A DNA stretch of 45,986 nucleotides from an uncultured Clostridia bacterium (GTDB taxonomy: Bacteria > Bacillota > Clostridia > Oscillospirales > Ruminococcaceae), in assembly GCA_947627465.1 (NCBI GenBank), contig CANQWD010000023.1, positions 1 to 45,986 on the forward strand. The letters run 5' to 3'. Under the pieces are notes generated by a model. That model was not told where the DNA came from. It saw nothing but the letters and a program-made list of their open reading frames with translations, and ran no database searches. The position numbers were made by a program, and so were the translations under genes. Below, in pieces: positions 1 through 45,986 of the stretch. Every line of letters starts with the position of its first letter. Within the stretch, counting starts at the first letter, position 1.

Positions 1-67
1 ATGGCGATGTTGCAAATGCGGCAAAGGCAGAGAGCAACAGCATTTCTAACCAGAAAAATCTCATTAA

Positions 68-466
68 GGATTTCCTGGCGAGACCTACGAGGATTTTCAA
101 GAGACATTATCGTTGGTCGAGCGTGTGAAGTTTGATTCGCTTTTCACGTTTATTTACAGCCCGCGCAAGGGTACGAAAGCGGCGGCGCTGCCCGACCCGA
201 TCTCCGCCGAGGAAAAGGGCAGGTGGTTCAGAGAGCTTCTGGACGTTCAGGAGAAAATGGGCGAAAACGCGTATAACCGATATGTCGGAAGAACGTTTCG
301 AGTTTTGTGCGAGGGCGAGGGCAGAACGGACGCGTCGTTGCTGAACGGCAAAACGCCGCAGGATGTTATTGTGGATTTCGACGGCGACAGATCGCTTATA
401 GGTAAGTTTGTAAACGTAAAAATCGAAAAGGCGCTTAATTGGGCGCTTATCGGTAAAATAGTATAA
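68..466 (+). CDS. miaB: MiaB, tRNA 2-methylthio-N6-isopentenyladenosine synthase, C-terminal part
   Basis: MiaB is the radical-SAM methylthiotransferase that adds a methylthio group to i6A37 of tRNAs reading UNN codons. From base 68 the frame reads GFPGETYEDFQETL, then FIYSPRKGTKAA, both typical of the second half of MiaB, followed by a C-terminal TRAM RNA-binding domain of about 60 residues; the stop is TAA at 464-466. Directly upstream in the same frame is TAA at 65-67, and no frame of bases 1-67 resembles MiaB, so the N-terminal domain and the CxxxCxxC cluster motif are absent. The gene is either cut by a contig join or broken. MiaA, which makes the i6A substrate, is encoded at 12613. The family call is firm; the true 5' end is not visible. 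Confidence 0.85.
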   Translation, partial: GFPGETYEDFQETLSLVERVKFDSLFTFIYSPRKGTKAAALPDPISAEEKGRWFRELLDVQEKMGENAYNRYVGRTFRVLCEGEGRTDASLLNGKTPQDVIVDFDGDRSLIGKFVNVKIEKALNWALIGKIV

Positions 467-484
467 TCACAGGAGGATATAATT

Positions 485-904
485 ATGACGGTTATAGAAG
501 CTGCACGAGCATTGGGAGAGGTAGTCCAGGCAGACGAGCGCTACAAGGAGTATATCAAGTGCAAAGAGATGAACGACAAGGACGAGGCTTTGCAGAACCT
601 TATCGGAGAGTTCAATCTGGTGCGCCAGAATTTGGCTATGCAGAGCGACAAGCCTGACGGCGAACGCGACGATGAAAAGGTAAAGGAACTCACCGCGAAA
701 ATGCACAAGGCATACGAGGAAGTTATGACTAATGAGAATATGGCGGCGTTCACAATGGCAAAGCAGGGTATGGACAAGCTGATGAGCGAGATAAACACAA
801 TTCTCACTTACTCGGTCGAGGGCGAGGATCCGAAAACTTGTCCGTCCGAGCCGCCCGTTTCGGAGTGCTCGGGCAATTGCGCGTCCTGCGGCGGCTGCGG
901 CTGA
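485..904 (+). CDS. YlbF/YmcA family protein with Cys-rich tail
   Basis: A 139-residue, mostly helical protein of the Com_YlbF family. In Bacillus subtilis the relatives YlbF, YmcA and YaaT form a complex that affects competence, biofilm formation and mRNA maturation by RNase Y, and it carries iron-sulfur clusters. Family features are the N-terminal ARALGEVVQADERYKEY segment and the central helices ending near residue 110. The last 22 residues hold five cysteines (C, then CxxxCxxCxxC) that could bind a metal or Fe-S cluster. An AGGAGG ribosome site lies just upstream and miaB ends 18 bp before, as in many Firmicutes where ymcA follows miaB. The family is well supported; whether it is the YlbF or the YmcA counterpart is open. 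Confidence 0.85.
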   Translation: MTVIEAARALGEVVQADERYKEYIKCKEMNDKDEALQNLIGEFNLVRQNLAMQSDKPDGERDDEKVKELTAKMHKAYEEVMTNENMAAFTMAKQGMDKLMSEINTILTYSVEGEDPKTCPSEPPVSECSGNCASCGGCG

Positions 905-948
905 CAGCAGTTGACAGTGAATAGTTGATAGTTGTTGAGGTGAGCTGA

Positions 949-3567
949 ATGAGCGAGGAAATCGAAAAGAGCGAAAAGAACGGGAAAATATCTCCGATGC
1001 TCCAGCAGTATCTGGATATTAAAAAGGAGTACAGCGGATATATCCTGTTTTTCCGTTTGGGAGATTTCTATGAGATGTTTTTCGACGACGCAATAACGGT
1101 ATCGCGCGAGCTGGAGCTTGCGCTTACCGCGCGGGCGGGATCTCCGATGTGCGGAGTGCCGTTTCACAGCGCCGAAATCTATATAAAAAAGCTGATTGAC
1201 AAAGGCTTTAAAGTCGCTATCTGTGAGCAGCTTACCGATCCTAAGCTTACAAAGGGCTTGGTGGAGCGCGGAGTTATACGTCTTGTTACTGCGGGTACTG
1301 TCACGGAAAGCTCCATGCTCTCCGAGGACAGCAACAATTACATCGCTTCCGTTTACGCCGAAGCGGATGGCATAGGGATAGCGTTCGCCGATATATCCAC
1401 GGGCGAGGTGCACGTTTTCGAGAAATCCGGCAAAACCCGAGAGCGTGAAACAATCTCCGAGCTTTCGCGCTTCGCGCCGGTGGAGCTTTTGATAAACGCA
1501 GGCTTTCTCGACCTTAAAGAAGTGCATGAGTTCGTAAAAAGCCGCCTTTCGGGCTGTTCTGTTGAAATGCCCGAGGACGAGAGCTTTGACAATTCCGACC
1601 TTTCCGTTATCACCGCGCAGTTTGACGACAGCGAGAGTTTGGGCAGTCTCGGAATATCAAATCTTCCGCTTGTACAGAAGTCGCTGTGCGCGCTGTTTCG
1701 CTACGTTTGCGACGCGCAGAGAGCGACGGTAAAACGCTTCGTCAAGCTTTCGGTTCACAGCGGCGGAGAGTATATGGGCTTGTCGCTTACGGCGCGTAGA
1801 AATTTAGAGCTTTGCGAAACCATGCGTACCAAGGAAAAGCGCGGTTCGCTGCTTTGGGTGCTGGATAAAACCGTTACGGCTATGGGACGCCGCAAGCTTC
1901 GCGCGTGGACGGAGCGTCCGCTTACCTCGCATACGCAGATTTTGGCGCGGCTGGACAGCGTTGACGAGCTTTTGAAAAATCCCGCGCTGCTTAGCGATAT
2001 TCGAGAAGCGCTGAAAGGCGTTTACGATCTCGAGCGGCTTATGTCGCGTGTAATGTACCGTTCCGCGACACCGCGCGATATTTACGCTATGGGGCAGACT
2101 TTCTCTCGAATTCCTGTTTTAAAGCAAACGCTTTCGGATTTAAAATCACGTCTGCTTTGCGATCTAAACGCGAACATATTCGAGCTTTCGGACGTTTCTC
2201 AGCTTGTTGAAAACGCGATAGTCGATGACCCTCCGCAGACCTTGAAAGACGGCGGCGTGATAAAGTCGGGCTTCAACGAGGAGATAGACAGGCTGCGCGG
2301 CATTACGGGCGGCGGCAAGGACGTTCTTCAGCAGATAGAGCAGCGTGAGCGCGACGCTACGGGCATACGCACTCTGAAAGTCGGCTACAACCGCGTTTTC
2401 GGCTATTATATAGAGGTGTCGAAAAGCTTTATAGATCAAGTGCCCGAGCATTACATAAGAAAGCAAACGCTGACGAACGGCGAACGCTATATTACTGAAG
2501 AACTGAAAAAAGTCGAGGGCGAGATACTCGGGGCGAACGATCGAATTTTGGGATTGGAACAGGCGGTGTTCAACGAGATACGCGACTTTATAGCGACGCG
2601 CCTTGCCGAAATTCAAGAGACTGCGGATTCGGTCGCCGCTTTGGACGCGCTGTGCTCTTTCGCACAGATCTCTTTGGAATACGGTTATGTGAAGCCCGAA
2701 ATAACGCTGGAATCCGTAATCGATATACGCGACGGCAGGCACCCTGTCATTGAGAAGATTATGCAGGACAGAACGTTTACGCCGAATGACGTGCTGCTTG
2801 ACGACAGCGAAAATAAACTGCTTATCATCACGGGACCGAATATGTCGGGTAAATCGACGTTTATGCGCCAGACTGCGCTCATCGTTCTTATGGCGCAAAT
2901 CGGTTGTTTCGTTCCCGCGAAGTACGCGAAGATCGGCGTTGTGGATCAGATCTTCACGCGCGTGGGTGCTTCGGACGATCTCACGGCGGGACAATCGACG
3001 TTTATGGTGGAAATGAACGAGGTAGCCGAGATACTTAAAAACGCGACAAAAAACAGCCTTGTGATCTTGGACGAGATAGGTCGCGGCACTTCAACATTCG
3101 ACGGAATTTCGATAGCGAAATCCACGGCGGAGCATATCGCGAAGAAAATCGGATGCAAAACCCTTTTTGCCACACATTACCATGAGCTTATCACTATGGA
3201 AAACGAGATGGACGGCGTGAAAAATTTCAGCGTTGCGGTATCGCGGCGCGGCGACGACATCAAGTTTTTACATAAGATCATAAAAGGCGGTACGGACGAC
3301 AGCTACGGCATTGAAGTGGCAAAGCTCGCGGGACTTCCAAACGCTGTAATTAAGCGCGCAAAGGAGGAGTTAAAAGACCTTGAGATCGGCGGCAAGGTGC
3401 GTTTGGCGCAGGCTATCGAAAACAGCAAGGATCATCAATTCAGCTTTGCAGCAGTAAACGAGCAGAACGCCATAGCAAGGCTCCGCTCGCTTGATATCAA
3501 TGTCATAAGCCCGATGGACGCGCTTATGATAATTAAGGAATTAAAGGAAAGTTTAGAGGAGAGTTAA
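949..3567 (+). CDS. mutS: DNA mismatch repair protein MutS
   Basis: MutS recognises base mismatches and small loops and recruits MutL. The 872-residue length is normal. The mismatch-reading Phe-x-Glu is F40-Y41-E42 in GDFYEMF. The C-terminal ATPase has a Walker A at residues 629-637 (GPNMSGKST) and Walker B/signature VILDEIGRGTSTFDG from residue 705. Connector, lever and clamp regions occupy the middle. The start ATG at 949 follows a GAGGTG site. The 44-bp gap from ylbF contains imperfect short repeats around TTGACAG and GTTGATAG. mutL begins 9 bp after the stop, so the two are co-transcribed. Confidence 0.98.
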   Translation: MSEEIEKSEKNGKISPMLQQYLDIKKEYSGYILFFRLGDFYEMFFDDAITVSRELELALTARAGSPMCGVPFHSAEIYIKKLIDKGFKVAICEQLTDPKLTKGLVERGVIRLVTAGTVTESSMLSEDSNNYIASVYAEADGIGIAFADISTGEVHVFEKSGKTRERETISELSRFAPVELLINAGFLDLKEVHEFVKSRLSGCSVEMPEDESFDNSDLSVITAQFDDSESLGSLGISNLPLVQKSLCALFRYVCDAQRATVKRFVKLSVHSGGEYMGLSLTARRNLELCETMRTKEKRGSLLWVLDKTVTAMGRRKLRAWTERPLTSHTQILARLDSVDELLKNPALLSDIREALKGVYDLERLMSRVMYRSATPRDIYAMGQTFSRIPVLKQTLSDLKSRLLCDLNANIFELSDVSQLVENAIVDDPPQTLKDGGVIKSGFNEEIDRLRGITGGGKDVLQQIEQRERDATGIRTLKVGYNRVFGYYIEVSKSFIDQVPEHYIRKQTLTNGERYITEELKKVEGEILGANDRILGLEQAVFNEIRDFIATRLAEIQETADSVAALDALCSFAQISLEYGYVKPEITLESVIDIRDGRHPVIEKIMQDRTFTPNDVLLDDSENKLLIITGPNMSGKSTFMRQTALIVLMAQIGCFVPAKYAKIGVVDQIFTRVGASDDLTAGQSTFMVEMNEVAEILKNATKNSLVILDEIGRGTSTFDGISIAKSTAEHIAKKIGCKTLFATHYHELITMENEMDGVKNFSVAVSRRGDDIKFLHKIIKGGTDDSYGIEVAKLAGLPNAVIKRAKEELKDLEIGGKVRLAQAIENSKDHQFSFAAVNEQNAIARLRSLDINVISPMDALMIIKELKESLEES

Positions 3568-3576
3568 AGTTAAGCA

Positions 3577-5547
3577 ATGCCTAAAATCAACCAATTGGAC
3601 AAAAGCGTATACGAGCTGATAGCGGCGGGCGAGGTGATAGAGCGCCCGTTCTCTGTTATAAAGGAACTCGCGGAAAACTCTATAGATGCGGGCGCGCATA
3701 TTATTACCGTGGAAATAAAACGCGGCGGCATAACTTATATGCGCATTACCGACAATGGCTGCGGTATTGCCTACGAGGACGTGCCGCTGGCTTTTATGCG
3801 CCACGCAACAAGCAAAGTTAAGGTCGCAGAGGATTTGGAAAATATAAACAGCTTAGGCTTTCGAGGAGAAGCATTAGCGTCCGTTGCGGCGGTGTCGCGT
3901 ATCGAGATGATTACGAAACGTCCCGAGGACGAACTCGGCACTTGTTACAGAATTGAGGGCACAGCGCCGCAGGAGTACGACAGGACGGGCTGCGCCGACG
4001 GCACGACCATTATAATAAAAGACCTGTTCTACAATACCCCCGCGCGGCTTAAGTTCTTAAAAAAGGATGTCACCGAGGGAAACTACTGCGCGAATGTTAT
4101 CGAGAAGTTAGCCCTGTCTCACCCGGATATCTCGTTCCGATTTATACGCGACGGCAAGCAGACTATTTTCACGCCCGGAGACGCGGAGTACTACAACGCG
4201 ATTCACGCTGTTTTCGGAAAGCAGTTTGCCGCGGGAATGATACCCGTTGACAGCGTTTACCGCGATATCGGCGTGACGGGCTTTGTAAGCAGCCCGCTTT
4301 TTACGCGCTCAAATCGCACCATGCAGAATTTTTTCATAAACGGCAGAAGCGTTAAAAATCCGATATGCTGCGCGGCTTTGGAGGAAGCTTTCCGCAACTC
4401 TATAATGACGGGGAAATTCCCTGCGTGCGTGCTGAACGTCAATCTCGACCCGTCGCTTTTGGACGCGAATATCTCTCCCGCAAAAACCGAGGTTCGCTTT
4501 TCCAACGACAAGGCTGTGTTTGACGCGGTCTACTATGCCGTGAAGAACGCGCTTTTGGGTTATGACGAGAGCCGCGAGATAATTCTTCCGAAATCCGCGG
4601 AGAATAACGCGCATAACGAACAGCCGTCCGCTGTTCCGAGCGTTTCCGACGAGCCGAAAGCGCCCACCGTGACAATTCCTACCGGCGGTGCGGTAACATA
4701 TTCCGCGCCGCCGACAAAGTCGGAGCCAAAGCCCGCCCCTGCGGCTATTGCTAAGATAAGCGTGCCGTATCAATTCCCCGCGCCCGAGGAGAAAACCGAG
4801 CAGACAGTTCTGCCCGAGTTTGAACCCGTACTTGTTAAGAAAGAAAATGAAATCAAGGAAACGCCGCTTGAGGAACTGCCGGGCTTTGCGTATCTTTCAA
4901 AAAAATCTTTCGAGAAAAGGGAAGAGCCGCAAGTTACCGAGCCACCAAATCCTGAAGTCCGCGAGGAGACGGAGGATGTTCCCGAAATTCGTGTTATCGG
5001 AGAGCTTTTTAAAACCTACATAGTATGCGAAAGCGGCGATAGCCTTATTTTGATAGACAAGCACGCGGCTCACGAGCGCATAAATTTCGAGCGGTTCAAA
5101 AAGGAGCGCAACACGAATATTCAGTATCTTTTGGAGCCGAAAGAAGTTTTCTTGCTGCCCGAGGAGTACGAAGCAGTGAGCAATTACCGTAAAACTCTTG
5201 AAAATATTGGCATTTCTTTGCGCTTCGAGAGCGGCGGAAAGGTTATGGTGGATGGACTTCCCGAACCTTTGGCAGAGTGCGACCCCGAGGACTTACTGCA
5301 AAGTATTTCGGAAACGCTCTCAAAAAACAACACCAACGCCGAGGGTATGCTGTTCGACGACGTGCTTCACACAATGGCTTGCAAAGCGAGTATCAGAGCC
5401 AACGAAAATCAGGATATTTCGGAGCTTGCCTACCTTGCGGACATCGTTTTGCGAGATAACAATATCCGTTACTGTCCGCATGGCAGACCCGTTTTAACGC
5501 AGATCTCCAAAAAGCAGATAGAGAAATATTTCGGGAGGATAGTATAA
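3577..5547 (+). CDS. mutL: DNA mismatch repair endonuclease MutL
   Basis: MutL couples mismatch recognition to strand nicking. The 656-residue protein has the GHKL ATPase motifs KELAENSIDAGA (E30, N34), DNGCGI (D59), RHATSK and LGFRGEAL in the first 100 residues. A proline- and acid-rich linker covers about residues 340-470. The C-terminal domain carries the endonuclease metal motif DKHAAHERINFE (D494-E505), plus ACKASIRA and CPHGRP, so this is the nicking type found in bacteria lacking MutH. The start is 9 bp after mutS. Its stop overlaps the next ATG by one base (TAATG at 5545-5549). Confidence 0.97.
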   Translation: MPKINQLDKSVYELIAAGEVIERPFSVIKELAENSIDAGAHIITVEIKRGGITYMRITDNGCGIAYEDVPLAFMRHATSKVKVAEDLENINSLGFRGEALASVAAVSRIEMITKRPEDELGTCYRIEGTAPQEYDRTGCADGTTIIIKDLFYNTPARLKFLKKDVTEGNYCANVIEKLALSHPDISFRFIRDGKQTIFTPGDAEYYNAIHAVFGKQFAAGMIPVDSVYRDIGVTGFVSSPLFTRSNRTMQNFFINGRSVKNPICCAALEEAFRNSIMTGKFPACVLNVNLDPSLLDANISPAKTEVRFSNDKAVFDAVYYAVKNALLGYDESREIILPKSAENNAHNEQPSAVPSVSDEPKAPTVTIPTGGAVTYSAPPTKSEPKPAPAAIAKISVPYQFPAPEEKTEQTVLPEFEPVLVKKENEIKETPLEELPGFAYLSKKSFEKREEPQVTEPPNPEVREETEDVPEIRVIGELFKTYIVCESGDSLILIDKHAAHERINFERFKKERNTNIQYLLEPKEVFLLPEEYEAVSNYRKTLENIGISLRFESGGKVMVDGLPEPLAECDPEDLLQSISETLSKNNTNAEGMLFDDVLHTMACKASIRANENQDISELAYLADIVLRDNNIRYCPHGRPVLTQISKKQIEKYFGRIV

Positions 5548-5930
5548 TGCCGTTTGAAAACGTAAGACTCACCGCCGAGGAGCGCGAAAGGCTTAAAGCT
5601 ATGAAGATCAAAAATCCATATGGCAGTTTTCTTAATATAACCGAGGGGATAGATCCGATAGATATCACGATTGATAAAAGCGCGGGCGATTGGCTTGCGT
5701 GGTGCTATACCCACCACGACGCGCCTTTTGAGGAGTTCACGTTTATGTACGGCGGCGTTCCAGTCGCCGTGCAGGCTGAGCGCGGCGTTGAGTTATGGAA
5801 AATAACGCGTGTCGACACGGACGAGAAAACGCTTTCCGACGATAGTTTCCGCACCGCTTTGACGGAAGCGTTTTTGACATATGGCACGAGGTACGGGAAG
5901 TATTTCGGAGGGATAGTATGGAAAATATGA
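5547..5930 (+). CDS. Hypothetical protein coupled to mutL
   Basis: A 127-residue soluble protein that I do not recognise. Its ATG shares one base with the mutL stop and is preceded by GGGAGGAT, so translation is probably coupled to mutL. It has an aromatic-rich middle (DWLAWCYTHHDAPFEEFTF) and no signal peptide or membrane segment. Its C-terminus, KYFGGIVWKI, resembles the end of MutL (KYFGRIV) at DNA level as well, which appears to be a repeated ribosome-site cassette rather than protein homology. It overlaps the following TPR gene by 13 bp. No function is assigned. Confidence 0.7.
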   Translation: MPFENVRLTAEERERLKAMKIKNPYGSFLNITEGIDPIDITIDKSAGDWLAWCYTHHDAPFEEFTFMYGGVPVAVQAERGVELWKITRVDTDEKTLSDDSFRTALTEAFLTYGTRYGKYFGGIVWKI

Positions 5931-6280
5931 ACGCGATAGAACTTTATCACGCAGGCAGGGATAAGCTTGACAGCGCATACTACGCGGAGGCTCTGCCGTT
6001 TTTCGAGCAGTCGTTGGCGTTACAGCCGCATTTCAAGGTGTACGAGTGTATATATCGCTGTTACGCCGCTTTAAACGAGCCTGAAAAGGCTTTCGACAGC
6101 ATTGCGGCGGCTCACAAGCTGAATCCGAAAAACGATAAAACAGCTTTGGAATACGCAAAGGCTTTGGTGCGTTACAAAAACGACGCGTACACGGCGCGCG
6201 CGGAGCTTAAGGCGATACTCGAACGCAACAAGACCTACAAGCCCGCTGAGCGCTTTTTGAAAGAGCTAGACAAGGAGTGA
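5918..6280 (+). CDS. Small TPR-repeat protein
   Basis: A 120-residue protein with about three tetratricopeptide-like helix pairs: ALPFFEQSLALQP near residues 24-36, a middle AFDSIAAAHKLNP unit and a C-terminal LKAILERN unit. Such proteins act as protein-binding scaffolds. The ATG at 5918 is favoured over the one at 5927 because GGAGGG lies at a good distance; this start overlaps the previous gene by 13 bp. rtcB starts 4 bp after its stop, so it belongs to the same transcript. The partner is unknown; MutL or RtcB are only guesses from position. Confidence 0.7.
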   Translation: MENMNAIELYHAGRDKLDSAYYAEALPFFEQSLALQPHFKVYECIYRCYAALNEPEKAFDSIAAAHKLNPKNDKTALEYAKALVRYKNDAYTARAELKAILERNKTYKPAERFLKELDKE

Positions 6281-6284
6281 AATT

Positions 6285-7487
6285 ATGCTGACTTTGCAAG
6301 GCAAATACAACACGGCCGCCGTTTACGCGAGCATTGTCGAAAACGAGGCGATATCGCAGATAATCGAGCTGCTCAATCAGCCGTTTACCGAAAATCAGCG
6401 CATAGCGATAATGCCCGACGTTCACGCGGGTGCGGGCTGCGTTATCGGTACGACAATGACGATAACCGATAAAGTTGTGCCGAATTTGGTCGGTGTGGAT
6501 ATCGGCTGCGGAATGGAAACGATCAAACTTAAAGAGTGCGACGTTGACTTTCAAAAGCTCGATGAGTTTATCCGCTCGAATATTCCGTCGGGCGCGGAGA
6601 TACGCGCTCACCGTCACGCTTACGCGAAGGAAGTCAAACTCAAGGATCTGAAATGCGTTAATCATGTAAATATCGACAGAGCGAAGTTAAGTCTGGGAAC
6701 GCTTGGCGGAGGCAATCATTTTATCGAGGTTGATAAAGATGAAAACGGCGGTCTTTATCTGATAATTCATTCGGGTTCGCGCCATTTGGGAGTGGAGACC
6801 GCGAAATTTTATCAGAACGAAGCGTACCGTCGTTTAGCAAAGCCCGATATGAATGAAGTCAAAAAAATCGCCGATGATCTTAAAGCGCAAGGTCGGCAAA
6901 GCGAGATAGAGAGCGCGATCAAGGATTATTACGGAAGTATGCCCGTTATTCCGAAAGAACTCGCGTATTGCGAGGGGACGCTGTTCGACGCGTATATCCA
7001 TGATATGAAAATAGTCCAGCATTTTGCCGAGTTGAATCGCAAAGCAATGGCTGACGAGATAATAAACGGTTTAAATCTTCACGCAGACGAGCAATTCACG
7101 ACCATTCACAACTATATTGACACGGAAAATATGATACTCCGAAAAGGCTCGGTAAGCGCACAAAAAGGCGAACGTCTGCTTATTCCGATAAATATGCGCG
7201 ACGGGAGCCTTATCTGTATCGGAAAAGGCAATCCCGATTACAACTTCTCCGCGCCGCACGGAGCGGGGCGCTTGATGTCGCGCAGCAAGGCAAAAGAGAA
7301 ATTCACGGTGGAGAGTTATCAAGAAGAAATGCGCGGTATTTTCACGACCTCTGTAAATCAAGCTACGCTCGACGAGTGCCCAATGGCGTACAAGCCGCTT
7401 GAAAGCATTGTTGAAAACCTCGCCGAAACGGTGGAGATTGCCGCCGGAATAAAGCCCGTTTACAACTTTAAAGCAAGCGACGCGTAA
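6285..7487 (+). CDS. rtcB: RtcB-family RNA-splicing ligase
   Basis: RtcB joins RNA ends bearing a 2',3'-cyclic phosphate or 3'-phosphate to a 5'-hydroxyl, using GTP and Mn2+. The 400-residue length fits the family. Visible motifs are DVHAGAGCVIG (H47), GVDIGCGM (D72, C75, metal ligands in the family), GGGNHFIE, HSGSRHLG, and PHGAGRLMSRS near the C-terminus, where H325 matches the histidine that becomes guanylylated. RBS AAGGAGTG is 6 bp upstream. No archease, RtcA or RtcR is encoded nearby; the neighbours are a TPR protein before it and an AraC-type regulator 10 bp after it. The native substrate in this bacterium is unknown; repair of broken tRNA or rRNA is the usual suggestion. Confidence 0.93.
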   Translation: MLTLQGKYNTAAVYASIVENEAISQIIELLNQPFTENQRIAIMPDVHAGAGCVIGTTMTITDKVVPNLVGVDIGCGMETIKLKECDVDFQKLDEFIRSNIPSGAEIRAHRHAYAKEVKLKDLKCVNHVNIDRAKLSLGTLGGGNHFIEVDKDENGGLYLIIHSGSRHLGVETAKFYQNEAYRRLAKPDMNEVKKIADDLKAQGRQSEIESAIKDYYGSMPVIPKELAYCEGTLFDAYIHDMKIVQHFAELNRKAMADEIINGLNLHADEQFTTIHNYIDTENMILRKGSVSAQKGERLLIPINMRDGSLICIGKGNPDYNFSAPHGAGRLMSRSKAKEKFTVESYQEEMRGIFTTSVNQATLDECPMAYKPLESIVENLAETVEIAAGIKPVYNFKASDA

Positions 7488-7497
7488 AGGAGCACAA

Positions 7498-8289
7498 ATG
7501 CTTTCTCTCACAAAAAAATACACCCCAGTTTTGTCCACGCCGTTCGGCAGGGAGGGTTATCGCGAGATAGTTCCGTGCGGCGCTTTAAAGCCGTTTGTCC
7601 GCTGCTTTTGGACTGAAAAGCAAGTCGCTCGGAATATTTTGGTTATTCCCGATACCTGTATGGACATCATTTTCAAGACCGCTCCAAACGGCTTGGTTGG
7701 GGATTTCTTTTGCGCGCTTGCCGAACATTCGTTTTATTCGGAGAACATTGGTATGGAGCTTTTCGGAATACGTTTTTATGCGTGGACGGCTCAACTGTTT
7801 TCGCGCCGTGATTTCTCGGAGAGCGGCGGAAAAGCGTTTAGCACCGGGGAATATTTTGACGGCGCGGCGGAGTTAAGATCTGCGGTAACGAACGCGCGGA
7901 CGTTTGAGGAACGCGCGGCGGTCTCGGAGAGCTGGTTGATTAAGAGTTTGGATAATATCCGCGTAAACAGCGATTTATTGAATGCGATTGATTTTATAAT
8001 CGACAGTCAAGGAAGCGTAAAAATCTCCGAGATATGCGGATATACGGCAACTTCGGCGCGGCAGCTTGAGCGTTTTTTCAAGCAGTCTATGGGAATATCG
8101 CCGAAATGTTTTTCGGATTTGATAAGGTATCAGCTTTTGTGGCAGGAGTTGACGCGAGGCAGGATGAACGTGCTCGACGCTGTGGAAAAATACGGCTACT
8201 CCGATCAGCCGCATTTGCTTAACGATTTTAAGAAACGCCACTTGATGAATCCCAAACAGGCTCTCGATTACGCGAAAATTCAAAAATAA
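7498..8289 (+). CDS. AraC-family transcriptional regulator
   Basis: A 263-residue DNA-binding protein. The C-terminal 100 residues form an AraC/XylS double helix-turn-helix: KISEICGYTATSARQLERFFKQ is the first HTH with its recognition helix, and VEKYGYSDQPHLLNDFKKR the second. The N-terminal domain (PCGALKPFVRCFWTE) resembles the small beta-rich sensor common in short AraC regulators of unknown ligand. It starts 10 bp after rtcB behind AAAGGAG, so it is co-transcribed with it. A weak extended -10 promoter follows at 8324, so it may control the next genes; that is inference. Confidence 0.9.
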   Translation: MLSLTKKYTPVLSTPFGREGYREIVPCGALKPFVRCFWTEKQVARNILVIPDTCMDIIFKTAPNGLVGDFFCALAEHSFYSENIGMELFGIRFYAWTAQLFSRRDFSESGGKAFSTGEYFDGAAELRSAVTNARTFEERAAVSESWLIKSLDNIRVNSDLLNAIDFIIDSQGSVKISEICGYTATSARQLERFFKQSMGISPKCFSDLIRYQLLWQELTRGRMNVLDAVEKYGYSDQPHLLNDFKKRHLMNPKQALDYAKIQK

Positions 8290-8323
8290 TGTCGTATTTT
8301 TACAAGATTTTTCTTTTTGTTCG

Positions 8324-8332
8324 TGTTATACT
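8324..8332 (+). promoter_or_regulatory. Extended -10 promoter before the 8374 gene
   Basis: TGTTATACT forms an extended -10 element (TG-n-TATACT). No good -35 hexamer is visible 16-18 bp upstream, so activator help or use of the extended -10 alone is likely. It would start a transcript about 35 bp before the ATG at 8374. Confidence 0.45.
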
Positions 8333-8373
8333 AAAATAGGCTGAAAAGTCAATTTTAATAAAGGAGTATAACA

Positions 8374-8829
8374 ATGAGCGATTTTAATGAATTTCTTGAA
8401 ACCGTTGAGGAAAGCAGCCGCGGTTTTGTTGCGGAACTTAACGAGTTCCTATTGGCAAACGAATGTAATTGTGTTATTAAGGAAGCAAAAAGCGGCCCTG
8501 TGGTGACTTATCTTCACGATAAGAAAACGCTGTTGAATTTTGTACATCGAAAAAGCGGAACGCAGGCGCGTATTTATGCGGCGCACGCGGGGGAGTACGG
8601 AGATTTTCTCGATACTCTGCCCGAAAAGGTGAAGAACAAAACAAAGAAATCTTCCGACTGCCGAAAGCTAACCGGCACGGGCGACGACCCGAAATGTTCG
8701 GGCGGTTACGAGTTCACGATGGACGGCGAGGTCTATCAAAAATGCCACAACAACGCGTTTTTGATACCGCTTTCCGAGGAAAATAATCCGTTTATAAGGA
8801 AATTTTTGGAAAAGGAGCTTGGGGTATGA
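8374..8829 (+). CDS. Hypothetical cytosolic protein with conserved-looking cysteines
   Basis: A 151-residue protein with no signal peptide or membrane helix; I do not recognise the family. The N-terminal half is helical and acidic, followed by a short beta-like part (GPVVTYLHDKKTLLNFVHRK). The C-terminal half has DCRKLTGTGDDPKCSGG and YQKCHNNAF, three cysteines plus a histidine that could form a small metal site. A good AAAGGAG ribosome site precedes the ATG. It opens a run of four small genes (8374-10127) and its stop overlaps the VOC gene by 4 bp. No function is offered. Confidence 0.8.
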   Translation: MSDFNEFLETVEESSRGFVAELNEFLLANECNCVIKEAKSGPVVTYLHDKKTLLNFVHRKSGTQARIYAAHAGEYGDFLDTLPEKVKNKTKKSSDCRKLTGTGDDPKCSGGYEFTMDGEVYQKCHNNAFLIPLSEENNPFIRKFLEKELGV

Positions 8830-9224
8830 GTAATATGAAACTGGACGGATTTGGAATTTTTGTAAATAATTTGGAAACGCAGATAAAGTTTTATCGCGAC
8901 GTTTTGGGATTTGAGATAAAGGAGACCGCCGCCGATAAAAACGTTTTTCTCGAAAAGGACGGAACGCTGTTTTTAATGTATGGCAGAGCGGATTTTGAGG
9001 AGATGACAGGCGCGAAGTTCGGTTACGCGGACGGCGCGAACGGACATTTTGAGATAGCTCTCGGCGCGGAGAATTACGCCGCCGTTGACAGAGAGTTCGC
9101 CGAAGCGGTTCAAAAGGGCGCAAAGCCGATTATGGAGCCGCAGACTATGCCGTGGGGACAGCGCACTTGTTACATCGCCGATCCCGAGGGCAATCTAATT
9201 GAGATAGGTTCGTTTACAAAGTAA
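8826..9224 (+). CDS. VOC-superfamily (glyoxalase/dioxygenase-fold) protein
   Basis: A 132-residue single VOC protein built from two beta-alpha-beta-beta-beta modules. FGIFVNNLETQIKFYRDVLGF is the classic N-terminal module with its FY-x5-GF signature. GHFEIAL starts the second module and DPEGNLIEIGSF ends it. The usual first metal ligand (His/Gln at the start of strand 1) is replaced by a hydrophobic residue, so this may be a binding or resistance-type protein rather than a lyase. Its ATG overlaps the previous stop by 4 bp, indicating coupling. Substrate unknown. Confidence 0.88.
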   Translation: MSNMKLDGFGIFVNNLETQIKFYRDVLGFEIKETAADKNVFLEKDGTLFLMYGRADFEEMTGAKFGYADGANGHFEIALGAENYAAVDREFAEAVQKGAKPIMEPQTMPWGQRTCYIADPEGNLIEIGSFTK

Positions 9225-9234
9225 GGAGGTAAAA

Positions 9235-9564
9235 ATGTCGTCGAAACCCGAATTTGTAGAATACTGCGCCGAGCAATGCCGCGGCGCGGGAGAGATAACT
9301 TATAAGAAGATGTTCGGAGAGTACGGTCTGTATTGCAATGGGAAAATATTCGCGTTAGTATGCGATGATGAGTTTTTCGTGAAGATAACCGCGCCCGTTA
9401 AGGTTAAATATCCCGAACTCCCCGAAAAGCCGCCCTACGACGGCGCGAAAAACTATTTCCTCATCGAGGACTTGGATAACGCGGAGTATCTCACCGAACT
9501 TGTCACAATGACGTGCGCCGCGCTTCCCGCGCCTAAGCCCAAGAAGCCAAAAAAGGAAAAGTAA
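9235..9564 (+). CDS. TfoX N-terminal domain-like protein
   Basis: A 109-residue protein matching the short TfoX/Sxy N-terminal domain: ITYKKMFGEYGLYCNGKIFALV followed by FFVKIT and a C-terminal Lys/Pro tail (PAPKPKKPKKEK). Sxy/TfoX is a competence co-regulator in proteobacteria, but the stand-alone domain is common in Firmicutes, often beside VOC or MerR genes, without a proven role. RBS AAGGAGGT lies upstream and the gap from the VOC gene is 10 bp, so it is in the same transcript. Confidence 0.85.
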   Translation: MSSKPEFVEYCAEQCRGAGEITYKKMFGEYGLYCNGKIFALVCDDEFFVKITAPVKVKYPELPEKPPYDGAKNYFLIEDLDNAEYLTELVTMTCAALPAPKPKKPKKEK

Positions 9565-9566
9565 CA

Positions 9567-10127
9567 GTGTGTTGGATATACGATAAGATCGAGGTTTTGT
9601 CAACGCCCTGCGGAAATATCGCCGTTACGGACGAGCGCGGGCATACGATTAAGTTTTCAGTGAGAAAGAATCCGTATTCGCCAGATTGCGGCGGACTTAA
9701 TACCGATACGAATTATGAGCTTTGTATCAGCACCTCGGATTTGAAGTTTGGACGTACATATAAAATACGAGTTAATGCCGCGGAGTTGTCTTACGGTACA
9801 AGCGACGAGCACACCGAGTGCGTTTCCGGAACTTTAAACGATTACAGCATTGCAATAGGCGCGTATGATCCGAATGATGATGAAAAATTGTTTCAGGCGG
9901 AGGAATACACTAAAAGAAAAGGTTATGAGGGAATGATAGTCGATCCGCCTGAATTTAATAAAAGTTGTTTTAAGAAGTACGATGTTCAAATGTTGGACGA
10001 TCATTCGGGATTTTCGTTTCAACTTATCGACCGCTCAAGTGAGTTGATTGTATTTCTTGCTGCGTGGATAAAAAACGTTTCCGCCCCGGAAGATTGCGAA
10101 GGTGAGGTAGAGATCTGGACTACGTAA
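9567..10127 (+). CDS. Hypothetical protein, GTG start
   Basis: A 186-residue soluble protein of unrecognised family. The GTG at 9567 is 2 bp after the preceding stop with AAGGA upstream; no better ATG is near. The N-terminal 95 residues are beta-strand-like (short Thr/Val/Ile runs), and the C-terminal part contains a VDPPEF turn and an amphipathic LIVFLAAWIKNV helix, too short and polar to be a clear membrane segment. It ends the four-gene run. A regulated promoter follows it. Confidence 0.7.
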   Translation: MCWIYDKIEVLSTPCGNIAVTDERGHTIKFSVRKNPYSPDCGGLNTDTNYELCISTSDLKFGRTYKIRVNAAELSYGTSDEHTECVSGTLNDYSIAIGAYDPNDDEKLFQAEEYTKRKGYEGMIVDPPEFNKSCFKKYDVQMLDDHSGFSFQLIDRSSELIVFLAAWIKNVSAPEDCEGEVEIWTT

Positions 10128-10145
10128 GCAAATCACCATAATATA

Positions 10146-10194
10146 TTGTAATCATTTGTAACCGTTTTGTAATGATATTGTAACCGTTTTGTGG
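10146..10194 (+). promoter_or_regulatory. Phased TTGTAA operator, candidate response-regulator site
   Basis: TTGTAA occurs at 10146, 10156, 10167 and 10178, with a degenerate TTGTGG at 10189. Three consecutive steps are exactly 11 bp, the spacing of direct-repeat sites for OmpR/PhoB-family regulators. Within it a 15-bp sequence is repeated exactly at 10156 and 10178. The last intact box is 40 bp upstream of the -10 at 10218. The same arrangement occurs at 42521-42548. Confidence 0.65.
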
Positions 10195-10214
10195 TATTTT
10201 TTTCAGCAATATTT

Positions 10215-10223
10215 TGCTATAAT
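10215..10223 (+). promoter_or_regulatory. Extended -10 promoter of the 10251 gene
   Basis: TGCTATAAT is a perfect -10 hexamer (10218-10223) with a TG extension. The -35 position (about 10195-10200) reads TATTTT, a poor match, which fits activation by a protein bound to the phased boxes just upstream. Confidence 0.65.
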
Positions 10224-10250
10224 AAAGAAAAACCCGCAGGAGGTTACATT

Positions 10251-11111
10251 ATGAAAAAAGTATTTGCAATCGTTTTAGCGCTTTTCACGTTTTCGATAAT
10301 AGGCGTGACGGCGTTCGCGGATATGGGTCCTAAGCCGTCGAGCACGTTTTACGTAAAAGGCGTTGAGGACGGCAGAGAATATTACATAATGCTTGTAAAT
10401 CCCGACGACGACCCGTATATTAGTGATGGATACGTCAGGCAAAAAGACGTCGCGTGGGAGCGGATAAGAGAATTTTGTTTAACTAACGGTTATTCCCCTT
10501 ATCTTTGCCCCATAGCAAGCGGATCCCACGAAAAGATGACGGGCAGCGACACCGCGGAATGGGGTTACAACCCGCCCGATACGTTTTGCGTTCTGCTGTA
10601 TTTTCCCGATGACGAGCGTTTTCTTGTGAGCAATCAATATAAGAAATACGCGTTCAACTCGTATTTTGACGTGAACGTAAACGGCAATTCGGTGACCGTT
10701 GAAATAGCGGGCGGAGCGAAGCGTGTTGCCGCAGAGATTGGCGGTCTGCTATTGAGAATAGCGATAACGGTGCTTATCGAGGTCGGCATAGCTAAGGGAT
10801 ACGGTTTTTTCGGCAAAAAGTCGTTTAGACTTATTATAATAATGAACGTCATAACGCAGCTTTTGCTGAATGCGCTTATTTATAAGTGGAGCTTTGACCT
10901 CGGCGGTCTTGGAGAATTACTCGCGCTTTTAATCGGCGAGGCGGTGGTCTTCGCGGTAGAGGCGATAGTGTACGGCAACGCACTGCCCGCTTTCACCGGA
11001 AACGAGATAAAGAGCGGCAGAGCGGTAGGCTATGCGTTCGTGGCAAATTCAGCGTCGCTCGTCGGCGGGGGAGTGCTGCTTTTCGTGAGCGATATGCTTA
11101 GCAAAATATGA
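10251..11111 (+). CDS. Exported/membrane protein with 4-TM C-terminal module
   Basis: A 286-residue envelope protein. The start is set at ATG 10251 behind AGGAGGT rather than any upstream in-frame codon. Residues 1-23 form a signal peptide ending AFA before D24. Residues about 24-160 would be outside the cell. Four hydrophobic segments follow near 164-187, 194-215, 219-241 and 257-283. This C-terminal module (NVITQLLLNALI, EAIVYGNALP, GRAVGYAFVANSASLVGGG) is homologous to most of the protein at 11898, so the pair are paralogs; the outer domain is unique to this one. It has its own promoter with phased TTGTAA boxes. Function unknown; regulation suggests an envelope or nutrient response. Confidence 0.85.
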   Translation: MKKVFAIVLALFTFSIIGVTAFADMGPKPSSTFYVKGVEDGREYYIMLVNPDDDPYISDGYVRQKDVAWERIREFCLTNGYSPYLCPIASGSHEKMTGSDTAEWGYNPPDTFCVLLYFPDDERFLVSNQYKKYAFNSYFDVNVNGNSVTVEIAGGAKRVAAEIGGLLLRIAITVLIEVGIAKGYGFFGKKSFRLIIIMNVITQLLLNALIYKWSFDLGGLGELLALLIGEAVVFAVEAIVYGNALPAFTGNEIKSGRAVGYAFVANSASLVGGGVLLFVSDMLSKI

Positions 11112-11120
11112 TAAATGCAC

Positions 11121-11149
11121 TTGACAAATTCATTGCTTTGTGATATAAT
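11121..11149 (+). promoter_or_regulatory. Consensus sigma-A promoter of the GyrI-like gene
   Basis: TTGACA (11121-11126), a 17-bp spacer and TATAAT (11144-11149) match the housekeeping consensus in all twelve positions. The start codon at 11201 lies about 45 bp after the expected transcription start. Confidence 0.85.
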
Positions 11150-11200
11150 GAATATATCGCAATGCTTTAGTATTTCCGCGATATGTTGAAAGGAGAAAAC

Positions 11201-11818
11201 ATGCCGTTTGATTTTAAAAAAGAGTTCAAGACTATCTATCAGCCGAAAACCAAGCCCGAAATAATCACCGTGCCGCCGATAACCTACGCGGCGGTGCGCG
11301 GCGAGGGCGACCCCAACGAGGAGGGCGGCGCGTACAAGAGCGCGGTGGGCGTTTTGTACGGAATTTTGTACACGATCAAGATGAGCAAGCGCGGAGAACG
11401 GGCAATCGACGGTTGTTTCGATTTCGTTGTCCCGCCGCTTGAGGGCTTCTGGGAGAACGACGCTTGTAACGATAAAAAGCTGTTTCGGTGGACTTCCGTG
11501 CTGAGACTTCCGGATTTTGTCACCGCCGAGGTTTTCGAGTGGGCGAAAGCGGAAGCCGCAAGGAAAAAGAAAATCGACTGTTCCAAAGCCGAAATGCTGA
11601 CGGTGGACGAGGGCTTGTGCGTGCAGAGTATGCATATCGGGAGCTACGACAGCGAACCGCAGACCGTTGCCGCAATGGACGCTTTTCTCGCGGAGAACGG
11701 TTACGCGAACGATTTTACGGACAAGCGTCTTCACCACGAGATCTATATAAGCGACCCCAACAAGTGCGCCGAGGAAAAGCGTAAGACAATCATCAGACAC
11801 CCGATTTGCGTTATTTGA
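11201..11818 (+). CDS. GyrI-like small-molecule-binding domain protein
   Basis: A 205-residue cytosolic protein of the GyrI-like/SOUL-type ligand-binding fold. The opening FDFKKEFKTIYQPK, then PPITYAAVRGEGDPNE and AVGVLYGILYTIKM are typical of stand-alone GyrI-like proteins in Firmicutes, and the HHEIYISDPNKC strand near the C-terminus closes the fold. Relatives bind hydrophobic compounds and some hydrolyse them; the ligand here is unknown. The ATG at 11201 is chosen because AAGGAGA is 5 bp upstream; an in-frame ATG at 11183 lacks a site. It is monocistronic between two promoters and sits between the paralogous membrane genes. Confidence 0.85.
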   Translation: MPFDFKKEFKTIYQPKTKPEIITVPPITYAAVRGEGDPNEEGGAYKSAVGVLYGILYTIKMSKRGERAIDGCFDFVVPPLEGFWENDACNDKKLFRWTSVLRLPDFVTAEVFEWAKAEAARKKKIDCSKAEMLTVDEGLCVQSMHIGSYDSEPQTVAAMDAFLAENGYANDFTDKRLHHEIYISDPNKCAEEKRKTIIRHPICVI

Positions 11819-11829
11819 AAGGAAAGTCC

Positions 11830-11858
11830 TTGACAAAAACTTAATTAAATGATATAAT
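11830..11858 (+). promoter_or_regulatory. Consensus sigma-A promoter of the 11898 gene
   Basis: TTGACA (11830-11835), 17-bp spacer, TATAAT (11853-11858). A near-perfect inverted repeat overlaps its -10 and start site (11856-11880). Confidence 0.85.
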
Positions 11859-11880
11859 GGCATTACTATATAATGTCATT
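11856..11880 (+). promoter_or_regulatory. Inverted repeat overlapping -10/start site
   Basis: AATGGCATTA and TAATGTCATT form 10-bp arms with one mismatch around a 5-bp centre. The position, overlapping the -10 and the expected transcription start, suits a repressor operator; it could instead fold as a 5' RNA hairpin. No cognate regulator is identified. Confidence 0.45.
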
Positions 11881-11897
11881 TTTTTGGAGGTAACATT

Positions 11898-12401
11898 ATG
11901 ACAAAAGCTTTTGCATTTGTCTTTGCTTTATTTATCGTATTCATTTCGACAAGCGTTCCCGTGTTCGCGGCCTCACAACATGAAACTGTCGAGGGATATG
12001 CTTCGGAAATCGTCGGCTTTTTTGTGAAAGTTATAATTGCCGTGGGGTTAGAGCTTGCGGTGGCTGTGGCTTTCGGGTATCGCCGGAAAAAAGAGGTAAA
12101 GCTTATTCTTATCGTAAATATCGCCACACAGCTTTTTCTGAATATAGCGGTGAACATTGCTGACTTCAGAGCGGGAGCTTTGTTTGGAATAATTACATAT
12201 ATCGGTTTGGAATTTTTAATATTTATATTCGAGGCGGCGATCTATGCCGTCAATCTTCCCGGATATTCGGGAAGTACCCACCGGGGGAAAGCCGTTTTAT
12301 ACGCGTTTTGTGCAAATTTAACGTCATTTATTGCGGGAGGACTTCTGGCGGCTGTTCTTGGCGGTATCTCGGATTTTTTTACAATACTGTCGATGCAATG
12401 A
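11898..12401 (+). CDS. Membrane protein, short paralog of the 10251 product
   Basis: A 167-residue membrane protein. A signal peptide (residues 1-24, ending VFA before A) is followed almost directly by four hydrophobic segments. NIATQLFLNIAV, EAAIYAVNLPGYSG and GKAVLYAFCANLTSFIAGG align with the C-terminal module of the protein encoded at 10251, which shows common ancestry; the large outer domain of that protein is missing here. GGAGG precedes the ATG by 7 bp. It has its own strong promoter with a palindrome at the start site, so it is controlled separately from its paralog. Function unknown. Confidence 0.85.
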   Translation: MTKAFAFVFALFIVFISTSVPVFAASQHETVEGYASEIVGFFVKVIIAVGLELAVAVAFGYRRKKEVKLILIVNIATQLFLNIAVNIADFRAGALFGIITYIGLEFLIFIFEAAIYAVNLPGYSGSTHRGKAVLYAFCANLTSFIAGGLLAAVLGGISDFFTILSMQ

Positions 12402-12414
12402 AAAGAGAAACGAA

Positions 12415-12543
12415 ATGTCACGCGGTCTTAAAATCTTTATCATCACAATAATCTCTGTTTGTTATTGCGTTGACCGCAGCAGGTTGGGATTTCGTTCTGA
12501 TATGAGCGGCGGCGATTATTTCATAGCCTATTCGTGTGGTTAA
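12415..12543 (+). pseudogene. Small, possibly decayed membrane-peptide ORF
   Basis: ATG at 12415 opens 42 codons reading MSRGLKIFIITIISVCYCV and then a polar tail. A switch of frame near 12463 would continue the hydrophobic segment as LFVIALTAAGWDFVLI before a stop. That suggests a frameshifted small membrane protein or the remnant of a longer gene. The ribosome site is weak (AAAGAGAAACG). It may equally be non-coding. Confidence 0.3.
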
Positions 12544-12562
12544 GGCAAGAGCATAAAATTAT

Positions 12563-12599
12563 TTTCGGAGCTTAATATCAAAAAAATGTTAAGCCGAAA
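12563..12599 (+). promoter_or_regulatory. Hairpin in the miaA leader
   Basis: TTTCGG (12563-12568) pairs with CCGAAA (12594-12599), and CTTAATAT (12571-12578) with ATGTTAAG (12586-12593), leaving an AG bulge and a loop of CAAAAAA: 14 bp in all. No U-run follows, so it is not a standard terminator. It lies 14 bp ahead of the miaA start codon and may influence translation or RNA stability. Confidence 0.4.
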
Positions 12600-12612
12600 C
12601 GGACGGTGAATT

Positions 12613-13548
12613 ATGAATAAAGTTATAGTTATCTGCGGCCCTACCGCTTCGGGAAAGACCGCTCTCGCTGTTGAATTGGCGAAAGTTTACAACGGCGAGG
12701 TCATCTCCGCGGACAGTATGCAGATCTACACCGATATGGACGTGGCGAGCGCAAAGCCCACTACCGAGGAACAGCAAGGGATCCCACATCATTTGGTAGG
12801 CTTTTTAGACCCGTCCGAGAGCTTTTCGGTCGCCGATTATGTAAAGCTATGCGGCGAGTGCGTAAACGATATACAAAATCGCGGCAAAACCGCGATAATA
12901 TGCGGCGGAACGGGATTGTACATCAGTTCTTTTGTGGATAATCTGGAGTTCGACGACAGTGAACAAGATTTTGCGTTTCGAGAGGAAATGCGGAAATTCG
13001 CCGCCGAACACGGCAACACAGCGCTTCTCGAAAAACTGCGCGAGGTTGACCCAAAGACCGCAGAAACTCTCCATGAAAACAACGTCGGGCGAATTATCCG
13101 CGCTCTTGAAGTCTATCATACAACGGGACACACAATATCTCAAGCAAAAACAATGTCCCGGCAAACTCCCTCACCATATAAGTTTATAATGATAACTCTC
13201 GACTTTGAGTACCGCGAAACTCTCCATAACCGCATAAACCGCCGTGTTGACGAAATGCTAAAGCACGGATTGCTCGACGACGCACGGAAATGTTTTGAAC
13301 AGCCATCCCGTCCGACCGCCTCCCAAGCGATCGGCTGCAAGGAGCTTTACCCGTACTTTCGTGGTGAACGCACTTTAGAGGACTGTATTGACGAGCTGAA
13401 ATTGAGAACTCGTCAGTACGCAAAACGTCAATTAACATGGTTTCGTCGTGATGAACGAAATTTACGTCTGATTATTGGTGAAAATGACGAATTTTCAGAT
13501 GTGCTAAAAAAAGCAGTAGAACTGATAAACGGCTCTAATACTGTCTAA
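12613..13548 (+). CDS. miaA: tRNA dimethylallyltransferase MiaA
   Basis: MiaA transfers dimethylallyl from DMAPP to A37 of tRNA, the substrate for MiaB. The 311-residue protein has the P-loop GPTASGKT (G9-T16), the ISADSMQIYTDMDVASAKPT substrate motif with D34, the GGTGLYI loop and the C-terminal RQYAKRQLTWFRRD signature. The start follows GACGGTGA. It lies directly before hfq, the classic order, but with its own 210-bp gap and promoter in between. Its 3' half looks codon-normal for the window. Confidence 0.97.
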   Translation: MNKVIVICGPTASGKTALAVELAKVYNGEVISADSMQIYTDMDVASAKPTTEEQQGIPHHLVGFLDPSESFSVADYVKLCGECVNDIQNRGKTAIICGGTGLYISSFVDNLEFDDSEQDFAFREEMRKFAAEHGNTALLEKLREVDPKTAETLHENNVGRIIRALEVYHTTGHTISQAKTMSRQTPSPYKFIMITLDFEYRETLHNRINRRVDEMLKHGLLDDARKCFEQPSRPTASQAIGCKELYPYFRGERTLEDCIDELKLRTRQYAKRQLTWFRRDERNLRLIIGENDEFSDVLKKAVELINGSNTV

Positions 13549-13607
13549 GCGTTTCCGTTTATATCAAAGTCTTGGAAATTATTGTAAATTATCGGCAATT
13601 TTGTAGG

Positions 13608-13642
13608 AAAATTTTTAAAAAAATTTAAAAAAATTTTAAAAA
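13608..13642. promoter_or_regulatory. Phased A-tracts upstream of hfq
   Basis: Runs of A centred near 13610, 13620, 13630 and 13640, separated by T runs, give a repeat of about 10 bp just upstream of the hfq -35 region. Such phased tracts bend DNA and can act as UP elements. The run could also be simple AT-rich drift. Confidence 0.45.
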
Positions 13643-13666
13643 GCCCTAGTATTTTTAAAAGAAATA

Positions 13667-13675
13667 TGTTATAAT
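13667..13675 (+). promoter_or_regulatory. Extended -10 promoter of hfq
   Basis: TGTTATAAT gives a perfect -10 (13670-13675) with TG extension; the -35 position reads TAGTAT, a weak match. Expected 5' leader of hfq is about 80 nt. Phased A-tracts lie directly upstream. Confidence 0.6.
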
Positions 13676-13763
13676 ATATGCATATAGTTGGGGGTGTTTG
13701 ACAGCAATTTTTGGAAAATGTTGCCAAACGCGTCACATACATAGAGAAAAAGGTGTGATAAAA

Positions 13764-14009
13764 ATGGCTAAAGAAATTAATTTGCAGGATGTTTTCCTGA
13801 ATCAGGCGAGAAAAGATAAAATACCCGTGACGATCTATATTACAAACGGCTTTCAGTTTAAAGGCGTCGTTAAGGGGTTTGATAATTATATCGTTATTCT
13901 CGATACCGACGGAAAGCAGAATATGATATATAAACACGCGATCTCAACTATAACTCCGTTCAAACCCGTGTCCATTCTCGACGCGTATGAGAAGAACGAG
14001 GAAGAATAA
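13764..14009 (+). CDS. hfq: RNA chaperone Hfq
   Basis: Hfq is a hexameric Sm-fold RNA chaperone. The 81-residue protein has [17 protein letters not shown] (Q8, proximal poly-U site), the Sm1 segment [23 protein letters not shown] and the Sm2 motif YKHAIST (Y56-K57-H58). The start is set at MAKEINLQ (13764) with AAGGTG upstream; an in-frame ATG at 13698 would add 22 residues unlike any Hfq and lies in the leader. The next gene starts on the base after its stop. Confidence 0.96.
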
Positions 14010-15275
14010 ATGAAATCACCGTGGACGACTGTCGTTGTCGCTATCCTGTCGCTTTTTGTGCTGCTGATGGCTGTCGGACAGATCTTCTTCGCGCATGGAG
14101 AGAACTATTCCACCGAGGTTGCGTACTCCTATGATCACGAGGTCAACGTTCCATTTGACGGCGTATATATGCGGGATGAGGAGCTTATTTACAACACGGG
14201 CACGGGTGTGCTAAGCTTTGAGTGCGTGGACGGAACGAAGGTCGGAAAAAGCTCTGTTATAGCGCGGCGGTATAAAAATGAGGGCGAGTCTGTTTATCTT
14301 CGCCAGATTGAGACGCTGAAAAAGCAAATCGATGTGCTGACGAGCGCGGAAAGACTGATTGGTACGGACAGTTCGCAGCTTGAGGCAATCTCCGTTCAGA
14401 TAAACGAAAGTCATTCCGATATTATTTCGGCGGTGCTGGACTGCAATTACGCGGAGGCGAACGCCAAGCAGAATTCTCTATTGGAGGCAATGTGCAAGCG
14501 CGAGATAACGCTGAAGAAATCCGACGGCTACGACGATAAAAAGCTATTGCTGAATAACGAGGTAGAAAGACTTCAATCGCTGATATCGGGAACGGTTCAG
14601 GAAGTTCCCGCAGGAAATGCCGGCTATTTCGTGAGCAATGTCGACGGTTATGAGGGCGAGGTCGGTTTCTCAGACGTTTCCAAAATGACCGAGGACAAGA
14701 TCAACGAGATTGTTGCCAATCCCAAGAAAAGCGTGGACAAAAATGCAATAGGCAAGCTCATCTCCGATTATCATTGGAGAGTTGCTGCGGTTATTGACGA
14801 GGAAAACCTGGAGGGAATAAGCGAAGGCTCGGAGGTCGATTTGCGTGTTGGCTCGGACGGGCGGCAGTTTAAAGCCGAAGTCTTTTCCAAAGAAAGCTGC
14901 GGAAATGGCAAAGCAGTGTGCGTTTTTGAGTGCGACAGGCTTAATTCGGTCGTGACAGGCGGCAGGGTCGCTCATTTTAAGCTGATAATAAACAGCTACG
15001 GCGGCTTGAGAGTTCCCAGAAAGGCTCTCCGATACAACGACAAGGGCGAGCGCGGCGTGTTTATTGAGCGCGGGAATAACCTCATTTTTAAAAAGGTCGA
15101 GGTTATGTTTTGGTCGGATGATTATGTCATCTGCAAGCAGAACGTTGTGAAAAAGCGCGATGACGCAAGCTCCGGGGACGATGAGTATGAGGAGATCGAC
15201 GACGATTACCTGAAGCTTTACGATATAATAGTTACCGAGGGCAAAGATTTGTACGATGGAAAATTTGTTGGATAA
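14010..15275 (+). CDS. HlyD-like membrane-anchored envelope protein
   Basis: A 421-residue protein with one N-terminal membrane anchor (TTVVVAILSLFVLLMAVGQI, residues 6-25) and the rest outside. After the anchor, a barrel-like part (FDGVYMRDEELIY, VGKSSVIARRY) is interrupted by a helical stretch around residues 95-200, as in the lipoyl/hairpin layout of HlyD/RND adaptor proteins; a beta-barrel part follows, with VPRKALRY and VFIERGNNLIFKKVEV. It lies between hfq and the yggS-sepF block, a position where Clostridia often carry such a gene. No transporter partner is encoded nearby. A role in division-site envelope work is inference. Confidence 0.75.
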   Translation: MKSPWTTVVVAILSLFVLLMAVGQIFFAHGENYSTEVAYSYDHEVNVPFDGVYMRDEELIYNTGTGVLSFECVDGTKVGKSSVIARRYKNEGESVYLRQIETLKKQIDVLTSAERLIGTDSSQLEAISVQINESHSDIISAVLDCNYAEANAKQNSLLEAMCKREITLKKSDGYDDKKLLLNNEVERLQSLISGTVQEVPAGNAGYFVSNVDGYEGEVGFSDVSKMTEDKINEIVANPKKSVDKNAIGKLISDYHWRVAAVIDEENLEGISEGSEVDLRVGSDGRQFKAEVFSKESCGNGKAVCVFECDRLNSVVTGGRVAHFKLIINSYGGLRVPRKALRYNDKGERGVFIERGNNLIFKKVEVMFWSDDYVICKQNVVKKRDDASSGDDEYEEIDDDYLKLYDIIVTEGKDLYDGKFVG

Positions 15276-15972
15276 CGCGCATACTTCATTTGAGGATATT
15301 CGCGAAAATTTCCTCAAAATATGCGAAAACATAGAAAACGCTTCGGTGAAAGCCAACCGCGCGGACAAGCCGCGGGTTATGGCGGTTACGAAAACGGTAT
15401 CTCCCGAGCGCATAAATTATGCGGTAGAGTTGGGAATTGACTTGTTGGGCGAGAACAGGGTTCAGGAATATATGGATAAACGCGGGAGTTATTCTCCTGC
15501 AGAGGTTCATTTTATCGGCTCGCTTCAGACCAACAAGGTTAAATACATTATTGATAAGGTATCGATGATCCATTCCGTGGATAATCTTCGTTTGGCGGAG
15601 GAAATAAACCGCCGCGCGGAGCAGCACGGTTTGGTGATGGATATACTGACCGAGGTAAATATCGGTGAGGAAGAAACAAAAAGCGGCGTTTTGCTGAAAG
15701 AAGCGGCAGAATTCTGCGAAAGGATCGCCGAGATGAAAAACATAAGGCTGAGAGGTCTTATGGCTATCCCGCCGCCCGGCTGCCCCGAAAGCATGTTTGC
15801 TTCAATGCAGGAGCTTTTTGAAAGCTTGGGATCGGGGCTTGGAAAGAAAGAAAACGTCAAGATTGACGTTCTTTCCATGGGAATGTCGGGAGACTATCAA
15901 ACGGCGGTAAAATACGGGTCCACAATTGTTCGAATCGGCTCTGCGCTGTTCGGATATAGAAAATACTTATAA
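15256..15972 (+). CDS. yggS: YggS/YlmE-type PLP-binding protein (PLPBP)
   Basis: A 238-residue fold-type III PLP protein that maintains B6-vitamer and amino-acid balance. The PLP lysine lies in VMAVTKTV near residue 46. GENRVQEYMDK, HFIGSLQTNKVKYI, IHSVDN, VNIGEEETKSGV, LRGLMAIPP, LSMGMSGDYQTAVKYGSTIVRIGSALFG are all family motifs. It overlaps the HlyD-like gene by 20 bp and precedes sepF, as ylmE does in the Gram-positive division cluster. Confidence 0.96.
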   Translation: MENLLDNAHTSFEDIRENFLKICENIENASVKANRADKPRVMAVTKTVSPERINYAVELGIDLLGENRVQEYMDKRGSYSPAEVHFIGSLQTNKVKYIIDKVSMIHSVDNLRLAEEINRRAEQHGLVMDILTEVNIGEEETKSGVLLKEAAEFCERIAEMKNIRLRGLMAIPPPGCPESMFASMQELFESLGSGLGKKENVKIDVLSMGMSGDYQTAVKYGSTIVRIGSALFGYRKYL

Positions 15973-15994
15973 AATAATTGGGAGGAAATAAAAA

Positions 15995-16444
15995 ATGGCA
16001 AACTTTATTAAAAATCTTTTGGGCGTTAGCGATAAGGACGAGGGCTTTATGGATTACGGCGCGGATTATGATACTTCGTCGTCTGCCGTAACAAACGAGG
16101 AGGCTGATTATTCGTCTTCTTATGAGGATACCATTACGGATTTTTCGGATTACAAGGCGCCCGCTAACATTATCAATATGCACAGCGGTTCGGGGATACC
16201 GAAAATTTGCGTAATGAAGCCCGCGGGCTATGACGAGGTTATGAGCGCGGCTGTTGATATGCTCCGCAAGGGAACGATCATCTTCCTTAACCTTAACGGT
16301 ATAGATAAGGAAGTCGGCACGCGTATTGTAGACTTCATGACCGGCGTTGCCGCTGCACTCGACGGTAAGATCAAGAAGGTCGATACTTGCTGCTATGCTG
16401 TTGCGCCGAAGAATGTTGAATGGATCGACACCTTAGAGGACTAA
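15995..16444 (+). CDS. sepF: Cell division protein SepF
   Basis: SepF tethers FtsZ to the membrane. The 149-residue protein has an amphipathic N-terminal helix (MANFIKNLLGV) for membrane binding, an acidic Ser/Tyr/Asp linker to residue 55, and the C-terminal SepF domain with AVDMLRKGTIIFLNLNGIDKEVGTRIVDFMTG. GGGAGGAA precedes the ATG. It sits in its usual place between yggS/ylmE and ylmH. Confidence 0.95.
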   Translation: MANFIKNLLGVSDKDEGFMDYGADYDTSSSAVTNEEADYSSSYEDTITDFSDYKAPANIINMHSGSGIPKICVMKPAGYDEVMSAAVDMLRKGTIIFLNLNGIDKEVGTRIVDFMTGVAAALDGKIKKVDTCCYAVAPKNVEWIDTLED

Positions 16445-16454
16445 CGGCTTTAAA

Positions 16455-17231
16455 GTGAGTTTTGAATTTCTGAACGAGGACGAGCGTTTTTTGTCCGCGC
16501 ATATTTCCGATCTTGCGGCAATGAGCCGTAGAACCGGAGTGCCGCGATTTTCACGTTTTTTAAATGAACGGGAGTCGGTCGTTGCACGAAACGCGGCGCA
16601 GACCCAAAACGCGCATCCGACTTTCTACGGGGGATATGACGGTGCGGCGAGAACAGTCTGCGGGTTTTTCGACGGAACTTTCGCCGAAGATATGACAGCA
16701 GACGACAGGCATAGCCTGTTTTCGGTGCGTGCCGTCACATTTTCTTTTAGAAATTGCGATAAACTTACACACCGCGATTTTCTGGGCGCTATATTGAATA
16801 CGGGTTTGGAACGCTCGGTTTTGGGCGATATTCTTGTGTCAGAGGATAGCTACGCTGTGGTGTTTTGCCTTGAAACGGCGGCGGAACTTGTGGCTGAACT
16901 GTCTAAAATCGGCAGAGTCGGCGTAAAAGCGGAGCTTGACATTGCAAAAGAACTTCCAAAGGTAAAGCTTGAAAGGTTTGACAGAACGGTTTCATCTTTA
17001 AGATTGGATAGATTAGTAGGTGCGTGCGCAAATATATCCGGTGATAAATCCGCTTCGCTCATTAAATCAGGGCAGGTGAGTGCGGATTTTTCCGTGTGTC
17101 TGAATGTAAGCGGTATTGTTAAAGAAAATACCGTGATCTCAATACGCGGCTATGGGAGATTTCGACTGGCGAAAATAGTCGGAGAAACGAAAAAAGGCAA
17201 AATTCACGTTGTAATTGAAAAGTATACGTAA
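16455..17231 (+). CDS. ylmH: YlmH-type S4-domain RNA-binding protein
   Basis: A 258-residue protein of the YlmH family: an N-terminal domain (FEFLNEDERFLSAHISDL; HPTFYGGYDGA) followed by a C-terminal S4 RNA-binding domain (VSSLRLDRLVGACANISGDKSA to ISIRGYGRFRLAKIVG). Recent work on B. subtilis YlmH links it to stalled 50S subunits in ribosome quality control. The start is GTG at 16455, 10 bp after sepF, with a poor ribosome site; the alignment supports a start here. Confidence 0.9.
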   Translation: MSFEFLNEDERFLSAHISDLAAMSRRTGVPRFSRFLNERESVVARNAAQTQNAHPTFYGGYDGAARTVCGFFDGTFAEDMTADDRHSLFSVRAVTFSFRNCDKLTHRDFLGAILNTGLERSVLGDILVSEDSYAVVFCLETAAELVAELSKIGRVGVKAELDIAKELPKVKLERFDRTVSSLRLDRLVGACANISGDKSASLIKSGQVSADFSVCLNVSGIVKENTVISIRGYGRFRLAKIVGETKKGKIHVVIEKYT

Positions 17232-17234
17232 TTA

Positions 17235-17299
17235 TGCTTTCATAGGAATGTCACGAGGCTTTCCGCGCAAAAAGGCTTCAAGCTGTTTCTATGAAAGCA
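17235..17299 (+). promoter_or_regulatory. Structured leader element before divIVA
   Basis: TGCTTTCATAG (17235-17245) and CTATGAAAGCA (17289-17299) are perfect 11-bp complements. Inside, GAGGC-TTT (17255-17262) pairs with AAA-G-GCTTC (17271-17279). The result is a two-tier stem between ylmH and divIVA. No U-run follows, so it is not an ordinary terminator; it could be a processing site or a cis-regulatory RNA. Confidence 0.5.
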
Positions 17300-17333
17300 C
17301 GGTGCGTTGAATTGTTTTGAAAGGGAATAAACG

Positions 17334-18332
17334 ATGAATGCTAAGGAAATTTTGAACAGGCAGTTTGAAAAGGCGAAGATCGGCGGTTATAAAACCGACG
17401 AGGTAGATGATTTTCTTCGGGAGATATCCGAGGAGTTTGCTCAGCTGCAAAAAAGCAACGGCGAGCTTGAGCGCAAGCTTGAGGTTTTGGCTGACAAGAT
17501 CAGAGAATACCGCGAGGACGAGGACGCGCTTAAGGACGCGCTCCTTATCGCTCAAAAGCAGGGAAACGCTATTGTTGCCGAATCTAAGGCTTCCGCCGAA
17601 AAGCTGACTAAGGAAACGAAAGAAAAAGTTGAACGACTGCTTGCGGAATCAAAGTCGAAGTCCGAAAGAATGATAAGCGACGCGGACGCGTATTCCAAGA
17701 AAACAAGACAAGAAGCCGACGCCATTTCCGAAAAAACAATTACCGACGCGAATAACAAGGCGGCTGATATCAAGGCGGCTATGGATAAGCAGCAGACTAT
17801 TCAGGAGAATATCTTGCAGCAGACGCGCAAGGAAGTCAACGAATATACCGAAAAGGTATTGGCGGCTTATAACGCGCAGATAGAGCTTATTAAGGGAATG
17901 CCCGAAAAGTGCGAGAACGAGTATGTAAAGCGCGTTGCCGAGGAAGTTGAAAAGCGCGAAGCGGAGCGCAAAAAGCGTGAGGAGCAGAAAGCGGCTAAAA
18001 ATAAAGCCGAGGCAGCCGCAAAGAACGCCGCGGCTCAGCAGAAGGTCAAGGAAGCCGCCGCAAAAGCTGCAGCAGCGGTAAAAGCTGAGGATGATACCAA
18101 GGCAAAATCCGATAAGGCTGCAAAGCCGGAAAAAAAGGATGTTAATGCTGTGAGTGATGCGGCTCAGAAAAATGCTTCGGGTAAACAATCCAGAGTCCCC
18201 AAGGTTTCCGAGAATGCCAAAGCAAATGACAAAACCGCAGAGAACAACTTGCCGTTTTTTAATTCCGACTCGCAGTCGATAGCTCGCCATGAGAATTTGC
18301 AGTTTGGCAAGCATAATGATAAGAAAAACTAA
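17334..18332 (+). CDS. divIVA: DivIVA-family polar/septal coiled-coil protein
   Basis: DivIVA binds curved membrane at poles and septa. The N-terminal domain reads RQFEKAKIGGYKTDEVDDFL with the family's GY-x3-VDDFL pattern. A coiled coil spans about residues 30-225. The C-terminal hundred residues are low-complexity Ala/Lys-rich, making the 332-residue protein about twice the B. subtilis length. GAAAGGGA precedes the ATG. It follows ylmH and leads into ileS, the standard order. The Ala/Lys tail may be an interaction or length-variable region. Confidence 0.92.
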   Translation: MNAKEILNRQFEKAKIGGYKTDEVDDFLREISEEFAQLQKSNGELERKLEVLADKIREYREDEDALKDALLIAQKQGNAIVAESKASAEKLTKETKEKVERLLAESKSKSERMISDADAYSKKTRQEADAISEKTITDANNKAADIKAAMDKQQTIQENILQQTRKEVNEYTEKVLAAYNAQIELIKGMPEKCENEYVKRVAEEVEKREAERKKREEQKAAKNKAEAAAKNAAAQQKVKEAAAKAAAAVKAEDDTKAKSDKAAKPEKKDVNAVSDAAQKNASGKQSRVPKVSENAKANDKTAENNLPFFNSDSQSIARHENLQFGKHNDKKN

Positions 18333-18361
18333 TTTATATAAAAAACGAGGAGATAACTTTT

Positions 18362-21193
18362 ATGTCAGTCGATCTTAACAGCACAGTAAATTTGCCGCAG
18401 ACCGATTTTCCGATGCGCGGCAATTTGCCGAAAAGAGAGCCGGAAATGTTGGCAAAATGGGAGAATGAGCGCCTTTATTACGCGCTCTCCGAGAAGAATA
18501 AGGGAAAACCGTCGTACACGCTTCATGACGGACCTCCCTACGCGAACGGAAACATTCATCTCGGCACGGCTTTGAATAAGGTGCTGAAAGACATTATCGT
18601 AAAATACAAATCAATGACCGGCTACAACGCGAATTACGTTCCCGGTTGGGACTGCCACGGTCTGCCCATTGAGCTTAAGGCGATTAAACAGCTTGGCATG
18701 GACAGCGGCGCGGTCGATCCCGTGGAGCTTCGCAAATCTTGCAGACAGTTCGCGCTGTCCTGTTTGGACGATCAAAAGGCGCAGTTTAAGCGCCTGGGCG
18801 TTTGGGGCGATTTCGATAACCCGTACCTCACTATAAGACCCGAATTCGAGGCGAAGCAGGTTGAGGTTTTCGGCGAGATGTACAAAAAAGGGTACATCTA
18901 TAAAGGCTTGAAGCCCGTTTATTGGTGCGCCGATTGTAAAACCGCGCTTGCTGAGGCGGAGATCGAATATCAAGAGGATCCTTGTTATTCAATTTACGTA
19001 AAATTCCCCGTGACCGATGATAAGGGTAAATTTTCCGATTTGGGAATTGATTTGAAAAAAGCGTTTGTTGTTATTTGGACAACAACAACATGGACGCTGC
19101 CGGGAAATCTCGCGATTTGCGTGGGTCCGAATTACGATTATACTTTTATTAAGGTCGAGGACGAGGAGAGCAAATCCTTTGGCGAGTATTTGCTTGTGGC
19201 GCAGCAGCTTGTAAACGAGGTCTGCGCGTCGGCCGGTATCAAGAAATTCAGCACGGTGGGTTCGTTCAAGGGCAGCGAGCTTGAATATATCGAAACCGCA
19301 CATCCGTTTATGGGCAGAAAATCTCCGATCATCGTAGGAAACCACGTTAAATTGGACGATGAGACAGGTGCGGGACATACGGGCACGGGTTGCGTTCATA
19401 CCGCTCCCGGCTTTGGTGTGGAGGACTTCGAGGTTTGTATGAAGCCCGAGTACAAGGGAATGTTCAAAATAGTCGTTCCCGTAAACGAAAAGGGCGTTTT
19501 GACCGAAGAAGCGGGCGATTTTGCGGGCTTGACAACGGATGACGCGAACAAGGCTATTGCAAAGCGTCTTGAGGATGACAACACTTTGCTTGCGATAGAG
19601 AAGATCAAGCATAAATATCCGCACTGCTGGCGCTGCCATGAGCCGATCATTTACAGAGCCACCGACCAGTGGTTCTGCAATGTAGATATGTTCAAGCCCG
19701 AAACCATTAAGGCTATCGAGAGCGTTAAGTGGATCCCCGAATGGGGCGAGGAGCGCATTAAGAATATGGTAAATATGCGTTCCGATTGGTGCATTTCCCG
19801 TCAGAGAAGATGGGGTGTGCCTATCCCGATTTTGTATTGCGAGGACTGCGGAAAGACGGTCGTAAACGATACTACTATCAAAGCAATTTCGGATATGTTC
19901 CGCAAGGAAAGCTCCGACTCTTGGTACGCTAAGGACGCTTCCGAATTTATTCCGGCAGATGTTAAATGCGAATGCGGCTGCGGAAAGTTCCGCAAGGAAA
20001 TGGATATATTCGATGTATGGTTCGATTCGGGCTGTACTCACGCGGCGGTTCTTAAAGAGCGCCCCGAGCTTTCGTGGCCTGCGGATATGTATCTTGAGGG
20101 CTGCGACCAGTACAGAGGCTGGTTCCAGTCGAGTTTGCTTACTTCTGTTGCGACAACAGGTCAAGCGCCTTACAAGGCTGTCTGCACGCACGGTTGGGTA
20201 GTAGACGGCAACGGTCAGCAAATGCATAAATCCAAGGGCAATCAGATATTCCCCGAGGAAGTTATAAAGGATTTCGGCGCGGACGTGCTCCGTTTGTGGG
20301 TCGCTTCTTTGGATTACCATGCGGATATCCGCGTATCGAAAGATATGCTCAAGCAGCTTTCCGAGAGTTACCGCAAGATCAGAAATACTGCGCGTTACAT
20401 TCTCGGAAACCTCAACGACAACAAGGGCTTCGATCCGAATACGGAAATGGTGGACTTCGACAAGCTACGCGACGTTGACAAGTGGGCTTTGGCGCGCTTG
20501 GACGAGGTTATCGATAAGGTAAAGGCAAGCTATGAAGCGTTTGACTATTATCTTGCGTATCACGCGCTGATTAGTTTCTGCGTTGTTGATATGTCGAACT
20601 TCTACCTTGATATAGTTAAGGACACGCTTTACTGCGAAGCGGAAAATTCTCCCGCGAGAAAATCTGTTCAGACGGCGATGTACATTATTTTGGATTCGTT
20701 AGTAAGACTTATCGCGCCGATACTTTGCTTTACTGCGGACGAGATCTGGGGCTTTATGCCGCATAAGAAAGAGGACGATCTGCGTTCCGTTATCTTCAAC
20801 CCGATGCCCGAAAAGACGGGAGTTAAAGCGGACGACGCTAAATGGGAGAAGATACACGCAATTCGCGACGATGTTTTGGCGGCTCTGGAGCTTAAGCGCG
20901 CCGATAAAGTTATAGGCAAATCGCTTGAAGCAATGGTGGAGATCTATACAGACGATGAGACCGTAAAGGCGCTCGAATGCGAGCTTGCGGACGCTTGTAT
21001 CGTCTCAGGAGTTAAAGTAAATGTAGGCGGCGAGGGCGAATACAAGGGCGCGGCTTGCAGCGTAACTGTAACGAAGAAAGACGGCTGCGCGTGTGAGCGT
21101 TGCTGGAAGTTTGACGATACCGTTGGAAGCGACAGCAAATATCCTAATCTTTGCAAGCGCTGCGCGGACGTTATCAAGCTTAATTTTGAATAA
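18362..21193 (+). CDS. ileS: Isoleucyl-tRNA synthetase
   Basis: Class I synthetase of 943 residues charging tRNA-Ile. Motifs: PPYANGNIHLGTA (HIGH class, H66-L-G68), WDCHGLP, the CP1 editing domain including TTTTWTLPGNLAI, KSKGN (K623-N627, KMSKS class) and a C-terminal zinc motif CERC ... CKRC (C911, C914, C931, C934), the bacterial non-eukaryote-like type. It starts 29 bp after divIVA behind GAGGAGA. No T-box leader is present, unlike many Firmicutes ileS genes. A strong terminator follows. Confidence 0.98.
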   Translation: MSVDLNSTVNLPQTDFPMRGNLPKREPEMLAKWENERLYYALSEKNKGKPSYTLHDGPPYANGNIHLGTALNKVLKDIIVKYKSMTGYNANYVPGWDCHGLPIELKAIKQLGMDSGAVDPVELRKSCRQFALSCLDDQKAQFKRLGVWGDFDNPYLTIRPEFEAKQVEVFGEMYKKGYIYKGLKPVYWCADCKTALAEAEIEYQEDPCYSIYVKFPVTDDKGKFSDLGIDLKKAFVVIWTTTTWTLPGNLAICVGPNYDYTFIKVEDEESKSFGEYLLVAQQLVNEVCASAGIKKFSTVGSFKGSELEYIETAHPFMGRKSPIIVGNHVKLDDETGAGHTGTGCVHTAPGFGVEDFEVCMKPEYKGMFKIVVPVNEKGVLTEEAGDFAGLTTDDANKAIAKRLEDDNTLLAIEKIKHKYPHCWRCHEPIIYRATDQWFCNVDMFKPETIKAIESVKWIPEWGEERIKNMVNMRSDWCISRQRRWGVPIPILYCEDCGKTVVNDTTIKAISDMFRKESSDSWYAKDASEFIPADVKCECGCGKFRKEMDIFDVWFDSGCTHAAVLKERPELSWPADMYLEGCDQYRGWFQSSLLTSVATTGQAPYKAVCTHGWVVDGNGQQMHKSKGNQIFPEEVIKDFGADVLRLWVASLDYHADIRVSKDMLKQLSESYRKIRNTARYILGNLNDNKGFDPNTEMVDFDKLRDVDKWALARLDEVIDKVKASYEAFDYYLAYHALISFCVVDMSNFYLDIVKDTLYCEAENSPARKSVQTAMYIILDSLVRLIAPILCFTADEIWGFMPHKKEDDLRSVIFNPMPEKTGVKADDAKWEKIHAIRDDVLAALELKRADKVIGKSLEAMVEIYTDDETVKALECELADACIVSGVKVNVGGEGEYKGAACSVTVTKKDGCACERCWKFDDTVGSDSKYPNLCKRCADVIKLNFE

Positions 21194-21195
21194 TC

Positions 21196-21228
21196 AACAT
21201 AGGAGGGGGATTGCTCCCCTCCTATGTT
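21196..21228 (+). terminator. Intrinsic terminator after ileS
   Basis: A perfect 13-bp stem (21196-21208 with 21216-21228), G/C-rich (AGGAGGGG/CCCCTCCT) with a 7-nt loop and TTTT at its 3' edge. It ends the ileS transcript; lspA would depend on read-through or an unseen promoter. Confidence 0.8.
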
Positions 21229-21261
21229 TTACGTATAAAATTAGTAGAGGAAAAGTTAAAA

Positions 21262-21834
21262 ATGCAGTATATATGGTTATTGATATCGGCTGTTCTCGTT
21301 GGGATCGACAGGCTTACGAAGTGGCTAGTGGTTTCAAATATGCAGCTTAATGACACTACACATCTTATCAAAATCGGTGATAAAGAGGTACTGAACTTTT
21401 ATTACACACTGAACAATGGCGCAGCGTTCAGCAAGCTCTCGGGGAAAACGCTTTTTTTGATCGTGATAACCTCGCTTGTGATAATTTGGCTGCTGTATCT
21501 TATGCTTGCGAAAAAGGTTCACAGACCTGTCTATATGGCGGCGATATCACTGATTTTGGGCGGCGGCGTCGGAAATTTGATCGACCGCATTTTTAACGAC
21601 GGCAAGGTTATTGATTTTATCGACGTTCGGATAATCAACTTTCCGATTTTCAACTTTGCGGATATCTGCGCTGTATGCGGCGCGGGACTTTTGCTGATAA
21701 GCATTATCGTTGACGAGGTTCGCGAGCGTAAGAGAAAAGCCGCCGACGGCGACGAAGATGATGATGACGATATGATCGAGGAAGAAGACATCGACGACGA
21801 AGCGGAGAATACGACCGACGATGACGAAGATTAA
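21262..21834 (+). CDS. lspA: Lipoprotein signal peptidase II with acidic tail
   Basis: LspA cleaves lipoprotein signal peptides in the membrane. The start is MQYIWLLI (21262), 190 residues; the family's four membrane helices and NNGAAFS, GNLIDR (D108) and FNFADICAVCG (D134) catalytic motifs are present. After the RERKRK stop-transfer the last 29 residues carry 21 Asp/Glu, an extension not typical of LspA. The rluD-type gene starts inside this tail (13-bp overlap region). It follows a terminator hairpin; its own promoter is not obvious. Confidence 0.95.
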   Translation: MQYIWLLISAVLVGIDRLTKWLVVSNMQLNDTTHLIKIGDKEVLNFYYTLNNGAAFSKLSGKTLFLIVITSLVIIWLLYLMLAKKVHRPVYMAAISLILGGGVGNLIDRIFNDGKVIDFIDVRIINFPIFNFADICAVCGAGLLLISIIVDEVRERKRKAADGDEDDDDDMIEEEDIDDEAENTTDDDED

Positions 21835-22714
21835 CTTTACTTCCGACGGCGAGAACCGTTTGGATAAGCAGATCGCCGAAAACTCCGAGCTTACGCGAAG
21901 CGCGGCTGTAAAGCTCTTGGAGAAAGGGTTAGTCACGGTGAACGGCAAATCGGCGGGTAAAAAAGATGTTCCGCCGCTTGGCGCGGAGATCGAGATCTCG
22001 ATGCCGGAAGCCCGTCCGGTGGATATTCTTCCCGAAAATCTCCCTCTTGAAATAGTCTACGAGGACGACGACGTTTTGGTGGTGAATAAGCCCAAAGGAA
22101 TGGTAGTTCACCCCGCCGCCGGGCATTATTCGGGAACTCTCGTCAACGCGCTGATGTATCATTGCGGCGACAGGCTTTCGGGAATAAACGGCGAAATTCG
22201 TCCGGGGATTGTGCATCGGATTGATAAGGATACAAGCGGACTTTTAATGATAGCGAAGAATGATACGGCGCATTTGTCGCTTTCAGAGCAGATAAAGGCT
22301 CACTCGTTCACTCGTGAGTATCAGACGGTCGCCACAGGCTGCATAAAAGAGGACGGCACGGTGAATGCGCCGATAGGAAGGCACAAGACCGACCGCAAGA
22401 AAATGTGCGTAACTCTCGAAAATTCGCGCGAGGCAGTAACGCATTTTTCTGTGATAAAGAACTATGCGGGCTATACGCACTTAAATGTGCGGCTTGAAAC
22501 GGGGCGAACGCACCAGATACGCGTGCATTTAAGCTACATCGGGCACCCCGTTGCGGGCGACGAAGTCTACGGGAACGGCAAGCCGAAGTGGTTAAACGGG
22601 CAGTGCCTTCACGCGAAGAAGATCGGGTTCGTTCACCCGAGAACGCGCGAGTATATGGAGTTTGACAGTGAACTTCCCGAATATTTTGTGAGGTTTTTGA
22701 AAAGTATTGAATAG
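21821..22714 (+). CDS. RluD/RluA-family 23S rRNA pseudouridine synthase
   Basis: A 297-residue pseudouridine synthase. N-terminal S4 domain (RLDKQIAE ... VTVNGKSAGKKD) and catalytic domain with LVVNKPKGMVVHPA, GIVHRIDKDTSGLL (catalytic D135), RHKTDRKKM and LETGRTHQIRVHLSYIGHPVAGD. It is next to lspA as in many Firmicutes (ylyB position). The ATG overlaps the lspA end. Target position in rRNA cannot be told from sequence. Confidence 0.95.
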   Translation: MTKINFTSDGENRLDKQIAENSELTRSAAVKLLEKGLVTVNGKSAGKKDVPPLGAEIEISMPEARPVDILPENLPLEIVYEDDDVLVVNKPKGMVVHPAAGHYSGTLVNALMYHCGDRLSGINGEIRPGIVHRIDKDTSGLLMIAKNDTAHLSLSEQIKAHSFTREYQTVATGCIKEDGTVNAPIGRHKTDRKKMCVTLENSREAVTHFSVIKNYAGYTHLNVRLETGRTHQIRVHLSYIGHPVAGDEVYGNGKPKWLNGQCLHAKKIGFVHPRTREYMEFDSELPEYFVRFLKSIE

Positions 22715-23465
22715 TGATAAACTCGCCGAGATAAAAATCGGCAAAAAAGATACCGCCGTTGAGTTAAACGGGTTTAACGCGGAGGAAGTGACATATCTGC
22801 GCGTTTACGCCGACAATAAACGCGCGAACCTTGATTTTTTATCGGAATATCCAAATGTTGAGACGCTGTTTGTGAACGGCGATCTTGCCAATGTTGACGG
22901 TATTTCGGCTTTGAAGCTGTTAGGCAGACTGATATTGTGCTTGCCCGCGGATGTCGATCTTTCGGGAGTTCAGGCTCCGTCGCTTAAAAGCTTGTCCGCT
23001 TACGAGCAGCTAAATCCCGGATTTTCCTCGCTTCTGACCGATAAGATCGAGTATTTGGAGCTTATGGAAATGCGCGGACTTGCCGATCTTTCCTTTGTAG
23101 AGCGTGCTGTGAGCTTAAAAAAGCTGTATCTTATGTCGCTTCCGAAAGTCGAAAAGCTGCCCGATTTCGGAAAGCTGCCGAATTTGTACGGGCTTAAGCT
23201 TTACGAACTGCATAAGTTGAGCGATATCGAGGTCTTGACGCGTTCAAATCTGCGTTATTTGGATTTCGCTTTGGTTGCGGACAAGCTGACGGGCACAAAG
23301 ATCGCCGAAACGCTTCTGCAAATGAAGTGTTTGGAAAAGGCGGCGATGATACTCGACAGAAGCAGCGACAGGCGGTATAACGTCTTGGAAAATCGTATGA
23401 AAAAGGCGGGAAAAGAGCATATTTTGGACGCAAATTTTGATATGAACCAATGGTTAAAGCTGTAA
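22707..23465 (+). CDS. Cytosolic leucine-rich-repeat protein
   Basis: A 252-residue protein without signal peptide, made of irregular leucine-rich repeats: YPNVETLFVNGDLANVDGI, LKLLGRLILCLPADVDLSG, IEYLELMEMRGLADLSF, LKKLYLMSLPKVEKLPDF, LYGLKLYELHKLSDIEVL, LRYLDFALVADKL. These form a curved binding surface. The start is TTG at 22707, overlapping the end of the pseudouridine synthase by 8 bp with weak GTGAGG upstream. Partner unknown; intracellular bacterial LRR proteins are commonly uncharacterised. Confidence 0.75.
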   Translation: MNSDKLAEIKIGKKDTAVELNGFNAEEVTYLRVYADNKRANLDFLSEYPNVETLFVNGDLANVDGISALKLLGRLILCLPADVDLSGVQAPSLKSLSAYEQLNPGFSSLLTDKIEYLELMEMRGLADLSFVERAVSLKKLYLMSLPKVEKLPDFGKLPNLYGLKLYELHKLSDIEVLTRSNLRYLDFALVADKLTGTKIAETLLQMKCLEKAAMILDRSSDRRYNVLENRMKKAGKEHILDANFDMNQWLKL

Positions 23466-23476
23466 GCGGAGGGACG

Positions 23477-24286
23477 ATGGACTTCAATAAAGTGATTTTT
23501 ATGACCGATCTAGACGGTACGCTCCTCACCGATGACAAGCGCGTTCTCGATAAGGATATGGCGGCGATAAAGCGTTTTCGCGAGGGCGGAGGAATTTTCA
23601 CTGCCGCCACGGGACGAGGCTACGCGATGGCAAGAAGAGTGGTGGAGGATGTTCTGCATTTGAATGTTCCGAGCGTGCTGTTCAACGGCGCGGGAGTGTA
23701 CGACTTTAAGCAAAGCAAATTTTTGTGGCAATGTGAAATAGGCGATCAGGCGCGTGAATATATACGAAAACTGAACGCAATGTTTCCCGAAAAGCTGGGT
23801 TTTGAGGTTCTTTGCGAACAAACGGTTTACGTGCCGTTTCTAAATGAGACTGAGCAAGCGCATTTGGATATGGAAAGCGTGATTCCCGACCGCAGAGCTC
23901 TTGACGAAATACCAAGCGGTGGTTGGCTGAAGTTCGTTATTGCCGCCGAGCCGGAGAATTTGGATAAGGTTCAAAAGACCGTTCAAAGCACGGAATTTGC
24001 AGACGCGCAATGGGTTCGCAGCGCTCCGATCTTCTTTGAGTGTCTGCCTAAGGGCGTTGACAAGTCGCGCGGTTTCGCGGAGCTTATTAAAATCCTCGGC
24101 GCGGAGGATAGGTTTTCCGTGGCGGCGGGCGATTATATGAACGATAAAGCGATGATTGAAAAAGCTGATTTGGGAGCCGCTCCCGCGAACGCTTTAGAGA
24201 CAGTAAAAAACGCTGCCGATCTGGTGGTTTGCGATAATAACAGCGGAGCGATTTCCGAGATTATAGAGCATATTGAAAAATTATAG
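23477..24286 (+). CDS. HAD-superfamily Cof-type phosphatase
   Basis: A 269-residue HAD-IIB hydrolase. Motif I is FMTDLDGTLL (nucleophile D11, acid D13), motif II TAATGR, motif III lysine VDKSRG, and motif IV AAGDYMNDKAMIEKA. A C2B cap lies in the middle. Relatives dephosphorylate sugar phosphates, nucleotides or cofactors; the substrate is not clear. GGAGGGA lies before the ATG at 23477; an in-frame ATG at 23450 lacks a site. The next gene overlaps in its leader only. Confidence 0.92.
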   Translation: MDFNKVIFMTDLDGTLLTDDKRVLDKDMAAIKRFREGGGIFTAATGRGYAMARRVVEDVLHLNVPSVLFNGAGVYDFKQSKFLWQCEIGDQAREYIRKLNAMFPEKLGFEVLCEQTVYVPFLNETEQAHLDMESVIPDRRALDEIPSGGWLKFVIAAEPENLDKVQKTVQSTEFADAQWVRSAPIFFECLPKGVDKSRGFAELIKILGAEDRFSVAAGDYMNDKAMIEKADLGAAPANALETVKNAADLVVCDNNSGAISEIIEHIEKL

Positions 24287-24296
24287 GGAGGAACAA

Positions 24297-24986
24297 ATGG
24301 GATTTTTAGACGATCTGTTCAAAAACAGCAAGTTCATAAATAAAGGAAACGGATGCGAAACAGCCGCGGCGGAAGTCAAGGAGGAGACAAAGCCGACCGA
24401 CGGTCCCGAAACGGGCATCGACCCCGATTTTCCCGTGCCGTTCGGCTATAAGTGCAATTGGCTTTGTATAAAGTCAAATTCTCCGCTTGAGGTTATTGAA
24501 AATCTGGGTCTGAAAAACGCCGAGCCGTCCAATTGGGATCAGGGTATTGAAATGGCGTACAACGGTTATCGGTTCGTGTCGCCAGCGCTTGACGGCTACG
24601 TGCTTGTGGTGAATATCGGAATGGATATGCTGACTGTTGCGCCAGATCTACTGGACAATATAGCGGCAAAATTCGACGAGGTACAGTTTTTCGTAACTCA
24701 GCGCGTTTCGGACTATCACGCGTGGGCGAAATACATAAACGGCGAGATGATACGCGGTTACGGTTGGTGCGGCTGCGACGGAATTGTTTTCCTAAACAGG
24801 GGCGAACTTACGCCAGAAGAAAGAAAACTCGGTTTTACGAACCTTTTGCCGAACGAGGAAGCCGATTGGGAAACCCACGAAACTCCCGATGAGGAATATG
24901 TTATGGAGCTTGCGGCGGCGTGGGGCATAGATCCCGGCTTCTCCGAAAAAAGCTACCCTAAAAGTTTGGGTTATATATGCAAGTAG
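24297..24986 (+). CDS. Hypothetical acidic protein
   Basis: A 229-residue protein; the start at 24297 follows GGGAGGAA. The N-terminus (MGFLDDLFKNSKF) is short and amphipathic, followed by a charged linker to residue 45. A globular domain follows with CNWLCIKSNSPLEVIENLGL, YRFVSPALDGYVLVVNIG, VQFFVTQRVSDYHAWAKY and a RGYGWCGCDGIVFLNRG strand. Similar domains occur as stand-alone Firmicutes proteins and among SUKH/immunity-like folds, but I cannot place it. The next gene is 18 bp downstream. Confidence 0.75.
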   Translation: MGFLDDLFKNSKFINKGNGCETAAAEVKEETKPTDGPETGIDPDFPVPFGYKCNWLCIKSNSPLEVIENLGLKNAEPSNWDQGIEMAYNGYRFVSPALDGYVLVVNIGMDMLTVAPDLLDNIAAKFDEVQFFVTQRVSDYHAWAKYINGEMIRGYGWCGCDGIVFLNRGELTPEERKLGFTNLLPNEEADWETHETPDEEYVMELAAAWGIDPGFSEKSYPKSLGYICK

Positions 24987-25004
24987 TTTTTTGAGGTGTC
25001 GGTT

Positions 25005-25685
25005 ATGATCAAGGTTATTCACAAGGACGGAGTTTTCAAGGCAAAGGGCAGCTTTTCGTTCGGTATCGCGGGAGTTTATAGAAATGAGGACTTCGACGGC
25101 GAAGAAATTATGTACGACGAGGATTTGCTTGATGAGATACAAAATCGCGATCAATTTTTTGTTGAGCCGCTGCTGCCGTTTATAAAGTCGGACGACCCGA
25201 ACGAGATTGCAGAAAATCTCGCCGAGTACTATAATCAAAAGGAACGCGAGATCGCCGCAAACGCAAAGCAGATAAACGATTGTATTTTGTACCGTCTTTT
25301 TGCTGATATGGAGGCTTGCAGCTATCCGTTTTGGGAAATCTCCGAAGCGGTTTTGCCGGGTTACCTTGAAAAGCACAGCCGGGACGACTATTATGATGTG
25401 GTTTATTGTCATGATGACGACGGAATAGACAGCATGTCTGATTATTTTGAAGATAAGCCGAACAACGGCACGATCGAAAAACCCGACGTCGAAGCGATGA
25501 TACGCAAGCTGTATCCTATGTTCAATTTGGATGGTTTTATTAAATCGTTCGCACCGGAGTGCCTTTACTTTGACGGAAGACGTATGTCGTTTCAGTTCAG
25601 CGACAGCTGGGGCGCACAGCTTGCGTGTGGCGCGTATGACGAGCTTGACGAAAACTTCACGTTTACCGATTGGCATAATCATTAA
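25005..25685 (+). CDS. Hypothetical acidic protein
   Basis: A 226-residue, strongly acidic soluble protein that I do not recognise. The start at 25005 (MIKVIHKDGVF) is preceded by TTGAGGTG, which is better placed than the GTG at 24996. Runs such as YRNEDFDGEEIMYDEDLLDEI and YCHDDDGIDSMSDYF stand out; the C-terminal part has CLYFDGRRMSFQFSD. It is probably co-transcribed with the 24297 gene. No function is assigned. Confidence 0.7.
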   Translation: MIKVIHKDGVFKAKGSFSFGIAGVYRNEDFDGEEIMYDEDLLDEIQNRDQFFVEPLLPFIKSDDPNEIAENLAEYYNQKEREIAANAKQINDCILYRLFADMEACSYPFWEISEAVLPGYLEKHSRDDYYDVVYCHDDDGIDSMSDYFEDKPNNGTIEKPDVEAMIRKLYPMFNLDGFIKSFAPECLYFDGRRMSFQFSDSWGAQLACGAYDELDENFTFTDWHNH

Positions 25686-25689
25686 AAAT

Positions 25690-25715
25690 AAAACTCCGCG
25701 CGGCGGGGAAGTTTT
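25690..25715 (+). terminator. Weak hairpin between the 25005 gene and transketolase
   Basis: AAAACT-CCGC (25690-25699) can pair with GCGG ... AGTTTT (25703-25715) with a 3-nt bulge, followed by a few T. It may slow or end transcription before the transketolase genes. Weak. Confidence 0.3.
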
Positions 25716-25735
25716 AAGAACAAAAGGAGAAAGAA

Positions 25736-26575
25736 ATGGATAAGACAATTGAAAAGCAGCTAAAAATCGACGCTGCCAAGGTGAGGATCGGAATAATCGA
25801 GGGAATACACGCGGCAAAGGCGGGACATCCCGGCGGTTCGCTTTCCTGTGCGGACTTGCTGACTTATCTCTACACGCACCGCTTGAACGTAGACCCGAAA
25901 AATCCCGACGACCCTAACCGTGACCGCGTAGTGCTCTCTAAGGGACACAGCGCACCCGCGCTTTACGCTGCGCTTGCTCTGCGCGGATTTTTCCCGATGG
26001 ATGAGATGAAAACGCTCCGTAAGATCGGCTCGCGGCTTCAGGGTCACCCCGACATCAAGATGCCCGGTGTGGATATGAGCACAGGTTCGCTCGGTCAGGG
26101 AATTTCGGCGGCTTGCGGAATGGCGCTTTCCGCTAAAGTTACCTGCGACCCGTACAAGGTCTACGCGGTGCTCGGCGACGGCGAGATACAGGAGGGCGAG
26201 GTCTGGGAAGCGGCGATGTTCGCGGCGCATTATCAGCTTGATAATCTTGTCGCGATAGTCGACAACAACGGTTTGCAGATAGACGGCAAGGTAAGCGAGG
26301 TTATGTCGCCGTACCCGATAGACGAGAAGTTTGAAGCGTTCGGCTGGCACGTTATAAATATAAACGCTCACGATTTCGGCGAAATGGAAAAGGCGTTCAA
26401 CGAGGCTGAGACCGTAATGCAAAAGCCCACGTTGATAGTTATGCGCTCCACAAAGGGTAAGGGCGTTTCTTATATGGAAAACGTCGTTGATTGGCACGGA
26501 AAGGCTCCCAACGACGAGCAGTACGAAACGGCAATCGCCGAGCTTAAGGCTTATTTGGCAGAATTAGAGAAATAA
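25736..26575 (+). CDS. Transketolase, N-terminal (TPP-binding) subunit
   Basis: N-terminal half of a split transketolase, 279 residues. KAGHPGGSLSCADLLTYLY and the TPP motif GDGEIQEGEVWEAAMFAAHYQLDNLV through NNGLQIDG are family hallmarks. Transketolase moves two-carbon units between sugar phosphates in the non-oxidative pentose phosphate pathway. AAAGGAGAAAG precedes the ATG. The C-terminal subunit gene follows after 18 bp. Confidence 0.95.
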   Translation: MDKTIEKQLKIDAAKVRIGIIEGIHAAKAGHPGGSLSCADLLTYLYTHRLNVDPKNPDDPNRDRVVLSKGHSAPALYAALALRGFFPMDEMKTLRKIGSRLQGHPDIKMPGVDMSTGSLGQGISAACGMALSAKVTCDPYKVYAVLGDGEIQEGEVWEAAMFAAHYQLDNLVAIVDNNGLQIDGKVSEVMSPYPIDEKFEAFGWHVININAHDFGEMEKAFNEAETVMQKPTLIVMRSTKGKGVSYMENVVDWHGKAPNDEQYETAIAELKAYLAELEK

Positions 26576-26593
26576 TTTAAGGAGTGTGGAACT

Positions 26594-27529
26594 ATGGAAA
26601 ACAAAGCAACTCGTGAGGGCTACGGAGAGGGCTTGTGCGCGCTTGCCGAGGTAAGACCCGACTTAATGGTATTGGACGCCGATCTTGCGGCGGCGACCAA
26701 AACAAATATATTCAAAAAAGCATATCCCGAAAAGCATTTCGACTGCGGCATTGCGGAAGCGAATATGATGGGCGTCGCGGCGGGTATCGCGACTACCGGC
26801 AAGCTGGTTTTCGCAAGCTCGTTCGCGATGTTTGCGGCGGGCAGAGCATTTGAGATCATCAGAAATTCGATATGCTATCCGAATTTGAATGTGAAAATAG
26901 GTGCTACTCACGCGGGAATTTCGGTCGGCGAGGACGGCGCTACTCATCAGTGCAATGAGGATATCGCGCTTATGCGGGCTATACCTAATATGACGGTGAT
27001 AAATCCCGCGGATTATGTTGAGGCGAAAGCGGCTGTGCTTGCAATGGCTGATTACGTCGGACCTACATATATGCGTTTCGGAAGACTTGCCGTGCCGATT
27101 TACAATGATGAAGAAACTTACAAATTTGAAGTCGGCAAGGGAATTACGATAAAGGACGGCAAGGACGTTACTATTATCGCGACCGGTCTTATGGTAGCGG
27201 AGGCTATGGAAGCGGCAAACGCTCTCCACGAGCAGGGAATAGACGCGCGTATCATCAATATTCATACGATAAAGCCCATAGACCGCGACATTATAGTAAA
27301 AGCCGCAAAGGAAACGGGCAAGATAATCACGGTCGAGGAACACAGCGTGATAGGCGGTTTGGGTTCGGCAGTCGGCGATGTGGTGCTTGAGGAGTGCCCC
27401 GTGCCCGTTATCAAGATTGGCGTTAATGACGTTTTCGGACACAGCGGTCCCGCCAAGGATCTGCTGAAAGAATACGGGCTTTGCGCGGAAAATATCGTAA
27501 ACGTAGTTAAAGGCGCGTTGGGTAAGTAA
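26594..27529 (+). CDS. Transketolase, C-terminal subunit
   Basis: C-terminal half of the split transketolase, 311 residues, with the pyrimidine-binding domain (FDCGIAEANMMGVAAGIA; ASSFAMFAAGRAFEIIRNS; GATHAGISVGEDGATHQ) and the C-terminal domain (IINIHTIKPIDRDII; TVEEHSVIGGLGSAV). It complexes with the subunit encoded 18 bp upstream. AAGGAG precedes the ATG. The zeta-like kinase gene starts one base after its stop. Confidence 0.95.
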   Translation: MENKATREGYGEGLCALAEVRPDLMVLDADLAAATKTNIFKKAYPEKHFDCGIAEANMMGVAAGIATTGKLVFASSFAMFAAGRAFEIIRNSICYPNLNVKIGATHAGISVGEDGATHQCNEDIALMRAIPNMTVINPADYVEAKAAVLAMADYVGPTYMRFGRLAVPIYNDEETYKFEVGKGITIKDGKDVTIIATGLMVAEAMEAANALHEQGIDARIINIHTIKPIDRDIIVKAAKETGKIITVEEHSVIGGLGSAVGDVVLEECPVPVIKIGVNDVFGHSGPAKDLLKEYGLCAENIVNVVKGALGK

Positions 27530-27530
27530 G

Positions 27531-28082
27531 ATGTTATATACAATCATTGCAGGAGTGAACGGCTGCGGGAAGAGCAGCTTTTCGGGCGCGTCGAGTGCGT
27601 TTGCAGACTTCGGGAAGTTGATTGACGCGGATAAAATGATCGCGGAAAAGCAAAGTGCTTTTTACGGAATTAAAGCGGCGGTGCTTGAAATTGAACGCTG
27701 CCTTGAAAACCGCATAGACTTCACGCAGGAAACAACGCTTTCCAGAATGAAAACATTGCGTACAATAAAGAAAGCGCGCAATTTGGGCTACGATATTCGT
27801 ATGTACTACATCGCGGTAAGCTCGGCGGAGGAAAGCGTAAAGCGCATAAAAAATCGCGTGGAAAAGGGTGGTCACAATATTCCCGATGAAGTGGTAAAGC
27901 GCCGTTTTGAGAGCTGTTTCACGGACTTGTTAAAAGTGCTACGATATTGTGATACCGCAGATTTTTTTGACAACGAAAACGGCTTTGTAAAAGTCGGAGA
28001 ATATTCAAACGGCAAAATATCGAACTTTGGAGATGAACCTCAATGGTTTTCAAAGCTCGTTGAAATGGAGAACGAATGGTAA
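27531..28082 (+). CDS. Zeta-toxin-like P-loop kinase
   Basis: A 183-residue P-loop protein resembling zeta toxins and related predicted kinases. Walker A GVNGCGKSS (G8-S16), the DFTQETTLS substrate loop, and the lid RIKNRVEKGGHNIPDEVVKRRF (Arg-rich plus GGHxIP) fit the family. Zeta toxins phosphorylate UDP-N-acetylglucosamine, but most chromosomal relatives have no known toxicity. It starts one base after the transketolase stop and overlaps the deformylase-like gene by 7 bp. No epsilon-type antitoxin is seen. Confidence 0.8.
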   Translation: MLYTIIAGVNGCGKSSFSGASSAFADFGKLIDADKMIAEKQSAFYGIKAAVLEIERCLENRIDFTQETTLSRMKTLRTIKKARNLGYDIRMYYIAVSSAEESVKRIKNRVEKGGHNIPDEVVKRRFESCFTDLLKVLRYCDTADFFDNENGFVKVGEYSNGKISNFGDEPQWFSKLVEMENEW

Positions 28083-28507
28083 AAGAACTTATCCACGACC
28101 CGATTTTTTTGGCGCAGAAGTCCGAAAACGCCGACGAGAGCGATCGACAGACTGCTCAAGATCTGCTTGATACGATAACCGCACATAAAGATACCTGCGT
28201 TGGCATGGCGGCGAATATGATAGGCGTTTTAAAGCGCGTAATCGTGTTCGCGAGTGACACAGGTCGCTCTAACGGCGGCATTTATGAAATAATGTTCAAT
28301 CCCGAGATCGTAAAGCAAAGCGGCGCGTATCAAACCGCCGAGGGTTGTCTGTCGCTTCTCGGAGAACCTCGACCTGTTATGCGTTATAAAAGTATTAAAG
28401 TTAAGTTCCTAAATCAAGAATTTAAAGAACGTTTTAAGACGTTCACGGGTTTCACCGCGCAGATAATTCAGCACGAGATAGACCACTGCAACGGAATTTT
28501 AATATAA
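28076..28507 (+). CDS. Peptide deformylase-like protein with altered motif I
   Basis: A 143-residue protein with deformylase motifs II (EGCLSL, metal ligand C91) and III (QHEIDHCNG, H133, E134, H137), so the metal site looks intact. Motif I, normally GxGxAAxQ, reads CVGMAANM: the glutamine that assists catalysis is replaced by Met48. It may remove formyl groups slowly or act on another substrate. It overlaps the zeta-like gene, so the two are translated together. A terminator follows. Confidence 0.82.
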   Translation: MVKELIHDPIFLAQKSENADESDRQTAQDLLDTITAHKDTCVGMAANMIGVLKRVIVFASDTGRSNGGIYEIMFNPEIVKQSGAYQTAEGCLSLLGEPRPVMRYKSIKVKFLNQEFKERFKTFTGFTAQIIQHEIDHCNGILI

Positions 28508-28512
28508 ATGAC

Positions 28513-28547
28513 AAAATCCCCAAACCATTAAGGCAACGGGGATTTTT
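28513..28547 (+). terminator. Intrinsic terminator after the deformylase-like gene
   Basis: AAAATCCCC (28513-28521) pairs with GGGGATTTT (28538-28546) and a T-run follows. The loop is 16 nt. It ends the transketolase-kinase-deformylase transcript. Confidence 0.75.
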
Positions 28548-28684
28548 CGCTTAACAATGCCATTCGCAACCAAAAGCAACCGGCAGTTTACAAATTGAAA
28601 GTCGGCGGTTGGTGGAATGTAACCGCGGAAAATGATAGAATAAACTCACGACAGCAGATGTCGAATAATAATTGAGGTGATAAT

Positions 28685-29656
28685 ATGATTTTGGCAGACA
28701 AATTGGTGCAGCTCCGTAAAAAGAGCGGAATGTCACAGGAGGACTTGGCGGAGAAAATGAATGTATCTCGTCAGGCGGTATCTAAATGGGAGGGCGCGCA
28801 GAGCATTCCCGATTTAGAAAAAATACTTCAGCTTTCGGAGCTTTACGGTGTGACGACCGACTACCTTTTAAAGGACGAAATGGAGTTGGAAGAATTTGTG
28901 GGAAAAGACGTCGAAACCGTGCGAAAGATAACTCTCGAACAGGCAAACGAGTTTCTGGAGCTTCGGAAAACCGCTTCCGTGCGTATCGCGCTGGCAACGT
29001 TTTTGTGCATTTTGTCGGTGATACCGCTTTTTATCTTGGGCGGCGCAACAACTTTGCCCAATAAACCCATATCCGAAAACTTTGCGGGCGGTCTTGGAAT
29101 GATAATAATGCTTATCTTGGCGGCGATAGCGGTCGGAATATACGTTTATACAGGCTCTCAAAGCGCAAAGTACGAGTTTCTTGAAAAAGAGCCGTTTGAG
29201 ACGGAGTACGGCGTTTCTGGAATGGTGAAAGAGCGGCAAAAGGAGTTTCACAACACTTATGTGAAATGCAATGTTGTCGGAACTTGCCTTTGTGTATTGT
29301 CGCCCGTGGCGCTGTTCGCGGCGGCGATAAAAGACAACGATTTCTTCTCGGTGATTATGCTCGGCGTAATGATGTTCATGGCGGGTATCGGCGTAATGTT
29401 CTTTATTTATGCGGGAGTGCGAAATGCGGCAATGGATAAGCTGCTTAAAATCGGCGATTATTCGAAGAAAAAGAAAAAGTCGCCTTTGGCAAGCGTGGTC
29501 TCAACGGTTTATTGGCTTGTCGCGGTCGCGGCTTACCTTTTGTGGCTGTTCCTCGACAAGAACAAAAATTCGCTTTCGTGGGTGATATTTCCCGTCGCGG
29601 GCGTGCTTTATCCCGCAGTCCTCGGAATTTTCAGTTATGTTGAGCGCAAAAAATGA
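28685..29656 (+). CDS. XRE-family regulator with membrane domain
   Basis: A 323-residue protein joining an N-terminal XRE helix-turn-helix (LVQLRKKSGMSQEDLAEKMN, VSRQAVSKWEGAQSIPDLEKI, residues 1-60) to about six membrane helices. Such fusions occur often in Firmicutes and may sense the membrane state or a ligand. GAGGTGATA precedes the ATG. The 178-bp upstream gap holds the terminator above and a possible TGATAGAAT -10 near 28633. Its targets are not known; the gene at 29783 has its own promoter. Confidence 0.88.
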   Translation: MILADKLVQLRKKSGMSQEDLAEKMNVSRQAVSKWEGAQSIPDLEKILQLSELYGVTTDYLLKDEMELEEFVGKDVETVRKITLEQANEFLELRKTASVRIALATFLCILSVIPLFILGGATTLPNKPISENFAGGLGMIIMLILAAIAVGIYVYTGSQSAKYEFLEKEPFETEYGVSGMVKERQKEFHNTYVKCNVVGTCLCVLSPVALFAAAIKDNDFFSVIMLGVMMFMAGIGVMFFIYAGVRNAAMDKLLKIGDYSKKKKKSPLASVVSTVYWLVAVAAYLLWLFLDKNKNSLSWVIFPVAGVLYPAVLGIFSYVERKK

Positions 29657-29664
29657 TTTTCCTA

Positions 29665-29693
29665 TTGACATTTACTTCTAAAAGTTGTATAAT
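29665..29693 (+). promoter_or_regulatory. Consensus sigma-A promoter of the 29783 gene
   Basis: TTGACA (29665-29670), 17-bp spacer, TATAAT (29688-29693): a full consensus match. The start codon is about 83 bp downstream. Confidence 0.85.
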
Positions 29694-29782
29694 AGAAATG
29701 TTGAGAAAAGAAACATGATATCGTTTTAGCCGCAAACGCGGGATAAAGTGATTTTCAAAATAACTACACCAAAGAGAGGTAA

Positions 29783-30664
29783 ATGACAATGGGGAGACCA
29801 ATGGGCGGCGGTGGTTCGGGCGGAAGAAGCTCGGGCGGCGGAGGATTTCGTCCGTCATCAAGCGGAAGTTCAAGGAGCGGCTCAGGGAGCCGACCAACCG
29901 GCAGTTCTTATAGAAGCAGACCGCCGCGTGAACCGAGACCGCCGCGCTATGGCAGAAGATACGGTTCTCCGCCACCGCCTCCCGGAGGTTACGGCGGTGG
30001 ATATTACAGCGGTCCTCCGAGGAGGTCGGGCTGCGTATCTAATATCGTCGGCACCGTAGTGGCGGTCATTATTGTTGTGTTTGCCGTTGTGAGCGTTATC
30101 AGCCGTGACTTTTTAAGCTGCGTTACTTGCGGAAAATGCGGAAACGACAGGAATTACGACCGCGATAACGGCGGCTACAACGAGCCTGCCGAGCCGGGAA
30201 ATAACAGTGTTCAAAACGTCACTGTGAAGAAAAATTCTCCGTCGGCGGCGTTTACGGCAGATTGCGTTGTTGACGAAACGGGCTGGTTTGAAAATCCGAA
30301 ATCGCTCGGGCGCAATTTAGAGTTCGTTTACGAAAAGCTCGGTATACAGCCGTATGTCGTTTTTGTCAAGTACAATTCAAGCTATACCACAGACCAAAAG
30401 CGTCAGGAATATTGCGACAAGTGGTACGATGATCATATAAAGAACGAGGATACTTTCCTTGTTATGTATTTTTCCGAGAAAGACGATGATGAAGTGGGAC
30501 TGTTCAAGTTTTGCATAGGCTCAAAGGCGAAAACCGTCGGCGACAAGATAACGGGTATTTTTGAAAACGGCATAAATGAGTTTTGGTTCGACGAGTCGCT
30601 TTCACTTGATGAAGTGATATCCTCGGCGTTCAGATATACGACAAATCACGTTACGGTGAAATAA
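29783..30664 (+). CDS. Membrane protein with Gly/Ser/Arg/Pro-rich N-terminus and TPM-like outer domain
   Basis: A 293-residue protein. Residues 1-80 are low-complexity Gly/Ser then Arg/Pro/Tyr, which should be disordered and inside the cell. One membrane helix follows at about 86-108 (IVGTVVAVIIVVFAVVSVI), then CVTCGKCGN, a second low-complexity linker and a C-terminal domain from about residue 165 with YVVFVKYNSSYTTDQKRQE and EDTFLVMYFSEKDDD, which resembles a TPM-type phosphatase fold. RBS GAGAGGT. A bidirectional terminator follows. Role unknown. Confidence 0.75.
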   Translation: MTMGRPMGGGGSGGRSSGGGGFRPSSSGSSRSGSGSRPTGSSYRSRPPREPRPPRYGRRYGSPPPPPGGYGGGYYSGPPRRSGCVSNIVGTVVAVIIVVFAVVSVISRDFLSCVTCGKCGNDRNYDRDNGGYNEPAEPGNNSVQNVTVKKNSPSAAFTADCVVDETGWFENPKSLGRNLEFVYEKLGIQPYVVFVKYNSSYTTDQKRQEYCDKWYDDHIKNEDTFLVMYFSEKDDDEVGLFKFCIGSKAKTVGDKITGIFENGINEFWFDESLSLDEVISSAFRYTTNHVTVK

Positions 30665-30670
30665 AAAAGT

Positions 30671-30703
30671 GCGCGGTATCAAGCAAAAGGCTCGATACCG
30701 CGC
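30671..30703. terminator. Bidirectional terminator between converging genes
   Basis: GCGCGGTATC (30671-30680) plus AGC pairs with GCTCGATACCGCGC (30690-30703) around an AAAAG loop. A-rich sequence before it and a T-run after it make it usable on both strands, for the 29783 gene (+) and rubrerythrin (-). Confidence 0.8.
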
Positions 30704-30736
30704 TTTTTATTGAAATAATTGTGAAACGTTTTGTAA

Positions 30737-31276
30737 TCAATAGTTCTCCGCGTTAATTTCAAAATACGACTGCGGGTGATTGCATACGGGGCAAACCTCG
30801 GGAGCTTCCGTACCGATCACAATGTGTCCGCAGTTTCTGCATTCCCATACCTTGACCTCGCTTTTTGCGAAAACCTCTTGCATTTCCACATTTTTCAATA
30901 GCGCTCTGTAACGTTCTTCGTGGTGCTTTTCAATAGCGCCGACCGCGCGGAATTTTTTCGCCAACTCCGTAAAACCTTCCTCCTCGGCGGTTTTGGCAAA
31001 CTCCTCGTACATATCCGTCCACTCGTAGTTTTCGCCGTCTGCGGCAGACTTAAGGTTTTCGGCAGTATCGCCTATGCCGTTCAGCTCTTTAAACCAAAGT
31101 TTTGCATGCTCCTTTTCGTTGTCAGCGGTTTTAAGAAATAGAGCCGCTATTTGCTCGAAGCCGTCCTTTTTCGCTTTGGAAGCGAAATAGGTGTATTTGT
31201 TTCGCGCCTGAGATTCGCCCGCGAACGCCGCCTGAAGATTTTTTTCGGTTTGTGTGCCTTTGTATTTATTATCCAT
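30737..31276 (-). CDS. rbr: Rubrerythrin
   Basis: Rubrerythrin reduces hydrogen peroxide in anaerobes. The 179-residue protein has an N-terminal ferritin-like four-helix diiron domain ([33 protein letters not shown]) and a C-terminal rubredoxin-type iron site CRNC ... CPVC (C146, C149, C162, C165). It follows galE on the same strand after 24 bp behind AGGAGGATAAC, so the two share a transcript. Use as an oxidative-stress enzyme is established for the family. Confidence 0.96.
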
Positions 31277-31300
31277 TGTTATCCTCCTAAATCGTATAGT

Positions 31301-32317
31301 TTACTTGTTGTCCTCGGCGCTTCTCACTTGAACAAAGTGCCAAGCGTCGCGGCACATATCCTCAATGCCGAGTTCCGCTTTCCAGCCAAGTTCTTTTTCC
31401 GCAAGAGTCGGGTCGGAATAGCAAGCCGCAGCATCGCCGGGTCTGCGCGGACCTATCGTGTAGCCTAGGTCAATGTTGTTCACACGCTGGAACGTGTCGA
31501 GAATTTCCTTGACGGAGTATCCGCGCCCGGTTCCAAGATTGTACGCGGGACAGCCGTTTTCCAACTCGCGCGCTTTCTTAACGGCGGCAACATGTCCTTT
31601 AGCCAGATCGACCACGTGAATGTAGTCGCGAATGCAAGTGCCGTCGGGAGTGGGGTAATCCGCGCCCGTGATTTGCAGAATGTCGCGCTTGCCCATAGCC
31701 TTGTCCAATACAAGGGGCATAAGGTTGTTCGGAATGCCGTTGGGATCCTCGCCGATAAGCCCGCTCTCATGCGCTCCGACAGGATTGAAGTAGCGCAGCA
31801 GAACGAACGTCCACTGCGGGTTGGCGGCGTACATTTCACGGCAAAGGTTTTCAATAATCAGCTTTGTGGAACCGTATGGGTTTATCGCGGACAACGGAAA
31901 GTCCTCGTAAACGGGCACTTTCTCGGGATATCCGTAAACCGTCGCCGACGAACTGAAAATAAATTTTGTGCAGCCGTATTTCTTCATTGTTTCCAGAATG
32001 TTAAACGTTCCGCGCAGATTATTGGAGTAGTATTTCAGCGGGTGCTTAACGCTTTCGGGCACGCACTTGTAACCTGCAAAGTGAATGACCTGCTCGATAT
32101 CGTTTTCGCTGAATATTTTGTCAACGTCCGCCATTTCAAGCATATCAGCCTCGTAGAATTTAAAGTCCTTGCCTGTAATTTTGCGGACGCCGTCCAAAGC
32201 CTTGGGGTTTGAGTTATAGAAATTATCGAAAACCACGATATCCTCTCCCGCATTGAGCAGCTCAACGCAAGTGTGAGAACCGATGAAGCCCGCTCCGCCG
32301 CTAACCAAAACAGCCAT
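31301..32317 (-). CDS. galE: UDP-glucose 4-epimerase
   Basis: GalE interconverts UDP-glucose and UDP-galactose for galactose use and cell-surface sugars. The 338-residue SDR enzyme has the NAD motif GGAGFIGSHT, the SSSATVYG catalytic serine segment, YGSTKLIIE (Tyr-x3-Lys) and VLRYFNPVGAH. GGAGGTATC precedes the ATG. A consensus promoter lies about 90 bp upstream on the - strand. Rubrerythrin is downstream in the same transcript, an unusual pairing without an obvious functional link. Confidence 0.96.
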   Translation of the reverse strand: MAVLVSGGAGFIGSHTCVELLNAGEDIVVFDNFYNSNPKALDGVRKITGKDFKFYEADMLEMADVDKIFSENDIEQVIHFAGYKCVPESVKHPLKYYSNNLRGTFNILETMKKYGCTKFIFSSSATVYGYPEKVPVYEDFPLSAINPYGSTKLIIENLCREMYAANPQWTFVLLRYFNPVGAHESGLIGEDPNGIPNNLMPLVLDKAMGKRDILQITGADYPTPDGTCIRDYIHVVDLAKGHVAAVKKARELENGCPAYNLGTGRGYSVKEILDTFQRVNNIDLGYTIGPRRPGDAAACYSDPTLAEKELGWKAELGIEDMCRDAWHFVQVRSAEDNK

Positions 32318-32408
32318 AATGATACCTCCGAATTTTTTATTGCAAATTAAGGCAACGCTTTCAATGTAATTTTGTAACGCTGTCTACATTTAAAATAATA
32401 CACTTTAT

Positions 32409-32437
32409 ATTATAACACAAAAAAACAAATTTGTCAA
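32409..32437 (-). promoter_or_regulatory. Consensus sigma-A promoter of galE-rbr
   Basis: Read on the - strand: TTGACA (32437-32432), 17-bp spacer, TATAAT (32414-32409). It gives an 85-nt leader before galE. This part of the 436-bp intergenic region is AT-rich. Confidence 0.85.
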
Positions 32438-32539
32438 TTGTTTTTCCGAAATCTTTAAAATTTTATCGAGAATTGACAAAAAACATTGAAACAATTACGG
32501 GTTATACGGAAATTTACGCTTTGTTCGATAAAATACCCC

Positions 32540-32568
32540 TTGAAATTCCAAAGAGTATGTGGTATAAT
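32540..32568 (+). promoter_or_regulatory. Sigma-A promoter of ddl
   Basis: TTGAAA (32540-32545), 17-bp spacer, TATAAT (32563-32568). Transcription would start near 32575, giving a leader of about 180 nt before ddl, in which a small open frame lies. Confidence 0.75.
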
Positions 32569-32609
32569 GTAAATTGAGTTATTATGCGGGCTGGAAAAAT
32601 ATTGTAATT

Positions 32610-32750
32610 TTGCAGGGCGCAGACACATATAATAAAGATATAATTAAAGATTACGTATCAAATTTACATTACAGCGAAAGCGCTGCAGCTAAATTGAGCG
32701 CATCATTAGGTAACAAAAAAGAAAGGACGCGGTTTACGCGGCGGTGTTGA
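32610..32750 (+). CDS. Possible small ORF in the ddl leader
   Basis: An open frame runs in the ddl leader to TGA at 32748-32750, three bases before the ddl ATG and in the same frame. From TTG at 32610 it has 46 codons; the open part extends back to 32574. Its residues (QGADTYNKDIIKDYV, LHYSESAAAKLSASLG) look like a helical protein rather than random DNA, but no good ribosome site is seen. It may be a small protein, a decayed N-terminal extension or a chance frame. Confidence 0.35.
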   Translation: MQGADTYNKDIIKDYVSNLHYSESAAAKLSASLGNKKERTRFTRRC

Positions 32751-32753
32751 AAA

Positions 32754-33824
32754 ATGGCAAAACAGAAAATAGCGGTGCTTTTCGGGGGCGCTTCAAGCGA
32801 GCATGAGATATCTCTTATCTCGGCGTATTCGGTGCTTACAAATATTCCCAAAGAGAAGTATGACGTAATGTGCGTTGGCATCACAAAAAAAGGTCACTGG
32901 ATGTATTATCCGGGCGAGTATGAAAATATTAAGGACGGGACTTGGGAAAACAATCCCGATTGCTGTACCGCCATTTTAAGTCCCGACAGAATACACAAGG
33001 GAATAATAGTTATCGGCGAAAACGACGTGTTTTTACGAAAGGTGGACGTTGTTTTTCCCGTGCTGCACGGCGCTAACGGCGAGGACGGCTCGATACAGGG
33101 TCTGTGTCAGCTTGCGGGTCTGCCTTGCGTGGGCTGTGATATGACTTCCTCGGCGATTTGCATGGACAAGTCGATAACGCACACCGTGCTTGAAGCTGCG
33201 GGTATCAGAACGGCGCGTTTCATCACGCTTATGCGCAGTACTTTAAGCGGATTGGACGAGATGTGCGGCTCCGTTGAAGAACGGCTCGGCTATCCCGTTT
33301 ATGTGAAGCCCTCAAGCGCGGGTTCATCGGTGGGCGTTTCTCGAGCGGCAAATCGCGAGGAGCTTAAGGACGGCTTAAAGAAAGCGTTCGCGCACGGTGA
33401 TAAGGTGGTTGTCGAGGAAGAGATCGTCGGCAAAGAGGTCGAGTGCGCGGTGCTCGGCAACGGCGGCACGGATCTTCTCGCGAGCGTTCCGGGGCAGATA
33501 ACGCCCGCAGAGGGATTTTATGATTACGACGCGAAGTACAAGAACGGCACGTCCGTTTTGGACATCCCCGCGAAGATCACCGACGAGGAAATGCGTGAAT
33601 TGCGCGATGTCGCGAAAAAAGCGTATCGGGCGTGCGGCTGCCGAGGAATGTCGCGCGTGGACTTTTTTGTTACGGAAAACGGCGTAATACTTAACGAGAT
33701 AAATACTATTCCCGGTTTCACGCCGATAAGTATGTATCCCAAGCTTATGGAAAATATGGGAATTACATATCCCGCCTTGCTTGACAAGCTGATACAGCTC
33801 ACGTCTGATCAAAACGACAATTAG
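32754..33824 (+). CDS. ddl: D-alanine--D-alanine ligase
   Basis: An ATP-grasp ligase of 356 residues making the D-Ala-D-Ala end of peptidoglycan precursors. VLFGGASSEHEISL (N-terminal), VVFPVLHGANGEDGSIQGL, VYVKPSSAGSSVGVSRA, and NEINTIPGFT are family motifs. The omega-loop reads FYDYDAKY (residues 255-262), which indicates D-Ala-D-Ala rather than D-lactate or D-serine. The ATG at 32754 has only a weak site nearby; AAAGGA is 26 bp upstream. It starts the ddl-DUF1934-argS operon. Confidence 0.96.
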   Translation: MAKQKIAVLFGGASSEHEISLISAYSVLTNIPKEKYDVMCVGITKKGHWMYYPGEYENIKDGTWENNPDCCTAILSPDRIHKGIIVIGENDVFLRKVDVVFPVLHGANGEDGSIQGLCQLAGLPCVGCDMTSSAICMDKSITHTVLEAAGIRTARFITLMRSTLSGLDEMCGSVEERLGYPVYVKPSSAGSSVGVSRAANREELKDGLKKAFAHGDKVVVEEEIVGKEVECAVLGNGGTDLLASVPGQITPAEGFYDYDAKYKNGTSVLDIPAKITDEEMRELRDVAKKAYRACGCRGMSRVDFFVTENGVILNEINTIPGFTPISMYPKLMENMGITYPALLDKLIQLTSDQNDN

Positions 33825-33847
33825 GCGGGGATAAAAAAGAGGTTAAA

Positions 33848-34261
33848 ATGGAAAATTGTTTAATTACTTTAAATATCAAGCAAACCGCCGAGGGCATGAC
33901 GGACGAATCCGAGCTTTATACCCGCGGCGAGTTCCGCCGGCACAAGGGCGCATACTATATAGATTATGATGAAAGCGAAGCCACGGGCTATGAAGGCAGT
34001 CACGCCCAGCTTTGCGTTGATAAGGGCGTTATGACAATGACGCGGACAGGCTCCACATTTTCAAATCTTGTGTTTGAAAACGGCGTTCGGCACTATTGTC
34101 ATTACGGCACGGAGTACGGCGATTGCATGGTAGGCATAACCACTCAGGAGCTTTATCACAAACTGAGCGAAAACGGCGGCACGGTGCACTTAAAGTATTC
34201 CGTCGATGTAAACGCTGGGCTGATGACGGAAAACGAGATTACAATCAACATAAAAATGTGA
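33848..34261 (+). CDS. DUF1934 (YwiB-like) beta-barrel protein
   Basis: A 137-residue lipocalin-like beta-barrel protein. The GEFRRHKGAYYIDYDESEATG and TMTRTGSTFSNLVFENG strands and the GDCMVGITTQELYHKL segment match the YwiB family, usually encoded just before argS in Firmicutes, as here (12-bp gap). The biological role is not known. Confidence 0.88.
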   Translation: MENCLITLNIKQTAEGMTDESELYTRGEFRRHKGAYYIDYDESEATGYEGSHAQLCVDKGVMTMTRTGSTFSNLVFENGVRHYCHYGTEYGDCMVGITTQELYHKLSENGGTVHLKYSVDVNAGLMTENEITINIKM

Positions 34262-34272
34262 GGGACGTAAAA

Positions 34273-36027
34273 ATGTATTTTAACGCTGTAAACGGCGCGA
34301 AAGCCGAGATAAAGGATATTATAATGAACGCTATGAGCGTGCTTGTAAGCGAGGGAAAAATATCTGCGGAGCCGCTGCCCGCGTTTCAGGTAACGATACC
34401 GAACGACAGCGCGCACGGCGATTTTTCGGCGAACGCCGCTTTGGTGAGCGCAAAGGCGCTTAAAACCAATCCGAGAGCTTTGGCGCAGCAGATAGTTGAC
34501 GCGGCGGTATTGGACGGTACAAGTTTTGATAAAATAGAGCTTGCGGGTCCGGGATTTTTGAATTTCTTCCTGGGAAAAACGTGGTTTGGAAGCGTAGTCG
34601 AGAATACGCTGAAGCTTGGCGCGGACTACGGTAAAACCGATTTGGGTGCGGGAAAGCGCGTGCTGGTTGAGTTTGTCTCGGCAAATCCCACCGGACCCAT
34701 GCATATCGGCAACGCCCGCGGCGGCGCGATCGGCGACTGCTTGGCTTCGCTGCTTCAAACGGCGGGATATCAAGCCGACCGTGAGTTTTATATAAATGAC
34801 GCGGGCAATCAAGTGGCGAAATTCGGAAAGTCGCTTTCTCTGCGTTATATGCAGATTTGCGGCGAAGCGGGGCAAAAGATTGTGCGTGAAATTGGCGGCG
34901 ATATGGAAAAATTCACTATGGCGATCTATTCGAATACCGAAACTTTTCCTATGCCCGAGGATGTTTACTTGGGACAGGATATTATAGAGCACGCGAAGAA
35001 TTACTATGATATCAACGGCGATCTGATTGCGGACAAGCCCGAGGAGGAACGCGCGAAAGCCCTTATTGATTACGCTTTGCCGCTTAACGAAGCGCGTCTT
35101 GAAACGGATCTGCTTAAATACAGAATAAAGTACGACAATTGGTTCAAGGAAAGCTCCTTGCACGAAAGCGGCGCGGTAAAAGAGGTTATTGAGCATTTGA
35201 AAGCGGGCGGTCATACTTACGAGCAGGACGGCGCTTTGTGGCTGAAAGCGACCGATCTCGGCGGCGAACAGGATTTCGTGCTGCTGCGTTCAAACGGTTT
35301 CCCGACCTACATCGTTCCCGATATCGCGTATCACTACAACAAGCTTGTAACACGTAATTACGATAAAGCAATTGACGTTCTCGGCGCGGATCATCACGGC
35401 TATGTAAAGCGTATGCGCGTTTGCTTAAAGGCGATGGGCATTGACGAAAAGCGTCTTGACGTTGTGATGTGCCAAATGGTGAATTTGGTGCGCGACGGCG
35501 AGGTCGTAAAGCTCTCGAAGCGTTCCGGTAAGGCGATAACTCTGTCAACTCTGCTGGACGAAGTGCCGATAGACGAGGCGCGTTTCTTCTTCAATTTAAG
35601 AAGCGCCGACACTCACCTTGATTTCGATTTGGACTTGGCGGTTGAGGAAAGCTCGAAAAATCCCGTATTCTACGTTCAATACGCCCACGCGAGAATCTGC
35701 AGAGTTTTGGAAAAAATGGCGGACGGCGGCGCGAAATACGCGGGTGAAAAGACGGAATTTTCCGAAGAAGCGGAGCTTGCTTTGATACGCAAGATCGCGG
35801 AACTTCCCGAGCTTATAAATGAAGCAGCAAGCGAATACAGCCCGTTCAAAATGACAAAATACGTTTACGAGTTCGCGCAGATCTTCCATAAATTTTACGA
35901 CAGCTGTCCGATAAAGGACGCCGAGGAAAGCGTGAAGATTTCAAGACTGGCGCTTTGCGAAGCGTCGAAAACAGTTATAGCAAACGTTCTCGCAATGCTG
36001 AAAATTGAAGCGCCCGAAAAAATGTAA
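34273..36027 (+). CDS. argS: Arginyl-tRNA synthetase
   Basis: Class I synthetase of 584 residues charging tRNA-Arg. It has the N-terminal Add-1 domain, the HIGH-class motif ANPTGPMHIGNARGG (H144-I-G-N147), the KMSKS-class loop KLSKRSGK (413-420) and a C-terminal anticodon-binding domain with VQYAHARICRV. The start is set at 34273 behind GAGGGA; an in-frame codon at 34096 lies inside the previous gene and is not used. It ends the ddl operon. Confidence 0.97.
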   Translation: MYFNAVNGAKAEIKDIIMNAMSVLVSEGKISAEPLPAFQVTIPNDSAHGDFSANAALVSAKALKTNPRALAQQIVDAAVLDGTSFDKIELAGPGFLNFFLGKTWFGSVVENTLKLGADYGKTDLGAGKRVLVEFVSANPTGPMHIGNARGGAIGDCLASLLQTAGYQADREFYINDAGNQVAKFGKSLSLRYMQICGEAGQKIVREIGGDMEKFTMAIYSNTETFPMPEDVYLGQDIIEHAKNYYDINGDLIADKPEEERAKALIDYALPLNEARLETDLLKYRIKYDNWFKESSLHESGAVKEVIEHLKAGGHTYEQDGALWLKATDLGGEQDFVLLRSNGFPTYIVPDIAYHYNKLVTRNYDKAIDVLGADHHGYVKRMRVCLKAMGIDEKRLDVVMCQMVNLVRDGEVVKLSKRSGKAITLSTLLDEVPIDEARFFFNLRSADTHLDFDLDLAVEESSKNPVFYVQYAHARICRVLEKMADGGAKYAGEKTEFSEEAELALIRKIAELPELINEAASEYSPFKMTKYVYEFAQIFHKFYDSCPIKDAEESVKISRLALCEASKTVIANVLAMLKIEAPEKM

Positions 36028-36163
36028 GCAATTTTACAGTTTACGCTTCGCGCTGTGCGGAGCAGATTCCCCAAAACCAAAACGACTATTTGCCATGCTC
36101 GGCGGGGATAATAAATTTTAAAATCTTATATCTCAACAAAATTCTCGGAGGACAAAACAAAAG

Positions 36164-38827
36164 ATGTTTAAGCAAGAAAAGAAATATTATCAGAAAGCGT
36201 TTTTCGTGACAATGATAATGGCTTTCGTAATGTTTATTCCGTTCGTTATCATTGACGGCGGCTATTTCATATTCTACGGCGATTACAACGCGCAGCAGAT
36301 ACCGTTTTTCAAACAGTGCGTCGAAGCCGTTCACAACGGCACGATGGGTTGGGATTGGAAAACCGATCTCGGCGCTAACTTCTTCGGAAGCTACACGTAT
36401 TACACGCTGGGAAGCCCGTTTTTCTGGTTTATGTGTCTGTTTCCCTCAAGCTTCGCGCCGTATCTGATGATGCCGCTTTTGTGTGTGAAATTCGGGCTTT
36501 TCGGGCTTTTCGCGTTTATTTACATCAGAAGATTTGTGACTAAACCCCAAAGTGCGCTTATCGGCGGTTTACTCTACGCTTTTTCGAGTTTTAATCTTTA
36601 CAACGTGTTCTTCCAATTTCAAGACGCGATGATATGGTTTCCGCTTTTGTTGATAGGTTTGGAGGAAGCCGTGATAAACAAGCGCAGAGGGGTTTTCGCG
36701 CTTGCTATGGCAATAAATTGCTTGGCTAACTACTTCTTCTTCATTCAGGAATGTATATTCTTAGTGCTTTATTTCTTGGTGCGTTATGCCTGTGACCCGC
36801 GTTTTGCCATTAAGTTTAAGGACTTCCTGTGTCTGGCGTTTGAATGTATAGTCGGAGTGCTTGTGGCGGGCGTGCTGTTTATTCCGTCGATTTATCAGGT
36901 GCTGGATGTTCCGCGTTCAACGAACTCTTTGTCGGATTGGGACTTCCTGTTCTTCGGAAGCGAGCAGCGTTACGGTCTGCTTTTGGAGAGCATCTTTTTC
37001 CCGCCCGAGATCGCGGCGCGAAACAAGATGTTTGAGGAAGCCAACGCGAAGTGGTCGAGCGTGGCGTTGTATCTGCCGCTGTTCTCCATGGCGGGAGTTG
37101 TCACGTTCTTTAAGAGCAAAAAACGTCATTGGGTAAAGCCGCTCTTGCTGATCTGTTTACTTTTTGCGTTTGTTCCCGGACTTAACGCTTCGTTTACGCT
37201 TTTCAACAATAATTATTATACGCGTTGGTTCTATATGCCCGAGCTTATTTGCTGTCTTGCCACAGCTTATGTTATTGAGCATAAGGAGTTTGATTTCGCG
37301 TACGGCGTCAAGGTTACGGCGGGAGCAACGGCTATAATCGGCGGTCTTGCACTGCTTGCGCCGTTCACGAAAGAAACAACCAACGTGGACGGAACGAAAA
37401 CCAAAACCGTGATCCCGCGCTTTATGAAGATAGAGTATTGGCCTTTATGGGTTGCTATCGGATTGGCGGCGGCAACTATCGTTGTATTGTTCATTCTCGT
37501 GAAATACCGTAAAAAGGTATCGGCAGCGATGTTCGCAAAACGCGCCACTATGTTGACAATAGTGTTCTCAATGTTTTTAGGTTATTACTTTATAGGCTGC
37601 GGGCGCTCTTTAGGACCGACCGTTGGCAGATTTAATAAAATGGCTTCGGCAACATTCAACATCGACGACCCCGATTTTTATAGAATAGAGGGTTTGAATG
37701 AAACCAACAACGCGAATATGTTCTGGGGCATGAGCAGCGCCAAGAGCTTTCAAAGCATAGTGCCCGGTTCAACATTTGAATTGTACGATCTTGTAAAGGT
37801 AATGAAAGACCGCGGCACGCGTTCCGTAAATTCCGCGCCGGAATACGAATATTACGCGTTCAGAGCTTTAACGCGCGTAAAATATATTATGGTGCCCGAG
37901 GATATGACGGATAAGATGTCCGCGCTGAACAAGCTCGCGATCTACAAAAAAATCGATAAGCAGGGTATTTATGACATCTACACAACCGATTATGCGCTGC
38001 CGATGGGCTTCGCTTACGACAATTATTGTTTGCAAAAGGACGTTGAGGACAACAAAAAAGTAGACAATATTATGATACGCGCCGCCGTCCTCAAAGACGA
38101 GCAAGAGGCTAAGTACAAGGACATTCTCACGAAGCTTGACGACGTGTCGCTCGGCAAGGTGTCTGTCGACGAATTTAAAAAGGACGCACAGAACCGCATT
38201 GACGAGGGCGTTTTGCAGTTTTCGATAAACAAAAAGGGCTTCACGGCGAAAAGCAGCTACAACGCGGAAAAACTGGTATGTTTCAGCGTTCCGTGGTGCA
38301 AGGGGTGGAGCGCGACCGTAAACGGCGAGCCTGTCGAGGTGGACAAGATAAACGGCGGACTTTGCGCGATACGCGTGTCCGCCGGTGAAAGCGACATTTC
38401 GTTCACATACGAGACGCCGGGTCTTAAATACGGAATCATTTCTTCAATAGCGGGTATCGTGCTGCTTGGAATTTATATGCTGTATCACAATCTTATCAAA
38501 CGTAAAAACGGACGTTCTTACGTTCACCTTTACGATCAAGATCAGCTTGCAAATGTTAAGGCGCATAATTCCTATATCGACCAGCTCTCCGATCAGATCT
38601 ATAACTGTGCGGAACGCGGCGGCAAGGTTAATTCCAATCAGGAAATAGAGTTCCCCGATTCTCGCGAGGAATTTATGGATAATGCTAAGTACGACTTCAG
38701 CAAACGCAAGCCTAAGGAACGCAATTATCATATTGAGGAGGGCGACGAGGCTTACCGCGTTATGGAGGAGCTGGACAAGCAAAAAGCGGAGCAGGACGAA
38801 GAAGACAACGATCCGCCGGTTGAATAA
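36164..38827 (+). CDS. YfhO-type polytopic membrane protein
   Basis: An 887-residue protein of the bacterial YfhO family, related to GT-C glycosyltransferase-fold proteins. About 12 to 14 membrane helices in the first 480 residues start with FFVTMIMAFVMFIPFVIIDGGYF, followed by an outer domain from about 485 to 755 (ENANMFWGMSSAKSFQS, VPWCKGWSATVNGEPVEVDK), one last helix and a 115-residue charged cytosolic tail. In B. subtilis YfhO is needed to add GlcNAc to lipoteichoic acid. GGAGGAC precedes the ATG. The neighbouring envelope genes fit such a role. Confidence 0.85.
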   Translation: MFKQEKKYYQKAFFVTMIMAFVMFIPFVIIDGGYFIFYGDYNAQQIPFFKQCVEAVHNGTMGWDWKTDLGANFFGSYTYYTLGSPFFWFMCLFPSSFAPYLMMPLLCVKFGLFGLFAFIYIRRFVTKPQSALIGGLLYAFSSFNLYNVFFQFQDAMIWFPLLLIGLEEAVINKRRGVFALAMAINCLANYFFFIQECIFLVLYFLVRYACDPRFAIKFKDFLCLAFECIVGVLVAGVLFIPSIYQVLDVPRSTNSLSDWDFLFFGSEQRYGLLLESIFFPPEIAARNKMFEEANAKWSSVALYLPLFSMAGVVTFFKSKKRHWVKPLLLICLLFAFVPGLNASFTLFNNNYYTRWFYMPELICCLATAYVIEHKEFDFAYGVKVTAGATAIIGGLALLAPFTKETTNVDGTKTKTVIPRFMKIEYWPLWVAIGLAAATIVVLFILVKYRKKVSAAMFAKRATMLTIVFSMFLGYYFIGCGRSLGPTVGRFNKMASATFNIDDPDFYRIEGLNETNNANMFWGMSSAKSFQSIVPGSTFELYDLVKVMKDRGTRSVNSAPEYEYYAFRALTRVKYIMVPEDMTDKMSALNKLAIYKKIDKQGIYDIYTTDYALPMGFAYDNYCLQKDVEDNKKVDNIMIRAAVLKDEQEAKYKDILTKLDDVSLGKVSVDEFKKDAQNRIDEGVLQFSINKKGFTAKSSYNAEKLVCFSVPWCKGWSATVNGEPVEVDKINGGLCAIRVSAGESDISFTYETPGLKYGIISSIAGIVLLGIYMLYHNLIKRKNGRSYVHLYDQDQLANVKAHNSYIDQLSDQIYNCAERGGKVNSNQEIEFPDSREEFMDNAKYDFSKRKPKERNYHIEEGDEAYRVMEELDKQKAEQDEEDNDPPVE

Positions 38828-38850
38828 CGGTTTAGAAAAGGAGCAAAGTT

Positions 38851-39387
38851 ATGCATTTAAATGAAAAAACGCTGGAAAGTAAACAGGTTTACGATGGCAG
38901 AGTGGTAAAGCTGTTTACGGATAAGGTAGAGCTTGAAAACGGCGAAACCGTAAATCGCGATTTGATAAAGCACCCGGGCGGCGTGTGCGTGGTGCCGCTT
39001 GACGAAGCAGACAACGTACTCATGGTGCGGCAATTCCGCTACGGACCGCGTCAGGTGCTGTTGGAGATACCCGCGGGCAAGCTTGAATACGGCGAGGATC
39101 ACCGAGAATGCGGTTTGAGGGAGCTTCACGAAGAAACGGGCTGCACCTGCGACGAGTTTACGTATCTCGGCTATCTCGTTCCCACGCCCGCTTACGACAG
39201 CGAGATCATTCACATGTACCTCGCGCGCGGGCTTCACGGCGGCGAGCAAAAATTGGATTTCGACGAGTTCCTTGAGGTAGAAAAAATACCGCTCGTTAAA
39301 GCGGTGGAAATGATTATGAATAACGAGATCACCGACGCGAAAACGCAGGTCGCTCTGCTGAAAACGAAGCTTCTTCTCGAAAAGTGA
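38851..39387 (+). CDS. NUDIX hydrolase, ADP-ribose pyrophosphatase type
   Basis: A 178-residue NUDIX hydrolase. The box GKLEYGEDHRECGLRELHEETGC is complete (G-x5-E-x7-REU-x-EE-x-GU). The preceding HPGGVCVVPLDEADNVLMVRQFRYG and following YLVPTPAYDSEIIHMYLA segments are typical of ADP-ribose pyrophosphatases. AAAGGAGC precedes the ATG. It converges with spoVG with no bases between their stop codons. Confidence 0.93.
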   Translation: MHLNEKTLESKQVYDGRVVKLFTDKVELENGETVNRDLIKHPGGVCVVPLDEADNVLMVRQFRYGPRQVLLEIPAGKLEYGEDHRECGLRELHEETGCTCDEFTYLGYLVPTPAYDSEIIHMYLARGLHGGEQKLDFDEFLEVEKIPLVKAVEMIMNNEITDAKTQVALLKTKLLLEK

Positions 39388-39645
39388 TTACTGAATATAA
39401 TCGTTGTAGGCGGCGAGAATTTGTCGTTCGGTTTGTGCGCGGGCTTCTGCCGAGATCGGGTGGATTATGTCGCGGAACGTGCCGTTTTCCTCACGGCGGC
39501 TTGGCATTGCCACGAACAGACGTTCGTCGCCTTGAACGATTTTTATATCGTGTATGGCGATCGCGTTATCTATTGTTATGGACACAACCGCGCGAAGTCT
39601 GCCGTCGTGCATCGTTTTTCTGATCTTAATGTCGCTGATTTCCAT
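39388..39645 (-). CDS. spoVG: SpoVG family RNA/DNA-binding regulator
   Basis: An 85-residue protein of the SpoVG family: MEISDIKIRKTMHDGRLRAVVSITIDNAIAIHDIKIV, then LFVAMPSRREENGTFRDIIHPI and a C-terminal helix. SpoVG acts in sporulation and as a post-transcriptional regulator; the B. subtilis protein is 97 residues. GGAGGTAC precedes the ATG on the - strand. Its stop abuts that of the NUDIX gene with no terminator between. The family call is strong; a sporulation role in this species is inference. Confidence 0.94.
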   Translation of the reverse strand: MEISDIKIRKTMHDGRLRAVVSITIDNAIAIHDIKIVQGDERLFVAMPSRREENGTFRDIIHPISAEARAQTERQILAAYNDYIQ

Positions 39646-39764
39646 AATGTACCTCCGTAAACTAAAAATTACGTTATTTATTTTGGAAACTCGGCACGGA
39701 ATTATTCATAAATTACCGCAAAATAACATATATTTTTGTGATTTTTTGAAAAGGGGAAAGAGCT

Positions 39765-41156
39765 TTGGAAAATTTTCTTACGGGCAAAAAGCATATTCAT
39801 TTTATAGGAATTGGCGGCAGCGGAATGTATCCGTTGGCGCAAATACTGCATACAAAGGGCTATTACCTAACGGGTTCCGACAACAACGAAACCGCGACTT
39901 TGCAAGCCGTGCGCGATATGGGCATTCCGGTAACGCTCGGGCAAAAAGCGGAGAACATCGAGGGAGCGGATCTGATAGTTTTTTCGGCGGCGATAATGGA
40001 GGACAATCCCGAGCTTATCGCCGCTCGTGAAGCGGAAAAGCGCGGCGTTCGCTTAGCCGAGCGCGCGGAGCTGCTGGGGCTTGTGACAGAGCAGTTCTCA
40101 AGGGCGTTCTGCGTTTCGGGAACGCACGGAAAAACTACTACAACCTCTATGCTGATGATGATCTTAATGGCGGCAAACGTCGACCCCTCAGCGGTAATAG
40201 GCGGAAAGCTTCGCGCTATCGGCGGGAGCGGCAGAGCGGGGAAAAGCGAGTATATGGTGTGCGAGGCATGCGAGTTTAAGGACACGTTTTTGCACCTTTT
40301 CCCAAATGTTTCCATAATTTTGAACATTGACCGCGATCACATGGACTACTTTAAGACAATGGATAACCTGAAGCTTTCGTTTGAAAAGTTCTGCGGGCTT
40401 ACAACAGATCTGATAATCGCGAACGGCGACGACGAAAACGTTCGCGAGGTGCTGAACAACTGCAAATCCAAAGCGAAATTCATCACATACGGCGAAAGCC
40501 ACACCAACGATTTTTACGCCGATTATATCCACCGGCTTTCGGACTTTCATTGGCGGTTCTCGCTGATGAATAAAGGCTCGGAGGTATGTCAGTTGGACGT
40601 TCACGTCCCCGGAAAGCATAATGTTTACAACGCTGTTGCCGCGGCTGCTGCGGCATATTCCGCCGGAATACCCGTTGAAGCAATTCAGCGCGGTATGGAC
40701 GAGTTCAAAGGCGCGATGCGGAGGTTTGAGAAGCTTGCGGAAATAGACGGAGTTACGTTCGTGGATGACTACGGACATCACCCCGCCGAGATCGCCGCGA
40801 CGCTTAAAACCGCAAAATCTATGAGTTTTAAGCGGGTGTGGTGCGTTCATCAGCCGTTCACATATTCGCGAACGGCAACGCTGCTCGACGAGTTCGCCGA
40901 AGCGCTTTCGATCGCGGATAGGGTCGTTCTCACCGAGATAATGGGCAGCCGCGAGAAGAACACATATAACATCTATTCCAAAGACCTCGCCGCCAAAATA
41001 GACGGCTGCGTGTGGTTTCCGACCTTTGAAGAAGTCGCGAAGTACGTTGTCGATAACGCTGAAGCGGGCGATCTGGTCATAACAACAAGCTGCGGCGACG
41101 TTTATAAAGTCGCGGATATGATGATTGAGATTATGAAGGATAAGGAGAAGAAATGA
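39765..41156 (+). CDS. murC: UDP-N-acetylmuramate--L-alanine ligase MurC
   Basis: MurC adds the first residue of the peptidoglycan stem peptide. The 463-residue protein has the N-terminal UDP-MurNAc domain (HFIGIGGSGMYPLAQIL), the ATP loop GTHGKTTTTS (G119-T125) and the HHPAEIAATLKTAK linker to the C-terminal domain. The start is TTG at 39765 behind AAAGGGGAAAG; no ATG fits. A -35-like TTGGAA is near 39683 but no -10 is convincing. The peptidase gene overlaps the stop by four bases (ATGA). Confidence 0.95.
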   Translation: MENFLTGKKHIHFIGIGGSGMYPLAQILHTKGYYLTGSDNNETATLQAVRDMGIPVTLGQKAENIEGADLIVFSAAIMEDNPELIAAREAEKRGVRLAERAELLGLVTEQFSRAFCVSGTHGKTTTTSMLMMILMAANVDPSAVIGGKLRAIGGSGRAGKSEYMVCEACEFKDTFLHLFPNVSIILNIDRDHMDYFKTMDNLKLSFEKFCGLTTDLIIANGDDENVREVLNNCKSKAKFITYGESHTNDFYADYIHRLSDFHWRFSLMNKGSEVCQLDVHVPGKHNVYNAVAAAAAAYSAGIPVEAIQRGMDEFKGAMRRFEKLAEIDGVTFVDDYGHHPAEIAATLKTAKSMSFKRVWCVHQPFTYSRTATLLDEFAEALSIADRVVLTEIMGSREKNTYNIYSKDLAAKIDGCVWFPTFEEVAKYVVDNAEAGDLVITTSCGDVYKVADMMIEIMKDKEKK

Positions 41157-42520
41157 ACGCTAAAATTCAAGAGTACATCGGTTCTGTGGAAGAAGAAATA
41201 ATACAAGACCTTGCGGATTTGGTTGCAATTCCAAGCGTCAAGGACGAACCGCGCGGTTCGGCGCTGTTTGGTGAAGAACCTAAACGCGCTCTTTTGAAGA
41301 TGAAAGAAATATGCGATGAAATGGGCTTTAAGACCACGGTTTACGATAACGCGGTGCTGTGTGCGGATTATTGTCCGAACGGCGAATCTCCAGAGCTTGG
41401 AATACTTGCTCATCTTGACGTCGTACCCGCGCAAACGGAAAACTGGAGTACAAACCCTTTTCTGCTTACAGAAAAAAACGGCGTTTTGTACGGCAGAGGA
41501 GTTATCGACGATAAAGGTCCCGCTGTGGCGGCGCTTTGGGCGTTAAACGCCGTTAAAGAATTGAAACTTCCGCTCAATAAAGGCGTTCGGTTGATTTTCG
41601 GAACGGACGAGGAAAACGGCTCCGCCGATCTTGAGATATACAAAAAACATGATAAATTCCCGAAGAACGTGTTTACTCCCGACGGCTCTTTTCCCGTGAT
41701 AAATATTGAAAAGGGAATGCTGCGCTTGAAATTCAGCGGAAACACGGGCAGCAATTATATGGAGTTCCGCGGCGGCAATATCCCCAACGCCGTTGCTGAT
41801 AAGGCAAAGGCGATAATTCGCAAGGTTTCCGCCGATAAAGCCCGCGCGGCGATCTCCGAAGACTTTGAGGGTAAGTTTATCGTAACCGAGCGCGGCGACA
41901 ATATTTTCATATCCTGTGACGGAAAAGCGGCGCACGCTTCAACTCCCGAAAACGGCGTGAATGCGGTAACGGCGCTGTTATCGCTTATAAACCGCTTGAC
42001 GGACGAACCGGGGCTTCAAGGAATAGGAAAGCTGTTCCCGTTTGGGGAAACGGACGGAACTTCTCTCGGTTTGAAGTGTTCCGATGAAAGCGGCGCGCTT
42101 ACCTGCGTGCTCAGTACGTTGGCTATCATGCCGTCGGGCGAGTGCGAGGGTACGGTGGATATACGGTTCCCGACTTGTATCGATCTGCAAACTGTTCAAA
42201 ATAAGGTCTGCTCACTGTTGGAGAGCCACAAACTCAAGTGCGAAGTCATTCTCGGAGACGAGCCGCATGTCGTATCTAAGGACAGCGAGTTTGTAAGGAA
42301 GCTGCTTAAGGTCTATGAGGAAATCGAGGGTGAAAAGGGTGAGTGTATAGCGATAGGCGGCGGCACATACGTTCACAATATTGAGGGTGGCGTGGCATTT
42401 GGCGCGGAACGCGGAGATACCGATTATCACATGCACGGAGATAATGAGTTCATCACTAAAGAGGAGCTTTTAAAGGACGCCGTACTGTTCGCACACGCAA
42501 TTGCGGAGATCTGCGGATGA
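41153..42520 (+). CDS. pepV: PepV-like M20 family dipeptidase
   Basis: A 455-residue zinc dipeptidase of the M20 family. Metal ligands and catalytic residues: H87 and D89 in LAHLDVVPA, D119/D120 in GRGVIDDKGP, E153/E154 in GTDEENGS, and a C-terminal histidine in GDTDYHMHGDNEF. The lid domain lies around residues 185-320. The ATG overlaps the murC stop by four bases. PepV cleaves dipeptides with unusual N-terminal residues; a role in wall-peptide recycling is possible but inferred from the neighbour. Confidence 0.9.
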   Translation: MNAKIQEYIGSVEEEIIQDLADLVAIPSVKDEPRGSALFGEEPKRALLKMKEICDEMGFKTTVYDNAVLCADYCPNGESPELGILAHLDVVPAQTENWSTNPFLLTEKNGVLYGRGVIDDKGPAVAALWALNAVKELKLPLNKGVRLIFGTDEENGSADLEIYKKHDKFPKNVFTPDGSFPVINIEKGMLRLKFSGNTGSNYMEFRGGNIPNAVADKAKAIIRKVSADKARAAISEDFEGKFIVTERGDNIFISCDGKAAHASTPENGVNAVTALLSLINRLTDEPGLQGIGKLFPFGETDGTSLGLKCSDESGALTCVLSTLAIMPSGECEGTVDIRFPTCIDLQTVQNKVCSLLESHKLKCEVILGDEPHVVSKDSEFVRKLLKVYEEIEGEKGECIAIGGGTYVHNIEGGVAFGAERGDTDYHMHGDNEFITKEELLKDAVLFAHAIAEICG

Positions 42521-42548
42521 TCGTAATGAATTTGTAATAAAATCGTAA
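42521..42548 (+). promoter_or_regulatory. Phased TNGTAA operator upstream of the VanY-type gene
   Basis: TCGTAA (42521), TTGTAA (42532) and TCGTAA (42543) are 11 bp apart and end 11 bp before the -35. Their starts lie 62, 51 and 40 bp upstream of the -10, the same distances as the boxes at 10156, 10167 and 10178 for the 10251 promoter. Confidence 0.65.
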
Positions 42549-42559
42549 GATGTTTTTTA

Positions 42560-42588
42560 TTGACTTTTCACCAAAATTATGCTAAAAT
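42560..42588 (+). promoter_or_regulatory. Promoter of the VanY-type gene
   Basis: TTGACT (42560-42565), 17-bp spacer, TAAAAT (42583-42588) with an extended TG (42580-42581). The leader to the ATG at 42834 is about 240 nt and includes the inverted-repeat element. Confidence 0.8.
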
Positions 42589-42604
42589 TATTAAGGAACG
42601 TATA

Positions 42605-42752
42605 AGAGCCTGTTTAGTATCTCAACGTGCGGAGATCCGCCCGATGACGGCAATTTTTCGCAGGAATACTTTATGTATTTCAAGAAAAATTGACTAAATT
42701 GGGCGGAAAATATGCAAGCGAGATGCGTGCGGGGAGATACTGAACAGGCTCT
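42605..42752. repeat. MITE-like inverted-repeat element
   Basis: A 148-bp element whose 19-bp ends (42605-42623 and 42734-42752) are complementary with one mismatch; outer sequence AGAGCCTGTT/AACAGGCTCT. Inside, CCGCCC pairs with GGGCGG, CAATTTTTC with GAAAAATTG, and GGAATAC with GTATTTC at the tip, so the whole unit folds into one long hairpin. TAAGA occurs at both outer edges (42603, 42752) and overlaps the arms, so a target duplication is not certain. No transposase is present. It lies within the leader of the VanY-type gene. Confidence 0.6.
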
Positions 42753-42833
42753 AAGAACAAGTTCTAAAATCCGCCTTTTTCACTGATTACGCGGAAGATT
42801 TATGCAAATTGATACAAAATTGGGGGAAGTTAA

Positions 42834-44048
42834 ATGAAAAGAAAAATCGCGGCGATATCTATTATTGCGGCAATGCTCTTGAGCGGATGCCAAGAAGTTC
42901 AAGATACCTCGGCTGACGTTTCCGAAACGTCAAATTCCGAGAGCACAACAAATTCAATAAATTCGGCTGACTTGTCAACAGCTGCGCAGTCAACAAAAAC
43001 GCCGGAGCAGTCGGAAAGCGGCGGTGCGCCGACTGTAATAGCTCCGAATTTTAAAAGTTCCGCGCCCGAAAAAGAAAGCGTACCCGAGGTTGAGGACAGC
43101 GTTCCACAAGTAGAGGAAAGTGTTCCCGATAATTCCGATGTAAGTTTTGAAAATTCCAAACCGTCAAGTTTGCCTGTAAATAACACCGTTGTAGAAAACG
43201 GTGAAACGCGGACTGTCGCGAGCGGTGAAACGCTTGAAATAGCGGAAGGTGAGAGTTTGGAGGTCGAAGGCGAACTGATCGTCGAAAGCGGCGCTGTTTT
43301 GAATGTTTTAAACGGCGGTGAGCTTTTCGTTGAGTCTAACGTGAAGCTTGAAGGCGACATTGTGCTGTCCGAAGGCGGCAAGCTTACGATGACACATGAT
43401 ACTGCGAAAATTGAGGGCGCGGGCAGTGTTGTTGTAAAGAAAGATTTTGAACAGGTCAATTGTGAGCGCGGCTTTATAAACGCTCATATTGCTCCGCCCG
43501 AGCGCGTTGTCGGCGAGGACGGCGCAACGTATGTCGGCGGTATAGTTATCGCGAACAAGGCGATAACGCTTCCGCCCGAATACGGCAGTGATCTTTCGCT
43601 TGACGAGGTTTATCCGGAGGTCAGCGCCGCGCTTGATGAAATGAATGCGGCTTCCGAGCATCAGTATGTGAATAAGTCCGGTTATCGTTCGTATTACGAT
43701 CAGCAGGCGATTTTTCAGAACTACTGCGATATGTACGGCTATGACGAAGCGGATACGTTTTCTTCGCAGGCGGGACACAGTGAACACCAAACCGGGCTTA
43801 CGATGGATTTGGACGCGTTTGAGGAAAGCTACGGCGATACCCCCGAGGGCATTTGGCTTGCCAATAACTGCTGGAAATACGGTTTTATAATCCGTTATCC
43901 CAAGGGTAAAGAGGATATCACGGGCTATACATACGAGCCGTGGCACGTGCGTTATCTCGGTAAGAGCACAGCGAAGCTCGTTTTTTACAGCGGTCTTACG
44001 CTGGAGGAATTTCTGGACATAGAGGGCGGCACGACCGTTATTGATTGA
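42834..44048 (+). CDS. VanY-type D,D-carboxypeptidase lipoprotein
   Basis: A 404-residue lipoprotein. Signal peptide with lipobox LLSGC (acylated C19), a Ser/Glu/Pro-rich linker to about residue 110, a repetitive beta-like part (GETLEIAEGESLEVEGE, ESGAVLNVLNGGELFVES) to about 200, and a C-terminal VanY/M15 zinc peptidase domain with SGYRSYYDQQAIF, GHSEHQTGLTMD (H318, D325) and EPWHVRY (H371). It removes the terminal D-Ala of peptidoglycan stem peptides outside the cell. The gene is alone between a regulated promoter and a terminator. Its role beside Ddl and MurC in wall turnover follows from the family. Confidence 0.92.
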   Translation: MKRKIAAISIIAAMLLSGCQEVQDTSADVSETSNSESTTNSINSADLSTAAQSTKTPEQSESGGAPTVIAPNFKSSAPEKESVPEVEDSVPQVEESVPDNSDVSFENSKPSSLPVNNTVVENGETRTVASGETLEIAEGESLEVEGELIVESGAVLNVLNGGELFVESNVKLEGDIVLSEGGKLTMTHDTAKIEGAGSVVVKKDFEQVNCERGFINAHIAPPERVVGEDGATYVGGIVIANKAITLPPEYGSDLSLDEVYPEVSAALDEMNAASEHQYVNKSGYRSYYDQQAIFQNYCDMYGYDEADTFSSQAGHSEHQTGLTMDLDAFEESYGDTPEGIWLANNCWKYGFIIRYPKGKEDITGYTYEPWHVRYLGKSTAKLVFYSGLTLEEFLDIEGGTTVID

Positions 44049-44054
44049 ATATTG

Positions 44055-44080
44055 ATTTCCTCCGCTGCGGCGGGGGAAAT
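44055..44080 (+). terminator. Intrinsic terminator after the VanY-type gene
   Basis: ATTTCCTCCGC (44055-44065) pairs with GCGGGGGAAAT (44070-44080), one G-U wobble, 4-nt loop, followed by TTGTTTT. Confidence 0.8.
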
Positions 44081-44098
44081 TTGTTTTATAATCGTTTG

Positions 44099-44123
44099 AA
44101 TATTACTTAATTTAAGTAATGTT
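44099..44123. promoter_or_regulatory. Palindrome between terminator and last promoter
   Basis: ATTACTTAA (44102-44110) and TTAAGTAAT (44112-44120) are perfect 9-bp arms about a single T; the match extends to 12 bp with one wobble. It lies about 75 bp upstream of the -35 at 44196 and may be an operator. A second palindrome, TTTGTATACAAA, follows at 44137-44148. Confidence 0.4.
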
Positions 44124-44195
44124 GATAATAAAGGGATTTGTATACAAAAACAACATAGTGTTTTGCATTGATTTGTAGAAAATCAACAAAAACTC

Positions 44196-44224
44196 TTGAC
44201 ACGCTCATTTTTTTAAGTTATAAT
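44196..44224 (+). promoter_or_regulatory. Consensus sigma-A promoter of the last gene
   Basis: TTGACA (44196-44201), 17-bp spacer, TATAAT (44219-44224). ATTACAG-ATG-CTGTAAT, a perfect 7-bp inverted repeat at 44226-44242, overlaps the expected transcription start and could be an operator or a 5' hairpin. The leader is about 100 nt. Confidence 0.85.
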
Positions 44225-44331
44225 TATTACAGATGCTGTAATGAGTGGGATAAGTATATCTATCGTTCAGCTTTAATGGTGATGTACGAACTATAAACGG
44301 CGTCATCATAAACCGTAAAGGAGTTTTTGCT

Positions 44332-45986
44332 ATGTCTGATTTAGTCAATGAAATGCTGGGCAGATTTGTCAATCTTGCACAGGAGGAAAAGCAGATCGCA
44401 GCCGATATGGACGCGGCTTATAAGGAGTACAACGAATACTGCGCCGATTCGGAAAAGGACTTAAATAAAAAAATAAACGAAATTCACGAAAAGATGGATA
44501 AACTGAACTATTTCGTGGATTATGCTCGTGAACACGCCAATGCTTCGGAACTTGAAGAAGCCACCGCTCCGTTTGATACTTCCGAGGGCGCCTTGGAAAG
44601 CATTCGTCAGACCATAAAGCTTGATTCGCATAACGACAGCAACGCCGAGTCGCTTTACATAAAGGCAACCGGAAAGAAGCTTTGGTATGAGCAGGAGATC
44701 GAGCGCGCACGTCAGCTCATTGAGGGAAGCAAAGTACAGGCAAAGCGGCAATACGACAGTACTGTCGCTAAAATCAACGTTCGTAAGGACGAGCATTTTG
44801 AAAGAGTTCGCGATTATGTTCAGTCTCGTGATTTTTCTGAATATCTAAAAATGCTCGTGTTTGATAAATCCGCCTTTAACAGCCCCGGAACCGTTAATTT
44901 AAACGATGACGGATACGTCAGCTTGGGGCAGCGCCGCGTTAAGCTTTCTGTGCCCATGGAGATCGAGCAGGATCTGGTTTTAAGCTCCAACGGTGAATAT
45001 AACGCCGCCGCGAGAACTGTTGGCGCGCCTTTCCGCATATCGTCAAAAAAAGGCTGCGTGCTCTTTTTGGAGCATGATGAACGCAATAATCAATATCTTT
45101 TAGGCGGAATTCAGCGCTTGCTGCTGAACTTTATTAAGTATTTTGGAGAAAATCTTACTTCGGTCATTTTCTGTGAACCCGAAAATTTCAACGTTGAGAG
45201 CTTGGGAAATATCTCCGCGCTCGGTAAGGGAATTAACCCGTTTATCACCGTTCCGAAAACCATGGGCGAGATCGAGGACAAAATCAAAAAACTTTTGTCA
45301 AAAACAGAGTCCGCGCCCACGCCCGATAAGGTGTCGCGCATTTTGGTGCTGCAAAATTTTCCCGAGATGTATTCCGAAGACGTCGTTTCAAATATCGAGA
45401 AGCTCTGCAAAAAAGCCGAAAACAGCGGTTTGCTGGTTGTTTTGACGCACAGCGTTTCCAATCAGGCAACGCCTGTAGAAACCGAGATACGCGGTATGGC
45501 AGAGGTCGTCCGCAGCAGAAACGGCGGATTTTGGGTCGAGAAACTGCATGAGAGCCTGTTTTGGTACTCCGCACCCTCCGATCTTTCCGATGAAGTTAGA
45601 AGAGTTTACGTAGAAAAACGCCGTCAGGACGCGGTAAAAGCCGCACAGGAGTTGGAGCCTGTTTCCGAGCCGAAGCCCGTCAATGAGCCGGAACCCGTTT
45701 CCGTGCCGGATATTCCCGCGACTGAAAATACTTCGTCAAATGATGAGTTTGCGGCGTTCAACAATTTTATGAACTCGTCTGCTCTTGACAGCTCTGCATT
45801 TACAGCGGTCAAGCATGAAGAACCCGAGCCTGTTGATAATTTGCAGCCAACGGCAATTTTCGACGAGCCGCAGCCCGCAGAGGATATGTCGACGGTGGAA
45901 TCTTTTGACGAGCCGCAGCCCGCAGAGGATATGTCAACAATGGAATCTTTCGAGGAGCCGCAGCCCGCAGAGGATATGTCAACAAT
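44332..45986 (+). CDS. Large FtsK/SpoIIIE-associated-type protein, 5' part
   Basis: The frame stays open from ATG 44332 (AAAGGAG 8 bp upstream) to the window end, over 551 codons. Residues 1-165 are charged and helical, likely coiled coil. A beta-rich part follows (SLGQRRVKLSVPMEIE, VGAPFRISSKKGCVLFLEHD), then GGIQRLLLNFIKYFGENLTSVIFCEPE and SRILVLQNFPEMYSEDVV ... SGLLVVLTHSV. This order resembles the degenerate ATPase region ahead of the motor domain in large FtsK/SpoIIIE-like proteins; the canonical Walker motifs are not in the part seen. From about residue 440 it becomes Pro/Glu-rich and ends in a 15-residue tandem repeat. The motor-domain prediction is inference. Confidence 0.7.
   Translation, partial: MSDLVNEMLGRFVNLAQEEKQIAADMDAAYKEYNEYCADSEKDLNKKINEIHEKMDKLNYFVDYAREHANASELEEATAPFDTSEGALESIRQTIKLDSHNDSNAESLYIKATGKKLWYEQEIERARQLIEGSKVQAKRQYDSTVAKINVRKDEHFERVRDYVQSRDFSEYLKMLVFDKSAFNSPGTVNLNDDGYVSLGQRRVKLSVPMEIEQDLVLSSNGEYNAAARTVGAPFRISSKKGCVLFLEHDERNNQYLLGGIQRLLLNFIKYFGENLTSVIFCEPENFNVESLGNISALGKGINPFITVPKTMGEIEDKIKKLLSKTESAPTPDKVSRILVLQNFPEMYSEDVVSNIEKLCKKAENSGLLVVLTHSVSNQATPVETEIRGMAEVVRSRNGGFWVEKLHESLFWYSAPSDLSDEVRRVYVEKRRQDAVKAAQELEPVSEPKPVNEPEPVSVPDIPATENTSSNDEFAAFNNFMNSSALDSSAFTAVKHEEPEPVDNLQPTAIFDEPQPAEDMSTVESFDEPQPAEDMSTMESFEEPQPAEDMST
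45862..45986 (+). repeat. 45-bp in-frame tandem repeat, cut by the window end
   Basis: Units start at 45862, 45907 and 45952; each encodes (D/E)EPQPAEDMST(V/M)ESF, 15 residues. The copies differ at only a few bases, which indicates recent expansion. The third copy is cut by the end of the window, so the total number is unknown. Confidence 0.85.

Follow-up and report, generated by a model that had tools for sequence, protein, structure and literature searches.

A phased TTGTAACC box array upstream of an exported membrane protein gene, a putative member of a lineage-wide cell-envelope regulon in uncultured Clostridia

The window, i.e. the whole stretch of DNA that was analysed (45,986 nucleotides; contig CANQWD010000023.1 of assembly GCA_947627465.1, from an uncultured Clostridia bacterium of the Ruminococcaceae), contains two promoters preceded by phased hexamers (Table 1), the first upstream of a gene encoding a 286-aa protein and the second upstream of a gene encoding a VanY-type carboxypeptidase. 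At E 0.001, neither Pfam nor NCBIfam matched the 286-aa protein. Its hydrophobic stretches fit a signal peptide and about four membrane helices following an outer domain, in line with the first-pass annotation of an exported protein with an outer domain and four membrane helices. Of the 43 genus genomes, 12 encode relatives of this protein, among them the genome that contains the window (hereafter the own genome). A second protein encoded in the window (11898-12401) shares 36% identity in its four-helix part with the end of the 286-aa protein, suggesting that the membrane domain also exists without the outer domain.

At the first promoter, direct reading demonstrated that the distances from the starts of the TTGTAA boxes at 10156, 10167 and 10178 to the -10 at 10218 are exactly 62, 51 and 40 bp, as had been annotated, with the copy at 10146 standing off phase (steps of 10, 11, 11 and 11 bp from 10146 to 10189). 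These head-to-tail repeats with an 11-bp step, one helical turn, bear out the earlier description as phased direct hexamers of the OmpR/PhoB type. The array reads TGTAAC-N5-TGTAAT-N5-TGTAAC and is a two-mismatch member of the TTGTAACC pair pattern described below, box 2 being without the CC (TTGTAATG); TTGTAATC, which occupies the position of the outlying box, is found again in the genus genome G038. The -35 is poor, its best candidate at a spacing of 16-18 carrying 5 mismatches, and together with the extended -10 this supports an activator-like position of the 10156-10194 array.

At the second promoter, the hexamers at 42521, 42532 and 42543 precede the -10 at 42583 by 62, 51 and 40 bp, so that the same hexamer class recurs at the same distances, in agreement with the first-pass annotation. 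A 148-bp element (42605-42752) with 19-bp terminal inverted repeats (95% complementary) is located between the VanY promoter and its gene. As this repeat pair recurs in another species (locus L298), the element has the appearance of a MITE, a small mobile element. It is apparently absent from G038, where the VanY promoter lies about 160 bp nearer the gene.

Table 1. Features of the two promoters and their genes, in window coordinates.
Feature	Position	Strand	Remarks
TTGTAA, outlying box	10146..10151	+	One base off the 11-bp phase; read in the sequence
TTGTAACC, box 1	10156..10163	+	Hexamer TTGTAA at 10156
TTGTAATG, box 2	10167..10174	+	Hexamer TTGTAA at 10167; counterpart in G038 is TTGTAACG
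TTGTAACC, box 3	10178..10185	+	Hexamer TTGTAA at 10178; box end to -10, 32 bp
TTGTGG, degenerate box	10189..10194	+	TTTTGTGG likewise closes the arrays at own contigs C9 and C13
Extended -10, TGC-TATAAT	10215..10223	+	TATAAT at 10218
Target gene, 286-aa protein	10251..11111	+	Signal-peptide-like start, outer domain of ~140 residues, ~four hydrophobic helices
TCGTAA, first hexamer	42521..42526	+	Read in the sequence
TTGTAA, second hexamer	42532..42537	+	TTTAAT in G038
TCGTAAGA, VanR-like box	42543..42550	+	Starts with TCGTAA; common to the VanY promoters of G038, G002, G001 and G036
Core promoter TTGACT-17-TAAAAT, extended -10 TGC	42560..42588	+	-10 TAAAAT at 42583
Gene for VanY-type D-Ala-D-Ala carboxypeptidase	42834..44048	+	PF02557, 113.8 bits (cut-off 25); lipoprotein-like N-terminus (by eye)

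The exact TTGTAA triple occurs at four places in the own genome (2.52 Mb, 52 contigs), namely on C9, C13, C23 (the 10156 array) and C29, and these sites reveal a longer unit, TTGTAACC, repeated every 11 bp. Two such units, TTGTAACCNNTTTGTAACC, gave 26 matches in this genome at three mismatches or fewer, compared to 4 with reversed-pattern controls. Within the genus, the two-unit pair was present at one mismatch or fewer in 34 of 43 genomes (reversed control, 0/43), and within a spread of 198 genomes from the family it was present in 64 (control, 3/198). A genome_contigs scan with three exact units, which may omit the own genome and its near kin, returned 38 stretches; 24 are titled Oscillospiraceae, Clostridia, Ruminiclostridium or Bacillota, and the remaining 14 are scattered over other groups, probably by chance. 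Because TTGTAACCNNTTTGTAACC served to select the genus sites, their consensus is partly built in; for the same reason, CC conservation within the box (91 and 85 of 92 sites) was not retained as an argument. The regulon idea of the first-pass annotation can be extended in that the motif of the first promoter recurs in genus and family, and these comparisons support the view that this promoter belongs to a larger, lineage-wide set with cell-envelope proteins among the identified targets.

Judged from its orthologues, the link of the boxes to the 286-aa gene is real but not fixed, because boxes are kept in four of the ten readable orthologous promoters and absent from six. The retention of motif and spacing in related species, which had been singled out as a check, is therefore mixed. 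In G038, G021 and G022 the boxes end 32 bp before the -10 (the G021 and G022 orthologues are 33% and 31% identical to the 286-aa protein), and in G027 they stand in the opposite orientation; no boxes were detected at two mismatches or fewer in the promoters of G002, G030, G001, G018, G017 and G012. In G042, boxes are found about 300 bp upstream of the orthologue, with another reading frame in between.

Distances from boxes to the -10 were compared over 104 distinct site clusters from the own, genus and family loci, from which clusters near locus ends had been dropped; the counts per spacing class are not independent, many of the promoters being orthologues of one another. In forward orientation (TTGTAACC reading toward the gene), the -10 starts 31 or 32 bp past the last full box in 22 of the 104 clusters. 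An extended -10 is present in 20 of these 22, and the -35 has at least two mismatches in 20 of them as well. The window promoter at 10218 has a spacing of exactly 32 bp, the commonest in the forward class. Other forward spacings are 21 bp (4 clusters) and 79-80 bp (11 clusters), the latter mostly preceding a class-V aminotransferase that resembles cysteine desulfurase. In reverse orientation, the -10 stands at 67 bp in 29 clusters, 27 of them with an exact TTGACA and none with an extended -10. For a set of 84 clusters, 0.33 would be expected per offset, compared to 13 observed at 32 and 27 observed at 67. The fixed helical turn and the poor -35 of the forward class fit an activator that contacts RNA polymerase, and the reverse class, with its complete core promoter, may be repressed or modulated.

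Domain searches identified a DUF348-G5-3D protein and a G5-M23 peptidase among the reverse-orientation targets, which also include a protein-kinase-domain protein (L265, Pfam) and solute-binding-like lipoproteins (by eye). The forward-orientation targets comprise many uncharacterised lipoprotein-like proteins (by eye), a CAP-domain protein (L291), an acyltransferase-like membrane protein (by eye), the aminotransferase gene and a membrane-protein family sharing the phrase NAPEGTAYID or similar. The most constant target is the DUF348-G5-3D gene, with a site at one mismatch or fewer in 31 of 39 readable promoters (28/30 plus 3/9); the eight promoters without it all belong to genomes without any match at this level, an agreement that partly follows from the way in which the sites are defined. 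Outside the genus, a gene of another genus that is 3D-like by eye (L384) likewise has its -10 at 67 bp. Nine of the 43 genus genomes have no TTGTAACC pair at one mismatch or fewer. The pair is absent at this level from G011, G012, G013, G031, G034, G035, G040 and G041, and the candidate regulators discussed below persist in those of them that were examined. The 3D promoters of G035 and G040 show, by eye, an apparent half-decayed site, TTACAA-N5-TTTCAA, and motif-lacking genomes with half-decayed boxes in some 3D promoters offer a natural experiment on regulon loss.

Several further targets deserve description. Boxes at own C9:56913-56962 (L001) stand at the gene for the cysteine-desulfurase-like class-V aminotransferase, next to which, by eye, the own genome has a ThiI-like gene downstream. 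The aminotransferase target recurs at L074, L077, L082, L085, L090, L091, L286, L294, L298 and L301, mostly 79-80 bp from the -10, an unexpected tie of tRNA thiolation to an envelope motif. Arrays at own C13:30449 (L310), C11:27742 (L311) and C4:94143 (L312) precede genes of the NAPEGTAYID/NAPEGTLYLD membrane-protein family, of which three scanned members gave no Pfam match; at C4:94143, an acetyltransferase gene comes first and two members of the family follow. In three species (L265, L276 and L282), the start of a protein-kinase-domain gene, Pfam-confirmed for L265 alone, is about 80-135 bp away from reverse boxes. The PrkC kinase is described as regulating WalRK in B. subtilis (PMC4478028).

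An OmpR-type regulator gene near a target, as suggested in the first-pass annotation, was not found on the window contig. The own genome encodes twelve OmpR-type proteins, of which L032 (own C1:129258-129950), with its neighbouring kinase gene, is the most likely candidate. L032 was found in 42 of 43 genus genomes, and comparison of its DNA-binding domain with solved PDB structures ranked RegX3 first and VicR second, then OmpR, with WalR fifth. The kinase beside L032 has WalK as its best NCBIfam model (NF033092, 248.7 versus a cut-off of 725) and contains a HAMP domain and no PAS domain in Pfam. Among the 10 of 12 own OmpR-type proteins scanned with NF040534 (YycF/WalR), the cut-off of 340 was not reached, the best scores being 215.3 for L033 and 203.6 for L032. 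No WalH, WalI or WalJ was recognised by eye in the reading frames of 17 kb around L032, three proteins of which were searched by family. A C. difficile paper states that WalRK is present in all Firmicutes (PMC9210968), so a divergent WalR would be expected here.

Autoregulation of the own OmpR-type genes was considered and rejected, as no TGTAAC-N5-TGTAAC site at two mismatches or fewer was found within 400 bp upstream of the 12 genes, nor near L032; the 13-17-kb neighbourhoods of L032, L033, L034 and L036 hold one two-mismatch TGTAAC pair, inside a reading frame beside L033. The presence or absence of regulators was likewise uninformative for the choice. In G013, G031, G034, G035, G037, G040 and G041 (six genomes without the motif plus G037, which has one site; 50 of 53 listed regulators read), orthologues of L032 and L034 are present in all seven with nearly unchanged DNA-binding ends, and L033 and L036 are present in six each (L033 not seen in G034, L036 not seen in G041).

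A serious rival to L032 is L034, a PhoB-like pair that would read TTGTAACC within a phosphate-type response. The DNA-binding end is almost unchanged in its orthologues from 13 other genomes sampled, and the NCBIfam models that fit L034 best, although below cut-off, are PhoB types. The PhoB consensus, too, is a direct repeat, with an 11-bp distance in the printed letters (PMC4168254). However, the L034 kinase scores best with WalK and then with PhoR, both below cut-off, and the subset of targets put through domain searches includes no phosphate-uptake gene; we regard the assignment to L034 as unlikely. Also rather improbable is the binding of TTGTAACC by another OmpR-type regulator, such as L036, L038 or L039, or by a non-OmpR protein. 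Relatives of these three occur in several genus genomes, and no co-occurrence signal favours L032, the genus-wide count having been made for L032 and not for these regulators, but head-to-tail boxes repeated every 11 bp are characteristic of OmpR/PhoB regulators, and L032 presents the strongest combined case through its near-universal occurrence in the genus, its adjoining kinase and its VicR/WalR-like DNA-binding domain.

The second promoter appears to follow a different regulator. The first-pass annotation had joined the two window genes in a two-member regulon, which is doubtful given that TCGTAAGA, and not TTGTAACC, is what the VanY promoters nearest to the window one have in common, and that the own vanR-like promoter has an exact VanR box. 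In the nearest orthologues (G038, G002 and G001), TTNAA is followed by TCGTAAGA and then by TTGACA or TTGACT; G036 also carries TCGTAAGA, and G017 has CGCAAGA there. The published VanR box is (T/C)CGTANGAAA(T/A)T (PMC4405338). L033 scores 367.2 bits with the VanR-family model vanR_ACDEGLN, above the cut-off of 350, its own vanR-like promoter holds TCGTAAGAAAAT, a 12/12 match to the VanR 12-mer, and the vanR promoter of G031 holds TTGTAATAAAATCGTAAGA, the same 19 letters as window positions 42532-42550. Furthermore, G032 has the order regulator-kinase-VanY with a one-mismatch VanR box before VanY, and in G042 a VanY homologue follows the L033 orthologue and its kinase.

Mismatch counts to the VanR 12-mer have to be read against random 500-bp pieces, 151 of 3000 of which reach 0-1 mismatches. 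The best match in 500 bp has 0 mismatches in G026, 1 in G002, G003 and G028, 2 in the own genome and G036, and 3 in G001 and G017, these being 8 of 27 VanY promoters picked by prior sight of the element. Seven vanR-like promoters gave 0 mismatches in the own genome, 1 in five, of which two have a different sequence context, and 2 in one. As the window VanY site is two mismatches off, a level often reached by random DNA, and the eight scored promoters were picked, the case for VanR rests on the orthologues. A wider regulon for the VanY-type box was not supported: TTNAAKNNNWTCGTAAGA gave 6 exact matches in 43 genomes versus 3 controls and none in the own genome, and three of the six precede the VanY genes that supplied the pattern, so that this box looks gene-specific, or the pattern is too strict.

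The alternative that one regulator serves both window promoters, the VanY site being a degenerate copy of the TTGTAACC array, draws on the identical geometry and hexamer class, the extended -10 in both promoters, the exported appearance of both products and the modest match of the window site to the VanR 12-mer. However, no GTAACC box pair was found in 27 VanY-family promoters of the genus, the own one included (27/30 loci), and TCGTAAGA, shared by four other genomes, has G where the TTGTAACC regulon box has C; with the exact VanR 12-mer in the own vanR-like promoter and TTGTAATAAAATCGTAAGA in G031, this alternative is improbable. These sequence comparisons make it more likely that the 42521 promoter is a target of VanR type, with nothing but the geometry in common with the 10218 promoter, and the pairing of the gene of unknown function with VanY is probably wrong. 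This suggests that two different OmpR-type regulators use one promoter geometry in one genome, in which case spacing alone should not join genes into a regulon. The likeness to the VanR-controlled promoters of vancomycin-resistance clusters extends to the exact box before the vanR-like gene, the score of L033 and the VanY-like gene after the regulator-kinase pair in G042 and G032; unlike in those clusters, the own VanY and vanR-like genes lie on separate contigs and the window VanY site is two mismatches off. No claim of resistance is attached to this likeness.

Chance was weighed by simulation and shuffling. At three mismatches or fewer, the triple TTGTAA-N5-TTGTAA-N5-TTGTAA gave 4 overlapping matches in the window, confined to the two promoters, compared to a mean of 0.05 and a maximum of 1 in 100 window shuffles, and three TNGTAA hexamers on an 11-bp step occur twice, each with a -10 at +62, and in none of 200 second-order Markov windows. 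Shuffling and simulation thus mark such a triple as rare. Across the own genome, the level at which the first-pass annotation had named random occurrence as a way for its reading to fail, the TTGTAA triple at three mismatches or fewer gave 35 matches versus 13 with the reversed control, a background that makes the two-mismatch site at 42521 weak if its spacing is ignored. That the boxes are AT-rich chance or a composition artefact is scarcely credible: many of the three-mismatch genome-wide hits are chance matches, but the reversed control is absent from every genus genome at one mismatch or fewer, the distance to the -10 is fixed and the site is retained in most orthologous 3D promoters, observations that already speak against chance.

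On the present evidence, 10146-10194 is probably an activating operator array of a WalR-type OmpR/PhoB regulator, likely L032 with its kinase, and 42521 likely answers to L033. From the observed boxes, their spacing, their recurrence in genus and family and the identified part of the target list, we infer that regulator protomers would bind TTGTAACC half-sites head to tail on one helix face, one turn apart. In the forward class, the regulator would replace the -35 contact and activate from boxes ending 31-32 bp before the -10, and the exported 286-aa membrane protein would join a lineage-wide envelope regulon together with the G5/3D protein, the G5/M23 peptidase and lipoprotein-like proteins. 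The 42521 promoter, with the same geometry and a different box, would most likely be under the VanR-like L033 (own C2). More tentatively, the array may be part of a family-wide master envelope regulon of Oscillospiraceae-type Clostridia, in which a divergent WalR-type regulator acts on multi-box TTGTAACC arrays, the mode of control is set by box orientation together with one of a small number of fixed distances (forward, 32 or 21 bp; reverse, 67 bp; at the cysteine-desulfurase-like gene, 79-80 bp), and many uncharacterised exported proteins are drawn in, including the 286-aa protein, and perhaps tRNA-thiolation genes. With such a grammar, an envelope-control circuit could be read at the level of single letters in bacteria for which metagenome assemblies are the main source of knowledge, and many unknown exported proteins would be tied to that circuit. 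Among the papers listed by a limited literature search, which were partly unrelated, none describes a TTGTAACC regulon; the array is a well-conserved regulatory element whose kind is known, and for this lineage the same limited search showed no description.

Three known systems invite comparison. CenR of Rhodobacter is an essential envelope regulator whose sites lie upstream of the -35 at activated promoters; of the sites that overlap repressed promoters, two are oriented opposite to the direction of transcription and one along it (PMC9275681). The envelope role and the activated promoters with sites upstream of the -35 would be shared with the present case, whereas the CenR motif is TGA-N8-TGA and the system is alphaproteobacterial. 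The PhoB/PhoP pho box is, by its printed consensus, likewise a direct repeat with an 11-bp step (PMC4168254), but its letters are of the CTGTCAT type, and no phosphate gene is present among the scanned TTGTAACC targets. For the WalR/YycF (VicR) regulon of Bacillota, part of the likeness lies in the wall-related targets, i.e. the G5+3D and G5+M23 proteins, the 286-aa protein having no known domain. YocH carries a 3D domain. The B. subtilis WalR regulon is reported to include activated (yocH) and repressed (iseA) members (PMC7299342), and the window array fits the direct repeat given as the WalR/VicR consensus, TGTWAH-N5-TGTWAH (PMC4168254, PMC9210968). Unlike that regulon, the half-site here is extended to TTGTAACC, arrays reach up to about six boxes, spacings are fixed and tied to orientation, the scores of candidate L032 and its kinase fall far short of the respective WalR and WalK cut-offs, and no WalH, WalI or WalJ was recognised by eye nearby. 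Taken together, the regulator of the TTGTAACC boxes appears to work like WalR, not to be filed as WalR.
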